64,000 bases of DNA, from the NCBI GenBank assembly GCA_003762875.1, contig RIBL01000007.1, positions 1-64,000 on the forward strand, in the 5' to 3' direction. A program made the translations under genes and the position numbers. This DNA is from Muribaculaceae bacterium Isolate-110 (HZI). GTDB lineage: Bacteria > Bacteroidota > Bacteroidia > Bacteroidales > Muribaculaceae. A model generated the notes under the pieces. That model was not told the origin of the DNA. It saw only the letters and a program-made list of their open reading frames with translations, and ran no database searches. This document shows positions 1-64,000 of the stretch, piece after piece; within the stretch, counting starts at the first letter, position 1, and each line of letters starts with the position of its first letter.

Positions 1-78
1 AACGCCTACCCAATAGCCGCATGTAGCCCCAAGCCACGTGCTAATCTTTCGTTGTGTCTAAAAACATATTATAAACAC

Positions 79-101
79 GAAGTGTTGGAAATCAGCACTT
101 C
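79..101 (+). other. Stem-loop in the pheA leader
   Basis: A nine-pair stem with one G-U pair (positions 79-87 with 93-101) and a five-base loop lies just upstream of the prephenate dehydratase start. It may be the terminator of a gene outside the window or a leader structure. No clear TAnnTTTG box is visible between it and the start codon. Confidence 0.35.
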
Positions 102-120
102 ACAATAAAAATATTTTCGA

Positions 121-966
121 ATGAAAAAGATTACGATTCAAGGTGTAGCCGGGTGTTTTCATGATGCGGCAGCCCATCTATATTTTGAAGGTGAAGATGT
201 CGAGACAATTTCTTGCGAGACATTCCCCTCAATGTTTGAGACGCTTGCCTCAGACGCATCATTGCTGGGTATAGTGGCTGTGGAAAACACCATAGCCGGG
301 CCTCTGCTTCAGAATCATGAATTGCTGCGCCAGAGCAACCTGCGTGTGACAGGTGAACTGAAGCTGCGCATCTCGCATGTGCTCTGTGCCCTCCCCGGAC
401 AGAAAATCGAGAATCTTACTGAAGTAAATTCTCACCCTATGGCACTCATGCAGTGTGAGCAATATCTGCGCCGTCATCCCAATCTTAAGATAGTGGAGCG
501 ATTTGACACCGCGGGAAGTGCCGAGGAGATAGCCCGCGACAAGCTGACCGGCCATGCCGCCGTGTGCGGACAGTATGCCGCCGAGCTGTATGGTCTGCAC
601 ATACTCGAGCGCGGCATCGAGACCAACAAGCGCAATTTTACCCGTTTTCTCATACTTGCCGATCCTCTTGTGGCGGCAGAGATCGGTCCGAAAGAGAAGG
701 ATGTCGACAAGGCTTCGATCGTGTTTACGCTTCCCCACACCCAGGGCGCGCTATCAAAGATTCTGACCATACTGTCGTTTTACGATGTAAACCTCTCCAA
801 GATTCAGTCGACGCCGATTGTAGGCAGGGAGTGGGAATATCGCTTTTATGTCGACCTTACATTTGACAGCGTGCTTCGCTTCCATCAGGCGATTGATGCC
901 GTAAGGCCTCTCATACGTGACCTGAGTATTCTCGGAGAATATGCAGAGGCTAAAGTGACACATTAA
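121..966 (+). CDS. pheA: Prephenate dehydratase
   Basis: Converts prephenate to phenylpyruvate, the committed step of phenylalanine synthesis, in the cytosol. The 281-residue length fits the monofunctional family: a catalytic periplasmic-binding-like domain to about residue 185, with the VENT segment at 54-57 and the catalytic TRF motif at 174-176, followed by a C-terminal ACT domain (about 197-275, with GALSKIL). ACT domains of this family bind phenylalanine for feedback control; the usual ESRP segment is replaced here by KIQSTP, so feedback properties may differ (inference). It opens a plus-strand operon with an aminotransferase, DAHP synthase-chorismate mutase and prephenate dehydrogenase, a common Bacteroidales arrangement. 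Confidence 0.95.
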   Translation: MKKITIQGVAGCFHDAAAHLYFEGEDVETISCETFPSMFETLASDASLLGIVAVENTIAGPLLQNHELLRQSNLRVTGELKLRISHVLCALPGQKIENLTEVNSHPMALMQCEQYLRRHPNLKIVERFDTAGSAEEIARDKLTGHAAVCGQYAAELYGLHILERGIETNKRNFTRFLILADPLVAAEIGPKEKDVDKASIVFTLPHTQGALSKILTILSFYDVNLSKIQSTPIVGREWEYRFYVDLTFDSVLRFHQAIDAVRPLIRDLSILGEYAEAKVTH

Positions 967-1017
967 ACAAGTGGCTCAAGAATACAGAGTATAAAGTTTT
1001 TAGGATATCTCTTCATT

Positions 1018-2175
1018 ATGGATATACAACCCTCACAAAGAGTACAGCAGATCAAGGAATATTATTTCTCGACCAAACTTAAGGAGATTGCAGCCCTCAG
1101 AGCGCAGGGCGTCGATATCATATCGCTCGGCATAGGCGGTCCCGACCTGCCGCCTCCGGCTTCGGTAATCGAAACAATGACCGAGGCGATACACAACCCC
1201 TCCAATCACGGCTATCAGCCACATGTCGGAGTGCCGGAGTTGCGGGAAGCGTTTGCCCGCTGGTACAAGCGTTGGTATGACGTGGTGCTTGACCCCAAGT
1301 CGGAGATACAGCCGCTTATCGGCTCGAAGGAAGGTGTGACCCACATCTCGCTTACATTCATAAATCCCGGTGACAAGGTGCTGATACCCGACCCGGGTTA
1401 TCCGACCTATTCGTCCATAAGCCGCATGGCCGGAGCCGAGGTGCTGACGTATGACCTGACTGAAGAGAACGGATGGCAGCCCGATTTTGATGCCATTGAG
1501 CGTCTTGACCTGAATGGTGTGAAACTCATGTGGCTCAACTATCCGCATATGCCCACCGGTGCACGGGCCCGACGTGAGACGTTTGAGCGGGCCATAGACT
1601 TCGGCCGCCGTCACGGCATAGTCATCGTGCATGACAATCCTTACTCGTTCATACTCAACAGCGAGCCTATGAGTATTATGTCGGTGCCAGGTGCGAAGGA
1701 TATAGCCATAGAGCTTAACTCGCTGAGCAAAAGCCATAATATGCCCGGATGGCGTGTCGGGGTGGCGGTGAGCAATCCCACGTTTCTGTCATGGGTGCTC
1801 CGTATCAAGAGCAATATCGACTCGGGTCAGTTCAAGCCGCTGATGCTTGCCGCAGCCCGGGCTCTCGACGAGGGTCCCGAGTGGCATGACCGTCTCAACG
1901 AGGCCTATGCTTCGCGCAGAGCCATAGCCGAGGAGATTATGGCCGAGCTGGGCTGTACATTCGACCCAACGCAGTCGGGTCTGTTCTTGTGGGGCCGCAT
2001 CACTGATCCGGATGTGACGTCGGAGCAACTGGCCGACCGCATACTCAAGGATGCCCGAGTGTTTATCACTCCGGGATTCATATTCGGCCGCAACGGCAAC
2101 CGTTACATACGCATCTCGCTCTGCGCGCCTGAGGATAAGCTCTCGGAGGCGTTGACGCGAATCAAAAACAGTTAA
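1018..2175 (+). CDS. PLP-dependent class I/II aminotransferase
   Basis: A 385-residue fold type I aminotransferase. The N-terminal SLGIGGPDLPPP segment and the PLP-binding lysine in SLSKSHNMPGWR (K238) are visible, as is a C-terminal RISL arginine that would bind the substrate carboxylate. The sequence resembles the aspartate/LL-diaminopimelate aminotransferase group, but its place between pheA and the DAHP synthase-chorismate mutase gene suggests that it transaminates phenylpyruvate and 4-hydroxyphenylpyruvate, finishing Phe and Tyr synthesis. Exact substrate is inference. The gap to pheA is 51 bp and to the next gene 29 bp, consistent with one transcript. Confidence 0.9.
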   Translation: MDIQPSQRVQQIKEYYFSTKLKEIAALRAQGVDIISLGIGGPDLPPPASVIETMTEAIHNPSNHGYQPHVGVPELREAFARWYKRWYDVVLDPKSEIQPLIGSKEGVTHISLTFINPGDKVLIPDPGYPTYSSISRMAGAEVLTYDLTEENGWQPDFDAIERLDLNGVKLMWLNYPHMPTGARARRETFERAIDFGRRHGIVIVHDNPYSFILNSEPMSIMSVPGAKDIAIELNSLSKSHNMPGWRVGVAVSNPTFLSWVLRIKSNIDSGQFKPLMLAAARALDEGPEWHDRLNEAYASRRAIAEEIMAELGCTFDPTQSGLFLWGRITDPDVTSEQLADRILKDARVFITPGFIFGRNGNRYIRISLCAPEDKLSEALTRIKNS

Positions 2176-2204
2176 TCGAAAAAAACAATAACACTTACTA
2201 TAAG

Positions 2205-3272
2205 ATGGAAAATATAGAACCTCTCGCGATAGACGGCGTGGAACTCGGCCGTCCTCTCATAATCTCAGGCCCGTGCAGTGCCGAAACCGAAGAGCAGGTG
2301 CTCGCGACAGCGCGTGGGCTTGCACGTGCAGGCATCAAGATATTCCGTGCAGGCATCTGGAAACCCCGCACCAAGCCCGGAGGCTTTGAGGGAGTGGGTG
2401 TGCCCGGCCTTGCCTGGCTCACCAAGGTCAAAAAGGAGACTGGCATGAAGGTGTCGACCGAAGTCGCCAACCGCGGACATGTCGAGGCGGCTCTCGAGTA
2501 TGGCGTGGACCTCCTTTGGGTGGGGGCAAGAACGTCGGCCAATCCTTTTGCCATGCAGGAGATAGCTGATGTGCTGCGTGAGAGCGGCCAGGATATCCCT
2601 GTTCTTGTGAAGAATCCCGTCAATCCCGACCTGGAGCTGTGGGTGGGTGCTCTCGAGCGTCTTTACAATGCCGGCATACATCGTCTCGGAGTGATACACC
2701 GAGGATTTTCGACCTATGGCCCTCAGATATACCGCAATCATCCCCAGTGGCGCATACCTCTGGAGCTCCGCCGCCGTTTTCCCTCGCTGCCTATCATTTG
2801 CGATCCGAGTCACATCGGAGGCAAGCGCGAGCTTATCGCTTCGCTTTCGCAGCAGGCTCTCGACATGGGTTTTGACGGCCTGATTATCGAAAGCCACTGT
2901 GACCCCGACTGTGCATGGAGCGACAGCAAGCAGCAGGTTACGCCAGAGGTGCTCGGGGTGATACTTGACAACCTCGTGTTTCGTGACGCTCCCGTTCCTA
3001 CCGAAAATCTTGTGCATCTGCGTCGTCAGATCGACCAGCTTGACAATGAGCTTATCGAGATTCTCGGCAAGCGCATGAATATCTCGCGCGAGATTGGCGC
3101 ATATAAGAAGGAGCACAACATGCCTGTGGTCCAGGCCGGACGTTATGACGACATCATGACTACCCGTGTGCTTGCGGCCAAGGCTATGGGCATGAGCGAG
3201 GATTTCATGCGGGCCGTGCTTTCGTCAATACATGAGGAGTCGGTGCGCATACAGGTGGAACTCAATAAATAA
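2205..3272 (+). CDS. Bifunctional 3-deoxy-7-phosphoheptulonate synthase / chorismate mutase
   Basis: Fusion protein of 355 residues. Residues 1 to about 255 are a class I-beta (KDO8P synthase-like) DAHP synthase with ISGPCSAET, the KPRTKPGGFEG segment and the late CDPSHIGG motif; residues about 265-350 are an AroQ-type chorismate mutase (LRRQIDQLDNELIEILGKR, then the ISREIGAYKKE helix). It therefore catalyses both entry into the shikimate pathway and the branch from chorismate to prephenate. In related fusions the mutase domain mediates feedback by prephenate or chorismate. It is flanked by the aminotransferase and tyrA; the 3-bp gap to tyrA indicates co-transcription. Confidence 0.95.
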   Translation: MENIEPLAIDGVELGRPLIISGPCSAETEEQVLATARGLARAGIKIFRAGIWKPRTKPGGFEGVGVPGLAWLTKVKKETGMKVSTEVANRGHVEAALEYGVDLLWVGARTSANPFAMQEIADVLRESGQDIPVLVKNPVNPDLELWVGALERLYNAGIHRLGVIHRGFSTYGPQIYRNHPQWRIPLELRRRFPSLPIICDPSHIGGKRELIASLSQQALDMGFDGLIIESHCDPDCAWSDSKQQVTPEVLGVILDNLVFRDAPVPTENLVHLRRQIDQLDNELIEILGKRMNISREIGAYKKEHNMPVVQAGRYDDIMTTRVLAAKAMGMSEDFMRAVLSSIHEESVRIQVELNK

Positions 3273-3275
3273 GAC

Positions 3276-4049
3276 ATGAAGATACTGATACTTGGAGCCG
3301 GCAAGATGGGGTCGTTTTTCTGCGACCTGCTTTCGTTTGACCACGAGGTGGCTGTCTATGACCTCAGGCCGGAAAAGTTGCGCTTCACGTTTAACGCCCA
3401 GCGTTTCTCGAGTCTTGACGAGATTGACGGATTCGAGCCTCAGCTTGTCATAAACGCTTCGACGGTCAAATATACGCTCGATGCGTTCCGACAGGTGTTG
3501 CCTCATCTGCCCAAGGCGTGTATCATAAGCGATATAGCATCGGTCAAGACGGGGTTGCCCGAGTTTTATGCCTCGTGCGGACATCCGTATGTGAGCACCC
3601 ATCCCATGTTTGGCCCGACCTTTGCGTCGCTGAGCAATCTGAGCAACGAGAACGCCATCATCATCTCGGAGGGCGACCATCTGGGCAAGGTGTTTTTCCG
3701 CGACCTGTATTCGCGTCTGCGGCTCAATATCGTGGAGTATACCTTTGAGGAGCATGACGAGACCATAGCCTATTCGCTCTCCATTCCGTTTGCCGCCACG
3801 CTGGCGTTTGCTTCGGTCATGAAGCATCAGGAGGCTCCGGGCACTACGTTCAAGCGTCACATGCAGATAGCCGAGGGGCTTATGAGCGAGGATGAGTATC
3901 TTGTGAGCGAGATACTTTTCAATCCTCACACTCCCTCGCAGCTTGAGGGCATCGTGGGCAAGCTCAGCGAGCTGCTTGAGATTGTGAAACGCCGTGATTC
4001 GGGAGCCATGTCGGATTATCTTGCACAGGCGCGTGATCATATTAAATGA
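3276..4049 (+). CDS. tyrA: Prephenate dehydrogenase
   Basis: Oxidatively decarboxylates prephenate to 4-hydroxyphenylpyruvate for tyrosine synthesis. The 257-residue protein begins with a Rossmann nucleotide-binding loop (ILGAGKMGSFF) and carries the HPMFGPT segment of the prephenate-binding site followed by a helical dimerisation region. It is short and lacks a C-terminal ACT domain, as in other stand-alone Bacteroidales versions. It completes the four-gene aromatic operon: with pheA and the fused DAHP synthase-mutase every step from the pathway entry at DAHP and from chorismate to the keto acids is encoded here, apart from the middle of the shikimate pathway. Confidence 0.92.
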   Translation: MKILILGAGKMGSFFCDLLSFDHEVAVYDLRPEKLRFTFNAQRFSSLDEIDGFEPQLVINASTVKYTLDAFRQVLPHLPKACIISDIASVKTGLPEFYASCGHPYVSTHPMFGPTFASLSNLSNENAIIISEGDHLGKVFFRDLYSRLRLNIVEYTFEEHDETIAYSLSIPFAATLAFASVMKHQEAPGTTFKRHMQIAEGLMSEDEYLVSEILFNPHTPSQLEGIVGKLSELLEIVKRRDSGAMSDYLAQARDHIK

Positions 4050-4050
4050 T

Positions 4051-5037
4051 GTGGCTGTGGGGCTGATATATGAAATAGAAAGTCTTGCTGAACTTCGCGC
4101 TTATCTGTTGTCGGCAGAGGATTCCGAAGCCTTGAGAGAAGAACTCTTTGACGAGTTTCTCAAGTATGCCGACTACAAAAATGTTTCTGATTGGAACAAG
4201 GCTGTACGTCTGTGTGAGGCATTGGCTATAATCGGGTGGGGCGGCCACGAGCCGCTCGAGGCTGTGAGAGGAACATACTTCAACGGTAATCCCGAGACAT
4301 TTTTCTTAAATCGTTATTCAGAGACGCGTTTTGTCGATGCAATATGGTCAAAACGTGTCTCCGGATACACGATGGAGGCCGGACACACGAATTTTTTTGC
4401 ATCGTCCGACGACCAATTGCATCGTCCGACTGTGTTGCAAAGTTACCCTGTGACAGAGTATGTAATGGAGGGGTGCCTGGCATCTCAGCGCAATTGGATT
4501 GCCAAAAATCCTATCAGAATAATCCGTGGTCTTGACAATTGCTATCCGTCATCCCGGCCGGTAATTGACAGTGTCGAAAATGTGTTGCAGAAGGCTCTTG
4601 ACCAGCATATGCGTCCCGAGTTGTACGGCGAAGAGATAAACCGTATAGTAATCACATGCTCCTATAGCTTTTATGACAATGCCCATTGCAAGACCAACTA
4701 TGTAATCGCTGACGAAAGTCTGCGGCTGAGACCAAAGGACTTTTATCCAAAGCTTCTGACGATGTATTCGTCTGAAGAGATAGAGCGTGAAGGCTATTAT
4801 TTGCGCAACCGTTTCAGTATAGGCCCTTTCAGACGTGACACCGGCAATATTTATGTCACTATCGTGCTTGAGCGAGAGTTTAGCATGATGGACTATCAGG
4901 AGCAGCGAGAGATGTTGGCTACGTATTTTCGCACTGTGCTTGAACGTATTGCTGCCAGACAAAAGGGCAAACTTGCCTATGATTTTGCTCTGATGATGTC
5001 AGATTTCAATCGGCTGCTTGATAAGTGGCTTGAATGA
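4051..5037 (+). CDS. Conserved-looking hypothetical protein
   Basis: Not recognised. The open frame extends upstream to 3994 inside tyrA, but the GTG at 4051, one base after the tyrA stop, is a more plausible start (about 328 residues); GTG 4057 is possible and no strong Shine-Dalgarno helps, which is usual in Bacteroidota. The product looks soluble, rich in Tyr, Arg and acidic residues, with no signal peptide, membrane segment or motif that I can name. It ends with a four-base ATGA overlap with porQ, so it is probably translated in the same operon. Its base composition is more A/T-rich than tyrA or cmk. A 14-bp direct repeat (4397-4410 and 4417-4430) lies inside it, in different reading frames. 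Confidence 0.7.
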   Translation: MAVGLIYEIESLAELRAYLLSAEDSEALREELFDEFLKYADYKNVSDWNKAVRLCEALAIIGWGGHEPLEAVRGTYFNGNPETFFLNRYSETRFVDAIWSKRVSGYTMEAGHTNFFASSDDQLHRPTVLQSYPVTEYVMEGCLASQRNWIAKNPIRIIRGLDNCYPSSRPVIDSVENVLQKALDQHMRPELYGEEINRIVITCSYSFYDNAHCKTNYVIADESLRLRPKDFYPKLLTMYSSEEIEREGYYLRNRFSIGPFRRDTGNIYVTIVLEREFSMMDYQEQREMLATYFRTVLERIAARQKGKLAYDFALMMSDFNRLLDKWLE

Positions 5038-6110
5038 AAATTAGGCCGCAATATAATAAAGCCATGAGTGGAATCGTTACAAAAAGTATGAGGCTACGTC
5101 TTATAGATATAATAGCTGTTGTACTGGGTGTGTTATTTCCTGAGGCGATTTCCGCGCAGAGTGGGGGTGACACGTTCTACTCATTCCTTAATATACCGTC
5201 ATCTACCCTTGCCTACGGTCTGGGCGGAATGAACATATCGAATATCGACGATGACATAAATGCGTCGGACCGCAATCCCGGTCTGCTCGGCCCCGAGGTC
5301 GACATGCAGATCGGGATTAACTATATGCGCTATGTGGGTGAAAGTAATTTTGCCGGGGTGAAGTTTGGCCGCAGGGCCGGCGATCACGGCGCGTGGGCGG
5401 CCGGAGTGCAGTATTTCGGCTACGGGTCAGTCAAGGGTGCCGATGTCAACGGTGTGCTGACGGGTGATTTTTCGCCCAAGGACATGGTGTTTTCGGCCAC
5501 TTATGCCCATGATATCACTGACACATGGCGTGGAGGTGCGAGTGTGAAATATATTTACTCCACATATGATGCCTATACGGCCATGGCGGTTGCCACTGAC
5601 CTGGGTGTCAATTATTATGATGCCGAGAGTGACTTGTCGTTCTCGGCCATGCTTGCCAATCTCGGCGGTCAGATCAAGCGGTTTGACCGTCGTTATGAGC
5701 GTGTGCCCGTCGACCTGCGTGTGGGCATGAGCAAGGGGCTGAGCGGAGTGCCTCTTGTGCTGTCGGTGACCGCTCATGATCTCACCAGGTGGCATCTGCC
5801 GTTTTATGACAACGGTGACGGCACCGAGGGTGACACTCCGCAGCTCAAGGATAAGTTTATGAGCAATCTTTTCAGGCATCTCGTGTTTGGGGCTGATTTC
5901 CGTCCGTCCGACAGCTTTCATATCGGCCTTGGCTACAATTACCGCACACGCACGGATATGTCGACCTACAAGCGCAGTTTTCTGTCGGGGTTTTCGGCAT
6001 GTCTGGGGCTGAATGTGAGCAGTTTCGGGCTGGGGCTTGCCTTGTCGCAGCCTCACACGGGGGCTACAACCATTATGCTAAACATATCAACACGTCTATA
6101 TGAGTTCTGA
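5034..6110 (+). CDS. porQ: PorQ-like type IX secretion outer-membrane protein
   Basis: A 358-residue outer-membrane beta-barrel protein. A signal peptide (hydrophobic core IIAVVLGVLF, cleavage after ISA) starts at about residue 19, so an internal ATG at 5088 is an alternative start. The mature part opens with the PorQ hallmark TFYSFLNIPSSTLAYGLGG and continues as amphipathic strands with many aromatic and glycine residues, ending in aromatic Phe. PorQ is a known accessory of the Bacteroidota type IX secretion system, linked to the PorU/PorZ attachment complex. The order porQ-cmk-ispH is typical of the phylum. The start codon overlaps the previous stop and its own end overlaps cmk by 11 bp. 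Confidence 0.88.
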   Translation: MKIRPQYNKAMSGIVTKSMRLRLIDIIAVVLGVLFPEAISAQSGGDTFYSFLNIPSSTLAYGLGGMNISNIDDDINASDRNPGLLGPEVDMQIGINYMRYVGESNFAGVKFGRRAGDHGAWAAGVQYFGYGSVKGADVNGVLTGDFSPKDMVFSATYAHDITDTWRGGASVKYIYSTYDAYTAMAVATDLGVNYYDAESDLSFSAMLANLGGQIKRFDRRYERVPVDLRVGMSKGLSGVPLVLSVTAHDLTRWHLPFYDNGDGTEGDTPQLKDKFMSNLFRHLVFGADFRPSDSFHIGLGYNYRTRTDMSTYKRSFLSGFSACLGLNVSSFGLGLALSQPHTGATTIMLNISTRLYEF

Positions 6111-6804
6111 TTCAAAGATTATCATAGCCATCGACGGGTATTCCTCGTCGGGCAAAAGCACTATGGCCCGTCAGCTTGCTTCGGCCATAGGTTACCGTTA
6201 TATCGATTCGGGTGCCATGTACAGGGCGGTGACCCTCTGGGCCATGCGTCACGGGTATGTGTCGCCGGGTGTCGAGCCGGAGGTCGGGCCTATCGTGGCC
6301 GCTCTTGCTGACATCAGGATTGACTTTCTGGTCGACGGACCGCGCCAGCTCACGACTCTTGACGGCGAGGTGGTCGAGAATGAGATACGCTCGCTCGAGG
6401 TGAGCAACTGTGTGTCGCCCATAGCGGCTATTCCCGAGGTGCGTCGCGCGCTGGTGAGGATGCAGCAGGCGATGGGCCAGAGCAAGGGCATAGTCATGGA
6501 TGGCCGCGACATCGGCACGGTGGTGTTTCCGCAGGCTGAGATGAAGGTGTTTTGCGACGCGTCGGCCGAACGCAGGGCCGAACGCCGCTATAAGGAGTTG
6601 CTCGGGAAAGGGGCCGAGGTCACTTATGAGGAGGTGCTCGAGAATGTGCGCACCCGCGACCACATAGACGAGACTCGCTCGGAGGGCCCGCTGAGGTGTG
6701 CCGCCGACGCGGTGCGTCTTGACAATTCGGCCATGACCATCGAGGAGCAGAACGCGTGGCTGCTTGACCTTTACCGTGAGCGTACAGCCCAATCAGACCG
6801 TTGA
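6100..6804 (+). CDS. cmk: Cytidylate kinase
   Basis: Phosphorylates CMP and dCMP with ATP to the diphosphates in the cytosol. The 234-residue protein has the P-loop GYSSSGKST near residue 13, the YIDSGAMYRAVTLWA segment, the GRDIGTVVFP loop around residue 140 and the ASAERRAERRYKEL lid region, all hallmarks of bacterial Cmk. Its start lies inside the end of porQ and its stop is two bases before the ispH ATG, so translation is probably coupled through porQ-cmk-ispH. Confidence 0.96.
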   Translation: MSSDSKIIIAIDGYSSSGKSTMARQLASAIGYRYIDSGAMYRAVTLWAMRHGYVSPGVEPEVGPIVAALADIRIDFLVDGPRQLTTLDGEVVENEIRSLEVSNCVSPIAAIPEVRRALVRMQQAMGQSKGIVMDGRDIGTVVFPQAEMKVFCDASAERRAERRYKELLGKGAEVTYEEVLENVRTRDHIDETRSEGPLRCAADAVRLDNSAMTIEEQNAWLLDLYRERTAQSDR

Positions 6805-6806
6805 GC

Positions 6807-7694
6807 ATGAAGAGTAATCCGGTGGTTGAGATTGATGCCAGTTCGGGCTTCTGTCACGGAGTGGTCGGTGCCATACGCAAGGCCGAGGAGGAGCTGGAGC
6901 GCACGGACGCCCCTCTCTATTGTCTTGGCGACATAGTGCACAACAATGATGAGGTGGAGCGGCTCGAGCGCAAGGGGCTTTCCACCATCACCCATGATGA
7001 CCTGCCTCGGCTTGCCGGGGCGAGGGTGTTGCTGCGTGCCCACGGCGAGCCGCCGTCGACCTATGGCCTGGCCCGGAGGCTGGGCATAGAGATTGTCGAC
7101 GCGACGTGTCCGGTGGTGCTGAGGCTGCAGCGTCGCATAAAGGAGACTTATGACAATGATGCGTCGCGTCCGCAGATAGTGATTTACGGCAAGGCGGGAC
7201 ATGCCGAGGTCAACGGCCTGGTGGGTCAGACCAACGGCGAGGCCATTGTGGTGGAGAATGTGTCGCAGCTCGACGACCGCATCGACTTCGGGCGTGACAT
7301 CGCTCTCTATTCGCAGACCACGATGTCGCTGAGCGGATTTGCCGAGATGACGCGCGAGATAGAGCGTCGCAAGGCCGATGGCGTGGAGTTCAGATATTTC
7401 GACACCATATGCCGTCAGGTGGCCAACAGGGTGAATCACCTGCGCGACTTTGCGGCGGCCCATGGTGTGGTGCTGTTTGTGGCGGGAGTCAAGAGTAGCA
7501 ACGGCAAGGTGCTTTTCAAGGAGTGTCTTGACGTGAATCCGCGCACGTATCTTGTGTCGGGGTCGGCCGATTTTGACCCCGCGTGGATCGACGGGGCCTC
7601 GTCGGTAGGCATCTGCGGGGCCACTTCCACTCCGCGCTGGCTCATGGAGCAGGTGCGCGACACTGTGATGAACCATCTGAGCGACAGGTCATGA
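6807..7694 (+). CDS. ispH: 4-hydroxy-3-methylbut-2-enyl diphosphate reductase
   Basis: Last enzyme of the MEP isoprenoid pathway, reducing HMBPP to IPP and DMAPP with a [4Fe-4S] cluster. The three conserved cysteines are in SGFCHGVV, DATCPVV and DTICRQVANR; the AHGEPP histidine and the STPRWLM C-terminal segment are also present. I set the start at ATG 6807 rather than the in-frame TTG at 6801, giving 295 residues, because the family normally starts just before the first cysteine segment. Its stop overlaps the next gene's ATG by four bases. Confidence 0.95.
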   Translation: MKSNPVVEIDASSGFCHGVVGAIRKAEEELERTDAPLYCLGDIVHNNDEVERLERKGLSTITHDDLPRLAGARVLLRAHGEPPSTYGLARRLGIEIVDATCPVVLRLQRRIKETYDNDASRPQIVIYGKAGHAEVNGLVGQTNGEAIVVENVSQLDDRIDFGRDIALYSQTTMSLSGFAEMTREIERRKADGVEFRYFDTICRQVANRVNHLRDFAAAHGVVLFVAGVKSSNGKVLFKECLDVNPRTYLVSGSADFDPAWIDGASSVGICGATSTPRWLMEQVRDTVMNHLSDRS

Positions 7695-8020
7695 GAGGGC
7701 GTGGCACTAAAGGATTGCTGACGGCGGCGGCTGTGGCTGCCGTGATGCTGGCCGCCATGGCGGTGTCGTGTGGAGGCTCGGACGGTGTGAGCCGTCATGT
7801 GCGTGACCGCAAGGCTTATGCTCTGGGGCAGGAACATGGCGAGCGGGCGGTGGGTCTGCGTGACAATGAGGCCGCTCTGCAGGATGCTCTGCTGGATGTG
7901 CGTGCGCGCATCACCAATATTCACGACAGGCTCGGGGCGCAGGCTTCGGCCGATTATGAACGTGGTTTTACGGATTACATTAAGGCCAATGACGACTCAT
8001 TGGCCCGGGTTCTGTTCTGA
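7691..8020 (+). CDS. Small lipoprotein of unknown function
   Basis: A longer frame opens at 7583 inside ispH, but the ATG at 7691 overlaps the ispH stop (ATGA) and is followed by a clean lipoprotein signal: basic MRGRGTKG, an alanine-rich hydrophobic stretch and a lipobox ending AVSC at residue 32. The mature 78-residue part is charged and helical with no family I recognise. It should be an envelope lipoprotein exported by Sec and lipidated at the cysteine. It lies 11 bp before thrC and is probably part of the same transcript. Confidence 0.75.
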   Translation: MRGRGTKGLLTAAAVAAVMLAAMAVSCGGSDGVSRHVRDRKAYALGQEHGERAVGLRDNEAALQDALLDVRARITNIHDRLGAQASADYERGFTDYIKANDDSLARVLF

Positions 8021-8031
8021 AACGTATCAGT

Positions 8032-9348
8032 ATGAAGTTATATAGCACAAACCGACAATCGCCGACCGTGGGGCTGAGAGAGGCCGTGATGACGGGACTG
8101 GCACCCGACGGTGGACTGTATATGCCCGAGCGTATACCTGTGATACCGGCGGCTTTCTTCAACAATATATCCGGGATGAGCGTGCGCGACATAGCGTTTG
8201 TCGTGGCCGACCTCATGCTGGGCGACGAGATAGACTCTGCCGAGATAAGGCAGATAGTGAACGATACATTTACCTTCGACATCCCTCTGGTCAAGGTCGA
8301 GGACAACATCTATTCGCTCGAGCTGTTTCACGGCCCGACGTATGCTTTCAAGGATGTGGGGGCGCGATTTCTGGCCCGCATCATCGGGCATTACTCCTCG
8401 CGCCCGGGCTCGGGCAAGGTCAAGGTGCTCGTGGCCACATCGGGCGACTCGGGCGGGGCGGTGGCCGCCGGCTTCAAGGATGTGCCGGGGGTGGAGGTCT
8501 ACATTCTCTATCCCTCGGGACGGTTGTCGCGCATGCAGCGCGAGCAGCTCGACGTGGCCGCAGGGGCGGTGCATCCCATCGAGGTGCTGGGCACGTTTGA
8601 CGACTGCCAGCGGCTTGTGAAGGAGGCGTTTGGCGACGGGGAGCTGCGCAGGGAGTTTGAGCTCACGTCGGCCAACTCCATCAACATCTGCCGCCTGTTG
8701 CCCCAGATGTTTTACTTCTTTCACGCTTATGGAGTGCTTGCCGGGCGTGAGGAGGGCGACATGCACGGGCGTGTGGTGATGTCGATACCATCGGGCAATC
8801 TCGGCAATCTGACGGCCGGACTGCTTGCGTGGCGCATGGGGCTTCCGGTCAAGCGTTTTGTCGTGGCCAACAATGTCAACGATGTGACGGTCGACTATCT
8901 GCTCACGGGCAAATTCATCCCGCGGCGGGCTGTCAGGACGGTGGCTTGCGCGATGGATGTGGGCAATCCGTCAAACATCTCGCGCATCCTCGACATGTTT
9001 GCGGGCGACTACGGGCCCATCTCGCGTCTGGTCAAGGGGCATTCCTACAGTGATGACGACATACTTGCCTCGATGTCGCGCACCTATTCGGCCGACTCGT
9101 ATCTTCTCGACCCTCACGGGGCGTCGGCCCTTGCGGCCCTGCGCGATGACATAAAGGAGGGGGAGACGGGCATATTTCTTGCCACGGCCCATCCCGCCAA
9201 GTTTGCCCGCACCGTCTGTGACGCCACGGGCGTGGAGCTCAAGAGCCCTATGCGGGCCGCGGGCACGCACCGCGGGGCGCAGCATCCGCGCATATCGGTG
9301 TCATACGAGGCTCTTAAAAAGATATTGACCCACACAACCAACGGCTGA
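8032..9348 (+). CDS. thrC: Threonine synthase
   Basis: Converts O-phosphohomoserine to threonine with PLP. At 438 residues it matches the longer bacterial/yeast-type family: N-terminal MKLYSTNRQSPTVGLREAV, the PLP lysine in TYAFKDVGARF, the phosphate-gripping ATSGDSGGAVAAGF loop and SIPSGNLGNLTAG. Its start is 11 bp after the upstream lipoprotein gene. No homoserine kinase gene is seen adjacent. A 71-bp gap without obvious terminator follows. Confidence 0.95.
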   Translation: MKLYSTNRQSPTVGLREAVMTGLAPDGGLYMPERIPVIPAAFFNNISGMSVRDIAFVVADLMLGDEIDSAEIRQIVNDTFTFDIPLVKVEDNIYSLELFHGPTYAFKDVGARFLARIIGHYSSRPGSGKVKVLVATSGDSGGAVAAGFKDVPGVEVYILYPSGRLSRMQREQLDVAAGAVHPIEVLGTFDDCQRLVKEAFGDGELRREFELTSANSINICRLLPQMFYFFHAYGVLAGREEGDMHGRVVMSIPSGNLGNLTAGLLAWRMGLPVKRFVVANNVNDVTVDYLLTGKFIPRRAVRTVACAMDVGNPSNISRILDMFAGDYGPISRLVKGHSYSDDDILASMSRTYSADSYLLDPHGASALAALRDDIKEGETGIFLATAHPAKFARTVCDATGVELKSPMRAAGTHRGAQHPRISVSYEALKKILTHTTNG

Positions 9349-9419
9349 CCTCAGACGTTGTAACCGTAGAGAGAAAGAATAACACAGATTTAATCATCCA
9401 TTCTAAACATATACTTATT

Positions 9420-9821
9420 ATGGCAGCCAACAAACGACTCCTGAAGAAAGAGATTCATCGCATATGCGGAGCACTTGCGGGTGAATGTGTATTAGCCAAA
9501 ATCGCCATTCCCGGCATCGACCGCGAGAAGCTCAACGAGATTATCTATCAGCTTGCCGACCTCCAGGCGTCGGCTCTGCGGCTGGTGAGCGTGGAGTTCC
9601 CGCGCACGCCCCGGTCGTTTGACAACAGGAAAGAGTATGCCGACGCGCGCCGCGCCTATTTCAAGGCCTCGTTTGCCAAGCTGCGCGAGCATTTCAACGC
9701 ACGCGTGCAGGAGATACTCAAGGAGATGAACGCTACAGTGCCCGACGCCTCGACCCCCGAGCAGCGCAAGGCTCAGATGAAGCATATACTCGAGCTCGGA
9801 TTTGCCGAGGAGAGCAAGTAA
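9420..9821 (+). CDS. Small helical hypothetical protein
   Basis: A 133-residue protein that I do not recognise by name. It appears all-helical with regular heptad-like patterns, no signal peptide and no cysteine cluster, and ends ELGFAEESK. It begins MAANKRLLKKEIHRICGALAGEC, compatible with a cytosolic protein. The gene sits between thrC and a lysophospholipid-acyltransferase-like gene, each about 40-70 bp away on the same strand. Confidence 0.7.
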   Translation: MAANKRLLKKEIHRICGALAGECVLAKIAIPGIDREKLNEIIYQLADLQASALRLVSVEFPRTPRSFDNRKEYADARRAYFKASFAKLREHFNARVQEILKEMNATVPDASTPEQRKAQMKHILELGFAEESK

Positions 9822-9863
9822 GAACCCCACTCGTATAGAAAATAGACTTCCCAAAGCATAACT

Positions 9864-10403
9864 ATGGGATTTTGTAAAAGCATATTACGACTCTTCGGAT
9901 GGCGGGTGCTCTGCACAGTGCCCGACTATCCGAAGAGCATTATCTGTGTGGCCCCTCACACGTCCAACTGGGACTTTGTGCTGGGTAAATTTGCCTGGTG
10001 GTCGCTCGGACGCAAGGCGGGCTTTCTGATGAAGGAAGCATGGTTTTTCTTCCCCATGAAATATCTGTTCAGAGCCATGGGGGGCATCCCTGTGTCGCGC
10101 CGACGCGGGGCGTCGCTCAGCGAGGCCATCATACACAAGTTTGACACCTCCGAGAGCCTCTGCATAGCCATCACGCCCGAGGGCACCCGCGCACGCGTCA
10201 GCCAATGGCGCACGGGCTTCCTGCACATCGCCTATGAGGCCCGCGTGCCCATAGTGCTCGGAGCTATCGATGCCGCCAACAAGCTGGTGCATCTCGAAAA
10301 GACCTTTACCCCCACGGGCGATATCGAGGCCGACATGCGTGCCATCAAGAGTTATTACCGACAGTTTCAAGGCATCATACCCGAAAACTTTTCAGCCGAA
10401 TGA
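9864..10403 (+). CDS. Lysophospholipid acyltransferase family protein
   Basis: A 179-residue PlsC-like acyltransferase. The catalytic HX4D motif is APHTSNWDF at about residues 32-40, and the second block ITPEGTRAR, which binds the acceptor phosphate, is at about 112. The overall pattern (FCKSILRLFGWR start, GGIPVSRRRG middle block) fits the small 1-acylglycerol-3-phosphate acyltransferase-like proteins of Bacteroidota, which likely act at the inner membrane in phospholipid or aminolipid synthesis. Acceptor specificity cannot be read from sequence. Its stop overlaps the next start by four bases. Confidence 0.87.
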   Translation: MGFCKSILRLFGWRVLCTVPDYPKSIICVAPHTSNWDFVLGKFAWWSLGRKAGFLMKEAWFFFPMKYLFRAMGGIPVSRRRGASLSEAIIHKFDTSESLCIAITPEGTRARVSQWRTGFLHIAYEARVPIVLGAIDAANKLVHLEKTFTPTGDIEADMRAIKSYYRQFQGIIPENFSAE

Positions 10404-11188
10404 AAATCTGCACCATCCCCCTCGACATAGCGTATGCCTCGGTCGAGGACAATCTGCTCACGGCCGCCAAGGCTCTCAACGACGTGGAGCGCGACACCGA
10501 TGTAGTGGTGCTGCCCGAGCTCTTCACCACCTCGTTTGTGCCCGATCAGAAGACCGTCTCGCAGCTTGCCGAGCCCAACGACGGACGCACCGTCGCGGCT
10601 CTCCGACGCTGGGCCGAGTTTTTCGGCTTTGCCATAGCGGGCAGTTTTCTGGCCACCGACGGAGGAGGCCGTTATTTCAACCGCGGCTTCTTCATGGAGC
10701 CGGGGGGCGACGTGACGTTTTATGACAAACGCCACCTCTTCCCGCTGTCGACCGAGGACAAGGTCTACACCCCCGGACGCGAGATGCCGGCACGCATACG
10801 TTATCGCGGCTGTGAGTTCATGCTGGTGTTGTGTTTCGACCTCCGTTTCCCCGTGTGGACGCGCAACAGGCCCGAGTCGATGTATGATGTGCTGATTGTG
10901 CCGGCCAACTGGCCCCACTCTCGGGCCGAGCAGCTCAAGACATTGCTTGCCGCACGCGCTATCGAAAATCAGGCCTATGTCATCGTGGCCAACTGCTCGG
11001 GCTCTGACAAGTATGGCGAATACAAGCTGTCAGACTCAGGCATGTATGACAATCTCGGCGTCAATATCCAGGAAACGCGCCGCAACGGCTATCATTACGC
11101 CTTGCTCGACCTCCGCGCGCTTGCCCAGGGCCGTGCCCGCTTTCCCGCCTATGCCGCGTCGGACAAGTGGAGCATCGAACTCCCCTGA
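10400..11188 (+). CDS. Carbon-nitrogen hydrolase (omega-amidase/YafV-like)
   Basis: A 262-residue nitrilase-superfamily enzyme with the Glu-Lys-Cys triad visible as VVLPELF, FYDKRHLF and VLCFDLRFP. The short form and the CFDLRFPVW block resemble omega-amidase/YafV proteins, which hydrolyse alpha-ketoglutaramate or related omega-amides in metabolite repair. Start ATG overlaps the stop of the acyltransferase gene. It is the last plus-strand gene before a convergent structured intergenic region. Confidence 0.85.
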   Translation: MKICTIPLDIAYASVEDNLLTAAKALNDVERDTDVVVLPELFTTSFVPDQKTVSQLAEPNDGRTVAALRRWAEFFGFAIAGSFLATDGGGRYFNRGFFMEPGGDVTFYDKRHLFPLSTEDKVYTPGREMPARIRYRGCEFMLVLCFDLRFPVWTRNRPESMYDVLIVPANWPHSRAEQLKTLLAARAIENQAYVIVANCSGSDKYGEYKLSDSGMYDNLGVNIQETRRNGYHYALLDLRALAQGRARFPAYAASDKWSIELP

Positions 11189-11212
11189 ACCCCCAACCGC
11201 ACAAGTTGGGGG

Positions 11213-11261
11213 GATACAAAAGGACATAAGTCTGCGGGGGGAGATACAAAAGGACATAAGT
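11213..11261 (+). repeat. Two direct copies of a 19-bp sequence
   Basis: GATACAAAAGGACATAAGT occurs at 11213-11231 and 11243-11261, offset by 30 bp. The second copy is also the outer end of a 37-bp inverted repeat, so a third inverted copy is at 11340-11358. This lies in the 268-bp gap between convergent genes, which otherwise holds no gene. Confidence 0.9.
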
Positions 11262-11358
11262 TTCATAAGAAACAAAAGTTTTTTTAATTATCCATATGGC
11301 TGTCGGTTATATAGATAAATGACTTTTGTTTCTTATGAAACTTATGTCCTTTTGTATC
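11243..11358. repeat. Perfect 37-bp inverted repeat
   Basis: Positions 11243-11279 are the exact reverse complement of 11322-11358, with a 42-base A/T-rich loop. The arms run from GATACAAAAGG to AACAAAAGT. It lies between the ends of two convergent genes and could work as a bidirectional terminator, but its perfect, long arms are more than a terminator requires. Confidence 0.92.
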
Positions 11359-11372
11359 CCCCTGTGCGGGGG

Positions 11373-11442
11373 CTCAGTCTCACAAAAGTGACACTACTGT
11401 GAGACTGTCTCATTACAGTGTCAAAATCGTGAGACTGAGACT
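11373..11442. repeat. 70-bp dyad array, left copy
   Basis: A dyad of 70 bp with the heptamer GTCTCAC/GTGAGAC (or one-base variants) at 11377, 11399, 11407 and 11429, giving start spacings of 22, 8 and 22, plus TGACACT (11389) and AGTGTCA (11417) between them. Outer arms of 11 bp are perfect. A further GTCTCAC is at 11447-11453. About 60 of 70 positions match the copy at 12812-12881. It abuts the 3' end of the ATPase gene. Confidence 0.9.
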
Positions 11443-11456
11443 GCTTGTCTCACTCT

Positions 11457-12677
11457 TCAGTCGTCCTGTTTTTTCAGTAGTCTGAAAGCTGTGGCGCGGC
11501 TCACCCCGAGAGCCGTGGCTATCTGTTCGGCACTCTTGCCCGCGGTCTTAAGCTCGTCGGCTGCTTTGCGGAGGTCGTCGCGCGAACGTCGGTTGCTCTG
11601 ACGCTCGGCCAGATGGGAGTCCTCGCTGTCGGTGCCTATGGATGAGAAGCCCACAAAGTTTTCGTAAATCTTGCCTATGGTGCATGAGAGCACATTGTCG
11701 CGGTCATAGACCTGCTCGCAGTTGCGCTGCTTGATCTGCTTGATATAGCGCAGGTCCTTACCGCGGTTGCTCTCGCCGATGGCAAAGGCCGAGTCGGCAA
11801 AGTTGATAAGCATCTTGGAGCCTTGGAGGTCATTGCGGGTGAGAGGGTTGCAGAGAGCGCGTTTAGGCGTATGGGCCAGCAGTAGTATACTCAGGTCGTG
11901 ACGCTTCTTGAGAGCTACGAGCTTCTTCATGAGCGGCATGGCGTCGGCGGCCGACTCGGTGCCCGAGGCCATGAAGGTGATATTGTCGATGATGAGTACT
12001 CGGGCCATCGCCTCCTCGATGCGCATCTCGAGGTCGGAGATAACCTGGTCGGCAAACGCCTGGGTGGCGTAATCGTCGGTAAAATCGTCGGACGACATGT
12101 CGTAACACAGCTCTACGCGGTTGAACTGCTGGCTGAAATCGTAATATACCTTGCGCCCCGGCTCGTCGGGATGCGGACACGAATAGCGTCGGCCAAACTG
12201 CACGAGACTCAGCTCAAAGTCGGCATAGACCACGGGCTGCGACAGTGTCTCGGGTCTGAGTTCGGGCAGAGTCGTAGTGCAGTGCATGCCGTTGGCCACC
12301 ATGTCGGCTATCTGCACGGCGAGTATCGACTTGCCCACATTGGTGTCGGCAAACAGTATGCATATCTCTCCCTCATACCATAGCGGACCACACAACTGCT
12401 TCTGGTCAATGGTCACTGCTGCGTGTCGGGCCCAGTCAGACCCCGACAGCATGCGAGTGATGGCAGGTCGGCGTGACGCAGGTGCAGGTCGGGGCTTTAC
12501 AGCCGCCTGCTTCTCTTTCTTAGGAGGATTACAGGCGGCCGTCTGAGCCGCATTGGCCGCGGCAGTAGCGGCCTCGGCCCTAATGTCAGACAATATCTTG
12601 CTCAAGGAAGATATGTGAAGAGGTTTCCCGCTTTTTTTAGCGAGGGCGACGTGACGTTTGTTTCGTACATCAGACAT
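11457..12677 (-). CDS. RepA/RecA-like AAA family ATPase with C-terminal helix-turn-helix
   Basis: A 406-residue protein. Residues 1-75 are a basic, Ala/Pro-rich, probably flexible region. Residues about 80-320 form a RecA-fold ATPase of the RepA/AAA_25 type, with a Walker A variant ADTNVGKS (110-117, first Gly absent), Walker B VLIID (227-231), a LLLAHT motif-III-like strand (266-270) and DLQGSK (283-288). Residues about 375-402 form a resolvase-type helix-turn-helix (AEQIATALGVSRATAFRLL), so it probably binds DNA. Such ATPases are found in plasmids, phages and integrative elements and are related to hexameric replication helicases. It is bracketed by two near-identical 70-bp dyad arrays. No integrase, relaxase or primase is adjacent. 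Precise role unknown. Confidence 0.8.
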   Translation of the reverse strand: MSDVRNKRHVALAKKSGKPLHISSLSKILSDIRAEAATAAANAAQTAACNPPKKEKQAAVKPRPAPASRRPAITRMLSGSDWARHAAVTIDQKQLCGPLWYEGEICILFADTNVGKSILAVQIADMVANGMHCTTTLPELRPETLSQPVVYADFELSLVQFGRRYSCPHPDEPGRKVYYDFSQQFNRVELCYDMSSDDFTDDYATQAFADQVISDLEMRIEEAMARVLIIDNITFMASGTESAADAMPLMKKLVALKKRHDLSILLLAHTPKRALCNPLTRNDLQGSKMLINFADSAFAIGESNRGKDLRYIKQIKQRNCEQVYDRDNVLSCTIGKIYENFVGFSSIGTDSEDSHLAERQSNRRSRDDLRKAADELKTAGKSAEQIATALGVSRATAFRLLKKQDD

Positions 12678-12714
12678 AATATTTAGGGTGAGGGGGATGT
12701 TAAGGCCTCACGCT

Positions 12715-12760
12715 GCAAAGTTACGTCACGCCAAGGGCCCTAAAGGTGCGATAATGTCGC
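12715..12760 (-). promoter_or_regulatory. ATPase promoter with GCGA-N5-TCGC element
   Basis: On the minus strand a -7 box TAACTTTGC is at 12723-12715. Eighteen bases upstream is a 19-bp element (12742-12760; plus-strand reading AAAGGTGCGATAATGTCGC) holding the inverted repeat GCGA-N5-TCGC and overlapping the expected -33 region. The same 19 bp stand at the same place before the gene starting at 60321. Confidence 0.75.
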
Positions 12761-12811
12761 ATGGCGTCGATAATAAGGGAGCAACTGAGGTTTTTTGTCC
12801 TCGTGTGCAGT

Positions 12812-12881
12812 CTCAGTCTCACAAAGTTGACACTCTTGTGAGACAGTCTCATGTCAGTGTCAAAACAGTGAGACTGAGACT
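12812..12881. repeat. 70-bp dyad array, right copy
   Basis: Second copy of the dyad at 11373-11442, same orientation and spacing: heptamers at 12816, 12838, 12846 and 12868. Outer arms are perfect over 14 bp when extended (12809-12822 with 12868-12881). It lies about 135 bp upstream of the ATPase start, beyond its promoter. The 347-bp gap 12678-13024 holds only this array, the ATPase promoter and the tRNA promoter. Confidence 0.9.
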
Positions 12882-12971
12882 CGGGGGTGAAAACATGGGG
12901 GGATAACGGGATTTTCGTTATTTACATTCCTTGTCGCCTGTTCCCTATTTTCCTATTTTACATTTATTTGT

Positions 12972-13004
12972 TTTGGAGATTTCTCGGATAATGCGTATCT
13001 TTGC
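12972..13004 (+). promoter_or_regulatory. Promoter of tRNA-Arg
   Basis: TTTG at 12972-12975 and TATCTTTGC at 12996-13004, separated by 20 bp, match the Bacteroidota housekeeping promoter. It points to the tRNA gene 20 bp downstream. Confidence 0.8.
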
Positions 13005-13024
13005 ACTGCATTTGATGCACGTCT

Positions 13025-13096
13025 GCCTTGGTAGTTCAATGGATAGAATGGGAAATTCCTAATTTTCAGATAGGGGTTCGATTCCCCTCCGAGGTA
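13025..13096 (+). tRNA. tRNA-Arg (anticodon CCT)
   Basis: The 72 bases fold as a cloverleaf: acceptor GCCTTGG with CCGAGGT (one G-U end pair and one T-G), D arm GTTC/GAAT with GGA (A20 is an arginine identity element), anticodon stem GGAAA/TTTTC with loop TTCCTAA giving anticodon CCT for AGG codons, T arm AGGGG-TTCGATT-CCCCT, and discriminator A at 13096. CCA is not encoded. tRNA genes are frequent integration sites, and this one lies 143 bp from the right dyad array, but I see no duplicated tRNA 3' end in the region. Confidence 0.93.
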
Positions 13097-13175
13097 CGAA
13101 ACACATTATTTGTTCGTTCATTTTTTGTTTGTTAGGCCGTCGGTCACAGTGGTTGTGGCTGACGGTTTGTCGTCT

Positions 13176-14204
13176 CTATATCTCTATAGGCTCGTCGGGC
13201 TCGAAGTCGCGTATGGCGCGGGTGCCTGTGACGGAGTCCCATAGCATTGGGCTTAGCCCGGTGCCGGGACGTTTGGCCGCGAGATTGCTGTCGGAGAGGG
13301 TCTCGCCCTTGGAGATGTGGCGCGCGGCCACGATGCTCTTGCGCGCCACGGCTATGTTGGGCCGCTCGGCCTCGGTGACGGTCTTGTCGGGGTGTCCGAG
13401 GGCCAGCTCCGTCTCGCGTATGGCCGAGACCATGGCTGCGAGCTCGTCGGGCGTGAGCGACGCCTTGTGGTCGGGCCCCGGCATGGAGCGGTCGAGCGTG
13501 AAATGCTTCTCTATAATCATGGCTCCGCGGGCTGCTGCGGCTATGGTCACGGTGATGCCGCGCGTGTGGTCGCTGTAGCCTGTGCCGCCACATCCGAGCG
13601 TGGCGAGCGTGTCCATGGCGCGGAGATTGACGGCCTCGGGCGGGGTGGGGTATTGGGTGGTGCAGTGCAGCAGGTAGATGTCGGAGCGTGTGATGAGTCC
13701 TCCCTCGCATAGAGCGGTCACGGCACTCTCCACCTCGGGGAGTGTCGACATGCCTGTCGAGAGGATGACGCGTCCCCCCTTGGATGCTATGTGGCGCAGA
13801 TAGGGCAGATTGGTGATTTCGCCCGAGGGTATCTTCCAGTAGTCCATGCCGAGGGCCGCGAGCTGGTCGATGGATTCGTGGTCAAACGGGGTGCTCATGA
13901 AGCCCACCCCCTGACGGCGACACTCTTCGGCCAGCCGCGCAAAGTCGGCCGCGGTCAGTTCGAGCCCCTTGAGCATAGCCAGTTGAGAGTTGTCGTCGCC
14001 CTCGCGGTCACCGCAGTTTTCCTGCTGATAGCGGGCCTTGGGGGCTGAGGCCGACACGAGATTTTCGGCCTTGAAGGTCTGAAACTTCACATAGTCGACT
14101 CCGGCACGGGCCGCGCGGCCCACCATCTCGAGGGCCGTGTCGAGCGAGCCGTTGTGGTTGACGCCCGCTTCGGCTATTATTATGGTGTGGGGAGGTGTTG
14201 TCAT
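13176..14204 (-). CDS. neuB: N-acetylneuraminate synthase family protein
   Basis: Condenses an N-acetyl amino sugar with phosphoenolpyruvate to form a nonulosonic (sialic-type) acid. The 342-residue protein has the TIM-barrel start IIIAEAGVNHNGSLDTA, the KFQTFKAENLV segment, STPFDHES, and HCTTQYPTP, GYSDHT and EKHFTLDR blocks; a C-terminal SAF/antifreeze-like domain begins near residue 290 (KSIVAARHISKGE). Whether the product is Neu5Ac, legionaminic or another acid is not decidable. It ends 9 bp after the NeuD-like gene, suggesting one envelope-glycan unit; no CMP-sialate synthetase is in the window. Confidence 0.92.
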   Translation of the reverse strand: MTTPPHTIIIAEAGVNHNGSLDTALEMVGRAARAGVDYVKFQTFKAENLVSASAPKARYQQENCGDREGDDNSQLAMLKGLELTAADFARLAEECRRQGVGFMSTPFDHESIDQLAALGMDYWKIPSGEITNLPYLRHIASKGGRVILSTGMSTLPEVESAVTALCEGGLITRSDIYLLHCTTQYPTPPEAVNLRAMDTLATLGCGGTGYSDHTRGITVTIAAAARGAMIIEKHFTLDRSMPGPDHKASLTPDELAAMVSAIRETELALGHPDKTVTEAERPNIAVARKSIVAARHISKGETLSDSNLAAKRPGTGLSPMLWDSVTGTRAIRDFEPDEPIEI

Positions 14205-14213
14205 GTGGTGCGT

Positions 14214-14846
14214 TTATCGTTTTTGATGAAGAGGCCGTGCCGGCACTCCGGCATAAGTGCCCGCGGCGGGGATGTCGGCTGTCACTACGGCACCGGCACC
14301 CACGGTGACGTCGGTTCCGATGCTCACGCAGGGCTTTATGATGACTCCCGCGCCTATATATGTGTCATCGCCTATGGTGACGCCTCCGCATATGACGGCT
14401 CCGGGGCCTATGAACACGTTGTCGCCCAGCGTGCATCCGTGCTCCACGATGGCCCCGGTGTTGATTACACAGTGTGCTCCGGCGGTGGTGGCGGCGTTGA
14501 CCGTCGCGCGGTGAAACACTGCCGTACCTCCTCCCAGCCGTGCCGAGGGTGACACTATGGCCGAGGGGGCCACCGTCACGGGCGAGCCGTAGCGGCTGTA
14601 GCGGTCTATGACTCTGCGCCGTGTCCGGAGCGAGCAGCCGGCTCCGCTGACGAGGGTCACGATGATGTCGGTCGAGTCGGGGGCGCAGGCCGCCATAAAG
14701 GCCGCGTCGTCGCCAAGCCACCCGAGGGGCATGGACTGGACGGGGGCCAAATCAACGTATCCCGCCACCTTTGCAGATGACGGGAGTATGTCGAGCAGCG
14801 AAAGGGCGTGTCCCCCTCCGCCTATGAGCGTTATGGGGCGGGCCAT
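14214..14846 (-). CDS. NeuD-family sugar O-acyltransferase
   Basis: A 210-residue protein with an N-terminal nucleotide-binding-like PglD/NeuD domain (ITLIGGGGHALSLLDIL) and a C-terminal left-handed beta-helix of hexapeptide repeats (from about residue 95, such as VIVSPSARLGGG through IGDDTYIGAGVII), ending AGVPARPL. It would transfer an acetyl group from acetyl-CoA to a sialic-acid-type sugar or precursor. It sits directly upstream of neuB in transcription, the usual partnership, and overlaps the barrel gene's stop by one base. Confidence 0.88.
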   Translation of the reverse strand: MARPITLIGGGGHALSLLDILPSSAKVAGYVDLAPVQSMPLGWLGDDAAFMAACAPDSTDIIVTLVSGAGCSLRTRRRVIDRYSRYGSPVTVAPSAIVSPSARLGGGTAVFHRATVNAATTAGAHCVINTGAIVEHGCTLGDNVFIGPGAVICGGVTIGDDTYIGAGVIIKPCVSIGTDVTVGAGAVVTADIPAAGTYAGVPARPLHQKR

Positions 14847-15451
14847 CAGAAGAGATAGGCCACCGATACGGTCCAGTAGCGGTTTTTGCCCTCGATGCCG
14901 GCCTCGCTGGTGGAGCTGCTTACGGTGTTGACGGCTTTGGTCAGACCGAGACCGTAGCGGGCGTTGACGTCGAGGCGGCTCAGGAGCTGTACGCCTATGC
15001 CGAAGTTGAGAGCCCAGTCGACCGACTTGTTGCGGAAGTTTTCATAAGTCTTGCCGCTTGTGAGCACCGACACGCTCGGGCCTACGCCGATGTAGGGCAC
15101 GAGCACCTTGCTCACCACGGGGAGCGAGAAGTTGTAGCGGAGATTGAGGGGTATCTCGATATAGTCGCGGTTGTCCTTGCTGAGATTGTTCTGATACATG
15201 TATTCCGAGTTGCGGCGCACATACATGAGCGAGAGGTCTGCTCCGATGCCTATCACGGGCACCTTGAACTCGGTCATCAGACCTGCGGTCCATCCCGTCT
15301 GGTTGCTGCTGTCAAAGAGGTCGTTGTTGAAGTGGAGGGCGTTGACCGTGAGCCCGACCTTGGGGCCGAACTTGAAGAGGCCGCCTGCCTGTGCCGCCGA
15401 TGCGCCCAGCATTATGGCGAGCATGGCGATTGCGATTCTGATGTGTTTCAT
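14846..15451 (-). CDS. PorT-family outer-membrane beta-barrel protein
   Basis: A 201-residue protein with a signal peptide (MKHIRIAIAMLAIMLGASAAQA) and amphipathic strands of the outer_membrane_beta-barrel domain seen in many Bacteroidota surface proteins: FKFGPKVGLTVN, YIEIPLNLRYNF, VLVPYIGVGPSVSV, WALNFGIGVQL and a terminal SVAYLF with aromatic last residue. Ligand or partner is unknown. A TACTTTTGC -7 box at 15496-15488 suggests that it is the first gene of a transcript that continues into the neuD-like gene and neuB. Confidence 0.85.
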   Translation of the reverse strand: MKHIRIAIAMLAIMLGASAAQAGGLFKFGPKVGLTVNALHFNNDLFDSSNQTGWTAGLMTEFKVPVIGIGADLSLMYVRRNSEYMYQNNLSKDNRDYIEIPLNLRYNFSLPVVSKVLVPYIGVGPSVSVLTSGKTYENFRNKSVDWALNFGIGVQLLSRLDVNARYGLGLTKAVNTVSSSTSEAGIEGKNRYWTVSVAYLF

Positions 15452-15487
15452 ACGTCTTTTAAATAGTGTTGATTACGTGTTGTGGCT

Positions 15488-15496
15488 GCAAAAGTA
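15488..15496 (-). promoter_or_regulatory. -7 box of the barrel-neuD-neuB transcript
   Basis: TACTTTTGC on the minus strand, 36 bp before the barrel-protein start, matches TAnnTTTGC. I do not see an equally clear TTTG 20 bp upstream. Confidence 0.5.
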
Positions 15497-15526
15497 GCAA
15501 TTATTTCCTTGATAAAAAATGAATTG

Positions 15527-16615
15527 TCAATGAATTTTACGCCTGTTGAGCTCCTGCTGATACTTGCGGGCGTTGGCCTGGTGGGTGGCATAGTCGGAGG
15601 CAAAGTTATGATAGCCCGAAAAATCCTCCTTGGCACACATATATATATAATTATGATGCGGAGCGTTGAGCACATCGTCCATGGCCGCGCCTGTCGGCAC
15701 TCTGATGGGGCCCGGAGGCAGACCGTCGACCTGATAGGTGTTGTAGGGCGAGCGGCATTTGAGATGCTCGCCCCTGATGCGGCGCAGAGTGAAGTCGCCC
15801 ACGGCATACTTGACCGTCGGGTCGGCCTGCAGACGCATACCTTTGTGCAGACGGTTGAGATACAGACGCGCCACCATGGGCCGCTCGTCGCGCTTGGCCG
15901 TCTCCTCCTCGATGATTGACGCCACCGTGGCCACCTCGGTCTTGCTCAGCCCGAGGGCACGGGCCTTGGCCTTGCGCTCGTCGGTCCAGAAAGCGTCGCG
16001 ATAGTCGAGCAGGCGTTTCACGACATTGGCCGGCGATGCACTCCAGTAAAACTCGTAGGTGTCGGGCAGAAAAGCTGCCGGAAAGGTGGCCCGGGTGAAG
16101 CCGCGGTCGGGCAGCACCTCGAGACACGCGTTCATAAACTCCTCGGGCGTGCACTGCAACTGCGAGGCGATGCGCTCGGCCAGCATGGGCATGGTGCGTG
16201 TGCCGTTAAAGGTCACCTTCACCGGAGTCTGACGCCCTGTGGCCATGCGGCGGGCTATGCCGAGGGCCGTCTGCCCGCGGTCTATGCGATAGGCCCCTTC
16301 GGTGCGGGCGGGATTGTTGCCCATGAGCTTCCACATCACATATACGCGCGTGCCCATCGGAGACCCCAGCCGCGTCTTGAGGCTGTCCTTGACCTGCGAG
16401 GGGGTGGCACCATGGGGCACGTAGACCCATTCGCCGGCCTCCGACCCTCCAGCATAGGGGATGAAGGCAAAGGCCAGCACCGAGCCTATGGCCACAATCA
16501 CGGCTATGACGGCTATCATGACCCCCATCGAGTGGCGGCGCAGCCATGTGTCATTGCCCTTGGATTTTTTCTTCTTGCGGGGAGAGGGCTTGCGTGTGGT
16601 AGATGTCGCGGTCAT
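15527..16615 (-). CDS. mltG: Endolytic transglycosylase MltG
   Basis: Membrane-anchored murein lytic transglycosylase that cuts nascent glycan strands and sets their length. The 362-residue protein has a basic cytosolic tail (PSPRKKKKSKG), one membrane helix at about 30-52, and a periplasmic YceG domain with the catalytic glutamate region IIEEETAKRDERPMVA, the ADPTVKYAVG block and SPYNTYQVDGLPPGPI. Length is normal for the family. It follows the MerR-like gene on the same strand with a 16-bp gap. Confidence 0.94.
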   Translation of the reverse strand: MTATSTTRKPSPRKKKKSKGNDTWLRRHSMGVMIAVIAVIVAIGSVLAFAFIPYAGGSEAGEWVYVPHGATPSQVKDSLKTRLGSPMGTRVYVMWKLMGNNPARTEGAYRIDRGQTALGIARRMATGRQTPVKVTFNGTRTMPMLAERIASQLQCTPEEFMNACLEVLPDRGFTRATFPAAFLPDTYEFYWSASPANVVKRLLDYRDAFWTDERKAKARALGLSKTEVATVASIIEEETAKRDERPMVARLYLNRLHKGMRLQADPTVKYAVGDFTLRRIRGEHLKCRSPYNTYQVDGLPPGPIRVPTGAAMDDVLNAPHHNYIYMCAKEDFSGYHNFASDYATHQANARKYQQELNRRKIH

Positions 16616-16631
16616 ATATATAATTAAGGTG

Positions 16632-16970
16632 TCAGCGTAATTTATGGAGCGAGTCGATGAGAGTCTGCAGGCGGTCGCGCACCACTCCGAGACGTCTGAG
16701 AGCCTCGGCCTTGCGGGTGATGCCGTCGCGGTTGATGCGCAGCTCCTCGCGTGCGGCCTCGATTTTCAGACCCTTGTCGTGGAGCAGATACTTGATCATA
16801 TTGACCGTGTCGATGTCGGCCGGCGTGTAGAAACGCGTGCCACGGTCGTTGCGCTTGGGCGAGAGGATGGAAAACTGTGTCTCCCAGAAGCGCAGGGTCG
16901 ATGCCACGACTCCGGTCATGTCCACGACTTCGCTTATCTTGTAATAACGTTTGCTTGTCGATTCTTTCAT
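16632..16970 (-). CDS. MerR family transcriptional regulator
   Basis: A 112-residue protein, taking ATG 16970 as start; the frame runs ten codons further but those overlap the promoter. It has an N-terminal MerR winged helix (YYKISEVVDMTGVVASTLRFWE, then RFYTPADIDTVNMIKYLL) and a short C-terminal helix with no ligand or metal cysteines. Short MerR proteins of this kind are common in Bacteroidota upstream of mltG; the target is unknown. A TACCTTTGC -7 box at 16985-16977 would start transcription almost at the ATG, so the mRNA may be leaderless. Confidence 0.88.
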   Translation of the reverse strand: MKESTSKRYYKISEVVDMTGVVASTLRFWETQFSILSPKRNDRGTRFYTPADIDTVNMIKYLLHDKGLKIEAAREELRINRDGITRKAEALRRLGVVRDRLQTLIDSLHKLR

Positions 16971-16976
16971 AGCTGT

Positions 16977-16985
16977 GCAAAGGTA
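16977..16985 (-). promoter_or_regulatory. -7 box immediately before the MerR gene
   Basis: TACCTTTGC on the minus strand, six bases from the ATG at 16970. If transcription begins about seven bases after the box, little or no 5' UTR remains. Confidence 0.55.
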
Positions 16986-17107
16986 ATAAGAAACTGGCAA
17001 ATATCCATCCCGACGCTCAATCTTGTTAAAAAATGTCGGTCGGATTTACGAAAATTTAAATATTTTCACAAAAAATCCGCGTATCGCAAAAAAAACCATA
17101 AAAAAAG

Positions 17108-17139
17108 TTTGGTATGTAAGTTTTTTGTCTTACCTTTGC
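17108..17139 (+). promoter_or_regulatory. Promoter of the small acidic lipoprotein
   Basis: TTTG at 17108-17111 and TACCTTTGC at 17131-17139 with a 19-bp spacer, a close match to the Bacteroidota consensus in A/T-rich surroundings, which suggests strong expression. Confidence 0.85.
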
Positions 17140-17190
17140 ACTGTTTTTGAAGCTTAAATATTGTTCAATAATTTAACGAGAAAAGAAAAA

Positions 17191-17385
17191 ATGAAAAAGT
17201 TAGTTTTAGTTGCCGCTGTTGCTTTCAGCGCATCTTTGTTCTCCTGCGGTTCTTCTGACAAGGCTGCTCAGGAAACTACCGAGCCCGTTGTAGAAGAGAC
17301 CGTTGTTGAGGAAGTTGCTACTGTTGACAGCGTAGTCGCTGACAGCACTGTTGCTCCCGTTGACAGCGTAGCTGCCGCTGAATAA
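17191..17385 (+). CDS. Small acidic lipoprotein
   Basis: ATG 17191 gives a 64-residue protein; the frame opens ten codons earlier but MKKLVLVAAVAFSASLFSC is a typical lipoprotein signal with cysteine at residue 19. The mature tail of 46 residues is nearly all Glu, Asp, Val, Ala, Thr and Ser with repeated VDSV units (VATVDSVVADSTVAPVDSVAA), so it is likely an extended, disordered acidic peptide tethered to a membrane. Codon choice is strongly biased to GTT/GCT compared with neighbours, and the promoter is near consensus, both signs of abundant expression. Function unknown. Confidence 0.8.
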   Translation: MKKLVLVAAVAFSASLFSCGSSDKAAQETTEPVVEETVVEEVATVDSVVADSTVAPVDSVAAAE

Positions 17386-17405
17386 TTTTTGCGGTAACAC
17401 CTAAC

Positions 17406-17493
17406 AAGGAAGGTCCGGCACGATTAATACCCCGGACACTTCAACGGTATTAAGCTGATTGCCCGTAGCTATTACGTGCGACCAGCTTTCCTT
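17406..17493 (+). ncRNA. Candidate structured RNA with H-type pseudoknot
   Basis: The gap between the acidic lipoprotein and the P-type ATPase can fold as a compact RNA. Stem 1 pairs GTCCGG (17413-17418) with CCGGAC (17432-17437). Eight loop bases TTAATACC (17424-17431) pair perfectly with GGTATTAA (17446-17453), giving an H-type pseudoknot with stacked stems and short connecting loops. A second hairpin is closed by GCTG/CAGC (17454-17457, 17483-17486) with an inner CGTA/TACG, and AAGGAA (17406-17411) pairs with TTCCTT (17488-17493), followed by a U-rich run. It could be a 3'-UTR-derived small RNA or a cis-regulator of the ATPase. I cannot match it to a known family. Confidence 0.5.
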
Positions 17494-17522
17494 ATTTTCA
17501 AGCCCTTCCTGTCATCAAAGAT

Positions 17523-20225
17523 ATGCAACACACATCGCGCCATGCGGGGCTCGACGACCGGCAGGTCATGCAAAGCCGCCTGGAGCATGGCTCCAACATA
17601 CTCACCCCGCCTCGTAAGGCATCGGCCTGGAGCAAGTTTCTGGCCAAATTTTCCGACCCTCTCATCATCATCCTGCTCATAGCGGGAGCCATGTCGGTGG
17701 GCATCTCGTTTTACGAATACTTCGCCCTCGGGTCCGGCCCCGGAGTGTTCTTCGAGCCGACAGGCATATTCATAGCCATAATGCTCGCCACCGGCCTCGC
17801 ATTTTACTTTGAGGAAAAAGCCGACAAAGAGTTTGCCCTGCTCAACCGGGTCAACGACGACACCCCCGTCCAGGTGATACGCGGCAGCCTGAGCATCGAG
17901 ATAGCACGCAAGGACGTAGTGGTGGGCGACATAGTGCTGCTCAACACGGGCGAGGAAGTCCCGGCCGACGGACAGTTGCTCGAAGCCGTGTCGCTCAGTG
18001 TGGACGAGTCATCGCTCACAGGCGAGCCCATAGCCCGCAAGACGGTGGTGTCGAGTGACTTTGACCCCGAAGCCACATTTCCCTCCGACCAAGTGCTGCG
18101 CGGCACCAAAGTCATGGAAGGCCACGGAGTCATGACCGTCACAGCAGTAGGCGACCACACCGAGAACGGCAAAGTATTTGTCGCATCGCAGATTGACGAC
18201 AGCGTGCGCACGCCGCTCAACGAGCAGCTCGACGGGCTCGGCTCGCTCGTCACCAAAGCCAGTTATGCCGTGGCCGCGCTCATCGTCGCAGGCCGTCTGC
18301 TCGTCTATTTCACAGCGTCGGGCATGCAGTTTGAATGGGTCTCATTTGTAGCCTATCTGCTCCAGACACTGATGATAGCCGTCACCCTCATAGTGGTCGC
18401 AGTGCCCGAAGGGCTCCCGATGGCCGTGACGCTCTCGCTTGCCTATTCGATGAGACGCATGTTCAAGGCCGGTAACCTCGTGCGCCGCATGCACGCGTGC
18501 GAGACCATGGGAGCCACTACGGTGATATGCACCGACAAGACCGGCACCCTCACCCAAAACCGCATGCAGGTGGCCGAAGCCTGTTTCCCCTCATTGCCCG
18601 ACGGGCAGCTTGACGACTCCGGGCCCGCCCATACAATAGCCGAAGGGATAGCCGTCAACAGCACAGCGCAGCTCGACATGACCGACCCCTCTCACCCCGT
18701 GGCTCTCGGCAACCCCACCGAGGGCGCACTGCTCCTGTGGCTCCACTCGGCCCGTATAGACTATCTCGCCCTGCGCGATGGAGTGAGAGTGGTGGAGGAA
18801 TTACCCTTTACAACCGAACGCAAATACATGGCCACGCTCGTGCGAGACCATCGCGGCCGTCATATAATATATGTAAAGGGCGCGCCCGAGATTGTGGCGG
18901 CCATGTGTGGCATATTCCCGCAAGGCATGGATGAGGCGGCGGTCGACTCACGTCTGCTCGGCTATCAGCGTCAGGGCATGCGCACACTCGGTTTTGCCTG
19001 CGTGGAGCTGCCCGACGGCCATGTCTCGGGGCTCGACAGTCTTGCCGCGCTCCGACCGCATGTGAGACTGCTCGGCATAGTGGCCATAGCCGACCCTGTG
19101 CGTCCGGATGTGCCCGACGCCGTGCGCCTTGTACGCCATGCGGGCATAGACGTGAAAATAGTCACAGGCGACACTCCTGCCACAGCCCGCGAGATAGGGC
19201 GCGGCATAGGCCTGTGGATTGATGCCGACACAGACCGTAGCATTATCACGGGCAGCGAGTTTGCCGCATTGTCCGACGCCGAGCTGCGCAGCCGTGTGGG
19301 CGACCTCAAAATCATAGCCAGGGCTCGTCCGATGGACAAGAAGCGTCTTGTCGAAGCTCTGCAGGCCAACAATGAGGTGGTCGCAGTCACAGGCGACGGC
19401 ACCAACGACGCTCCCGCGCTCAAAGCCGCCCATGTGGGCCTCTCGATGGGTGACGGCACAGCCGTGGCCAAGGAGGCGAGCGACATCACCATCATCGACA
19501 ATTCCTTCTCGTCGATAGGCAAGGCTGTCATGTGGGGCCGCTCGCTCTATCTCAACATACAGCGTTTCATCCTCTTCCAGCTCACGGTCAATGTGGTGGC
19601 CTCGCTCATCGTGCTTGCAGGCGCGTTTATGGGCATGCAGTCACCCCTCACGGTCACCCAGATGCTGTGGGTCAACCTCATTATGGACACCTTTGCGGCA
19701 ATAGCCCTCTCCACATTGCCCCCGTCGGCCGACGTGATGGATGAGAAGCCCCGTTCGCGCACGGCATTCATCATCAGCCCCGCTATGGGTTGGTTCATAG
19801 CCGTTGTGGGCGGACTCTTTTTCGTCCTGCTCTTCGGGCTGCTGTGGTATCTGCGTCACACCGACCTCGACTCGCTCACGCAACTGTTCCGTCTCCCGTT
19901 GCTGCCGTCCGACAAAGGCCTTTCGCCCTACGAGCTGTCGCTCTTCTTCACCACATTCGTCTTCCTCCAGTTCTGGAATCTTTTCAATGCCAAAGCCTTT
20001 GCGACAGGCCGTTCGGCCCTGCATTTCAAAGGCTGCTCCGAATTCGTCACCATCGCCCTCTTTATCCTTCTGGGCCAGGTGTGTATCGTCGAGATAGGAC
20101 GGCAGTTCTTCAACGTCCAACCGCTTCGGCTCTCTGACTGGGTAATTATAATCTGCGGCACATCCATCGTGTTTTGGGCCGGCGAAATCATCCGACTCTT
20201 TGGCCGAAAAAGAAAAAATGTGTAA
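17523..20225 (+). CDS. Calcium-translocating P-type ATPase (PMCA-like)
   Basis: A 900-residue P2-type cation pump of the inner membrane, probably exporting Ca2+. Actuator motif SLTGEP (TGE at 166-168), phosphorylated aspartate D338 in DKTGTLTQNRM, and GDGTND at 624-629 are intact. The fourth membrane helix carries VPEGLP (294-299), the ion-binding motif of Ca2+ and Na+/K+ type pumps rather than the CPC of heavy-metal pumps; membrane segments are at about 45-95, 240-320 and six in the C-terminal third. There are no N-terminal metal-binding domains. It follows the candidate structured RNA by about 30 bp. Ca2+ as substrate is inferred from family. Confidence 0.9.
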   Translation: MQHTSRHAGLDDRQVMQSRLEHGSNILTPPRKASAWSKFLAKFSDPLIIILLIAGAMSVGISFYEYFALGSGPGVFFEPTGIFIAIMLATGLAFYFEEKADKEFALLNRVNDDTPVQVIRGSLSIEIARKDVVVGDIVLLNTGEEVPADGQLLEAVSLSVDESSLTGEPIARKTVVSSDFDPEATFPSDQVLRGTKVMEGHGVMTVTAVGDHTENGKVFVASQIDDSVRTPLNEQLDGLGSLVTKASYAVAALIVAGRLLVYFTASGMQFEWVSFVAYLLQTLMIAVTLIVVAVPEGLPMAVTLSLAYSMRRMFKAGNLVRRMHACETMGATTVICTDKTGTLTQNRMQVAEACFPSLPDGQLDDSGPAHTIAEGIAVNSTAQLDMTDPSHPVALGNPTEGALLLWLHSARIDYLALRDGVRVVEELPFTTERKYMATLVRDHRGRHIIYVKGAPEIVAAMCGIFPQGMDEAAVDSRLLGYQRQGMRTLGFACVELPDGHVSGLDSLAALRPHVRLLGIVAIADPVRPDVPDAVRLVRHAGIDVKIVTGDTPATAREIGRGIGLWIDADTDRSIITGSEFAALSDAELRSRVGDLKIIARARPMDKKRLVEALQANNEVVAVTGDGTNDAPALKAAHVGLSMGDGTAVAKEASDITIIDNSFSSIGKAVMWGRSLYLNIQRFILFQLTVNVVASLIVLAGAFMGMQSPLTVTQMLWVNLIMDTFAAIALSTLPPSADVMDEKPRSRTAFIISPAMGWFIAVVGGLFFVLLFGLLWYLRHTDLDSLTQLFRLPLLPSDKGLSPYELSLFFTTFVFLQFWNLFNAKAFATGRSALHFKGCSEFVTIALFILLGQVCIVEIGRQFFNVQPLRLSDWVIIICGTSIVFWAGEIIRLFGRKRKNV

Positions 20226-20230
20226 CTTTG
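20199..20230 (+). promoter_or_regulatory. alaS promoter
   Basis: TTTG at 20199-20202 and TAACTTTG at 20223-20230, 20 bp apart. The -33 part is inside the last codons of the P-type ATPase gene and the -7 box contains its stop codon. Confidence 0.8.
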
Positions 20231-20280
20231 TGCCCGTAATTTTTCAAAAAATACGATAATAACAAGCTAATCATATAATC

Positions 20281-22905
20281 ATGTTGACAGCAAAGGAGAT
20301 ACGTGAATCATTCAAGGAATTTTTCCGTACCAAAGGTCATCACATCGTGCCCTCGGCTCCGATGGTGATAAAGGATGACCCCACACTCATGTTCACCAAC
20401 GCCGGTATGAACCAGTTCAAGGACATCATCCTCGGCAACAAGGCGGCGAAATATCAGCGTGTGGCCGACTCTCAGAAATGCTTGCGTGTCTCCGGCAAGC
20501 ACAACGACCTCGAGGAAGTGGGCATGGACACCTATCACCACACCATGTTCGAGATGCTCGGCAACTGGAGCTTTGGCGACTATTTCAAGAAAGAAGCCAT
20601 CGACTGGGCGTGGGAATATCTCGTAGACGTGCTCGGTCTTGACCCCGACCGTCTCTATGCCACAGTGTTTGAAGGCTCGCCCGAGGAGGGCCTTGCCCGC
20701 GACGACGAAGCCGCTTCCTACTGGGAGAAGCATCTGCCCGCATCCCACATCATCAACGGCAACAAGCACGACAACTTCTGGGAGATGGGCGACACAGGCC
20801 CCTGCGGCCCCTGCTCGGAGATACACATCGACCTGCGTTCGCCTCAGGAGCGCGCCGAGATTGACGGTGCCTCGCTCGTAAATCATGACAACCCCCTCGT
20901 CATAGAGATATGGAACCTCGTGTTCATGCAGTACAACCGCAAAGCCGACGGCTCGCTCGAGCCGCTCCCGGCCAAGGTCATCGACACCGGCATGGGCTTC
21001 GAGCGTCTCTGCATGGCTCTCCAGGGCAAAAAATCCAACTATGACACCGACGTGTTCACTCCCCTCATCGACACAATATCGCGACTCTCAGGCAAAGAAT
21101 ATGGCCAAGACCGCCAGGTCGACATCGCAATGCGCGTTATAGCCGACCATGTGCGCACCATCGCCTTCTCCATCGCCGACTCACAGCTTCCCGGCAATGC
21201 CAAGGCCGGCTATGTGATACGCCGCATCCTGCGTCGCGCCGTACGTTACGCCTACACCTTCCTTGACCAGAAACAGGCGTTCATGTACAAGCTCGTCAAC
21301 ACACTCATCGACTCGATGGGCGAGGCTTATCCCGAGATTGCAGCCCAGCGCGAGCTCATAATGAAAGTAATCAAAGAGGAAGAGGACGCTTTCCTCCGCA
21401 CTCTCGACAAGGGTATATCCATTCTCGACAATGCCATTCAGACGGCACGCAAGGAGGGCAAGACCGAGATTTCGGGCAAGGATGCCTTTGTGCTCTATGA
21501 CACATACGGCTTCCCCCTCGACTTGACTGAGCTGATTCTCAAGGAAAACGGCATGACGCTCGACAAGACTGAGTTTGACAAGGAAATGGAGGCCCAGAAG
21601 ACCCGTGCACGCAATGCGGCAGCCGTCGAGGCTACCGACTGGGTAGTGCTCAGCGAGGGTGAGACCGAGTTTGTCGGCTATGACAGCACCTCGGCCCTTA
21701 CACGCATCCTCCGCTATCGCAACGTGAAGCAGAAAGGCAAGAGCTTCTATCAGATAGTGCTCTCCGTGACCCCGTTCTATGCAGAGATGGGCGGACAGGT
21801 AGGCGACAGCGGCTGGCTCATAAACGGCGACGAGAAGATTGAAGTCTACGACACCAAGCGAGAGAACGGCCAGGCCGTACACCTCACCACATCGCTTCCC
21901 GCCGATGTCAACGCCGAGTTCGAGGCCCGCATCAACGAGGCCGCACGTCGTGCCACCGAGTGTAACCACTCAGCCACCCACCTGCTTCACGCAGCTCTGC
22001 GTCAGGTGCTTGGCACACACGTCGAGCAGAAAGGCTCGTTCGTGTCGCCCAATGTGCTCCGTTTTGACTTCAGCCACTTCCAGAAACTCACACCCGAGGA
22101 GATTCGTGCTGTCGAGCACATAGCCAATGCCAACGTGCGCAAGGCCATACCTCTCGATGAACACCGCTCCCTCCCAATAGCCGAGGCTCGTGCAATGGGT
22201 GCCATGGCTCTTTTCGGTGAGAAATACGGTGAAGAGGTACGTGTCATAAAATATGGCGATTCGGTCGAGCTGTGTGGCGGTACACACGTGCCCAACACCG
22301 GCAATATCGGCATCATCCGTATCGTGTCGGAGTCAAGTATCGCGGCCGGCATACGTCGCATCGAAGCCATCACAGGCGAAGTGGCCGAGGAGGCTATCGA
22401 CAGCCTCACCGACACACTGCGTGCCGTAGGCGAGATGTTCCACAACGCACCCGACATCCGTCAGGCCATTCGCAAAGCCATTGAGGAAAACACCGAGCTG
22501 CGCAAGGAAGTCGAAGAGTTCATGAAAGAGCGCACCCGCAACGTTGCCAAGGAGCTTCTTGAGACAGCCGAGTCATACGGCGGCATGAAGATTGTCTCGC
22601 TTGCAGGCGTGCGCACACCCGACATGGTCAAGAACGTAGCCTTCCTCGTGCGTCAGATGTCATCGACCGCAACAGCATTCATCGCAGCCACAGCCGACAT
22701 AGCCGGCAAGCCGCTTCTCACAGTGGCTCTGACTGACGACCTCGTGTCGGGCGGACTCAATGCGTCGGCCATCGTCCGCAATGCAGCCAAGGCCATCAAG
22801 GGCGGCGGCGGCGGACAGCCCGGATTCGCACAGGCCGGTGGCAAGGATGCCGACGGGCTCTCGATTGCGTTTACATCGATGCACGATGCTTTGAAAGGAA
22901 ACTAA
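20281..22905 (+). CDS. alaS: Alanine-tRNA ligase
   Basis: Charges tRNA-Ala in the cytosol and edits mis-acylated Ser/Gly. The 874-residue length is that of full alanyl-tRNA synthetases: class II catalytic core ([10 protein letters not shown]-type start with [15 protein letters not shown]), editing domain with the zinc-site motifs HSATH (near residue 564) and CGGTH (near 665), and a C-terminal C-Ala/DHHA1 domain with the glycine run [14 protein letters not shown]. It has its own promoter and is followed after 21 bp by a Dabb protein gene. Confidence 0.97.
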
Positions 22906-22926
22906 CCGTAAACATACAGTCAACCC

Positions 22927-23220
22927 ATGGTTAAACATATAGTCACATTCAAGCTCTCAGGCACAGCCGAGGAGCGCAGAGCGGTGGCCGAGCGTTTTCG
23001 TGACGCACTTCTCGCGCTTCCCGCACAGATAGAAGTCCTGCGTTCGATGGAAGTAGGCATCAATGAAAACCCCTCCGAGGATTGGGACGTCGTGCTTACG
23101 GCTGTAGTCCCCGACATGGAGTCGGTCGAAGTCTATGCCAAGCATCCCGCTCATGTGGCCGCAGCATCCATTCTTGCCGGTCACAAGGAGTCGCGCGCAT
23201 GCGTTGACTACTGTTTTTAG
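22927..23220 (+). CDS. Dabb family stress-responsive alpha/beta-barrel protein
   Basis: A 97-residue protein matching the dimeric A/B barrel (Dabb) family: MVKHIVTFKLSGTAEERRA start, central SMEVGINENPSEDWDVVLTA and the YAKHPAHVAAAS block. Such ferredoxin-fold dimers are of poorly known function, some being stress-induced. It lies 21 bp after alaS and is followed by a strong hairpin. Confidence 0.88.
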   Translation: MVKHIVTFKLSGTAEERRAVAERFRDALLALPAQIEVLRSMEVGINENPSEDWDVVLTAVVPDMESVEVYAKHPAHVAAASILAGHKESRACVDYCF

Positions 23221-23244
23221 TCTGATCCAAGATATTCGGCAAAC

Positions 23245-23291
23245 ATCCAAAACGGCAGACTGTCACACTGTGGCGGTTTGCCGTTTTGGAT
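23245..23291 (+). terminator. Terminator after the alaS-Dabb unit
   Basis: ATCCAAAACGGCA (23245-23257) pairs perfectly with TGCCGTTTTGGAT (23279-23291), followed by a T-rich stretch. It is 24 bp downstream of the Dabb stop codon. Confidence 0.75.
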
Positions 23292-23406
23292 TATGTTTTA
23301 TTTTTACAAAATCAAAAAGTTGCCCAAAAGCATGATGCAATATGTTGATGGTTAGGCGTATGCGTATTTTATTGTGGCGAAAAGTTGTCCAAAACGGAAA
23401 ACTGTC
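23246..23406 (+). repeat. Repeated TCCAAAACGG elements before nrdD
   Basis: A 19-bp sequence starting TCCAAAACGG and ending ACTGTC occurs at 23246-23264 and 23388-23406 with two mismatches, and AAAAGTTG(C/T)CCAAAA occurs at 23315-23329 and 23380-23394. The 273-bp gap 23221-23493 holds these, the hairpin above and the nrdD promoter. Confidence 0.75.
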
Positions 23407-23428
23407 GATATAATTTGGTGCGGTTTTA

Positions 23429-23461
23429 TTTGGAAAATATATAGTTTGGGCGTAACTTTGC
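23429..23461 (+). promoter_or_regulatory. nrdD promoter
   Basis: TTTG at 23429-23432, 20-bp spacer, TAACTTTGC at 23453-23461; start codon at 23494. Confidence 0.85.
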
Positions 23462-23493
23462 AGCACAATAATCCCCCTCAACATAAAACCCAA

Positions 23494-25701
23494 ATGATAC
23501 ATACAGTAGTTAAGCGCGACGGACGTATCGTCGGCTATAATGAAGAAAAAATCAAGGCTGCAATTCGTAAGGCTATGCTGACAACCGAGATGGGCGAGGA
23601 CGAGTCGCTCATAGCACGTATAGTCGACATCATAACCATGACAGGCGGAGAGCAGATGACCGTCGAGCAGATACAGGATCGCGTGGAGCTCGAGTTGATG
23701 AACTCGCCCCGCAAAGAAGTCGCCAAGCGTTACATCGCATATCGCGACCAGCGTTCCATCGCACGTCGAGCCAAGACTCGCGACATGTTTCTTGAGATTA
23801 TCGAAGCTAAAAACAACGATATCACACGTGAGAACGCCAATATGAACACCGACTCGCCGGCCGGAATGATGATGAAGTTCGCCAGCGAGACCACCAAGCC
23901 TTTTGTGGACGACTATCTTCTCTCGCCCCAGGTGCGAGAGGCTGTCAACAACGGCTATATCCACATCCACGACAAAGACTATTATCCCACCAAGAGCCTC
24001 ACCTGTGTGCAGCATCCTCTTGATCGCATTCTCAAGTATGGTTTCGTCGCAGGTCATGGCGAGTCACGTCCGGCCAAGCGCATAGAGACCGCAAGCATCA
24101 TCGGCTGCATATCACTCGAGACCGCTCAGAACGAAATGCACGGAGGTCAGGCCATCCCGGCATTTGACTTCTATCTCGCACCGTTTGTACGCTCATCCTA
24201 TATCGAGGAAATCAAGACCCTCGAGCGTCTCACATGCTCCGACCTCTCACACCTCTACAATATCGACATCAAGGATTATATCAAGGAAGATGTCGAAAAA
24301 TATTCCGGTGACGAGCGTTACATGCACCATGCCATCAACCAGACCGTAGCCAGGGTGCACCAGTCGATGGAGGCGTTTATTCACAACATGAACACCATCC
24401 ATTCGCGTGGAGGCAACCAAGTGGTGTTCAGCTCCATCAATTATGGCACCGACACTTCGGCTGAGGGACGCTGCATCATCCGTGAACTGCTGCGTACCAC
24501 CTATGAGGGTGTAGGCAATGGCGCGACAGCCATCTTCCCCATTCAGATATGGAAGAAAAAGCGTGGTGTGAGCTATCTTCCAGAAGACCCCAACTATGAC
24601 CTCTATCAGCTCGCATGCAAGGTGACAGCCCGCCGATTCTTCCCCAATTTCGTCAACCTCGATGCCACGTTCAATCATCACGACAAGTGGGATGCCAATG
24701 ACCCCGAGCGTTACAAATATGAAGTTGCGACAATGGGATGCCGTACACGAGTCTTTGAAAACCGTTTTGGCGAAAAGACCTCGATAGGACGCGGCAACAT
24801 CAGCTTCACCACTATTAATATCGTGCGTCTTGCCATTGAGTGCATGAACATAGTCGACCGCGAGGAGCGTGTGGCACGATTCTTCAGCAAACTTGATGAC
24901 ATCCTTGAGATTACAGCCCGTCAGTTGTGCGAGCGATTCGACTTCCAGAAGACCGCTATGGCCAAGCAGTTCCCGCTGCTCATGTCGCGTCTGTGGAATG
25001 GTGCCGAGAATCTCGCTCCTACCGATACCATCGAGAGCGTCATCAATCAGGGCACACTCGGCATCGGATTTATCGGCCTTGCCGAATGTCTCATAGCCCT
25101 CACGGGCAAGCATCATGGCGAGAGCGAGGACTCGCAGAAACTTGGACTTCGTATAATCTCCCACATGCGCTCGCGTGTCAATGACTTCTCGGAGCGTTAT
25201 CAGCACAACTTCTCCGTCCTTGCGACTCCGGCCGAGGGCCTTTCGGGCAAATTCACTTCGCGTGACCGTCGCTCGTTTGGCGTCATACCCGGTGTGACCG
25301 ACAAAATTTATTATACCAACTCCAATCACGTCCCCGTCTACTACAAGTGCTCCCCGCGCCACAAGGCTCAGGTCGAGGCTCCCTATCACGAACTCACTGG
25401 AGGCGGTCACATATTCTATGTGGAGATTGACGGCGATGCTACCCACAACCCCAAGGCTATCAGTGATATCGTTGATCTCATGGATCAGTATAACATCGGC
25501 TATGGCTCGGTCAATCACAACCGTAACCGTTGCATGGATTGCGGCTACGAGGATGCTCAGGAAAATCTCTCCGAGTGTCCCAAGTGTCACAGCCACAATA
25601 TCGACAACATACAGCGTATCACGGGCTATCTCGTAGGCACGACCGACAGATGGAACAATGCCAAGCTCGCAGAACTTAAAGATCGTATAGTGCACAAGTA
25701 A
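23494..25701 (+). CDS. nrdD: Anaerobic ribonucleoside-triphosphate reductase
   Basis: Class III, oxygen-sensitive glycyl-radical enzyme making deoxyribonucleotides. I start it at ATG 23494 (735 residues) because the -7 box and the conserved ATP-cone start (IHTVVKRDGRIVGYNEEKI) place upstream codons outside the mRNA. The ATP-cone covers about 1-90; the barrel carries the DKDYYPTKSLTC segment; near the C terminus four cysteines (CMDCGY and CPKCHS) form the zinc site, and the radical glycine is G711 in RITGYLVG. The activase gene nrdG follows after 10 bp. Consistent with an anaerobic gut organism. Confidence 0.96.
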   Translation: MIHTVVKRDGRIVGYNEEKIKAAIRKAMLTTEMGEDESLIARIVDIITMTGGEQMTVEQIQDRVELELMNSPRKEVAKRYIAYRDQRSIARRAKTRDMFLEIIEAKNNDITRENANMNTDSPAGMMMKFASETTKPFVDDYLLSPQVREAVNNGYIHIHDKDYYPTKSLTCVQHPLDRILKYGFVAGHGESRPAKRIETASIIGCISLETAQNEMHGGQAIPAFDFYLAPFVRSSYIEEIKTLERLTCSDLSHLYNIDIKDYIKEDVEKYSGDERYMHHAINQTVARVHQSMEAFIHNMNTIHSRGGNQVVFSSINYGTDTSAEGRCIIRELLRTTYEGVGNGATAIFPIQIWKKKRGVSYLPEDPNYDLYQLACKVTARRFFPNFVNLDATFNHHDKWDANDPERYKYEVATMGCRTRVFENRFGEKTSIGRGNISFTTINIVRLAIECMNIVDREERVARFFSKLDDILEITARQLCERFDFQKTAMAKQFPLLMSRLWNGAENLAPTDTIESVINQGTLGIGFIGLAECLIALTGKHHGESEDSQKLGLRIISHMRSRVNDFSERYQHNFSVLATPAEGLSGKFTSRDRRSFGVIPGVTDKIYYTNSNHVPVYYKCSPRHKAQVEAPYHELTGGGHIFYVEIDGDATHNPKAISDIVDLMDQYNIGYGSVNHNRNRCMDCGYEDAQENLSECPKCHSHNIDNIQRITGYLVGTTDRWNNAKLAELKDRIVHK

Positions 25702-25711
25702 TACCTCCTGC

Positions 25712-26203
25712 ATGCGCATACTCGACATTGTCCCGGGGACATCGGTTGATGGCCCCGGGCTTCGTACTTCAATTTATTTTGCCGGATGTGCCCACGCCTG
25801 TCCACAGTGTCACAATCCTCAGTCATGGGACTTCTCATCCGGACGAGAGATGTCGGTCGACGAGGTGTTGCGGATAGTCGAGGACAACGGCTTTGACGTC
25901 ACATTTACCGGTGGAGATCCGCTTTATCAAGCCGCCGATATACTTCCACTTGCCATGGAATTACACCGGCGAGGCTATGCTATATGGTGTTACACAGGAT
26001 ATCGCTATGAATCCATTGCGGTAGATTGTAATATCTCGCCACTGCTTGCATGCTGTGACGTGCTTGTCGATGGTCCCTTTATGGTGGAAAAGCGCGATGT
26101 GCATCTGCTATTTCGCGGCTCCTCCAATCAGCGGCTGATTGATCTGCAACGCTCTACGCCTGCCGACATCCATTTGTGGGAGCCCGAGCCGGTTGTTTTC
26201 TGA
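25712..26203 (+). CDS. nrdG: Anaerobic ribonucleotide reductase activating protein
   Basis: Radical-SAM activase of 163 residues that generates the glycyl radical on NrdD using a [4Fe-4S] cluster and SAM. The cluster cysteines are in FAGCAHACPQCHNPQ (CX4CX2C as read here, close to the CX3CX2C type), and the FTGGDPLYQ segment binds SAM. It is co-transcribed with nrdD. Confidence 0.94.
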   Translation: MRILDIVPGTSVDGPGLRTSIYFAGCAHACPQCHNPQSWDFSSGREMSVDEVLRIVEDNGFDVTFTGGDPLYQAADILPLAMELHRRGYAIWCYTGYRYESIAVDCNISPLLACCDVLVDGPFMVEKRDVHLLFRGSSNQRLIDLQRSTPADIHLWEPEPVVF

Positions 26204-26258
26204 ACAAATGACATGCTTCGGACGTTGAGTTCATAGACAACCTAAAAATTAAACACCT

Positions 26259-27257
26259 ATGGAATTTTTGACCAACGATAAGCTCGTCATAGTCGGAGCT
26301 GCCGGCATGATTGGCTCTAACATGGCGCAGACAGCTATCATGATGCATCTCACCCCTAATATATGTCTGTACGACACTTATGCCCCCGCACTCGAGGGCG
26401 TGGCCGAAGAGATGCGCCATTGTGGCTTTGAAGACGTCAATATCACATATACATCCGATGTTGCAGAGGCTTTCAAGGATGCGAAATACATCGTGTCTTC
26501 CGGAGGAGCTGCCCGAAAGGCCGGCATGACCCGTGAGGATTTGCTCAAAGGCAATGCCCAGATCGCCGAGCAGCTTGGCAAGGATATCAAGACCTATTGT
26601 CCGGATGTGAAACATGTGGTAGTCGTGTTTAACCCGGCCGATATTACAGGCCTCGTGACATTGATTTATTCGGGCCTCAAGCCCTCGCAGGTATCTACGC
26701 TTGCTGCTCTTGACAGTACTCGACTGCGTAGTGAGCTTGCCAAATACTTCCACATTCCGGCCGACGAAATTGTCAATTCACGCACGTATGGCGGACATGG
26801 CGAGCAGATGGCCGTCTTTGCGTCGACAACAACTGTCGCCGGACAGCCGCTTTCACAGATTATAGGCACCGATGCCCTTCCTGAAAAGACCTGGGAGGAA
26901 ATGAAACAGCGCGTCATACAGGGTGGTAAGAACATCATCGACCTGCGTGGACGTTCATCGTTTCAGAGTCCGGCCTATCTTTCGATCGAGATGACAGCCG
27001 CCACTATGGGAGGCAAACCGTTCTCATGGCCTGTAGGTACATATGTCAACGATGGCACATACAACCATATTATGATGGCCATGGAGACTACGCTTGACAA
27101 GAACGGTGTGACTGTGCATCCGGTAGGCGGAACTCCCGAGGAGAGAAAAGAACTCGATCAGAGCTATCACCATCTCTGCAAACTGCGTGACGAAGTCATA
27201 TCTCTCGGCATCATTCCACCCATAAGTGAATGGTCTAAACTCAATCCTAATCTCTAA
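26259..27257 (+). CDS. mdh: Malate dehydrogenase
   Basis: NAD-dependent interconversion of malate and oxaloacetate; in Bacteroidales it works reductively on the route to fumarate and succinate. The 332-residue protein has the dinucleotide loop IVGAAGMIGSN, the substrate arginine/aspartate region around residues 85-160, and the active-site histidine in YGGHGEQM. It belongs to the LDH/MDH superfamily form seen in Bacteroides. A hairpin terminator follows 28 bp after its stop. Confidence 0.9.
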   Translation: MEFLTNDKLVIVGAAGMIGSNMAQTAIMMHLTPNICLYDTYAPALEGVAEEMRHCGFEDVNITYTSDVAEAFKDAKYIVSSGGAARKAGMTREDLLKGNAQIAEQLGKDIKTYCPDVKHVVVVFNPADITGLVTLIYSGLKPSQVSTLAALDSTRLRSELAKYFHIPADEIVNSRTYGGHGEQMAVFASTTTVAGQPLSQIIGTDALPEKTWEEMKQRVIQGGKNIIDLRGRSSFQSPAYLSIEMTAATMGGKPFSWPVGTYVNDGTYNHIMMAMETTLDKNGVTVHPVGGTPEERKELDQSYHHLCKLRDEVISLGIIPPISEWSKLNPNL

Positions 27258-27284
27258 GGCTTTAATCGATCCTCTATATCAGAC

Positions 27285-27325
27285 AGCCGCCACTTCCCCG
27301 TATGTATCGCCGGGAAATGGCGGCT
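27285..27325. terminator. Bidirectional terminator between mdh and the YolD-like gene
   Basis: AGCCGCCACTTCCC (27285-27298) pairs with GGGAAATGGCGGCT (27312-27325) with one C-A mismatch, between two convergent genes; a T-run follows on the plus strand. Confidence 0.75.
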
Positions 27326-27348
27326 TTATCGTTGCGTCATTGTTGTTG

Positions 27349-27516
27349 TCAGTTTTTGGCTCTGCGGCGGAATACGGGTGCGGCAGTCTCCTCTTTGTTG
27401 CCTATAAGGGCGGCAAAGGGTGCAAACTGGGCGGCACGTGCTTCCATCTGCATCGGTTTACGTGTCTTTGACACGTGATGAGGCAGGTCTATTATGTCAT
27501 CATATTTATTACTCAT
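27349..27516 (-). CDS. YolD-like small protein
   Basis: A 55-residue protein too short for a usual ORF cut-off: it starts MSNKYDDIIDLPHHVSKT and continues RAAQFAPFAALIG, the signature of the YolD-like family that is typically encoded next to a Y-family polymerase. Its ATG (27516) overlaps the end of the polymerase gene by eight bases and is preceded by AGGAGG, an unusually good Shine-Dalgarno for this phylum. By family, it probably acts with the adjacent translesion polymerase; the mechanism is not established. Confidence 0.88.
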   Translation of the reverse strand: MSNKYDDIIDLPHHVSKTRKPMQMEARAAQFAPFAALIGNKEETAAPVFRRRAKN

Positions 27517-28999
27517 GATGTCCTCCTATCTGACTGTTACGTTCTCGTTGAGTTGCGCCATCCGCATAGTTGAGTCCGCGTAATATGGCATTTTTGCCAT
27601 ACATCTTTTTTATTTTAAGGATTGCCTCTTGCCTGTGCCTTTCTTTCTCGAGAGCTGCTGTCTCAGCTTGATTGCGTCGTCTCACTTCGTCATAGTCGGA
27701 AAACAGGTCAAGTTGTACGGGTTTCTGCACGTGTTTGACATCTGCTTCACTCTTCAGTTTGCATGCCGACAGTGTGATGCGTCTCACAAGCAGGTCGGGG
27801 TTTATGATTCGGTCATAGAGTCGGCCGATATGTTGCATCATTATGCATGACGACGATGTCGGCTGGTCGATATTGGCAGTGCCGTGAGCATGGGCCGGTA
27901 CCTTACGCCCGTAATGGTCGGTGGTTATAAGACCATCATATCTCGCACTTGTCGTCGGGTTGTCCAGAGAAGTCACGTCATACCCGATTTCCAGGACTAT
28001 CTGGTCGGATACAACCCCCATGTCAAACAGCTCGAGAGCCATTGCGTCGGCCATCTCAAGTACGACGATTCTTGCTTTGTCAGTAGAGTAGGGGCATGTG
28101 AGCACCTGTCCGGTACTTATAGAGCGATTCTCGGGACGGTATGACTTGACCATATCCATAGTCACCGGCTCCCATCCCCACGCATGGTCGATAAGCAACT
28201 CTGCGTTTACTCCGAATATGCGGTAGAGCAGTCCTTCGTGCGACAGTGAGAAACGGGCTATGTCGCCCATTGTATGGATGCCATATGGCGCAAGCCGTCG
28301 GGCAGTCCCTCGTCCGACACGCCAGAAATCGGTGAGCGGAGTGTGGTCCCACAACTGACGCCGATAGCTCATCTCGTCAAGTTCGGCTATGCGTACTCCA
28401 TCCTTGTCGGGCGGCATCTTTTTTGCCACAATATCCATCGCCACTTTACACAGATACATGTTTGTGCCAATGCCGGCGGTAGCTGTAATGCCTGTCTCGG
28501 CAAGCACCTCGCGTATCATCTTCATGGCGAGAGCATGAGTCGAGAGCTTATAAGTTTTTTTATATGACGTGACATCGATAAACACCTCGTCAATCGAATA
28601 GACGTGTATATCCTCGGGTGCGATATATCGGAGATACACCTGGTAGATGCGCGAGGAGTATTCAAGATACAGGGCCATTCGGGGCGGGGCCACTATGTAG
28701 TCGACCGCATAGTCAGTTCTTGTCTTTAATACAGACCCTGATGCCGATTTGCCATTACGTCCGCGGGTGCGGTTTACTTCCCGTACGCGTGATGAAACTT
28801 CAAACAATCGTGGACGGCTGCCGAGCCCGAAGGCTTTGAGGGCCGGAGACACAGCCAGGCATATGGTCTTTTCAGTCCTGCTCATATCAGCCACGACAAG
28901 ACAAGTGTCAAGCGGGTCCAATCCCCGCTCGACACATTCGACTGAAGCGTAAAACGACTTCAGGTCAATAGCTATATACTGTCGTGTCTGTTGATCCAA
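27509..28999 (-). CDS. Y-family DNA polymerase (UmuC/DinB-like)
   Basis: Translesion DNA polymerase of 496 residues. Motif I with catalytic acid is YIAIDLKSFYASVECVERG, motif III VYSIDEVFIDVTSY, then an HhH region (WRVGRGTARRLAPYGI) and a little-finger domain; the C-terminal 70 residues are charged. The combination with a YolD-like protein is like the UvrX/YqjW type of mobile-element or SOS polymerases rather than the two-gene umuDC. No LexA-like site was visible upstream; the gene begins 16 bp after pyrD, so it may be transcribed with pyrKD. Confidence 0.9.
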   Translation of the reverse strand: MDQQTRQYIAIDLKSFYASVECVERGLDPLDTCLVVADMSRTEKTICLAVSPALKAFGLGSRPRLFEVSSRVREVNRTRGRNGKSASGSVLKTRTDYAVDYIVAPPRMALYLEYSSRIYQVYLRYIAPEDIHVYSIDEVFIDVTSYKKTYKLSTHALAMKMIREVLAETGITATAGIGTNMYLCKVAMDIVAKKMPPDKDGVRIAELDEMSYRRQLWDHTPLTDFWRVGRGTARRLAPYGIHTMGDIARFSLSHEGLLYRIFGVNAELLIDHAWGWEPVTMDMVKSYRPENRSISTGQVLTCPYSTDKARIVVLEMADAMALELFDMGVVSDQIVLEIGYDVTSLDNPTTSARYDGLITTDHYGRKVPAHAHGTANIDQPTSSSCIMMQHIGRLYDRIINPDLLVRRITLSACKLKSEADVKHVQKPVQLDLFSDYDEVRRRNQAETAALEKERHRQEAILKIKKMYGKNAILRGLNYADGATQRERNSQIGGHHE

Positions 29000-29015
29000 A
29001 CAGTCTGTATTACGG

Positions 29016-29921
29016 TTAGATTTCTCCGATTATTTCGTTGATGTCATTAATGCCGTGACGGGCGCAATAGTCCTCCATGTAATCGATGACTTTCATGGTG
29101 ACAGCCGGGTCGATAAAGTTGGCTGTGCCGATTTCTACAGCCGTAGCTCCGGCAAGCATGAACTCTATGGCATCACGTCCGTCCATGATGCCTCCGAGAC
29201 CGATAACGGGGATTTTCACGGCTTTGGCTACCTGCCATACCATTCTTACAGCCACGGGTCGTACTGCCGGACCTGAAAGACCGCCTGTGATTGTCGAGAG
29301 ATGCGGACGTCTGCGCTCTACGTCGATCGACATGCCCATGAGTGTATTGATGAGTGATACCGAATCGGCTCCTTCAGCCTCGACAGCTTTGGCAATGTCG
29401 GCAATCGATGTCACGTTAGGTGAAAGTTTTACTATCAAGGTCTTGGGATAGACTTCTCGTATCGCACGTGTCACTTCGGCAGCTCCGGCAGTTGTGGTGC
29501 CGAATGCCATGCCTCCCTCTTTCACGTTGGGACATGAAATGTTGACCTCTATGGCATTGACTTTGTCAAGTGAGGCGAGCCGGCGTGCTGTCTCCACGTA
29601 ATCCTCTACCTTGGCTCCTGACACATTGACTATGAGTTCAGAGTCATAGCCTTTGATGCGCGGATATATGTTGTTGATGAAGTAGTCGACACCTTTGTTC
29701 TGAAGTCCCACGGCATTGAGCATGCCTGAAGGTGTTTCGACCATACGTGGATAGGGGTTTCCTTCACGGTGTTCGAGGGTTGTGCCTTTGATTATATATC
29801 CGCCCAGTCGGTTAAGGTCTATAAACGGGGCAAATTCTTCTCCATAGCCAAATGTACCCGATGCTGTGAGAACGGGATTCTTAAGGGCAAGCGAGCCTAT
29901 GTTTACTGATAATTTTGCCAT
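29016..29921 (-). CDS. pyrD: Dihydroorotate dehydrogenase, catalytic subunit (class 1B)
   Basis: FMN enzyme oxidising dihydroorotate to orotate in pyrimidine synthesis. The 301-residue protein has the class 1 start [21 protein letters not shown], the catalytic-cysteine block [12 protein letters not shown] that marks class 1B, and [19 protein letters not shown] for FMN phosphate. The electron-transfer partner PyrK is encoded immediately upstream with a 2-bp gap, confirming class 1B (NAD-linked). Confidence 0.95.
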
Positions 29922-29923
29922 TG

Positions 29924-30694
29924 TTATTGCCAGTTGAGGAGGTTAATGTTAAACACCGGACCTTCTGTACATACACACACATTGCCTTTGACCGTGTTTT
30001 CCACACAGCAAAGACACGCGCCAAGGCCGCAGGCCATCATGTTTTCGAGCGAAACTTCACAATTGATTGCACGTTCGCGGGCTATTGAGGCCACGGCCTT
30101 CATCATTGGAGCAGGTCCGCAGCAATAGATAGTGTCAATGTTGCCTTCAAGGGCTGAATGGCGTGTCACGAGTCCGTGTTCGCCCATCGATCCGTCTTCC
30201 GTGGATACATGCACAGTGCCTATGGCTGCGAAATCGTCGAGTTCGAGCAGATCTGTGGCCGAGCGTGCGCCGAGCAGAAATTCCGGTTTGTGTCCGGCCT
30301 CTTTGAGCTTGCGTCCGAGATAGAGCAACGGAGCCACACCGACACCTCCGCCTATCAGCAGCAGACGTGAGCCGGATGCCACATCAAGAGAGAATCCGTT
30401 GCCGAGCGGCAGCAGTATGTTGAGTTTGTCACCCTCTTTGAGAGCCACAAGAGTTGAAGTGCCTTTTCCGGCCTTGCGTATGAGCAGGTCTATCGTGTTC
30501 TGATCATAATTTACATCATTGATAGAGATGGGGCGGCGCAGGAAGACACCGGGAGTGTTGGCTGCCACCTGCACAAACTGGCCCGGAAGTATGGCCGGGA
30601 GCATAGAGCCATCGGCCGGGGCGAGTGTGAGACGCGAATACATGTCGTTATATCGCGTCATGCGTGTGATTATAAAATCGTTTACCTGTTTCAC
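29924..30694 (-). CDS. pyrK: Dihydroorotate dehydrogenase electron-transfer subunit
   Basis: FAD and [2Fe-2S] protein that passes electrons from PyrD to NAD+. The 256 residues show an FAD-binding RPISIND block, an NAD-binding [16 protein letters not shown] block, and four C-terminal cysteines of the iron-sulfur site ([11 protein letters not shown] and VCVCTEGP). It forms an operon with pyrD. Confidence 0.94.
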
Positions 30695-30723
30695 TGTGAT
30701 ATGGTTAGTATATCGTGGTTGGC

Positions 30724-31536
30724 TTATAAAAATTCTTTGGCTCTTGCAGGGTCTACTCCGAGCTCGATGGCCTTGCGGGCATCTTTGCGGGCGTCATCCG
30801 GCCTGAAATGCATTTTGTTGAGTGCTGCTCTGTAAAGATATAGTTCGCCGTCATCCGGCGCAAGTTCAAGTGCTGCGGCTATATCGTCGGCGGCATCCTG
30901 AAGATTGCCCGTCATGAGATAGCAGTATGCACGGGCCCCGTAATATTCGGGCTCCTTCATAGTACGGAGTATTTCGGTGTAAAAAGGTATGGCTTGCTCA
31001 TATTCACCAAGCGAACTATGAATGGTGGCCTGTGCTATAAAAGCTTCGTCAGATGACGGATAATGCTTGGTGAGATAGTCAAAATCGTTTTTTGCGACAT
31101 CAAACATCCTATGCTTCAATGCCAATAGCCCGTGATGATAACGAGCTGTGATATAGGTTGAGTCAAGTTGCATTATGCGTCCGTAATCGTCAAACGCTTC
31201 CTGCTCATGTCCCATTGCGGTATATACTTTTGCCCGGTTGGCGAGAATGGTTACGCTCGACGGAGCGATACTCAGTGCGCGATTGAACGATTCGATGGCC
31301 AGCGAGTCAAAACCGAGATTATAGCGCACCATGCCGAGATTGCTGAGCAATAATACATTGCCCGGATTTGCCGGCTCTGAATCAATGGCGTTTTGCAGCA
31401 ATGATGCAGCCTCTATCCATTTCCCGTCAGCACAGGCCTTGTCGGCTTTTTCCACGAGATCAAGGTAGGGGGTGTCGGCAAATATCCATGACGGTATCAT
31501 TGTCATGAATGTGAGAAGCAGGATTTTATGCCACAT
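30724..31536 (-). CDS. Tetratricopeptide-repeat protein, exported
   Basis: A 270-residue protein with a signal peptide (MWHKILLLTFMTMIPSWIFA) followed by six to seven TPR helical pairs, such as GMVRYNLGFDSLAIESFNRAL, YARH-type and ALNKMHFRPDDARKDARKAIEL units. It is presumably a periplasmic or membrane-attached scaffold; partners are unknown. Its start touches the stop of the AraC-type gene upstream, so the two are co-expressed. Confidence 0.82.
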   Translation of the reverse strand: MWHKILLLTFMTMIPSWIFADTPYLDLVEKADKACADGKWIEAASLLQNAIDSEPANPGNVLLLSNLGMVRYNLGFDSLAIESFNRALSIAPSSVTILANRAKVYTAMGHEQEAFDDYGRIMQLDSTYITARYHHGLLALKHRMFDVAKNDFDYLTKHYPSSDEAFIAQATIHSSLGEYEQAIPFYTEILRTMKEPEYYGARAYCYLMTGNLQDAADDIAAALELAPDDGELYLYRAALNKMHFRPDDARKDARKAIELGVDPARAKEFL

Positions 31537-32384
31537 TATTGGTCGGTGGTTTTTGTGCGGTAGTCGCGAGGCGACATGCCTGTCAGATGTTTGAAATATT
31601 TGCCGAAAAATGATTGGTTGGCAAAGTTAAGTTTCGCGCTTATCTCCTGGATGTTAAGGCCCGTGGAGCGCAGCAGCAGTTTGGCCTCGAGGATTACTCG
31701 CTGGTCAATCCACTCGCCGGCAGTCTTGTCACTGATTTCTTTCAATACAGCCGAGAGATGCTTGGAGGTCACAAACAATTTGTCGGCATAGAAACTTACC
31801 GACCGCTCTGTCTTGTAATTATTCTCAAGCAGCTCTATGAACAGGGCCAGAAGTTCTTCTCGACGTGATTTATGCACCGATTTCTTTACACGGGTGGAGT
31901 AAATACCCAATGTGTTGTAAAACAATACCTCACATAGCGACCCGAGTGCCATCGACTGATAGGGACGGCTGGGATTGGACAAGTGGCGGCAAAACAGGTC
32001 ATAGATCAGTTTCAGCGACTCGATTTCCTCTTCGGTGACATTTATTATCGGGTTAGAGACAAATCTTAGACTGTAAGGCACCACATAGCGCATTGACGGG
32101 AGCAGTTGGTTGAGCTTTTCCTGTGTGACTGTGATGAAAAATCCGGCAAAATCATCAGCAACTTTACATCCTGATATAAGATGTCCGGGCCTGAGCACCA
32201 GAATGTCGTTTTGGTGTACTATGCGTGTCTCGACGTCAATGGTCGCGGATATTGAGCCGGCCGTGCACACCACCATGAGCATGCGGTCAAGACGTGTGGG
32301 AAACGTGATAAAGGGTATTTCAGTCAGTGACTGAAATACCGCGATATCACGTTGCGGGGATATTAATGGGGAGTTTTGCTCCAT
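31536..32384 (-). CDS. AraC family transcriptional regulator
   Basis: A 282-residue regulator: an N-terminal cupin-like sensing domain (LVLRPGHLISG at about 75) and a C-terminal pair of helix-turn-helices (VSFYADKLFVTSKHLSAVLKE, then IQEISAKLNFANQSFFGKYFKHLTG ending MSPRDYRTK). The C-terminal HTH pattern is the classic AraC/XylS signature. The target is unknown; the neighbouring TPR gene, with which it overlaps by one base, and the divergently irrelevant biotin-enzyme gene behind it give no clear hint. Confidence 0.9.
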   Translation of the reverse strand: MEQNSPLISPQRDIAVFQSLTEIPFITFPTRLDRMLMVVCTAGSISATIDVETRIVHQNDILVLRPGHLISGCKVADDFAGFFITVTQEKLNQLLPSMRYVVPYSLRFVSNPIINVTEEEIESLKLIYDLFCRHLSNPSRPYQSMALGSLCEVLFYNTLGIYSTRVKKSVHKSRREELLALFIELLENNYKTERSVSFYADKLFVTSKHLSAVLKEISDKTAGEWIDQRVILEAKLLLRSTGLNIQEISAKLNFANQSFFGKYFKHLTGMSPRDYRTKTTDQ

Positions 32385-32396
32385 TAACTTAACGGG

Positions 32397-34310
32397 TTAG
32401 TCCTGAAATTCGATGAGGGGCGCATTGGTGCTTACCACATCGCCTTCGCTTACAAGGACGCGCTTCACTACATCGTCCTTTTCTGCTTCCACATCATTTT
32501 CCATCTTCATTGCCTCATATACGAGCAACAGATCGCCTTTCTTCACAGTCTGGCCGTCCTTCACTTTGACCGAGATGATGCGTCCGCCCATTGGTGCGAC
32601 GAGAGTCGGGCCTGTGATTGGCTCTGTGGGTTCTTCTTCCACGACTTCGGCTACAGGTGCCGATGCGGCTTCATCCTGGCGGTGTGCCTCATACTCTTCG
32701 GCGCGGCGTTTGCGCAGGAATCCGTTGGCTACCGAGGGAAGAAGTTCAAGCAGAAGCATTTCCTCGTTGTTGGATGCAAGAGGCATGCCACCCATATCTT
32801 CGAGCACAGGATTCTGAGGTCTCTTGTATGACGATACATCATAGGCTTTTTCCTCAGGCGAACCGGTGATTTTTTCGCGGAATGTTGGGTCAATGGCTAC
32901 AGGAGTCTTGCCATATTCACCCTTTACGAGCGAGATGAACTGGTTGTTGGTGGTCGTATAGTCCGGCTTGCCGTTCTTGCGGTCGAGGGCCACAAGTACA
33001 GCCTGGCTGCCTACAATCTGGCTGGTGGGAGTCACGAGAGGTATCAGACCGGCGTCACGACGTACCATGGGAATGAGGCGCATGGCTTCTTCGAGCAGGT
33101 CTTCGCTCTTGAGCTGCTTGAGTTGGGCCACCATGTTGGAATACATGCCACCCGGCACTTCGGCGTTCTTGACAAGCTCGTTGGGCTTGGGGAAGTTGAA
33201 GTATGCCTCAATCTTGTGGCAAGTTTCGAGCAGGCCCTCTTCGTCATCGGCAAAAGCAAACTGTATTGCTGTGTCAAAGAGTGCTGCCACTTCTGCTGGC
33301 AGAGTGTCGTTTAGCGGGTCAAACTCAATGGGCATCTTGTCGCGGTTGAGGTCAAAGTCGGCCAATGCTTTGCGTGCGTTGAACAATTCCTTTCGGATGC
33401 GTCCTACGGCCTCCATGTTGGCTTCGACTTCTACGCCCATACGCTGGCAGAAGATGTAGATGAGTTCGATGGCTGGAGCGGCTGAGCCTCCTCCAAACCA
33501 CCAGATATTAGTGTCAAGGATGTCCACACCCTTGATGATGGCCATGAGCGATGATGCGAGACCGTAGCCGGGTGTGCAGTGGGTATGGAAGTCGACAGGA
33601 ACTTTCACCGCCGATTTTAGGGCCGATATGATTGATGCGGCTCGCAAGGGATTCACGAGACCGGCCATGTCCTTGAGAGTGATGATTTTCGCACCAAGAG
33701 CCTCCATGGCCTTTGCTTTGCTTACGAAATAGTCATCGGTAAATATCTTTTCCGGCTCTTTGGTCTTGTTGCCAAACATCGATTTGATCTTGCCCATAAA
33801 TCCCGAGGGCTGCTCAGGGGCTTCGGCTTTGGGGTCGACGGTGTAGCATACGGCACCGTCAGCGATACCGCCGAGCTGATTGATGAGACGTATCGACTCG
33901 CGCACATTGTCAATGTCATTGAGCGCGTCAAAGATACGCATTACGTTCAGGCCATTGTCGATAGCTTCTTTGTAAAATCCCTCAAGCACCGAGTCGGGAT
34001 AGGGTACGTAGCCAAACAGGTTGCGTCCACGAGAGAGAGCCGACAACAGTGCCTTGGGATGCTCGCTCTTTGAGTCCATTGCTTTGGAGACGATGCGGAG
34101 TCGGTCCCAGGGCGACTCGTCAAGGTAGCGCATCACTGAGTCAGGTACTGCACCGCCCCACACCTCCATGATGTAGAAGTGGGCGTCCTTATAATAAGGG
34201 AGCAGTTTGTCGATAGTCTCCTGGTTCATGCGGGTTGCAAACAGGGACTGCTGACCGTCACGTAATGTCAGGTCGCGAATCTTCAAAGCGGGTCGTGTTA
34301 GTTTTGCCAT
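32397..34310 (-). CDS. Oxaloacetate decarboxylase alpha / pyruvate carboxylase subunit B-like biotin protein
   Basis: A 637-residue fusion of a carboxyltransferase TIM barrel (LTLRDGQQSLFATRM with the metal-binding aspartate, and FHTHCTPGYG), the PYC_OADA helical domain, an acidic Pro-rich linker near 555-575 and a C-terminal biotinyl domain with the biotin lysine in YEAMKMEND. It moves a carboxyl group between biotin and pyruvate/oxaloacetate. No OadB/OadG or biotin carboxylase gene is adjacent, so whether it serves a Na+ pump, a transcarboxylase or pyruvate carboxylation is open. A -7 box TATCTTTGC lies at 34346-34338. Confidence 0.85.
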   Translation of the reverse strand: MAKLTRPALKIRDLTLRDGQQSLFATRMNQETIDKLLPYYKDAHFYIMEVWGGAVPDSVMRYLDESPWDRLRIVSKAMDSKSEHPKALLSALSRGRNLFGYVPYPDSVLEGFYKEAIDNGLNVMRIFDALNDIDNVRESIRLINQLGGIADGAVCYTVDPKAEAPEQPSGFMGKIKSMFGNKTKEPEKIFTDDYFVSKAKAMEALGAKIITLKDMAGLVNPLRAASIISALKSAVKVPVDFHTHCTPGYGLASSLMAIIKGVDILDTNIWWFGGGSAAPAIELIYIFCQRMGVEVEANMEAVGRIRKELFNARKALADFDLNRDKMPIEFDPLNDTLPAEVAALFDTAIQFAFADDEEGLLETCHKIEAYFNFPKPNELVKNAEVPGGMYSNMVAQLKQLKSEDLLEEAMRLIPMVRRDAGLIPLVTPTSQIVGSQAVLVALDRKNGKPDYTTTNNQFISLVKGEYGKTPVAIDPTFREKITGSPEEKAYDVSSYKRPQNPVLEDMGGMPLASNNEEMLLLELLPSVANGFLRKRRAEEYEAHRQDEAASAPVAEVVEEEPTEPITGPTLVAPMGGRIISVKVKDGQTVKKGDLLLVYEAMKMENDVEAEKDDVVKRVLVSEGDVVSTNAPLIEFQD

Positions 34311-34337
34311 GATTGATTACTTTGGTTGAAACTTTTG

Positions 34338-34346
34338 GCAAAGATA
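34338..34346 (-). promoter_or_regulatory. -7 box of the biotin-protein gene
   Basis: TATCTTTGC on the minus strand, 28 bp before the start codon, in a very A/T-rich 109-bp gap that has no other feature I can name. Confidence 0.65.
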
Positions 34347-34419
34347 CATGTATTATTTTAATTAATGAAATTTTTCTTTAATTAATTAACTGTAATTTTA
34401 CCACTATTTTTTACCTCGG

Positions 34420-35061
34420 TTATCTTATGTAGGGATTAGTGTTTCTTTCATGTCCGACCGATGTCTCTGGGCCGTGTCCGGGAAGGATTGCTGTGTCATT
34501 AGGCAGAGTCAGGAGTCGTCGGCGTATCGAATTGACAAGTGTCATGAAGTCACCTTTCGGGAGGTCGGTACGGCCGATGGAGCCTTTGAAAAGAGCATCT
34601 CCTGTAATCACAAACTTTGATTCCGGACAATACAAGGCTATGCTTCCCGGCGAATGGCCCGGCACTGCGATTATGTCAATAGGCTCCTTGCCAAGATAAA
34701 GGCGTTCTCCATCTGACAGCTCCACATCAAGCCCGTGGTTTCTGGCACGGACCGGTATGTGAAATCTTGCTATCTGCTCCTCAAGCGACCGGCCGAGAAA
34801 ATCGTCCTCGCGGTTGGCTTTGATGTTCAGCCCATATCTGTTTTTGACATATTGGTTGGCAAATATGTGGTCAAGATGCATGTGGGTGTTTATGAGATGA
34901 ATCGGCTTGAGATGTTCACGCTCGATAAACGACTCGACAGCCTTGAATTCCGCATCGTCGGTCATGCCAGGGTCTACTATAGCTGCTTCACGCGACTCCG
35001 GGTCCCACATTATATATGTGTTTACTCCGAAAGGGTTTACTACAAATCGGCTTACTTTCAT
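34420..35061 (-). CDS. MBL-fold metallo-hydrolase (glyoxalase II-like)
   Basis: A 213-residue metallo-beta-lactamase-fold hydrolase with the zinc motif THMHLDH at about 59-65, a central VPGHSPGSIALY histidine block, GDALFKGSIGRTD aspartate and a late PGHG histidine. These are the features of hydroxyacylglutathione hydrolase-like proteins; Bacteroidales lack glutathione, so another thioester is likely the substrate. It sits 11 bp after rsmG on the same strand. Confidence 0.88.
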   Translation of the reverse strand: MKVSRFVVNPFGVNTYIMWDPESREAAIVDPGMTDDAEFKAVESFIEREHLKPIHLINTHMHLDHIFANQYVKNRYGLNIKANREDDFLGRSLEEQIARFHIPVRARNHGLDVELSDGERLYLGKEPIDIIAVPGHSPGSIALYCPESKFVITGDALFKGSIGRTDLPKGDFMTLVNSIRRRLLTLPNDTAILPGHGPETSVGHERNTNPYIR

Positions 35062-35072
35062 GACAAGATATT

Positions 35073-35693
35073 TTACAGCTCTACGTATATAAGGTCTTTG
35101 GTCGTAAAATATTCCTGTGGGAAGTAGTCACTCAGAGGCACGTCAATGAGAGGCTGGCTTACACGGCCGAGTTCAGAACGGAGGTCACCGCCTTTCAGGC
35201 ATATCAGACCGTTGGGCATTTTGTTGACAGATTTTGTTGAAATATTGCGGCGTATGAGCTTGATAAGTTCCTCAAGTTGCATCACTGCCCGTGACACCAC
35301 AAAGTCAAATTTCTGATGGCACTCTCCGCTGTCGCCATGTTGGAATGTGACGTTTTTAAGTCCGATGGATTCAGCTATCGACTGGGCCACCTTTATTTTT
35401 TTACCTATGCGGTCAATGAGGTGAAATCTGCACTCGGGCCATAATATAGCCAGAGGGATTCCCGGAAAGCCACCTCCTGTGCCGAGATCAAGAAATGTCG
35501 TACCGTCCACAGGGGTGATGAATTTGCCTATCGACAGAGAGTGGAGTATGTGATGGACATACAGGTTGTCTATGTCCTTGCGCGATATGACGTTGATTTT
35601 CTCGTTCCACTCGGGATAGAGATTGCCCAGAGCCGTGAACTGTTGCTGTTGTTCGGCGGTTAAATAGGGAAAATATTTGAGTATTTCTTCCAT
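35073..35693 (-). CDS. rsmG: 16S rRNA (guanine-527-N7)-methyltransferase
   Basis: Methylates G527 of 16S rRNA. The 206-residue protein has the SAM-binding motif FLDLGTGGGFPGIPLAI and the following GKKIKVAQSIAESIGL helix, with the VVSRAV block; length and order fit RsmG/GidB. Divergent from the CvfB-like gene with an 85-bp shared promoter region. Confidence 0.94.
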   Translation of the reverse strand: MEEILKYFPYLTAEQQQQFTALGNLYPEWNEKINVISRKDIDNLYVHHILHSLSIGKFITPVDGTTFLDLGTGGGFPGIPLAILWPECRFHLIDRIGKKIKVAQSIAESIGLKNVTFQHGDSGECHQKFDFVVSRAVMQLEELIKLIRRNISTKSVNKMPNGLICLKGGDLRSELGRVSQPLIDVPLSDYFPQEYFTTKDLIYVEL

Positions 35694-35715
35694 AAGATGG
35701 TTGTGATGTCTTTAT

Positions 35716-35759
35716 CATACAAAGATAGCTCAAATTTCGAGTAAAAATGACTACTTTTG
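35716..35759. promoter_or_regulatory. Divergent -7 boxes between rsmG and the S1-protein gene
   Basis: TATCTTTG reads on the minus strand toward rsmG (about 35727-35720) and TACTTTTG on the plus strand at 35752-35759 toward the S1 protein. The -33 parts are less clear. Confidence 0.5.
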
Positions 35760-35778
35760 TCAAAAAGTTTTTCACACA

Positions 35779-36612
35779 ATGGTAAAAATAGGAAGATACA
35801 ACAAGTTGCGGGTGGTCAAGAATGTCGATTTCGGGGCTTACCTTGACGGAGGTGACGGAGTGGAGATTCTGCTCCCGGCACGATATATCGACGCTCCGCT
35901 CCATCCCGACGATGAGATAGATGTATTTATTTACAAGGACAATGAGGGGCGGCTCATAGCCACCACTGAGCATCCTTATGTCCAGGTGGGCGAGTTTGCC
36001 TTTCTTCAGGTAAATGATGTCAACCGCATGGGAGCTTTTCTCGACTGGGGACTCATGAAGCAATTGCTCGTGCCGTTCAGCGAACAGACGGTCAAACTGT
36101 CCCGCGGTATGGTGATACCTGTCTATGTCTATCTTGACGATGCATCCCAGCGTGTGGTGGCTTCGGCTAAGCTCGACCATTTTCTTGGCAACACTATCCC
36201 CGATTATGCCATAGGTTCTCTGGTCAAGGCATTGGTATACAAGCGTACGGATGTTGGCTACAAAGCCATTGTCGATGATAAGCATCATGGTATGTTTTAT
36301 GAAAGTGACCTTTACAAGCCGCTTGAGATAGGAGAGGCTGTGACAGCTTATGTGAAGCGAGTGCGTGAGGACGGCAAGATTGATCTTCTGCTCCACGGCG
36401 CGCATGACGGTAGGGTGGAAGCTCTCGCTCGTGCTGTCATGGCGCGTCTTGACCGTGAACCTGATGGTTTCCTGCCACTATGTGACAATTCTTCTCCCGA
36501 AGCGATAAGGGAGACTTTCAGTTGCTCCAAAAAAGATTTCAAAAAAGCAATTGGCTCACTCTATCGCGAACACCGCATCGAAATAACTCCGGGTGGGATA
36601 AGGAAGGTTTAA
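35779..36612 (+). CDS. CvfB-like S1 RNA-binding protein
   Basis: A 277-residue protein with consecutive S1-like OB folds and a C-terminal winged helix, as in CvfB/YitL: start MVKIGRYNKLRVVKNVDFGAYLD, then RMGAFLDWGLMKQLLVPFSEQ and later RVREDGKIDLLLHG; the last 60 residues (FSCSKKDFKKAIGSLYREHRIEIT) form the wHTH. The family binds RNA and affects expression of several genes. It is monocistronic and followed by a large inverted repeat. Confidence 0.9.
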   Translation: MVKIGRYNKLRVVKNVDFGAYLDGGDGVEILLPARYIDAPLHPDDEIDVFIYKDNEGRLIATTEHPYVQVGEFAFLQVNDVNRMGAFLDWGLMKQLLVPFSEQTVKLSRGMVIPVYVYLDDASQRVVASAKLDHFLGNTIPDYAIGSLVKALVYKRTDVGYKAIVDDKHHGMFYESDLYKPLEIGEAVTAYVKRVREDGKIDLLLHGAHDGRVEALARAVMARLDREPDGFLPLCDNSSPEAIRETFSCSKKDFKKAIGSLYREHRIEITPGGIRKV

Positions 36613-36627
36613 AGTTAAGAGTTTAAA

Positions 36628-36725
36628 AGTTTAGAGGTAAACAATATTGCGTTATTTGCCATGTATGGAAAAGCAATTTCCACATTAAGACATGGCAAAA
36701 ACGCAATATTGTTTACCTCTAAACT
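36628..36725. repeat. 36/37-bp inverted repeat between convergent genes
   Basis: The arm 36628-36664 is complementary to 36690-36725, one base shorter because of a single-base gap; the arms run AGTTTAGAGGTAAACAATAT onward to GCCATGT, with a 25-base loop. It ends both a plus- and a minus-strand gene and may terminate both transcripts, although it is longer than needed and has no typical G/C-rich stem. Confidence 0.88.
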
Positions 36726-36750
36726 TTATACTTTAAATTCTATACTCTAA

Positions 36751-38955
36751 TTACTTAGCTGTAAGGCGTAACACTCGTGAAGAGTAGTCGGTGTTTTTGT
36801 GATAGTCCACCTTATAGGTGAGTGGCATTTCGAGACCGTTTGACATAAGGTAACGTCCGGTGAACGATTTGCCCTCAAAAGGCAAAGGCTCGTTGTCAAT
36901 GCGGTTGAGTTCTGTGACAGTATACATCTTATCCGGGTCAAGACCGGCCATCGGTATGCGCGGGAGTTGCTGTCCCATGAATGTCTCTATTTTCCACCAG
37001 TAAAACACGGCATCATCCTTCTCGGGCGTCACATACATCAGAGATGCGACACCTTTTTTATCATAAGGAGATTGCAGACGATAAAGGTCGCCAAACTGTA
37101 CGATGGGACGTATGGCTTTATAATCGTTGATAGCCTGACGGCATATGTCCTTGTCTTCGTCGTTCATGTCGCGGGGCTGCATTTCAAGCCCAAGTCGGCC
37201 ACTCATGGCTACATCTGCGCGAAATTTGGTGGGAATACGGCGGAATGTCTGGTGATTGGGCGATGCTGAGATATGAGAGCCCATTGCTATCGCGGGGAAG
37301 AAGTAACTTGTGCCCCATTGCATATACACACGTTGCAGAGCATCGTTGTTGTCCGAGCACCAGAACTCGTCAAACCACGGGAGTATGCCCCAGTTGACAC
37401 GTCCGCCGCCACTTGCACAGGCCTGTATGGTCACGTCGGGATGAGCCTCGCGTATGCGGTTGAGTGTTTTTATTAGACCGTTGTGATAATCGATATATAG
37501 ATGTGACTGGTTGTCGGCGGTCAGATATTGCGAGCCATGCTCCATGATAGGAGCGTTGGCATCCCATTTGATATAGTCTATCTCGGGATATTTGGTCATC
37601 AGTGTGTCAACCACCGTAAACACTATATCCTGCACTTTCGGATTGGCCATGTCGAGCACAAGCTGTGTGCCGCCACGCCCCTTTACGACCTCTCGGTTGG
37701 GTGCTTTGATTATATATTCAGGATGATTTTCGTAAAGCTCGCTGACGGTGTTGGTCATCTCAGGCTCAATCCAGATGCCGAATTTCACGCCGTTTTTCTT
37801 TGCAGTTTCAAGCAGGCCGTTGATGCCGTTGGGAAGTTTGTTGGTGTCAACGACCCAGTCGCCGAGTGTCGAATTGTCAACGTCACGCGGATATTTGTCG
37901 CCAAACCATCCGTCATCCATAACAAATAGCTCACCGCCCATCGAGGCGATGTCCTCCATCATGCCGGCCATAACCTCCTCATTGATATTGAAATATACCC
38001 CTTCCCAAGAGTTCAGGAGCACTTTGCGCTCTTTGTCTCCGGCATGCAGGCGATATTTGCGTCCCCATTTGTGGAAATTGCGGCTCACACCCGAAAGTCC
38101 TTCGTCGGAATATGTGAGTGCCAGCTCGGGTGTAGTAAAAGTCTCCCCCTTTTTCAGATGATACTCTGAATTTTCCTCGTTTATGCCGGCAAACAAGTGG
38201 TGAAAGTTGGTGTCGTCAGTGTCGATAAATAGCTTATAGTTGCCCGGATAACAAAGAGCGGCACCGATTACACGGCCGGAGTTTTCGCGGGGTTTTCCGT
38301 CGAGCGACAGCATTATTTCACCGTGTGAAGTGTGCGAGTTGCGCAGTCCGTCCTTATTTTTAATCATTCTTACTCCATGTGGCAGAGGCTCTTCGGTGAG
38401 ATTAGCCTCGTCGGCCCATGTACCATAGAGCGAAGATAGCCACACGTCGCCATATCGCACAGGCAGATAGCCCGACATAAAACGGTTGAGAGTCACTGTA
38501 CCTTTCTCGCGGTTTTTGATTTCTACCCAGGTTTCGATCACATCCTGGTCGGGATATGTGCGGTAATTGAGATTGACGTCAAACGGATATGCTTTGTCGG
38601 TCATGCATACGGTGGTCACTGAAGCTCCGTTATTTTCAGTTGATGTCTTGATATCTGTCACAGCCACATCGGTTGTGCGGTTTCCGTCGGCATGAGTCAC
38701 GCTCAGTGCTGCTTCGGCCTGAGGATAGAGGCCATATACCGGATAGGCATTGAGATTCATACCGCCGGCATCACGCAGTACGTCCTTGTCACGGGCGTCA
38801 AGACGGTCGCCGTAATATAGCACTTTGAGCGGACTGCCTTTTTCGGCATCAAGTATAAGTGAGGTTTTTGCTGTGGAGATATCCACCAGCTCGGCATTCA
38901 TCGGCAATGTGGCCAAGAGAGCCAAAGCCGGCAATAGACAGTCTTGTATTTTCAT
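36751..38955 (-). CDS. GH36 family alpha-galactosidase, exported
   Basis: A 734-residue glycoside hydrolase from ATG 38955, which starts a signal peptide (MKIQDCLLPALALLATLPMNA); eleven in-frame codons upstream overlap the promoter. The catalytic barrel shows FVMDDGWFGDKY, FGIWIEPEMTN, the nucleophile region IDYIKWDANAP and the acid/base region FWCSDNNDAL, as expected of alpha-galactosidases releasing terminal alpha-1,6 or alpha-1,3 galactose. The product should be periplasmic. An operator-like perfect palindrome covers its promoter, so sugar-dependent repression is likely. No SusCD pair is adjacent. Confidence 0.9.
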   Translation of the reverse strand: MKIQDCLLPALALLATLPMNAELVDISTAKTSLILDAEKGSPLKVLYYGDRLDARDKDVLRDAGGMNLNAYPVYGLYPQAEAALSVTHADGNRTTDVAVTDIKTSTENNGASVTTVCMTDKAYPFDVNLNYRTYPDQDVIETWVEIKNREKGTVTLNRFMSGYLPVRYGDVWLSSLYGTWADEANLTEEPLPHGVRMIKNKDGLRNSHTSHGEIMLSLDGKPRENSGRVIGAALCYPGNYKLFIDTDDTNFHHLFAGINEENSEYHLKKGETFTTPELALTYSDEGLSGVSRNFHKWGRKYRLHAGDKERKVLLNSWEGVYFNINEEVMAGMMEDIASMGGELFVMDDGWFGDKYPRDVDNSTLGDWVVDTNKLPNGINGLLETAKKNGVKFGIWIEPEMTNTVSELYENHPEYIIKAPNREVVKGRGGTQLVLDMANPKVQDIVFTVVDTLMTKYPEIDYIKWDANAPIMEHGSQYLTADNQSHLYIDYHNGLIKTLNRIREAHPDVTIQACASGGGRVNWGILPWFDEFWCSDNNDALQRVYMQWGTSYFFPAIAMGSHISASPNHQTFRRIPTKFRADVAMSGRLGLEMQPRDMNDEDKDICRQAINDYKAIRPIVQFGDLYRLQSPYDKKGVASLMYVTPEKDDAVFYWWKIETFMGQQLPRIPMAGLDPDKMYTVTELNRIDNEPLPFEGKSFTGRYLMSNGLEMPLTYKVDYHKNTDYSSRVLRLTAK

Positions 38956-38975
38956 GAAATCTTTTAGGTAATTGG

Positions 38976-39016
38976 TTATTTTGTACAAATGTACAAAATA
39001 AGTGGTATATTATCAA
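38976..39016 (-). promoter_or_regulatory. GH36 promoter with operator-like palindrome
   Basis: TTATTTTGTAC (38976-38986), spacer AAAT, GTACAAAATAA (38991-39001) form a perfect 11-bp-arm dyad. On the minus strand TACATTTG (38993-38986) inside it acts as a -7 box, and TTG at 39016-39014 is 20 bp upstream. A repressor bound here would block RNA polymerase. Confidence 0.7.
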
Positions 39017-39106
39017 GCCCGATTGCTAATATTACAAAAACATGGGTAAAAAAGTATGATTAATTGACGGCGTTTTACATTTTACGATATTGTCGCAATC
39101 GTTTTT

Positions 39107-39505
39107 TTACAAGAATATATGGCCACGATATAGTTCAAGAATCATGAAAAAAGACAGTATGAGAAGTATTAAAACTCCCCATATGGCAATTAAATACCAT
39201 ATGGCTTTTTTACTTTTAGTTGATGTATATGACTTGTAGAAGAGATACAGGCCATATATATTGCAAAAAGGGTAAAGTAAGAGGGGAATGGCGGATAAAG
39301 CCCTATTAAACCATACGGCAACAAATATCACTTAAGCGATAACGGGAGTTGCGAAAATAGGTAGTGCCGAAAATATTGCGAATGCAAAAAGCCCGTCAGA
39401 ACAATTATATTCTTTTTTCAAACTCTTGTAATACGGATATGCAATTATAGGAAATCCTATAATCCATAATAGAGAAGATGCTAAAATAAATATGATAACT
39501 TCCAT
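39107..39505 (-). pseudogene. Small multi-span membrane protein gene with in-frame stop
   Basis: Two consecutive frames are in one and the same reading frame, separated only by the TAA at 39334-39332. Read through, the product from ATG 39505 is about 131 residues with four hydrophobic segments (VIIFILASSLLWIIGFPIIAY, LFAFAIFSALPIF with VIFVAVWF, IPLLLYPFCNIYGLYLF, and WYLIAIWGVLILLILSFFMI). The stop splits the second segment, so this is most simply a gene broken by a nonsense mutation; a GTG restart at 39331 is less likely. The stretch is A/T-rich compared with its surroundings, hinting at acquired DNA. Family unknown. Confidence 0.6.
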
Positions 39506-39592
39506 GCGCAAATTTATGGAAATTTGACGAAATATAAAATACATTCAACCTGAGCTATTTTGTCGAAAAAGGTACTTCAGATTGCAGATATA

Positions 39593-39636
39593 AACAAAGA
39601 CAAAAGTTTCATGGAAAAGAAACTTTTGTCTTTGTT
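39593..39636 (-). terminator. 18-bp perfect hairpin after the S9 peptidase gene
   Basis: AACAAAGACAAAAGTTTC (39593-39610) pairs perfectly with 39619-39636 around an eight-base loop ATGGAAAA, 36 bp beyond the peptidase stop codon. It is A/T-rich, so its efficiency as terminator is not sure. Confidence 0.65.
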
Positions 39637-39671
39637 ATAGATTGTGGACCTCTTCTGAGGATACTTATATA

Positions 39672-41783
39672 TTATTCGGCCTGAGCTTCCTGAGCCTGGG
39701 GCTTCAGCCAGCGGTCAAACCAGCGGAAGAAGAGTCGCTGCCACATTACAGCGTTCTGCGGTTTGAGTATCCAGTGGTTTTCGTCAGGGAAGATTACCAT
39801 CTCGGCGGGAATACCGCGGAGCTTGGCTGCGTTAAATGCCATTTCGCCCTGCGATGAGAGGATGCGGTAGTCAAACTCGCCATGTGAAATCATGATAGGG
39901 GTATCCCATTTGTCAACAAACTTGTGAGGGGAGTTGGCAAATGTGCGCTGGGCTGTGGCGTTGTCTTTTTCCCAGAAAGCTCCGCCCATATCCCAGTTGG
40001 CAAACCACATCTCTTCGGTCTCAAGATACTGTGCTTCCATATTGAAGATGCCGGCATGAGCGAGAAGTGCCGAGAAGCGGTGGTCATGGTTGCCGGCGAG
40101 CCAGTATACCGAAAATCCGCCATAGCTTGCGCCGGTGGCTCCGATATGTTCGCTGTCAACATAGGGATACTGCTTCATGTAGTCGACTGCTGCAAGATAG
40201 TCGCGCATGTTCTGACCGGGATAGTCACCCGAAATCTGGGCATTCCACTCGGTGCCGAAACCGGGGAGGCCGCGACGGTTGGGGGCGATGATGATATAGC
40301 CGTTCGAGGCCATGAGGGCAAAGTTCCAGCGTGTGCTCCAGAACTGGCTGACAGCCTGCTGCGGACCACCCTGGCAGTAGAGAAGCGCGGGATATTTCTT
40401 GTTGGGATCAAATTCCGGGGGATACACCACCCACACAAGCATTTCTTTACCATCGGTGGTGGGCACCATCTTCTTCTCTACGGTGGGCATCTTGAGCGAG
40501 CCGAGCAGCTCGGTGTTGACATTGGTGAGCTGTTTTACCTCGCCGTTGACCACACTGCATATCTCGTTGGGATAGGTCATGGCGTGACGGCGTGTGAATA
40601 CAGTGCCGTCACCGGCTATGTTGAGACCAGCATAGTCACATACGCCGTTGGCGATTTCGCTCACCTCGTGTGACTCGGTGCTGATTGTAAACACAGGGGT
40701 CACACCATCCTTGTGTGCGATGAAGCAGAGTGATTTTCCATCAGGATTCCAGGCTATCTCATTGACGGTATAGTCCCAGTCAGCGGTAAGGTCGGTCTTT
40801 GTCCCTGAAGCCATATCGAGGGTGAAGATGCGGTTTTTGTCGCTCTCATATCCGTCATGTTCCATTGACAGCCATGCGAGGGTCGAGCCGTCGGGCGAGA
40901 ACACGGGGTTGGTGTCATATCCCATCATGCCCTCGGTGAGATTGCGGGTCGAGCCGTCGGCTATAGTGTAGAGATAGAGGTCGGAGTTGGTCGAGATGGC
41001 ATACTCTTTGCCTTCTTTCTTGCGTGATGTGTACACGAGGCTTTTCGAGTCGGGAGCCCAGGCAAACGATTCGATGCCGCCGAAGGGGAGCATGGGTGAC
41101 TCATAGCGAGGCTCATCGGCCATAATGTCAATCACATTGGTGGCCTTTGCACCGTCAAAATCGGCCAGGAAGGGGTGGGGGATTTCTGTCACCCACTGAT
41201 CCCAGTGCTTGTACATCATATCGTCGATGACACGACCGGTTGCTTTAGGCAGATCGGGATATATATCCTTGGCATCGCGTGAATATTTGATATTGGATAT
41301 AAGCAGGAGTTTGGTCTCGTCGGGCGAGAATACAAATCCGCTTACACCTTTCTCGATGTCGGTCACCTGCTTGCGGCTGGAGCCGTCGGCATTCATCACC
41401 CACACCTGAGCCACACCGTCGGGTGCATAGATAAAGGCGATTTTTTTGCCGCCGTCAATCCAGCAGTAAGAGCTTTCGCTGCCGGAAGTGCGGGTGATAC
41501 GTTTGATGTCTGAGCCGTCGGGATTCATCACGTAAAGGTCCATATTGCTCCTGTTCTCCTCAAGGCTCTCGTAGGAGATGCCGAAGAGTACTTTGCTCCC
41601 GTCGGGAGATACTACGGGTGCGCCTACCGTGCCTAAGGCCTCGAGGGCACTTATGTCAAACACGCCGGTCGCTGATGTAAACTCGGGCTTGTCGATGATT
41701 TTTTCATCGCTACCCGCTGAAGCTGAACATCCTGCCAGTAAAGTTGCTACTGCTGTGGAGGCCATAATGTTTTTTAGAGTCAT
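39672..41783 (-). CDS. S9 family peptidase (dipeptidyl/acylaminoacyl type), lipoprotein
   Basis: A 703-residue serine peptidase. The N-terminus is a lipoprotein signal with lipobox LLAGC (Cys19). Residues about 45-420 form a WD40/beta-propeller-like region (repeats such as SPDGSKVLFG, FSPDETKLLL, FSPDGSTLAW), and the C-terminal alpha/beta-hydrolase domain carries GASYGGFS (nucleophile Ser), GEFDYRI (Asp) and DENHWI (His). It should cleave short peptides, likely prolyl or acyl-aminoacyl, in the envelope. A hairpin lies between it and prs, so it is probably transcribed separately. Confidence 0.93.
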   Translation of the reverse strand: MTLKNIMASTAVATLLAGCSASAGSDEKIIDKPEFTSATGVFDISALEALGTVGAPVVSPDGSKVLFGISYESLEENRSNMDLYVMNPDGSDIKRITRTSGSESSYCWIDGGKKIAFIYAPDGVAQVWVMNADGSSRKQVTDIEKGVSGFVFSPDETKLLLISNIKYSRDAKDIYPDLPKATGRVIDDMMYKHWDQWVTEIPHPFLADFDGAKATNVIDIMADEPRYESPMLPFGGIESFAWAPDSKSLVYTSRKKEGKEYAISTNSDLYLYTIADGSTRNLTEGMMGYDTNPVFSPDGSTLAWLSMEHDGYESDKNRIFTLDMASGTKTDLTADWDYTVNEIAWNPDGKSLCFIAHKDGVTPVFTISTESHEVSEIANGVCDYAGLNIAGDGTVFTRRHAMTYPNEICSVVNGEVKQLTNVNTELLGSLKMPTVEKKMVPTTDGKEMLVWVVYPPEFDPNKKYPALLYCQGGPQQAVSQFWSTRWNFALMASNGYIIIAPNRRGLPGFGTEWNAQISGDYPGQNMRDYLAAVDYMKQYPYVDSEHIGATGASYGGFSVYWLAGNHDHRFSALLAHAGIFNMEAQYLETEEMWFANWDMGGAFWEKDNATAQRTFANSPHKFVDKWDTPIMISHGEFDYRILSSQGEMAFNAAKLRGIPAEMVIFPDENHWILKPQNAVMWQRLFFRWFDRWLKPQAQEAQAE

Positions 41784-41828
41784 GGCTATTTGGTTGTAAT
41801 AATTGATTAAGGTCTGTATTGGTAAAAA

Positions 41829-41876
41829 AGAGTCAAGATAATAGGCTTGGGTCTATGAAACCATTATCTCAACTCT
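41829..41876 (-). terminator. Hairpin after prs
   Basis: Arms 41829-41844 and 41861-41876 (AGAGTCAAGATAATAG with CCATTATCTCAACTCT) pair at 13 of 16 positions and lie 34 bp past the prs stop codon. A T-rich tract follows on the minus strand. Confidence 0.55.
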
Positions 41877-41909
41877 TTCAGACTTTATCGGACTTTTTCG
41901 AAGCCCCGC

Positions 41910-42854
41910 TTATTTTATAAGGTACTGTGACGAAATGGACTCGTGGGTGTGAACGCGACGTATAGTGTCGGCAAACAGACGGGCCACTGACAGGATGGTC
42001 ACCTTATGACAGCTCTTGTTGAAGGGGATGGAGTTGGTAAACATCATCTCGACAAGTGCGGAGTTGTCTACGCGCTCCGAAGCCGGGTCGCTCATGATAG
42101 CGTGTGAGCAGAGAGCACGCACGCTGCGGGCTCCTTCGGCTTTCATGAGATCGGCGGCCTTGGTTATGGTGCCTGCGGTGTCGACCATGTCGTCGACGAT
42201 GATTACGTCTTTGTCCTTTACGTCACCGATTACGGTCATCGAGGCAACGACATTAGCCTTTGCGCGCTGCTTGTGGCAGAGCACGAGGGGTACGTTGAGA
42301 TATTTTGAGTAGCTGTTGGCTCGTTTGGCCCCACCTACGTCGGGCGATGCGATGACAAGATTCTCAAGGTTGAGCGATTGTATATAAGGTATGAACACCG
42401 ACGATGCATACAGATGGTCGACAGGAATGTCAAAGAAGCCCTGTATCTGGTCGGCATGAAGGTCCATTGTGATTACGCGGTCTACGCCGGCTGTGGTGAG
42501 CAAGTCGGCCACAAGTTTGGCGGCGATTGATACGCGGGGTTTGTCTTTGCGGTCTTGGCGTGCCCATCCGAAATATGGCATCACTGCGATAATCGAGGCG
42601 GCCGACGCGCGTTTGGCTGCGTCAATCATCAGGAGAAGCTCCATCAGATTGTCCGAGTTGGGGAATGTGGATTGTACGAGATACACTTCGCATCCGCGGA
42701 TTGATTCCTCAAACGAGACTTCAAATTCGCCGTCGGCAAAATACTGGATGTTCATCTTGCCCAGATCTACACCCAGGTCACGACAAATTTCCTCGGCCAT
42801 GTACTGCGACTTGGTACCGGCAAAAACTTTGATTGGTGGAAGATTGTCAATCAT
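41910..42854 (-). CDS. prs: Ribose-phosphate pyrophosphokinase
   Basis: Makes PRPP from ribose-5-phosphate and ATP for nucleotide, His and Trp synthesis. Start ATG 42854 gives 314 residues, normal for the family; 35 in-frame upstream codons overlap the -7 box at 42921-42913. Motifs: IKVFAGTKSQYMAEEI at the start, DLHADQIQGFFDIPVDHL, and the PRPP-binding loop VIIVDDMVDTAGT. Confidence 0.95.
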   Translation of the reverse strand: MIDNLPPIKVFAGTKSQYMAEEICRDLGVDLGKMNIQYFADGEFEVSFEESIRGCEVYLVQSTFPNSDNLMELLLMIDAAKRASAASIIAVMPYFGWARQDRKDKPRVSIAAKLVADLLTTAGVDRVITMDLHADQIQGFFDIPVDHLYASSVFIPYIQSLNLENLVIASPDVGGAKRANSYSKYLNVPLVLCHKQRAKANVVASMTVIGDVKDKDVIIVDDMVDTAGTITKAADLMKAEGARSVRALCSHAIMSDPASERVDNSALVEMMFTNSIPFNKSCHKVTILSVARLFADTIRRVHTHESISSQYLIK

Positions 42855-42912
42855 AATATGTGATAATGAAGAGTTTTGGCTTGTCGAATATGGCACACCG
42901 TGCTTTCTGCGT

Positions 42913-42921
42913 GCAAAATTA
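42913..42921 (-). promoter_or_regulatory. -7 box of prs
   Basis: TAATTTTGC on the minus strand, 58 bp upstream of the start codon; -33 element unclear. Confidence 0.5.
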
Positions 42922-43015
42922 CGAAAAATCCACGTTACAACGGTGCTCCGACGGCACAAAAATTATATGCTCTTATATACAATAAGTGATTTTTTCGGCA
43001 TGTGATGGTCCGCAT

Positions 43016-44089
43016 CTATATATGTGACGCGTAGTTACGCCATTTTTCTATGAGTGCGGTCATGTCGGATGGAATGGGCGCGGAGAAAAACATTTCCTCT
43101 CCTGTCACCGGATGTACAAAGCCGAGAGTGCGGGCGTGCAGAGCCTGACGCGGGCATATCTCAAAACAGTTGGCTATAAATTTCTGATATGACCCGCTGC
43201 GCTCGCCTCGGAGTATTTTGTCTCCTCCATATCGGGCATCGCTGAATAACGGATGCCCATTGTGGGTCATGTGTACGCGTATCTGATGGGTACGGCCGGT
43301 CTCAAGCACACATTTTACCAGAGCGACGTGCACAAAGTCTTCCAACACTTCGTAGTGCGTGACTGCATGTTTACCCGTCGGGTCATCGGGGGGCAAGACG
43401 GCCATCTGAAGTCTGTCTTTGGGGTTACGGCCTATGTTGCCCTCAATGCGGTCGGCTGCCGGAGTGGGCACACCCCACACCAGCGCGTTATATTCACGCT
43501 TGGTGGTCTTGTTGAAAAACTGTTTGCCGAGATGTGTCTTCGCTTCGGGAGTCTTTGCCACCACGAGCAGCCCTGATGTGTCTTTGTCAATTCGGTGTAC
43601 AAGTCCGAGACGCGGGTCTGACACGTCATAGTCGGGATTGTCGCGGAAATGCCAGGCGAGAGCATTGACCAGAGTACCTGAATAGTTGCCGTGACCTGGA
43701 TGCACGACAAGTCCGGCCGGCTTGTTGACCACGAGCACGGTATCGTCTTCATAAACAATGTCGAGCGGGATGTCTTCGGCTATAATCTCAAACTCATAGC
43801 GCGGACGGTCCATGACCACCTGCACCACATCAAGCGGTTTTACCCGATAGTTTGATTTTACCGGTTTCCCGTTTACGAGTATGCACCCTGCTTCTGCCGC
43901 CTGCTGCACACGGTTGCGCGACGAGTGTTCGAGCCGTGCGACGAGAAACTTGTCCACGCGCAGCAATTGCTGACCCTTGTCGGCCACAAAACGGGAATGT
44001 TCATACATCTCTCCGGTGCCGTCTTCGCTGTTTTCCACCGAAGGGTCAAGCATGTCAAGGTCGTCGTTGTCTATATCTTGCTGCGCCAT
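43016..44089 (-). CDS. rluD: RluA/RluD family 23S rRNA pseudouridine synthase
   Basis: Isomerises uridines of 23S rRNA helix 69 or related sites. From ATG 44089 the product is 357 residues; longer frames overlap the PASTA gene. After a 40-residue acidic N-terminal extension (DNDDLDMLDPSVENS) come an S4 RNA-binding domain (LLRVDKFLVARLEHSSRNRVQQ) and the catalytic block GLVHRIDKDTSGLLVVAKT with the active-site Asp, ending with the HQIRVHMTHNGHPLFSD block. The acidic extension is unusual. One base separates it from the preceding PASTA gene stop. Confidence 0.92.
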   Translation of the reverse strand: MAQQDIDNDDLDMLDPSVENSEDGTGEMYEHSRFVADKGQQLLRVDKFLVARLEHSSRNRVQQAAEAGCILVNGKPVKSNYRVKPLDVVQVVMDRPRYEFEIIAEDIPLDIVYEDDTVLVVNKPAGLVVHPGHGNYSGTLVNALAWHFRDNPDYDVSDPRLGLVHRIDKDTSGLLVVAKTPEAKTHLGKQFFNKTTKREYNALVWGVPTPAADRIEGNIGRNPKDRLQMAVLPPDDPTGKHAVTHYEVLEDFVHVALVKCVLETGRTHQIRVHMTHNGHPLFSDARYGGDKILRGERSGSYQKFIANCFEICPRQALHARTLGFVHPVTGEEMFFSAPIPSDMTALIEKWRNYASHI

Positions 44090-44090
44090 G

Positions 44091-44693
44091 TCAATCGAAT
44101 AGGTCAAGATGTTCGACAGCTTCCTCTTCATCCGCGCCGCTTTCAACGGTCGAGTCTGAAAGGCTGATTTCGGGCATACCCTGTCCGACTTCAAGCTCTA
44201 TGGTGGCATTTACAGGCACACGGGCTCCCGGATGCAGACGCGAGCCTTTGTAGCGCACACTCAATACGAGATCCTTGAAATCGCTTGGCACACGTCGTTC
44301 CACGATGTTATGTATCTCCAGACCCTCGAGTATCGAACGGGCCTGACGCAGAGATATGTCGGATAGTGAGGGGAGTGTCACCATCTTGGGCGAGAAGGCG
44401 TTGATGGTGAGATACACCTCGCGCCCCTCTTTTACGATGGTTCCGGCTTTGGGGTTTTGCTCTATCACGGTACCCGGCTGAGTACGGTTGTCATATACCG
44501 AGTCGGCCACAATGCCTTTCAGGCCCTCGGCCGTGAGCATGTCTACTGCGCGGTCATAAGCCAATGAACGCACTGCCGGCACCGAAATGGTGTCTCCGTG
44601 ACGTGTCCATGAGTCAAGCCACAACATGGCAAGCCATCCAATGGCAATGGCTGCCACAATCATTAGCGCGAGATGTATAAATATTTTTTTCAT
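44091..44693 (-). CDS. PASTA domain-containing membrane protein
   Basis: A 200-residue protein with a short cytosolic start, one membrane helix (IHLALMIVAAIAIGWLAMLW) and two to three extracytoplasmic PASTA repeats (TISVPAVRSLAYDRAVDML with GTVIEQNPKAGTIVKEG, then MVTLPSLSDISLRQARSIL), ending in an acidic tail. PASTA domains bind muropeptides or beta-lactams in kinases and PBPs; here there is no kinase, so it is probably a periplasmic peptidoglycan-associated protein. It overlaps lon by four bases and precedes rluD, forming lon-PASTA-rluD. Confidence 0.88.
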   Translation of the reverse strand: MKKIFIHLALMIVAAIAIGWLAMLWLDSWTRHGDTISVPAVRSLAYDRAVDMLTAEGLKGIVADSVYDNRTQPGTVIEQNPKAGTIVKEGREVYLTINAFSPKMVTLPSLSDISLRQARSILEGLEIHNIVERRVPSDFKDLVLSVRYKGSRLHPGARVPVNATIELEVGQGMPEISLSDSTVESGADEEEAVEHLDLFD

Positions 44694-47077
44694 TGCTCTT
44701 TGATGGCGATGTCAAACACTTCGTCGATATTTTTTACATAGTGGAATGTCAGCCCTTCGAGATATATCGGACGTATGTCCTCGATGTCCTTGCGGTTGTC
44801 GGCACACAGCACGATGTCGGTTATGCCGGCACGCTTGGCTGCCAATATTTTCTCTTTTATGCCGCCTACGGGGAGCACCTTGCCGCGAAGTGTTATTTCG
44901 CCTGTCATAGCCAGACGGTCACGCACGGGCCGGCCGGTGAGGGCCGAAAGTATCGAAGTGCTGAGGGTGATGCCGGCCGACGGGCCATCCTTGGGTATGG
45001 CTCCTTCAGGTACATGTATGTGGAGTGCATGAGTGTCAAGCCACTCGCTGCTGATACCATATCGGCTGCTGCGCGAACGTACAATCTGCGAGGCGATTAC
45101 GGCCGACTCTTTCATTACGTCGCCGAGGTTGCCGGTGAGCGTAAGCTTGTCGCCTTTGCCTTCGGTGAATGATGACTCTATGAAAAGTATCTCTCCGCCG
45201 ACAGCAGTCCAGGCCAGGCCGACGGCAACGCCGGGGATGTCGCTCACTTCGTAACGTTCGGGGGTGTATCGTTCAACTCCGAGATACTCGCGGAGATTAT
45301 CGGGAGTGACAGTAAGTGAATATTCCTGTCCGCGCATCTTGTGGAGTACAATCTTGCGCACCACTTTGGCTATCTGCTTCTCGAGCTGTCTCACACCGCT
45401 TTCGCTTGTATAACTCTCGACGATGTGGGTGATGGCTTCGGGTGTAAATTCAATCTCTTCCGCACCAAATCCGTTTTCAGTGGCCACGCGCGGTATAAGA
45501 TGACGTCGTGCAATCTCGATTTTCTCCTCTATAAGATAGCCCGATATGTCGATTATCTCCATGCGGTCGAGCAGAGGCTGCGGTATAGTCGAGAGTGTAT
45601 TGGCTGTGGCTATGAACAGTACGTGAGACAGGTCATAGTCGACATCGACGTAATTGTCGTGAAAATGACTGTTCTGCTCCGGGTCGAGGACTTCGAGCAA
45701 TGCGGCTGAGGGGTCTCCTTTGAAGTCATTGCCGGTCTTGTCGATTTCGTCCAGAAGCAATACGGGATTGGAACTGCCCGCGCGCTTGATGGCATCGATT
45801 ATGCGGCCTGGCATTGCTCCGATATAGGTGCGGCGGTGGCCGCGTATCTCGGCCTCGTCATGCAGACCGCCGAGCGACACGCGCTGGTACTTGCGGTTGA
45901 GGGCACGTGCTATAGACTGTCCGAGCGATGTTTTGCCCACTCCGGGCGCGCCGACAAGACAGATGATGGGTGAACGGCCTTCGGGCGTATTCATCATCAC
46001 GGCCAGTTGTTCGAGTATGCGCTCCTTGACTTTCTCAAGTCCGTAGTGGTCGCGGTCAAGAGTTTTCTCTGCTTCTGAAAAGTCGGCATTTACTGTGTCG
46101 AGCACGCCCCAGGGCAGATCGGTGAGCAGTTGGAGGTAGCTGTACTGCACTGAGTAGTCAGGACTCTGCGGATTGAGACGGCGCAGCTTCTCGATTTCTT
46201 TTTTGAATGCATCGCGCACGTTCTGAGGCATGAGCAGGCCTTTGGCTTTTTTCTCAAACTCCACGCTGTCATCGTCATTGCCATACAGCTTGTCGCGCAA
46301 TACCTCAAATTCATGCTGGAGGTAATGGTTGCGCTGCTGTTCGTCAATATTCTTCATGGCTTTGCGACGTATCTCGGAGCGTATTTCCGAGAATTGCTCC
46401 TGACGGGCTATGAGCGACATGAGATGCATGGCTCTGTCCTTGAGACGTGAGTGACGCAGCAGATCCATCTTCTCGTGCAGTTCAAATCCTGCGTGGGTGC
46501 ATATGAGGTTGATCATCAAGGGGGGCGCGCTGAGATCTTTGATGTTGACCATGAGCTCGCTCGGGTTTTCACCGTTCTGTCCGAGGATACGCAGTGTGGT
46601 CGAGCGTATGTCCTCGACGAGCACGGCAAACTCTTTGTCGGTGGGGCGGGGATTGGTCTCCCGACACTCCTTGACCGATACTGACAGTGCGCCGGGTATG
46701 GTTTCGCCGTTACCCGGACCGGTGACTTTAACCTTGCTGCGGGCGTTGAGTATGGCGGTGTGTGTGCCGTCAGGCAGCTCGATGACTTTTACGACATCGG
46801 CCACCACGCCATAGGGGTAGAGGTCCTTTACATCGGGATTCTCTATAGCCGGATCAGTCTGGCAGAATACGCCTACAGGTATGCTCTTCTCATAGGCGGC
46901 GTTGACTGTACGCACTGTAAGCTCCCGTCCCATCATAATGGGAAATGTCACCTGCGGAAAAAGCACCATGTCGCGAAGCGGTATCACGGGCAGGTCGTCA
47001 AGAGACGGTGCGTTGTGCTGTATGTCGGAAGAGAGGTCAATCTGACCGATTGATATTATCTTAGTATTGTCCTTCAT
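44690..47077 (-). CDS. lon: ATP-dependent protease La
   Basis: Cytosolic AAA+ serine protease that degrades damaged and regulatory proteins. The 795 residues comprise an N-terminal substrate domain with LPVIPLRDMVLFPQ, an AAA+ module with GAPGVGKTSLG (K382) and LLLDEIDK, and a C-terminal protease domain with the catalytic serine in PKDGPSAGIT (S700) and lysine in GGIKEKILAAKRAG. A promoter with TTTG and TAACTTTG lies 36 bp upstream. Confidence 0.97.
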   Translation of the reverse strand: MKDNTKIISIGQIDLSSDIQHNAPSLDDLPVIPLRDMVLFPQVTFPIMMGRELTVRTVNAAYEKSIPVGVFCQTDPAIENPDVKDLYPYGVVADVVKVIELPDGTHTAILNARSKVKVTGPGNGETIPGALSVSVKECRETNPRPTDKEFAVLVEDIRSTTLRILGQNGENPSELMVNIKDLSAPPLMINLICTHAGFELHEKMDLLRHSRLKDRAMHLMSLIARQEQFSEIRSEIRRKAMKNIDEQQRNHYLQHEFEVLRDKLYGNDDDSVEFEKKAKGLLMPQNVRDAFKKEIEKLRRLNPQSPDYSVQYSYLQLLTDLPWGVLDTVNADFSEAEKTLDRDHYGLEKVKERILEQLAVMMNTPEGRSPIICLVGAPGVGKTSLGQSIARALNRKYQRVSLGGLHDEAEIRGHRRTYIGAMPGRIIDAIKRAGSSNPVLLLDEIDKTGNDFKGDPSAALLEVLDPEQNSHFHDNYVDVDYDLSHVLFIATANTLSTIPQPLLDRMEIIDISGYLIEEKIEIARRHLIPRVATENGFGAEEIEFTPEAITHIVESYTSESGVRQLEKQIAKVVRKIVLHKMRGQEYSLTVTPDNLREYLGVERYTPERYEVSDIPGVAVGLAWTAVGGEILFIESSFTEGKGDKLTLTGNLGDVMKESAVIASQIVRSRSSRYGISSEWLDTHALHIHVPEGAIPKDGPSAGITLSTSILSALTGRPVRDRLAMTGEITLRGKVLPVGGIKEKILAAKRAGITDIVLCADNRKDIEDIRPIYLEGLTFHYVKNIDEVFDIAIKEQ

Positions 47078-47112
47078 TTACAATCGTGTAGTTAAACCGA
47101 TAATTGCGACCC

Positions 47113-47143
47113 CAAAGTTACAAAAAATCACTCACCTGACAAA
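47113..47143 (-). promoter_or_regulatory. lon promoter
   Basis: Minus strand: TTTG at 47143-47140, 19-bp spacer, TAACTTTG at 47120-47113. Confidence 0.75.
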
Positions 47144-47200
47144 ATTCATCTTCACTCCTGTATGCTTACTCGCACAACTATATGGCATCCGGGGAAAAGA

Positions 47201-47238
47201 AACGTGTAAAATCCCTTAAAGCGGGGATTTTACACGTT
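47201..47238 (-). terminator. Terminator after thiH
   Basis: AACGTGTAAAATCCC (47201-47215) pairs perfectly with GGGATTTTACACGTT (47224-47238), loop eight bases, 24 bp downstream of the thiH stop codon. Confidence 0.75.
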
Positions 47239-47262
47239 AAGACCAGTCATTCAGACTTTTGT

Positions 47263-48372
47263 TCAGTCAAAAATTTTGTCCCAGTCTTTCCACACAGCCT
47301 CATAACCGAGTTTTCTTATTTCTTCGGTCACGGCTTTGGGCGAACGCGGGTCGGATACCTCAAACTGCTCAAGGGCGTCGGGAGTCGAGCGATAACCTCC
47401 GGGCTCGGTCTTGCTGCCCGCACTCATGGATGTGACTCCGAGCTTCATCATGTTGGCGCGGAATGTCGGATTTTCACGGGTGGAGTAGGAGATGTCGACA
47501 TCGTGGTCAAAGATGCGGAATGCAAATGTCACTTGGGCCAGTTCGCGGTCGCTCATCACTACCTTGGGCTGATAGCCGCCCTCGGCAGGACACATGCGCG
47601 GGAAGTTGATGCTGTATTTGGTCTTCCAATAGTTCTTGCGCAGATAGCGGAGATGGCGTGCGAGCATGGTGAGGTCGGTGCGCCAGTCCTCGAGGCCGAT
47701 CAGCACACCCATACCTATCTTGTGGACTCCGGCCTGTCCCATGCGGTCAAAACCGTTGACACGCCAGTCAAATATCGACTTCATGCCTTTGGGGTGATAG
47801 TTACGGTAGTTGGCCTTGTGATATGTTTCCTGAAAACACACCACGCCGTTGAGCCCGCTGTGTGTGAGTCGTTCATACTCTTCAGTGCTCATGGGGCCTA
47901 CCTCGATAGTGAGATTGTTGAAGTAGGGGCGAGCAGTCTTGAGCACTTCTTCGATATAATCGGCTCCGTTGATTTTGGGGTGTTCGCCTGATACGATGAG
48001 TAGGTTTTCAAACGGGCCGAGCTCGCGTATGGCCTCACACTCGGCGCGCACCTGATCCATTGTCAGTGTCACGCGCGTGAGTGGATTATTGTGGTTGAAT
48101 CCGCAATACACACAGCAGTTTGAGCAGGCGTTTGATACATACATGGGGATGTACATTGATATTGTCTTGCCGAAACGCTCAAGCGTATAGCGGTGACTGA
48201 GCTGAGCCATCTCCTCCAGATACGGCTCGGCGGCCGGTGAGATGAGAGCCATGAAGTCTTCGACACTCAGATGCTCTTTACGCAGTGCCGCACGTACATC
48301 GGCGGCTGTTCGCGTGGAGATGAAACGGGTTGTCTCGTCCCAGTCGTATTTTTCTAATTCTTCTGAAAACAT
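47263..48372 (-). CDS. thiH: 2-iminoacetate synthase (thiazole biosynthesis)
   Basis: Radical-SAM tyrosine lyase giving dehydroglycine for the thiazole ring, the anaerobic alternative to ThiO. The 369-residue protein has the CX3CX2C cluster motif within VSNACSNCCVYCGFN and the ThiH blocks MYVSN and LLIVSGEHPKI. It is the last gene of a run of minus-strand genes, but is separated from the other thi genes by about 5 kb carrying three envelope genes and a hairpin; the 28 bp to the upstream barrel gene leave no room for its own riboswitch. Confidence 0.95.
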   Translation of the reverse strand: MFSEELEKYDWDETTRFISTRTAADVRAALRKEHLSVEDFMALISPAAEPYLEEMAQLSHRYTLERFGKTISMYIPMYVSNACSNCCVYCGFNHNNPLTRVTLTMDQVRAECEAIRELGPFENLLIVSGEHPKINGADYIEEVLKTARPYFNNLTIEVGPMSTEEYERLTHSGLNGVVCFQETYHKANYRNYHPKGMKSIFDWRVNGFDRMGQAGVHKIGMGVLIGLEDWRTDLTMLARHLRYLRKNYWKTKYSINFPRMCPAEGGYQPKVVMSDRELAQVTFAFRIFDHDVDISYSTRENPTFRANMMKLGVTSMSAGSKTEPGGYRSTPDALEQFEVSDPRSPKAVTEEIRKLGYEAVWKDWDKIFD

Positions 48373-48400
48373 ATTACTCTTATATCTGATACTGAATTTG

Positions 48401-50680
48401 TTAGAATCGATATGAAATGCCCACCGGCAATCGGCCTACACCCACGAAATGGTGGTTGTTGTAGCGTGTGCCGTTGATGCGGGGCTGCCATACGGTCACC
48501 ATCGGGGTCAGAGTCAGGTCAAGGTTGTCGGTGATGCGATAGCCGGCTCTTATGCCGCCTTCGATAGCCAATGCCGCTTTGGAGTTTTGGCATGAGCCCC
48601 AGCCGACACCGAGGCCGAGCATCGGGATGACCTCAAATCTGCGCCCTGTCTCGCCTGTAAATACATTCGTGAGATTGAGCATATAGTCAAGACTGACAGT
48701 CTTGATTTCCTGATTACTGCGCGAGTTGAACGGCAGACAGTCATATGCAAAGCCGAGCTGGAGACCTGATGCGCCGGTAAGCCATCCTCCTGCTGCAAGC
48801 GAGAATCCTCCTGACACTTTGCGCAGATTCGGATTCGAGATGCTTTCGCTGTAGAGCATTGGGCTTCCGGCAAGGTTGACATAGGGGTGTAGCTCGCCGC
48901 CAAGAATGCCGGCAGTCGAGGCTGTGCGCTCGCTCTTGGTGCGGTTAAGCTTATAGCTGACTCCGGCGAGAAAGCGAACTTCGGGATTATAGCGGCGTGT
49001 ATAGTCGGGGATTGACAACAGTTGTAGTTGCGGTTCAAGAATAATGTCAACAGCAGGAGATACACTTATACGTCCGCGCAAACCGGCCCGAGGGCCCCAT
49101 ATTATACTGTTGCGCCCATGATTGTAGTTGGCAACTCCGGCCGTCAGACCTATAAATGCGTCGAGATCAAATGCTCGTTCGCTGTCATATCCTCCGGCGA
49201 GAGTCGACAGGCTCAGCATATAGTCGGCCGAAAGTGTGAGCGAACGATAGTTCGACCCCTTTCGTATGGTCTCATACTCTCCGCTGATGCGCCATGCACT
49301 CTCGGGTGTGTACCATTGACCAAAGCTGATTGTTGTGGCAAAACTGGGATACCATTCGCGTGAGCGCATGAGCACTCCGCCAAGTAAATCGAAGAAGTAG
49401 CGGCGCGATGAGAGAAATTCTCTATAATCAAACGATGACTTGTAATAGTCATAGCTCTCCGATGAGTTGAAACGATATACAAGGCCTATATTCACACCGG
49501 GCATGAATGCATAACGACTGCTTGTGGTTGTGATTTTTTTGTCAAATACTCTCACATTTGGCTCGAGATAAAGACCGACCGAAGGCGATACTTTCCAGAT
49601 TCCCTGCAATCCGGCATGCAGTCCCGGGAAAAATTTCTTGCCTTCGCCTGAGAGGTATACCGCGCTGGCTCCGAGCACTACGTTTGTCTCGATTTTGCTG
49701 TCGGGATTGTAGCCGACAAAGGCCGAATTAAGATTCCACATATAGTCGAGATCGGCTATTACTCCATTACGGCGGTCTTGACCGATCTGTTGTCTGAGGG
49801 ATGTGCCGCCTACCGAAAGACGCAGTCCGGCGGGTGCGCTGAACCATTTGCCTATCGACAACATTCCGGTCATGCCTTTGCGCTTGCGCCACTCTGAGGT
49901 GGAATTGCCGAGACCGACAACGCCGCCCGACACTCCGATGAATATGTTGTCTCTGAAATAATCGTTGGAAAACAGTGAATTGTCAACACTGATGCCACGG
50001 CCGCCTGTCATGCGATAACCAAGACCTACCATAACAGAGGCATTCCAGTCATAACGATGCCATGTCTTTACGTCATCAAGCCCATCGGTGTAAATGCCTA
50101 TGCGGGGCTCTACGTAGAGATAGGTGGATGATGTGACATAGAGTCTTGGTTGCAGTCCGATTCTCGCTCCGCCGGCACCCCACAGACGATGTCCGTCGCG
50201 GTGAAGTGCCTGGCCCTCGAGACCCATTATGCCTATCAGTTCAAACCGGCGCGAGGGGTTGTCCTTACGAAGCAGGGCCGAAAGATTCATCATATAGTCA
50301 AGCGACAGACCTGCGAAAAAAGGACGTGTATCTTTCACTCCGTGGTGGCGTCCGCCGCTTATACCGAGTCTCCATCCGTGCACCGGCGTTATCCAGTCGC
50401 CTATTGTTAGCCCCATGCGATAGCCGGCGTCAGAGAGTGACGCACCGGTGAGATTGGCATTGGTGCGCATCCAGTCTGGACCGGCCTCGGCCGAAATGAA
50501 CAGACGGTCACCGAAGCGTTTTTGCGGGAACTTTTCTGCCGGCGCCGGACGCTGGAGCACATAGTCGAGTGCATTCATGGTCGAGTCAATGGCTACCGGC
50601 GCACCTGTGGCAGCATAAGCTGCTGTCGGCATGACACAGGTGCCTATCATCATATATATATTGCGTAATATCGTTTTCAT
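48401..50680 (-). CDS. Outer-membrane beta-barrel-like protein with four internal repeats
   Basis: A 759-residue exported protein with signal peptide (MKTILRNIYMMIGTCVMPTAAYA). At least four tandem modules of about 175 residues share the pattern DYMxNLS, a short variable loop, RRFE, a GL-rich strand, then GxRAGLxxRxxV-type, LYLEPxxxxx and aromatic turns; examples are SLDYMMNLSALLRK, DLDYMWNLNSAFVG, SADYMLSLSTLAGG and SLDYMLNLTNVFTG. Alternating hydrophobic strands and a final VGISYRF suggest a membrane barrel or several barrels. It is not recognised as a named family. Its start overlaps the stop of the OmpA-like gene (50677). Confidence 0.75.
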   Translation of the reverse strand: MKTILRNIYMMIGTCVMPTAAYAATGAPVAIDSTMNALDYVLQRPAPAEKFPQKRFGDRLFISAEAGPDWMRTNANLTGASLSDAGYRMGLTIGDWITPVHGWRLGISGGRHHGVKDTRPFFAGLSLDYMMNLSALLRKDNPSRRFELIGIMGLEGQALHRDGHRLWGAGGARIGLQPRLYVTSSTYLYVEPRIGIYTDGLDDVKTWHRYDWNASVMVGLGYRMTGGRGISVDNSLFSNDYFRDNIFIGVSGGVVGLGNSTSEWRKRKGMTGMLSIGKWFSAPAGLRLSVGGTSLRQQIGQDRRNGVIADLDYMWNLNSAFVGYNPDSKIETNVVLGASAVYLSGEGKKFFPGLHAGLQGIWKVSPSVGLYLEPNVRVFDKKITTTSSRYAFMPGVNIGLVYRFNSSESYDYYKSSFDYREFLSSRRYFFDLLGGVLMRSREWYPSFATTISFGQWYTPESAWRISGEYETIRKGSNYRSLTLSADYMLSLSTLAGGYDSERAFDLDAFIGLTAGVANYNHGRNSIIWGPRAGLRGRISVSPAVDIILEPQLQLLSIPDYTRRYNPEVRFLAGVSYKLNRTKSERTASTAGILGGELHPYVNLAGSPMLYSESISNPNLRKVSGGFSLAAGGWLTGASGLQLGFAYDCLPFNSRSNQEIKTVSLDYMLNLTNVFTGETGRRFEVIPMLGLGVGWGSCQNSKAALAIEGGIRAGYRITDNLDLTLTPMVTVWQPRINGTRYNNHHFVGVGRLPVGISYRF

Positions 50681-52734
50681 AACTGTACCTCCTCTTCTTC
50701 ACGTTCTTCCATCAGGTCAATAAGGTCACCGTCTATTTTGGCGATTTCTTTAAGCTCCGGCTTGAGACGTAGGGCGTTTTCGAGATGACTTACGGCCGCC
50801 ATGTACTCGTCTACACGGTTGGCGGCTACAGCCTTGAGGTATTCCTCTTCGGCCGAGCCTCCGAGTTTGGATGCTTTTCGCCATGCCTGGTCATTGGCTT
50901 TGAGAGCCAGCAGTATCACCACTTCATTGACTGGTGACTCGGCTGCGACTTCCTGCATCGCACCCTCATAGCGGCCGTTGAACACGTCGGTGTATATCTT
51001 GGCTTTATGAAAACGTGGAGTGTCGGGAAGAAGCGAGGCGAGCGAGTCGGCTTCGAGATAATGATGTGAGGCGAGACACGCCGCTATGTGGTTGAGTCGG
51101 GCTTCGTCGGGTATTTTCTTAATCTTCTTGCCCGGCTGGAGATAATTGCCGAGCAGGTCATAGTCGGCCTCGCCGCGCTCGAGTTTCATGGCTGCAAGGT
51201 CGGTTGCGGCTACAAGGAAGTTGGGATGGGTCTCGAGTGCTTTTTTCAGATACTCTTCCTTTTCGGCCGGAGTCTTGGCTATATAGCGATACAGTTTGAA
51301 AAACTCGTAGCGAGAAAGCGACTTCGGGTCGGTCTTGTACACTTCAGCGATTTCGTCGTCAGTCAGATAGCGGAATTGAGAGGTCAGAAACTCGTAGCTT
51401 ACCTTTCGCATGCGGGGAAGATACTTCTCAGGAATGAGTGACGAGTAGAACGGGAGCTTGCGTATTCTTATGGACTGGGCATCCATCTGGCCGGGATATT
51501 TTGTGATTATATCGGCCACGGCATCGGCCTCGGTGTTGAGACTGTCGGCACGGAGCATTGTCACAAGTGACTCCCACGGTTCGACCGATGCGTCGCTTTT
51601 TACCTCCATGTAGCGGCGGGTGGTGGGCGAGAGATTATCCATGATGAGCTCGAGAGCCGATTGCATACGTCTCTTCGAGAGATCTACGTTTTTTGCATAG
51701 TTGCCTTCGGGCGAGGATGTTGAGTAGATATGAAAACTTTTGAGAGCTGCGTCCGGATCATTTTCGATGTTCTGCAGTTGGCTGAGTAGCGAGTTCATCT
51801 CAGCCCGGTTGTTGCCTTGGTCCATATAGAGTCGGGCGTCATTTACCTTGAATGTAAGCATCACATCGCCGCGTGTGTCGCGCATCTGCATCTCCGGAGT
51901 GGGATAGAATGTAGTGTCGGTCACTTCGGTGCCGAGCAGACTGTACTGAAAGAAACGCATGGGGTTGACTGTTCCGCGCGATATGGTGGTGGTATCGCGG
52001 TAAAAGACGCGATTGTAATTTTCCATCGCCATGAGCATGTCGCAGTGAAAGTCCTGGTCGGGATTATCGAGATACACCGAGTCGCTCCAGAATATCATAT
52101 CGTCTTTGTGGCTGGAGTGTTTCTGCACTTCGACATAAGGAGTGAGCGGGTCGGCGTTCAGGTTGAAGTCGAGCATGCGGTCTTGAGTGATGTTGTAGCG
52201 TCGTCCGTCAAATACGAGCGGTTTGAGATACCACATCTTGTTGGCCGTTACGTTATAGAGTGCCGGCTGTATAATCAGTCGGGTGGACGAGTTGAACAGT
52301 CTGTGGGGCACTTTGACACGGGTCTTGATGTGGGCATAGTTGCCTTTGATTTCGATGTCGGTAGGCTCGGGGGCTACGGTCTTGAGTTTGCCTTTGGCCT
52401 TTACGAGCACCTCATCAAGAGTGATTGACGAGGCAGTTAGCACTACGTCAATGGCAAGACGGCCCTCGACCGGCACCTCGGTGTCCTCCATGCCGAGAAT
52501 CGAATAGGCGAGTTTGCCGTCACTGTCGATGATTACGAGATATTTGCCCTCTTCGTTGGTGCTGGCGAGCAACTGGTCTGTCTCCACATTGTAGATACAC
52601 ACGCCCTGGAGCGGTTCGCCTTTGGTATTGGTCACAATGCCGCGCACATTGATGTCGCGGGCTGTCGCGGCTGCCGATGTCAGCATGATAGCCGCGAGCG
52701 AAGCATAGATGGGTCGGGTGATAGTCATATACAT
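50677..52734 (-). CDS. CarboxypepD-like / OmpA-like / TPR envelope protein
   Basis: A 685-residue exported protein. After a signal peptide there is a CarboxypepD_reg-like domain (about 28-100: VRGIVTNTKGEPLQGVCIYN to LDEVLVKAKG), a central region of unknown fold, an OmpA-like segment (HIYSTSSPEGNYAKNVDLSKRRMQS at about 350, a peptidoglycan-binding pattern) and a C-terminal set of TPR-like helices (about 480-670). This resembles the fimbria-associated DUF3868/OmpA-like proteins of Bacteroidales, which anchor or assemble surface structures. It is encoded between a DUF3575 gene and a repeated barrel gene. Role is inferred from context. Confidence 0.75.
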   Translation of the reverse strand: MYMTITRPIYASLAAIMLTSAAATARDINVRGIVTNTKGEPLQGVCIYNVETDQLLASTNEEGKYLVIIDSDGKLAYSILGMEDTEVPVEGRLAIDVVLTASSITLDEVLVKAKGKLKTVAPEPTDIEIKGNYAHIKTRVKVPHRLFNSSTRLIIQPALYNVTANKMWYLKPLVFDGRRYNITQDRMLDFNLNADPLTPYVEVQKHSSHKDDMIFWSDSVYLDNPDQDFHCDMLMAMENYNRVFYRDTTTISRGTVNPMRFFQYSLLGTEVTDTTFYPTPEMQMRDTRGDVMLTFKVNDARLYMDQGNNRAEMNSLLSQLQNIENDPDAALKSFHIYSTSSPEGNYAKNVDLSKRRMQSALELIMDNLSPTTRRYMEVKSDASVEPWESLVTMLRADSLNTEADAVADIITKYPGQMDAQSIRIRKLPFYSSLIPEKYLPRMRKVSYEFLTSQFRYLTDDEIAEVYKTDPKSLSRYEFFKLYRYIAKTPAEKEEYLKKALETHPNFLVAATDLAAMKLERGEADYDLLGNYLQPGKKIKKIPDEARLNHIAACLASHHYLEADSLASLLPDTPRFHKAKIYTDVFNGRYEGAMQEVAAESPVNEVVILLALKANDQAWRKASKLGGSAEEEYLKAVAANRVDEYMAAVSHLENALRLKPELKEIAKIDGDLIDLMEEREEEEVQL

Positions 52735-52753
52735 ATCTTTTATTTCGCGGTTA

Positions 52754-53308
52754 TCAATTTAAAATATAAGAAAACGAGATGCCGGTGCCGACAGGCGCGG
52801 GCAGCCAGCGGCTCATATTGCGGGTGAGGGGCTGTCCTTCGTTGTAGAGATAGTCATATCCCCACACGCGGGCTAAGCCCAGGCCGAGTGTAAACTCCAC
52901 ATTCCAGTGACGGTTGAGCACGAGTGCATAGCCATAAGTGAGTCCTGCGGCAAATTCGTTGCCCTTGTAACAGTGTTGACGCATACGCACATTGAAGACG
53001 CCTCCGCTGAAAGCTACGCCCATGAAGTGGCGGGCCATCGGTCGGTTGAACCAATAGCGCAACGAGGGTTCTATGCGTATGTTTTTAAGCATTATGTCTG
53101 AGCCGTAGGGCGTTTTACTAAAAGGGTTTCCGGCAATACCGATTTCAAATGTGACCCTGCGTGACAGCCGGGTGTCGAGCGTAAGGTTGGGTGACATCAA
53201 TACCCAGTCGAGGGTATTGGTTTTCAATGCCACTCTCTGGGCCTTGGCCGGGAGTGAGCATAGTGAGAATGTGAGAATAGAAAGGACCCACAGTATCCTA
53301 TTGGTCAT
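52754..53308 (-). CDS. DUF3575 family outer-membrane protein
   Basis: From ATG 53308, a 185-residue protein; the longer frame has 29 improbable upstream codons. It has a signal peptide (MTNRILWVLSILTFSLCSLPAKA) and the typical VALKTNTLDWVLMSPNLTLD start of DUF3575 with strands ending GTGISFSYIL. In Bacteroidales DUF3575 genes are regular members of minor-fimbria and OmpA-like surface loci. No fimbrillin gene is seen here. Direct repeats lie just upstream. Confidence 0.85.
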   Translation of the reverse strand: MTNRILWVLSILTFSLCSLPAKAQRVALKTNTLDWVLMSPNLTLDTRLSRRVTFEIGIAGNPFSKTPYGSDIMLKNIRIEPSLRYWFNRPMARHFMGVAFSGGVFNVRMRQHCYKGNEFAAGLTYGYALVLNRHWNVEFTLGLGLARVWGYDYLYNEGQPLTRNMSRWLPAPVGTGISFSYILN

Positions 53309-53317
53309 TACAAACAA

Positions 53318-53365
53318 AAATAAGTCGTGAAAATGAAAAAAATAAGTCGTGTGTAAAGAGTCGTG
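53318..53365 (-). repeat. Three short direct repeats before the DUF3575 gene
   Basis: AAATAAGTCGTG occurs at 53318-53329 and 53340-53351 (offset 22 bp), and a shorter AGTCGTG at 53359-53365. Spacing near two helical turns suggests a regulator site. Position in the 160-bp gap between thiC and the envelope cluster supports separate control. Confidence 0.55.
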
Positions 53366-53402
53366 TAGAGGAGAAGGGCGGCGCAACTGCCGCACCTTTA
53401 CG

Positions 53403-53442
53403 CGCGAGAGGGTGTTACAGTCTCAGTAAAATCCCTCTCGCG
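53403..53442 (-). terminator. Terminator after thiC
   Basis: CGCGAGAGGG (53403-53412) pairs perfectly with CCCTCTCGCG (53433-53442), 27 bp past the thiC stop, likely ending the riboswitch-controlled thi transcript. Confidence 0.75.
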
Positions 53443-53468
53443 TGGTTGGCGGGGAGCGTTAGGTCAAC

Positions 53469-55169
<1,701 letters not shown>

Positions 55170-55216
55170 TTATAATAAAGGTGATGATTTGGCTTCAGTT
55201 ATATGCAGAATGAGGT

Positions 55217-55990
55217 TCAGAGGTCAAGAAATGCTGTGAGAGGGCTTGTGGCACTTGCCGATGACGATACGGAGCCGAGTCCGGCAATATATGCCTTGCG
55301 GCCGGCTTCAACCGCGAGTCGGAAAGCGACGGCCATTTCTACCGGGTTGCCGGCTACGGCGATGGCCGTATTGACGAGCACGGCGTCGGCTCCGATTTCC
55401 ATTGCGTCGGCAGCATGAGATGGTGCGCCGAGTCCGGCGTCAATCACTACAGGCACGCGGCTCTCGGCAATGATGATTTCAAGAAGATCGCGAGTCTTGA
55501 GACCCTTGTTTGTCCCGATAGGTGCTCCGAGGGGCATTACTGCGGCAGTCCCGACTTCCTCAAGGCGTTTGCACAGCACCGGGTCGGCCTGTATATAGGG
55601 AAGAACCTTGAATCCCTGTTTGGCGAGAATTTCAGTAGCTTTCAGTGTCTCGATCGGGTCGGGGAGCAGGTATTTGGGATCGGGATGAATTTCGAGTTTG
55701 ATGAAGTCGGTGCCAAAGCAGTCGCGGGCCAGATTGGCGGCGAGCACGGCCTCCTCGGCATTGCGCACTCCCGAAGTGTTGGGGAGAAACTGCACATGGT
55801 CACGGTTGATGTGGGCGAGCATGTCGTCCTCCTCGTGCTCCATGTCGATACGCTTCATGGCTACAGTAATCATCTGCGAACCGGATGCTATGATTGAATC
55901 AAGCATTAGGCGGTTGGATGAGAATTTGCCTGTGCCCACAAAAAGGCGCGAGGTAAATTCCTTACCACCGATGGTGAGAATGTCTGACAT
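55217..55990 (-). CDS. thiG: Thiazole synthase
   Basis: TIM-barrel enzyme condensing deoxyxylulose-5-phosphate, the ThiS thiocarboxylate and dehydroglycine into the thiazole. The 257-residue protein has the Schiff-base lysine in [11 protein letters not shown] and the phosphate-binding [19 protein letters not shown] block. It lies between thiE and thiC in the operon. ThiF, which charges ThiS, is not in the window. Confidence 0.96.
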
Positions 55991-56047
55991 AATATGATGA
56001 TATGATTATTGTTTATTCCATATATGATGACGATGGCTTGTGTGGCT

Positions 56048-56692
56048 TTAGGACTTCTTTCTGAGTGCGGATACAGTCTCATTAAGCGTGTCAAGCAGGA
56101 GCCGTGTATATGCTATCGGGTCATGGGCATTGATTATCGAGCCGCTCACAGCTACGCCATTGATGCCTGTGGACATGAGAGCCGGGATGTCTTCCACGCC
56201 TATGCCGCCTATGGCAACGATGGGCAGAAGCATGTCGGCGTCGCGGACGGTTTTGACTATATCGGCATATCCTTCTGTTCCAAGTACGGGCGACAGGTTG
56301 GCTTTAGTTGTCGTGAAACGGTATGGACCGAGACCTACATAATCAACATCTCGTCCTTTATATTTCAGTATGTCTTCGGCTGTGTTGGCGGTTATGCCTA
56401 TGATAGCCTCCGCGCCCATAGTTTCGCGGGCCTGGAGAGGGTCCATGTCGTTTTTGCCGAGATGCACGCCGTGCACACCCATTTCCATAGCCAGCTCTAC
56501 GCGGTCGTCAAACACAAGAAACGCTTCATGCTCCTTGCACAAAGGTATTATCTCGAGAGCTGTCTGGCGAAATTCTTCATCAGAAGCATCCTTGAGCCGC
56601 AACTGTATCCATTTGCAGCCGCCTTCGAGCACCATCTGCACCTCCTCTGCAATGCTGTATCGGTCGCTCGGGTGTGTTATGAACATTAACAT
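56048..56692 (-). CDS. thiE: Thiamine-phosphate synthase
   Basis: Couples HMP-PP and thiazole phosphate to thiamine phosphate. The 214-residue protein has VLEGGCKWIQLRLKD, the HLGKNDMDP block, ADYVGLGPYRFTTTK-type pyrophosphate loop and the VAIGGIGVEDIPALM block, all expected of ThiE. A second ThiE/TenI-like gene precedes it; of the two this one looks like the real synthase. Confidence 0.92.
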   Translation of the reverse strand: MLMFITHPSDRYSIAEEVQMVLEGGCKWIQLRLKDASDEEFRQTALEIIPLCKEHEAFLVFDDRVELAMEMGVHGVHLGKNDMDPLQARETMGAEAIIGITANTAEDILKYKGRDVDYVGLGPYRFTTTKANLSPVLGTEGYADIVKTVRDADMLLPIVAIGGIGVEDIPALMSTGINGVAVSGSIINAHDPIAYTRLLLDTLNETVSALRKKS

Positions 56693-56706
56693 ATTGATGA
56701 TTCTTT

Positions 56707-57312
56707 TTATTGATTGTAGTGTGATATGTTGCAGACTACGCAGTGCGAAGCAAAGTCGGCTACTTGCTCACATGTGCCTTCCCATGGGATTGCGCCAAGC
56801 ATGGCATGACCGCTAAAACGGTAACAGTCAAGCATAGGGAAATGTTCGGGGCTTATGCCTCCTAACGCTATCACGGGGATTTCGCATTTATCAAGCGAGC
56901 TGAGTGTATCGGGTGTGAAGGCAGCCTGATAGCCACTCTTTGATATGCTGTCGAATATCGGACTGAGAGTCACATAACTCATGCTGTCGGCCTCTGCGAT
57001 CTCGTCAATCGAGTGGCATGAACGACTGAGCGGCCCGGAATATAAGGCAGGAGCGGCCGGACATCGGTGATTGAGGTGTAGCCCTCCGAGATTGAAGTCG
57101 CAGGTCAGATCGAAATGACCGTGTAACACAAGCCTGTCGTGGTATCGCTGGGATACACTCTCGATGAGATCGCGCATTTCAACACGTGACGCATCAGGAT
57201 GACGCAGGTGTACACGATACCATCCGGCCCGTAGTAGAGCTTCTATCTTACACCCTTCATCTGCGACCGGCTGTTCAGGGGTGATAGCTATGAGATGTCG
57301 GGCATCAGCCAC
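56707..57312 (-). CDS. ThiE/TenI-like protein, probable thiazole tautomerase
   Basis: A 201-residue ThiE-fold protein that keeps the barrel pattern (GWYRVHLRHPDAS, LHGHFDL, GGLHLNHR, YVTLSPIFDSISK, VIALGGISPEHF) but diverges in the pyrophosphate-binding positions. By family and by its place between thiS and thiE it is probably TenI, which aromatises the thiazole phosphate. It overlaps thiS by eight bases. Confidence 0.85.
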   Translation of the reverse strand: MADARHLIAITPEQPVADEGCKIEALLRAGWYRVHLRHPDASRVEMRDLIESVSQRYHDRLVLHGHFDLTCDFNLGGLHLNHRCPAAPALYSGPLSRSCHSIDEIAEADSMSYVTLSPIFDSISKSGYQAAFTPDTLSSLDKCEIPVIALGGISPEHFPMLDCYRFSGHAMLGAIPWEGTCEQVADFASHCVVCNISHYNQ

Positions 57313-57505
57313 CGTAAAATGCCTTAATGATTACTATTTTGTCTCCTTCGCTCAATGGTGTCGACTGACGTCTGCCGGCGGGTATGACCGTTCCGTTAAG
57401 AGCTGTGGCAATACCTGAGAGCTTAATCTCTTTGGCTGCGAGCGCATCGCTGAGCATCGAGCCCGAGGGGAGTGTGAGGGGCACGTCGTTGATGGTGATA
57501 TTCAT
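57305..57505 (-). CDS. thiS: Sulfur carrier protein ThiS
   Basis: A 66-residue ubiquitin-like sulfur carrier ending in the essential Gly-Gly (IKAFYGG); ThiF and a sulfurtransferase form the thiocarboxylate on its C terminus. It overlaps thiD by four bases and the TenI-like gene by eight. Confidence 0.95.
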   Translation of the reverse strand: MNITINDVPLTLPSGSMLSDALAAKEIKLSGIATALNGTVIPAGRRQSTPLSEGDKIVIIKAFYGG

Positions 57506-58335
57506 AAGTTTCTGAATGTTGACGGATTGAAATTCTTGAGTCTGCGCGGAGAGAAGAAATGATTGACAGGACCGTGCCCTTTGCCGGTGGTGACAAACGC
57601 TCCGGCTTCGAGAGCACGCGTGATATATAGCTTGGCAGCATTGACAGCCTCGGTGAGATTGTATCCCAAGGCGAGATATGACGCTATGGCTGACGAGAGT
57701 GTGCAGCCGGTCCCGTGTGTGTTGGTCGTGTCGATGGCATCGGCCCGCAGCTCAATACGTTTTTCGCAGTTGTCGAGATAGAGAATGTCGGTCTTGAAAT
57801 CGCTGTCAGATGTGTCGCCCCCTTTGAGCAATATGTTGCGGCATCCCATGTCGGAGAATGCTGCGGCCTGACGGTCGGGGTCGTCCTCGTCGGTGAGAGC
57901 GGCCGCTTCGCTTTTGTTGGGCGTTATTAGCGTCGATAGCGGGAATATTTCGCGTGTAATCAATGCTATCGCATCTTCGCTAAGCAGACGTGAACCGGAT
58001 GTCGATACCATCACCGGATCGATCACGAGATTGTTGATGTGGTAATGTTTCAGCCGTTCCGCAACTGCTCCTGCTACCTCGGCATTACACAGCATGCCGG
58101 TCTTTACGGCCATCGGAGGGATATCCTCCATGACCATATCAATCTGGTCGGTCACGATGGACGGAGATGCGGGCATGATTGAGCGCACCCCGGTGGTGTT
58201 CTGGGCTGTGAGTGAGGTTATCGCCGTCATGGCATAGCATCCGAGGGCCGAAATCGTCTTGATGTCGGCCTGTATGCCCGCTCCCCCCGAGGGGTCGCTT
58301 CCGGCTATTGAAAGTACGGTGAAATATTTTCTCAT
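57502..58335 (-). CDS. thiD: Hydroxymethylpyrimidine/phosphomethylpyrimidine kinase
   Basis: Phosphorylates HMP and HMP-P in thiamine synthesis. I use ATG 58335 (277 residues); 17 in-frame upstream codons overlap the end of the riboswitch leader. Motifs: VLSIAGSDPSGGAGIQADIKT, the VIDPVMVSTSG anion block and NTHGTGCTLSSAIASYLA with catalytic Asp/Cys region. First gene of the operon and directly under the TPP riboswitch. Confidence 0.95.
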   Translation of the reverse strand: MRKYFTVLSIAGSDPSGGAGIQADIKTISALGCYAMTAITSLTAQNTTGVRSIMPASPSIVTDQIDMVMEDIPPMAVKTGMLCNAEVAGAVAERLKHYHINNLVIDPVMVSTSGSRLLSEDAIALITREIFPLSTLITPNKSEAAALTDEDDPDRQAAAFSDMGCRNILLKGGDTSDSDFKTDILYLDNCEKRIELRADAIDTTNTHGTGCTLSSAIASYLALGYNLTEAVNAAKLYITRALEAGAFVTTGKGHGPVNHFFSPRRLKNFNPSTFRNL

Positions 58336-58404
58336 CGCATTGTGTATCTTTGTATTACGTGTTAGACAAAGCGATGAGCGGGCCAAGGTTTGGCCGGGGA
58401 AAAT

Positions 58405-58494
58405 CTGAGTCCAATCCCTTCGGCGGTACTAACCGCATCAGGTTCAGAGGGTATCATCTCAGCCGACTTGTTGAAACGCGGCACCCCTTTGTCT
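58405..58494 (-). promoter_or_regulatory. TPP riboswitch (THI element)
   Basis: On the minus strand the core reads from AAAGGGGTGCCGCG, through GGCTGAGATGATACCC, to GAACCTGATGCGGTTAGTACC and GCCGAAGGGATTGGA, the conserved THI-box sequence. It lies between the thi promoter and thiD and should reduce thi expression when thiamine pyrophosphate is high. Confidence 0.97.
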
Positions 58495-58496
58495 CT

Positions 58497-58529
58497 GCAA
58501 AGTTACTTCTTTATCTCTATTAATGCAAA
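58497..58529 (-). promoter_or_regulatory. Promoter of the thi operon
   Basis: Minus strand TTTG at 58529-58526, 20 bp, TAACTTTGC at 58505-58497, right before the riboswitch. The -33 part lies inside the 3' end of the MATE gene. Confidence 0.85.
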
Positions 58530-59824
58530 AAAATCTTTCTTTTGACGCGATTTATGCATATATGAAGCACCACTCCGCGCGATAGCAGATAACAGATGAA
58601 TGCTATCCAAATGCCATGGTTGCCGATGTGGGGATAGAGCAGAAAATATAATGTGAAGTAGAGTACAGTCGACAAGGCCATTGAGAGGAGCATCTCGTGG
58701 GTGCGTGTGATGCCGATATAGACGCCGTCCCATGTAAATGCAAGAAATCCCGTGATAGGGATGAGTATTACCCAATGGAAATATTCACGCGAAGCTGCGA
58801 CAACGTTTGCGTCACCGCTCAACAGTTGCATGATCCATTTACCACAAATGAAATATATTGCGGTAAATATTACAGCGACCCACAGCCCCCATCTGAGCAG
58901 GGCACGTATGGCGGTGTCAAGCCGGTTACGGTCTGACGCGCCGAGACAGTTGCCGCATATTGCCTCGCCGGCAAAGGCAAAACCGTCCATGAAATAAGAA
59001 AACAGTACAAAAAACTGCATCAGCAGTGTGTTGACGGCCAGTGTCACCGTGCCTTGTTCGGAACCTGCGCGCGTAAACCATACCGTCACGGCTATGAGGC
59101 AACATGTGCGCAGGAATATGTCGGCATTGACCGAGAAGAACCGCCGGAGTGCGCCGTGCCGGAATATCTGTCGAGGAGAAGTGACCGTCGGATCATATTT
59201 GCGTGCGACAATCACTACAAAAGCTATGACGCCGAGCCATTGGGCTGATAATGTGCCGATAGCCACACCCTCGACTTTGAGATTGAATACATAGACCAGC
59301 ACGAGGCTTACGACAATATTGCTGATATTTATTATGAATGAGACCCACATGGGAGATTTGGGATTTTTGCGGCCGAGACTCCATCCCGACAGCGTGTAGG
59401 TGCACAGCACAGCCGGTGCACCCCATACAAGTATGGCAAAATATCTCTGCGCCATTGCTCTCACATGAGGCTCGACCTCCATTACAGCAAAGGCTATCCG
59501 TCCTATAAGTGGTGAAAATATTATTATGAGCACAGATGCTCCTAACGCTACTGCCGTGCCCCGCGCAAGCACCAGGTTGAGCTCTGATTCATCAGATGCC
59601 CCGTGGGCCTGGGCCGACATTCCGCTTGTGCCCATGCGGAGGAAGGCAAAGAGCCAGTATATCATATTGAATATGGTGCCTCCGACCGCTATCGCAGCTA
59701 TGTAGGATGCGTCACCCATATGGCCGACAATAGCGACGTCCATCAATGCCAGCAGCGGTGTGGTGATGTTGGTTATGATTGACGGAATGGCTAACGATAG
59801 TATTTCTCTGTTGATGGTCTTCAA
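58520..59824 (-). CDS. MATE family efflux transporter (DinF-like)
   Basis: A 434-residue membrane antiporter with twelve predicted hydrophobic segments; the start EILSLAIPSIITNITTPLLALMDVAIVGHMG is the MATE signature, and the two halves show internal similarity. MATE proteins expel cationic compounds with Na+ or H+. Its position immediately upstream of the thi promoter on the same strand is probably incidental, though MATE proteins near vitamin genes can carry precursors (inference, weak). Confidence 0.9.
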   Translation of the reverse strand: MKTINREILSLAIPSIITNITTPLLALMDVAIVGHMGDASYIAAIAVGGTIFNMIYWLFAFLRMGTSGMSAQAHGASDESELNLVLARGTAVALGASVLIIIFSPLIGRIAFAVMEVEPHVRAMAQRYFAILVWGAPAVLCTYTLSGWSLGRKNPKSPMWVSFIINISNIVVSLVLVYVFNLKVEGVAIGTLSAQWLGVIAFVVIVARKYDPTVTSPRQIFRHGALRRFFSVNADIFLRTCCLIAVTVWFTRAGSEQGTVTLAVNTLLMQFFVLFSYFMDGFAFAGEAICGNCLGASDRNRLDTAIRALLRWGLWVAVIFTAIYFICGKWIMQLLSGDANVVAASREYFHWVILIPITGFLAFTWDGVYIGITRTHEMLLSMALSTVLYFTLYFLLYPHIGNHGIWIAFICYLLSRGVVLHICINRVKRKIFLH

Positions 59825-59859
59825 TTAGTGGATTTTTATTTTTGCCTACCAGGATTTTC

Positions 59860-60321
59860 TCATCTGAGTTTACGCCATTTGGTTTTGGGGCGAATCATGC
59901 GATCGACAGCGCGACGCATGCGGCGCGATACTCGCGGTGTGATTCCTGTTGTATCATCCTCGGCAGATTGGGGTTCGGTTTTGTTAACGGTTTTCTTTGT
60001 AGGTTTATTGTCGGCAGCCGGTGACGTGGCATTATCGGTGGCTTGATTTTCGGGCTCTGACTGTTTTCTGCGTGCGCGGGTGCGAGCTTTGGCCGAACGG
60101 ATCATGGCGAGTTCTATCTCGAAACGCAACATCCCAAACACCATCACACAGTCAGGCGTGAGGTTGCGGTCATATGTGTCTCGGTTGCCGTCAAGATAAC
60201 TGTCGAGTGCGGCAAGCATGGCTTCGCGCTTGGTCTTGTTTGTGACAACGAGATAGATGCGTTTTACAAACCGATCATAGGCTTTCTGAGATACGGGACG
60301 GAGAATGGCTGACTTTTTCAT
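59860..60321 (-). CDS. Small basic hypothetical protein
   Basis: A 153-residue, strongly basic protein of unknown family. Residues 1-80 look helical (KAYDRFVKRIYLVVTNKTKREAM) and could form a small domain; 80-130 are a low-complexity Ala/Thr/Lys/Pro linker; the C-terminal end (RRMRRAVDRMIRPKTKWRKLR) is very basic, suggesting nucleic-acid or membrane-surface binding. It has its own promoter with a 19-bp element identical to that upstream of the 11.5-kb ATPase gene, so the two may be co-regulated. Confidence 0.65.
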   Translation of the reverse strand: MKKSAILRPVSQKAYDRFVKRIYLVVTNKTKREAMLAALDSYLDGNRDTYDRNLTPDCVMVFGMLRFEIELAMIRSAKARTRARRKQSEPENQATDNATSPAADNKPTKKTVNKTEPQSAEDDTTGITPRVSRRMRRAVDRMIRPKTKWRKLR

Positions 60322-60348
60322 AACAAATGCGGTGATAAAATTTATACC

Positions 60349-60393
60349 GCAAAGTTACCAAGCGAGATGCCGTAAAAGGTGCGATAATGTCGC
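60349..60393 (-). promoter_or_regulatory. Promoter with GCGA-N5-TCGC element
   Basis: Minus strand -7 box TAACTTTGC at 60357-60349; 17 bases upstream lies the 19-bp element at 60375-60393, identical to 12742-12760, overlapping the -33 region. Similarity extends a few bases beyond. Confidence 0.75.
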
Positions 60394-60419
60394 GTAGCGA
60401 GTGTCTGAAATGAAAAAAT

Positions 60420-60462
60420 CATGCCGGAAAAATCATCCGTTCAGCGATAATTCTCCGGCATG
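60420..60462 (-). terminator. Terminator after the OPT transporter gene
   Basis: CATGCCGGA (60420-60428) pairs perfectly with TCCGGCATG (60454-60462) and a T-run follows on the minus strand, 18 bp past the stop codon. Confidence 0.75.
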
Positions 60463-60480
60463 AGTTTTTTAATGCTTATA

Positions 60481-62466
60481 TCAGAGTTTCTTGGCTCTCA
60501 TCGAATCCCATATCAGGTAGATGATAAGCAAGGCATATGCAGCCAGACCGCTCCACTGAGTAGCGATGGCCGACATGGGGTTGATATATTCAAATCCGAG
60601 GAATCGGGTGAGTGCTGCAAATACACCAAATAACGCACCACCGGCAATAAGGCCCGAGGAGATGAGCGTGCCGCGGTCGGCACGTGCACTGTTGACACTT
60701 TTGTCCTTGGAACGGCTACCGATAAACCATGCTACAGCTCCACCGACCAACAGCGGGGTGTTGAGCTGGAGAGGGATGAACATGCCGAGGCAGAAGGCGA
60801 GTGCCGGCACTCCGAGCCAATTGAGAAGCAGTGCGAGAATGGCTCCTACCATGTAGAGTATCCAGGGCGTGTCGCCACCCATCATGAGAGGCTCGATGAC
60901 CTTGGCCATGGCGTTGGCCTGAGGAGCAACGAGTGCATTTTCACCGGTGAATCCATACACCTGGTTGAGCAGAAGTATTACGCCGCCGACTGTTGCAGCA
61001 GAGACGAGTGTGCCGAGAAATTTCCATGACTCCTGTTTCTTGGGCGTTGAGCCGAGCCAGTAGCCAACCTTGAGGTCGGTCACGAAGCCGCCGGCCATCG
61101 AGAGGGCTGTACATACCACACCGCCGATAACCATAGAGGCTACAATGCCAGAGGTGCCGTTGAGACCGATGCCGACAAAGATTGCCGAAGCGATGATGAG
61201 GGTCATGAGTGTCATGCCCGATACAGGGTTGGAGCCTACGATAGCGATGGCATTGGCTGCCACTGTGGTAAACAGGAATGCAATCACTGTGACAACCACC
61301 CATGCGACGAGTGCCTGCCAGAATGTGTTGATGACACCAAGCCAGAAGAACAGGAACACCACCACAAGTGCTATGGTTACGAAAAACACGATGTGCTTCA
61401 TGGATATGTCGGTCTGCCAACGGATGGTCTTGGCAGAGGCCGCATTGCCTTTAAGCTCACGTGAAGCAAGTCCGACAGCCTCGCGGATGATGCCCCATGA
61501 TTTCACGATGCCGATGATTCCTGCCATGGCGATGCCTCCGATACCGATGAGTCGCGCATAGTCGGCAAATATCTCGGTCGGTGAGAGGGCTGTGATTTCG
61601 GCAGCTCCATAAGTGCCCATGAGGGGAATGAGCACCCACCATACGAAGACCGAACCGGCAAAGATGATGAATGCATATTTGAGGCCAATGATATAGCCCA
61701 GACCCAGCACGGCGGCAGTGGTGTTGCAGCTCAACACGAGTTTGGTCTTCTCGGCAAGAGTCTGTCCCCATGATGTCGCCATCGTGTTAAGGGTGCTTGC
61801 CCACCAGCCGAATGTCTCCACGAGGTAATCATAAAGACCGCCTATGAGCGATGATATTACAAGAGTCTTGGCCTGTCCGGCATTGGATGATTCCTTGCCG
61901 AGTCCGCTTGCAAGCACTTGGGTGGTAGCAGTGGCTTCGGGGAAAGGATACTTGCCGTGCATATCCTTTACGAAATATTTACGGAAAGGAATGAAGAATA
62001 GGATGCCGAGCACTCCGCCAAGCAGCGAACTGAGAAATATCTGAAAGAAGTTGACGGATATTTCAGGATACTTGGCCTGAAGAATGTAGAGGGCGGGAAG
62101 AGTGAAGATGGCACCAGCCACAATCACTCCGGAGCACGCACCTATCGACTGGATAATCACGTTCTGCCCTAAAGGATTTTGCTTCTTGAGCGCGCCGGAG
62201 AGTCCTACCGCTATAATGGCGATTGGAATGGCGGCTTCAAACACCTGGCCTACTTTGAGTCCGAGATAGGCGGCTGCCGCACTGAATATCACAGCGAGCA
62301 GCAGTCCCATGGTCACGGAGTAGGGAGTGACTTCAGGATAGTCGTGAGCTGGATGCATTATCGGACGATAATGCTCGTCATCACCGAGTTCCCGAAACGC
62401 GTTTTCAGGCATTTCAGCAGGATCTACCTCCTGATATACCACTTCGTCGGTCTGTTTTTGTGTCAT
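60481..62466 (-). CDS. OPT family oligopeptide transporter
   Basis: A 661-residue inner-membrane protein with about 14-16 hydrophobic segments and the OPT-family pattern: a cytosolic acidic start, then VTMGLLLAVIFSAAAAYLGL, several GG-rich loops (ATATTQVLASG) and a C-terminal NWLGVPALAFCLGMFIPLQL block. OPT members move short peptides or metal chelates with protons. It starts 30 bp after lysA and may be transcribed with it. Confidence 0.92.
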   Translation of the reverse strand: MTQKQTDEVVYQEVDPAEMPENAFRELGDDEHYRPIMHPAHDYPEVTPYSVTMGLLLAVIFSAAAAYLGLKVGQVFEAAIPIAIIAVGLSGALKKQNPLGQNVIIQSIGACSGVIVAGAIFTLPALYILQAKYPEISVNFFQIFLSSLLGGVLGILFFIPFRKYFVKDMHGKYPFPEATATTQVLASGLGKESSNAGQAKTLVISSLIGGLYDYLVETFGWWASTLNTMATSWGQTLAEKTKLVLSCNTTAAVLGLGYIIGLKYAFIIFAGSVFVWWVLIPLMGTYGAAEITALSPTEIFADYARLIGIGGIAMAGIIGIVKSWGIIREAVGLASRELKGNAASAKTIRWQTDISMKHIVFFVTIALVVVFLFFWLGVINTFWQALVAWVVVTVIAFLFTTVAANAIAIVGSNPVSGMTLMTLIIASAIFVGIGLNGTSGIVASMVIGGVVCTALSMAGGFVTDLKVGYWLGSTPKKQESWKFLGTLVSAATVGGVILLLNQVYGFTGENALVAPQANAMAKVIEPLMMGGDTPWILYMVGAILALLLNWLGVPALAFCLGMFIPLQLNTPLLVGGAVAWFIGSRSKDKSVNSARADRGTLISSGLIAGGALFGVFAALTRFLGFEYINPMSAIATQWSGLAAYALLIIYLIWDSMRAKKL

Positions 62467-62496
62467 AACATTGATGATATTAGATGGTAAGGATGT

Positions 62497-63648
62497 TTAC
62501 TTCTCATAGAAATATGATGAGGGGAGCTGGCGGCAATTATATTGCGAAGCCATGATTTCACCATATGCACCGGCCGAACGAAGAGCCAGGAAGTCACCGC
62601 GGCGTATGGACGGGAGAAGTTCGTCCTTGCCGAAGCAGTCGGACGATTCGCATATTGGGCCTACGATGTCGTAATGATGTCTCTCACCGTTGGGCGACGA
62701 GATGTTCTCTATGCGGTGGTGGGCATTGTAGAGAGCCGGACGTATCAGGTCGGTCATGCCGGCGTCGACAATTGCAAAACGTTTGGTGGTACCCTCTTTT
62801 ACATAGAGCACTCGGGTGATGAGACTGCCGCACTGCGCCACTACCGATCGGCCGAGCTCAAAGTGAAGTTCCTGGTCGGGACGGAGTCGGAGATGATTGC
62901 GGAATGACTTGAAGTAACCCTCGAAGTCGGGTATTGGATGGCGGTCAGGATCAGCGTAATCTATCCCAAGACCGCCGCCGACGTTGATTGATCTGAAGGT
63001 TACACCTTTGGCCTCCCATTCATCCTGAAGTCTGTTGATGGTCTCGCAGAGCATTACAAAGGGGTCGGTCTCGGTGATCTGAGAGCCGATGTGGAAATGC
63101 AGACCTATGAGATTGACATTCTCGAGGTCGTTGGCTTTCTCTATGAGATGAGGCATCTGCTCGAGGTTTATGCCAAACTTGTTTTCGGCAAGTCCGGTGG
63201 TTATATACTCATGGGTGTGGGCATCGATGTTGGGGTTGATGCGCAGAGCTATATCGGCGGTCTTGCCAAGCGATGCGGCAAGCTCGTTGATGATTTCGAG
63301 CTCGGGCTCAGACTCGACATTGAAACATCCTACGCCATTCTTGAGGGCGAGTATAATCTCGGCATCAGTCTTGCCGACTCCGGCATAAACTATCTGCGAG
63401 CCTTTGAATCCTGCGTCGAGAGCTGCCTGAATCTCTCCGCCGCTCACTGCGTCAACTCCAAGTCCGGCCGCCTGCACATGACGAAGAATGCCTGGATTGG
63501 CATTAGCCTTCATGGCATAGTGCACTTTGAAACGTTCGTCGCGCGAAGTGCGGGCTATTTCTGCCAATGTGCGGTCGAGCAGTGCAAGGTCGTAGAAGTA
63601 AAATGGAGTCGAGAGATCGTTAAATTCAGCAACTGGGAATCGTGTCAT
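62497..63648 (-). CDS. lysA: Diaminopimelate decarboxylase
   Basis: PLP enzyme making lysine from meso-diaminopimelate. The 383-residue protein has the PLP lysine in VHYAMKANANPG, GLHFHIGSQITE, and the dimer-interface/active-site blocks GGGLGIDY and CESSDCFGKDE; a late AYGEIMASQYN block is present. It is preceded 19 bp upstream by the aspartate kinase gene. Confidence 0.95.
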   Translation of the reverse strand: MTRFPVAEFNDLSTPFYFYDLALLDRTLAEIARTSRDERFKVHYAMKANANPGILRHVQAAGLGVDAVSGGEIQAALDAGFKGSQIVYAGVGKTDAEIILALKNGVGCFNVESEPELEIINELAASLGKTADIALRINPNIDAHTHEYITTGLAENKFGINLEQMPHLIEKANDLENVNLIGLHFHIGSQITETDPFVMLCETINRLQDEWEAKGVTFRSINVGGGLGIDYADPDRHPIPDFEGYFKSFRNHLRLRPDQELHFELGRSVVAQCGSLITRVLYVKEGTTKRFAIVDAGMTDLIRPALYNAHHRIENISSPNGERHHYDIVGPICESSDCFGKDELLPSIRRGDFLALRSAGAYGEIMASQYNCRQLPSSYFYEK

Positions 63649-63667
63649 GCTGTATGTCGGATTATTT

Positions 63668-64000
63668 TTAGTTGTTGAACAGTTTTTCGCTCAGACGGTT
63701 GAGTGCTGCAACTTTGTCATCCTTGCGAATGAGGAACGAGATGTTGTAGTTGGAACCGCCATAAGAAATCATGCGCACCGGGATGTCGGCGAGAGCTTCC
63801 ATCGCACGGGCCTCATAGCCGGTGTTGGTCCACTCCATATTGCCTACTACGCATACGATTACCATGTCCTTGTCTACGGTCACGGTGCCGAATTTCTGGA
63901 GTTCGTCGACAATCTCGGGAAGGAAACGCTCCGAGTCGATGGTGAGTGACACACCCACCTCGCTTGTGGCAATCATGTCGATGGGGGTCTTGTATTTTTC
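63668..64000 (-). CDS. lysC: Aspartate kinase, C-terminal part
   Basis: Only the 3' end lies in the window; the N-terminal kinase domain is beyond 64000. The visible 110 residues are tandem ACT domains: KYKTPIDMIATSEVGVSLTID and the block VCVVGNMEWTNTGYEARAM, with ISYGGSNYNISFLI. The family commonly shows lysine/threonine feedback through these domains. It pairs with lysA as a lysine-pathway unit. Confidence 0.85.
   Translation of the reverse strand, partial: EKYKTPIDMIATSEVGVSLTIDSERFLPEIVDELQKFGTVTVDKDMVIVCVVGNMEWTNTGYEARAMEALADIPVRMISYGGSNYNISFLIRKDDKVAALNRLSEKLFNN

Follow-up and report, generated by a model that had tools for sequence, protein, structure and literature searches.

A helicase-HTH gene between putative iteron arrays shares its promoter with scattered phage genes in Muribaculaceae

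The stretch of Muribaculaceae DNA analysed here (64,000 nucleotides; hereafter, the window) contains one gene for a RecA-fold ATPase that is bracketed by matched heptamer arrays and preceded by a promoter also found upstream of scattered phage genes. With moderate confidence, we read the locus as a minimal replication module, in which an iteron-loaded helicase would be fired together with a regulon like that of a gene transfer agent (GTA). The shared promoter suggests an undescribed GTA-like system and, linked with it, a possible origin of replication, and the role of the module is best read as that of either a GTA amplification origin or a selfish passenger.

A helicase-type gene between matched arrays

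The locus comprises the following features:

11373..11444, no strand: array 1, a dyad of four GTCTCA/TGAGAC heptamers with an inner TGACACT/AGTGTCA pair, 3' of the ATPase gene; putative iterons
11457..12677, minus strand: ATPase gene, 406 aa, RecA-fold, DnaB/phage-helicase type, with Walker A FADTNVGKS and Walker B VLIIDN
residues ~369-404 of this 406-aa protein, minus strand: C-terminal HTH of the ATPase
12714..12764, minus strand: promoter GCGACATTATCGCACC...TAACTTTGC, common to scattered phage genes, with operator dyad TGCGAcattaTCGCA
12810..12881, no strand: array 2, same architecture as array 1, upstream of the ATPase gene; putative iterons
13025-13097: tRNA-Arg(CCT)

The arrays fall within direct repeats of 79 nt (11364-11442 and 12803-12881, 84% identical), and, because each array is also a dyad, the two copies match in either orientation. 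This agrees with the earlier note on this DNA, which described two matched dyads of about 70 bp around one gene. The note also gave each array four heptamers of the GTGAGAC/GTCTCAC type; the start spacings of 22, 8, and 22 hold in both (11377, 11399, 11407, and 11429 in array 1; 12816, 12838, 12846, and 12868 in array 2), but the third heptamer is GTCTCAT in either array, not GTCTCAC. The TGACACT/AGTGTCA pair that it placed within each array lies at 11389/11417 and 12828/12856. Half-sites adjoin both arrays on the outer side, and an extra GTCTCAC is present at 11447. A search for the strict four-heptamer pattern gave two hits in the 64-kb window and none in 300 dinucleotide shuffles, and blastn aligns the upstream and downstream flanks of the ATPase gene at 82% over 93 columns (E 5e-22). 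Just outside array 1 is a strong hairpin (11209-11362; 46-nt arms, 93%), which holds three copies of a GGGGGATACAAAAGGACATAAGT-type repeat. An RNA reading of the locus was rejected, the only Rfam match in 10800-13600 being the tRNA.

The 406-aa protein matches AAA_25 in Pfam (PF13481, E 2e-19), and its predicted structure (mean pLDDT 81) combines a RecA core with a helical HTH at the C-terminus, as the earlier note had proposed from the letters; Pfam matches of the HTH fall under the cut-offs. The RecA fold with Walker A and B motifs is that of DnaB/RepA-type helicases, and the top phage families are a primase/helicase (phrog_239, 4e-16) and DnaB (phrog_19, 6e-11). A PDB profile search was topped by an unrelated DNA-binding HTH region (8vd6, 8e-8), followed by the T7 primase/helicase (3e-5). 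A fold search with the model matched KaiC, RadA, T7 gp4, and 2r6a, which we take to be DnaB; since KaiC and RadA rank as high as the helicases, the search does not fix the exact ATPase subfamily.

The helicase-type gene is the only gene between the arrays and is present once in its genome (G000). Neither a primase nor any other replication gene could be recognised next to it, which counts against a replication module. Several other classes of element were considered and rejected. No transposase or integrase lies between the arrays, as a transposon or insertion sequence would have. REP/RAYT elements are defined by a Y1-type transposase gene; here, Pfam gives AAA_25 and HTH. As for a defence system, PADLOC returned only weak HTH matches for the ATPase.

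Arrays and recognition helices in related genomes

We searched 61 genomes: 27 of the same genus, 10 of other genera of the family, and 24 of other families. The ATPase occurs in nine of them (eight of the same genus, plus G060) and in two of the 41 genomes with completeness of at least 90% and contamination of at most 5%. Two counts speak against our favoured reading: 19 of the 27 same-genus genomes lack the ATPase, and the phage genes persist in nearly all of these 19; and among the 14 same-genus genomes that are at least 90% complete, only the genome of the window has it. Three of the eight same-genus ATPases lie on contigs of less than 21 kb.

When the 700-bp flanks upstream and downstream of the ATPase were compared (blastn, E < 1e-3), arrays were found on both sides in all seven same-genus loci with both flanks readable (G000, G020, G013, G023, G009, G007, and G021). 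The eighth, G024, shows the upstream array only because its contig ends inside the ATPase gene; G060 has an array downstream only. Control loci, with the same promoter and other genes, have an upstream/downstream repeat in 0 of 20 and 1 of 40 cases (L184). The one motif common to two genomes is GTCTCA (G000 and, by eye, G020); the others are TGTCCAATAG in G013, CGTTTCA in G023, TGTCCCG in G009, CGATAAC in G007, ATAATCA in G021, and TGTCCGC in G024. The expectation of the earlier note that dyads flank this gene family in relatives is thus borne out in the genus, with motifs that differ between genomes, and no ATPase without arrays was seen there.

Its companion expectation, that arrays would not stand apart from the ATPase, held in part: such arrays are few, but some exist (one in the own genome, one in G020, three in G013, and none in G023). 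The own genome has one further locus, plus two 17-nt matches at chance level; on its contig C1 (~85.75-86.17 kb), two GTGTCA-type arrays stand ~300 bp apart with an ATPase-type promoter between them and no ATPase ORF. In G013, C17 (~16.4-17.5 kb) holds a similar ORF-less locus; there are also a short match at 166.8 kb and, next to the nitrilase gene, an array in the slot that the module occupies in the window, but with G013's own motif. In G020, one array lies 3.8 kb away from the ATPase gene, and G023 has the flanking pair only. The ORF-less loci with a promoter look like non-autonomous or decayed copies that retain cis-acting parts. Near the G020 arrays (L022, 4240-4450) there are also tandem copies of a 15-bp repeat, CATTTCCGGCACGTC, and a palindromic, GC-rich one, GGGACGCGGCGTGCCGCGT.

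Outside the genus, one-sided arrays are commoner than two-sided ones. Six of the 38 genome_contigs loci have an upstream/downstream match (three of these are same-genus loci), and two have flanks that are too short. A recognisable array lies downstream of the ATPase in G060 and in 15 of the 16 IMG/VR relatives read, starting 0-5 nt after the helicase stop codon in 12 of the 16, and in relatives on mobile elements the array often precedes a DUF6371 gene. Repeated sites next to the initiator gene are what characterises iteron replicons. DUF6371 homologues occur near the ATPase in 13 of 30 IMG/VR loci and integrase homologues in seven, with both in six; the corresponding counts for the genome_contigs loci are 0 of 38 and, for integrase matches, 2 of 38. 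The gene order in G060 is integrase, three genes, ATPase, array, and zinc-ribbon/DUF6371; its integrase has no homologue in the fetched stretches of the five other same-genus modules searched, that is, all but G021 and G024. A different dyad, TGACAAA..TGTCA, lies upstream of 16 of 35 non-Muribaculaceae homologues, mostly from Mucilaginibacter (L029-L059), and perhaps marks a second regulon.

We compared array motifs with recognition helices across 57 loci (nine from whole genomes, 32 of the 38 genome_contigs loci, and 16 of the 30 IMG/VR loci; three of the six omitted genome_contigs loci are same-genus loci already in the table), of which 49 had a callable array and 41 were left after removal of near-duplicates. 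The motif correlates with the recognition helix (Mantel r 0.27, p 0.0001; partial r 0.29, p 0.0001) and not with the ATPase core (r 0.05, p 0.23); the correlation is modest, and the motifs were machine-picked and wrong for some loci (that of G020 is another repeat). At least six of seven motif letters are common to 21 of 47 pairs with helix identity of at least 0.57, versus 38 of 773 other pairs; among pairs with core identity below 0.6, the counts are 8 of 14 for those with alike helices versus 34 of 697. Helices of the SLGxVNK type go with GTGAAC(A) (L308, L313, L315, L316, L319, L038, and, by its second motif, G060), SHM/SHQ with TGTAACA (L309-L312, L314), SVGxVNR with TGTTCAA (L318, L320), and SFSTV with TGAAACA (L028, L035, L327); exceptions are L036 (SFGSV with TGATCCA) and L050 (SHATV with TGAAACA). 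Because the motif tracks the recognition helix and not the ATPase core, the arrays are very probably iterons read by the C-terminal HTH. Among the options raised by the earlier note, the iteron or replication-initiator reading has the best support, from this covariation and from the arrays immediately behind the helicase gene in relatives.

A promoter shared with scattered phage genes

Portal, capsid, terminase, holin, and amidase genes that lie amid housekeeping genes have the ATPase promoter, CATTATCGCACC...TAACTTTGC, upstream as well. HMM searches identified the portal (PF16510, 1e-16), capsid (MCP; PF17236, 1.5e-46), holin (PF05105), and amidase (PF01510). The terminase (TerL) matches phrog_2 (4e-21), T4 gp17 (1e-4), and, by tblastn, annotated phage terminases. 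Pfam finds nothing in TerL, and no tail genes were identified; both points count against the favoured reading.

In the same genus, other genera of the family, and other families, respectively, portal matches occur in 26 of 27, 10 of 10, and 2 of 24 genomes, TerL matches in 26 of 27, 8 of 10, and 2 of 24, and MCP matches in 27 of 27 (partial in G024, G026, and G013), 9 of 10, and 2 of 24. Twenty-four of the same-genus TerL matches have at least 50% identity; G003 has a 122-residue piece, and the sole match in G007 is of the contiguous-phage type (42%). Contig C7 of the own genome carries portal and TerL, separated by 44 kb; C25 carries MCP and holin at a distance of ~20 kb, and C90 the amidase. 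G010 has portal, MCP, and TerL on a single contig with ~100 and 130 kb between them, and in G057, from another family, they are on three contigs. In other genera, the MCP often adjoins the portal with TerL elsewhere (G032-G036), and G029 has all three within 13 kb. The neighbours are housekeeping genes common to several genomes. Among 30 TerL loci read, an M16 peptidase is a neighbour in nine (own included) and an 806-aa-type gene in 24; by eye, mdh adjoins the terminase operon, and thiF/thiH-like genes the portal, in both G000 and G009.

Contiguous relatives of these genes are found in G055 (C81), G002 (C15), G025 (C1, at 2.07 Mb), G028 (C3), and Bacteroides phage BKO1-TP3. In the phage, a gene annotated as tail spike (PQ571269.1, 37872-39986) adjoins the portal and has 39% identity to TerL; this annotation looks wrong, as the gene matches the terminase large subunit. 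Some chromosomal copies are broken, through assembly error or decay, and this too counts against the favoured reading: the portal is in pieces in G008 and G025 and has a stop in G021; the MCP has a stop in G012, G019, G025, G028, and G033 and forms two pieces on two contigs in G013; and TerL has two stops in G019. The single internal stop of the MCP is TGA in four of the five genomes, and may reflect assembly error, decay, or something odder.

A published definition lists six features of GTAs: caudoviricete-derived structural proteins, endogenisation, vertical inheritance, random host DNA, a partial own genome, and delivery (Kogay et al. 2022, PMC9662315). Three of them can be read here from sequence: structural proteins of this derivation (portal, MCP, holin, amidase, and TerL), endogenisation across multiple loci (own C7, C25, and C90), and mostly vertical inheritance, the last provisionally, as the resemblance of the TerL tree to the nitrilase tree (by eye) concerns one marker and not a genome-wide tree. 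Given their scattering, the genes would likely be unable to package their own whole genome.

A strict form of the promoter (TTAWCGCACCTTT-N10-35-TTTGYA) occurs at 57 sites in 14 of the 27 same-genus genomes, seven of them in the own genome; a reversed-pattern control gave 0. We opened 40 sites as new loci; five more were already known (own C1 and C68, G020 C24, and two on G013 C17), and six of the 12 unopened sites sit, by coordinates, just upstream of a capsid, portal, or terminase operon (two each in G008, G021, and G002). Phage genes follow 13 of the 40 sites (portal, 3; 806-aa-type gene then TerL, 3; capsid, 4; holin, 2; amidase, 1), a small gene follows 12, gyrA and dnaB one each, and no recognisable gene 13, the last count being a point against the favoured reading; these calls were made by HMM for L161, L162, L164, L165, L175, and L196 and otherwise by match to those or by eye. 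The strict pattern alone undercounts the regulon, since it missed the own MCP promoter, which a relaxed box found. With at most one mismatch, the box lies upstream of 13 of 25 portal, 14 of 27 capsid, and 0 of 20 nitrilase loci (reverse-strand control: 0, 1, and 1); the scan took in 26 of 30 portal loci, one of them too short, and 30 MCP loci, three of them too short.

The small gene (~150-240 aa, PVSxxFY; L167, L170-L172, L175, L176, L185, L186, L191, L193, L197, and L198) is present in several copies in some genomes and had a weak DUF6291 match in the one case examined. The sites before the apparent gyrA and dnaB genes (by eye; L163 3004-3044 on own C14, and L192 2992-3031 in G005) hint that host replication genes may be co-regulated with the phage regulon.

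The four letters before CATTATCG are the same in the ATPase promoter and the capsid promoter of the same genome in six of seven genomes: GCGA in G000, G009, and G013, TTTT in G020, and TCGG in G021 and G023. In G007, the ATPase prefix GCTA equals that of the portal, and the capsid has ACTA. The ATPase prefix therefore matches the capsid or portal prefix of its own genome in seven of seven, though the ATPase lineages differ. The portal prefix also agrees in G000, G009, G013, and G021 and disagrees in G020; no portal box was found in G023, and for G024 neither a capsid nor a portal promoter was available for comparison. The prefixes of the own terminase, holin, and amidase promoters are each one letter off GCGA.

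Mobility, competing readings, and known systems

The ATPase module is patchy and horizontally moved. Judged by eye from its neighbours, it occupies eight different slots in eight same-genus genomes. The TerL tree groups G000, G009, G010, and G013, and the nitrilase tree groups the same four with G007. The ATPase tree rejects G000 with G009 (AU p 4e-7) and G021 with G023 (p 2e-54), and the TerL tree rejects the ATPase grouping of G000, G013, G020, and G023 (p 2e-6); these values are optimistic, as the groups were named after identities had been looked at. G000 and G009 share 41% identity in the ATPase, 73% in TerL, and 75% in nitrilase; for G000 and G020, the values are 68%, 63%, and 61%. A single origin of the eight same-genus ATPases was rejected with 18 rows (p 0.003) and not with 29 (p 0.10).

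The suggestion of the earlier note that the arrays are the ends of a small element near tRNA-Arg is partly upheld: the unit is array-bounded, has a new slot per genome, and has ORF-less copies, but transposase, integrase, and target duplication were not found at the module. The tRNA is not a general neighbour, as it accompanies only two of eight modules (the window and G023, with tRNA-Arg ACG ~0.7 kb beyond the upstream array); no tRNA lies within 10 kb in the other six stretches, two of which are short. At the nitrilase/tRNA-Arg slot, no empty site with a target duplication was found, because the sequence after nitrilase is not conserved (20 loci read); the G013 contig ends just past the array at this slot.

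In the favoured reading, the ATPase gene would make a helicase of the DnaB/phage type, probably ring-shaped, and its C-terminal HTH would bind the heptamers of both arrays, as the covariation suggests. By analogy with iteron replicons, phage P4, and the Bartonella run-off origin, the binding of many subunits on either side, some two helical turns apart, would lead to helicase loading, DNA opening, and local initiation of replication. The module would be switched on with the scattered, vertically inherited capsid, portal, terminase, holin, and amidase genes, their co-expression and the formation of particles being predicted likewise. If it fires with the phage regulon, the chromosomal DNA around it would be amplified when particles are made.

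Alternatively, the module could be a minimal mobile replicon under a phage/GTA promoter, amplified with the particles and over-packaged, that serves only itself. We regard this as a serious possibility, though one of less than even probability: it is favoured by the patchiness and changing slots, the conflict of the ATPase and TerL trees, the ORF-less copies that retain arrays and promoter, and a promoter prefix that matches the resident regulon, against which stand the missing integrase or transposase and the lack of an empty nitrilase slot with a target duplication. That the HTH merely represses or bridges its own gene, with no replication, would fit a gene flanked by arrays, one of them ~45 bp upstream of the promoter in the window; this seems improbable to us, as the protein core is of helicase type, the array lies downstream of the gene in G060 and nearly all IMG/VR relatives read, and arrays stay on both sides in ORF-less copies. 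The mobile relatives with integrase and DUF6371 raise the further thought that the module is inert, left over from an integrative element or from the origin of a prophage. This we hold to be very improbable: the ORF is open in seven other same-genus genomes at 38-68% identity to that of the window (G024 runs off its contig), matched arrays stand on both sides, and the promoter is in step with each genome.

The phage genes in turn might be a decaying prophage rather than a GTA-like system, as the contiguous sets and the broken copies would allow. We consider this unlikely, since almost every same-genus genome and most of the family keep portal, capsid, and terminase at separate places, one promoter serves the genus, and the TerL tree resembles the nitrilase tree. 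A bolder proposal, which we advance only as speculation with the chances against it, is that Muribaculaceae have a family-wide scattered GTA and that the ATPase-iteron module, a replicon of one gene, is the first parasite known for it; the module would capture the GTA promoter, amplify on cue, ride the particles, and escape cross-talk by joint change of iteron and helix.

If the favoured reading is true, a family common in the gut has a GTA-like system of gene transfer, a single promoter motif reveals its regulon, and the natural helicase-HTH/iteron pairs are a source for reading a DNA-recognition code. GTA parasites or dedicated amplification origins would also become testable; the one precedent found is run-off replication in Bartonella.

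Iteron replicons, phage P4 alpha/ori-crr, and RSF1010 RepA combine a helicase or initiator that has a DNA-binding domain with repeated sites beside the gene. The module resembles them in its helicase, DNA-binding domain, and adjoining repeats, but it has no recognised primase domain, is chromosomal, and has two-sided arrays with a motif that varies by genome. With the Bacteroidota integrase/AAA_25/DUF6371 elements (G060, IMG/VR), it shares a homologous helicase-HTH and an adjoining array; unlike them, the window copy lacks integrase and DUF6371 and has the phage-regulon promoter.

Our literature search found no paper on a GTA in Muribaculaceae (preprints and most subscription journals were outside its scope). 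A survey of packaged gut DNA describes GTA activity for Oscillospiraceae and Ruminococcaceae and lateral transduction for Bacteroides; searched for the words Muribacul and Duncaniella, it gave no match (PMC12946183). Like GTAs as defined in PMC9662315, the present system has scattered caudoviricete-derived genes and apparent vertical inheritance; its particles, random packaging, and delivery are predictions. In Bartonella, according to PMC2697382, a phage-type helicase (Twinkle-like) lies next to a putative origin, run-off-amplified DNA is packaged by the GTA, and the GTA and origin locus are conserved in the genus, with the origin in all genomes sequenced then. Our module likewise has a phage-type helicase next to a putative origin; unlike the Bartonella origin, it is patchy and moving, has matched array pairs of varying motif, and its amplification is a prediction.
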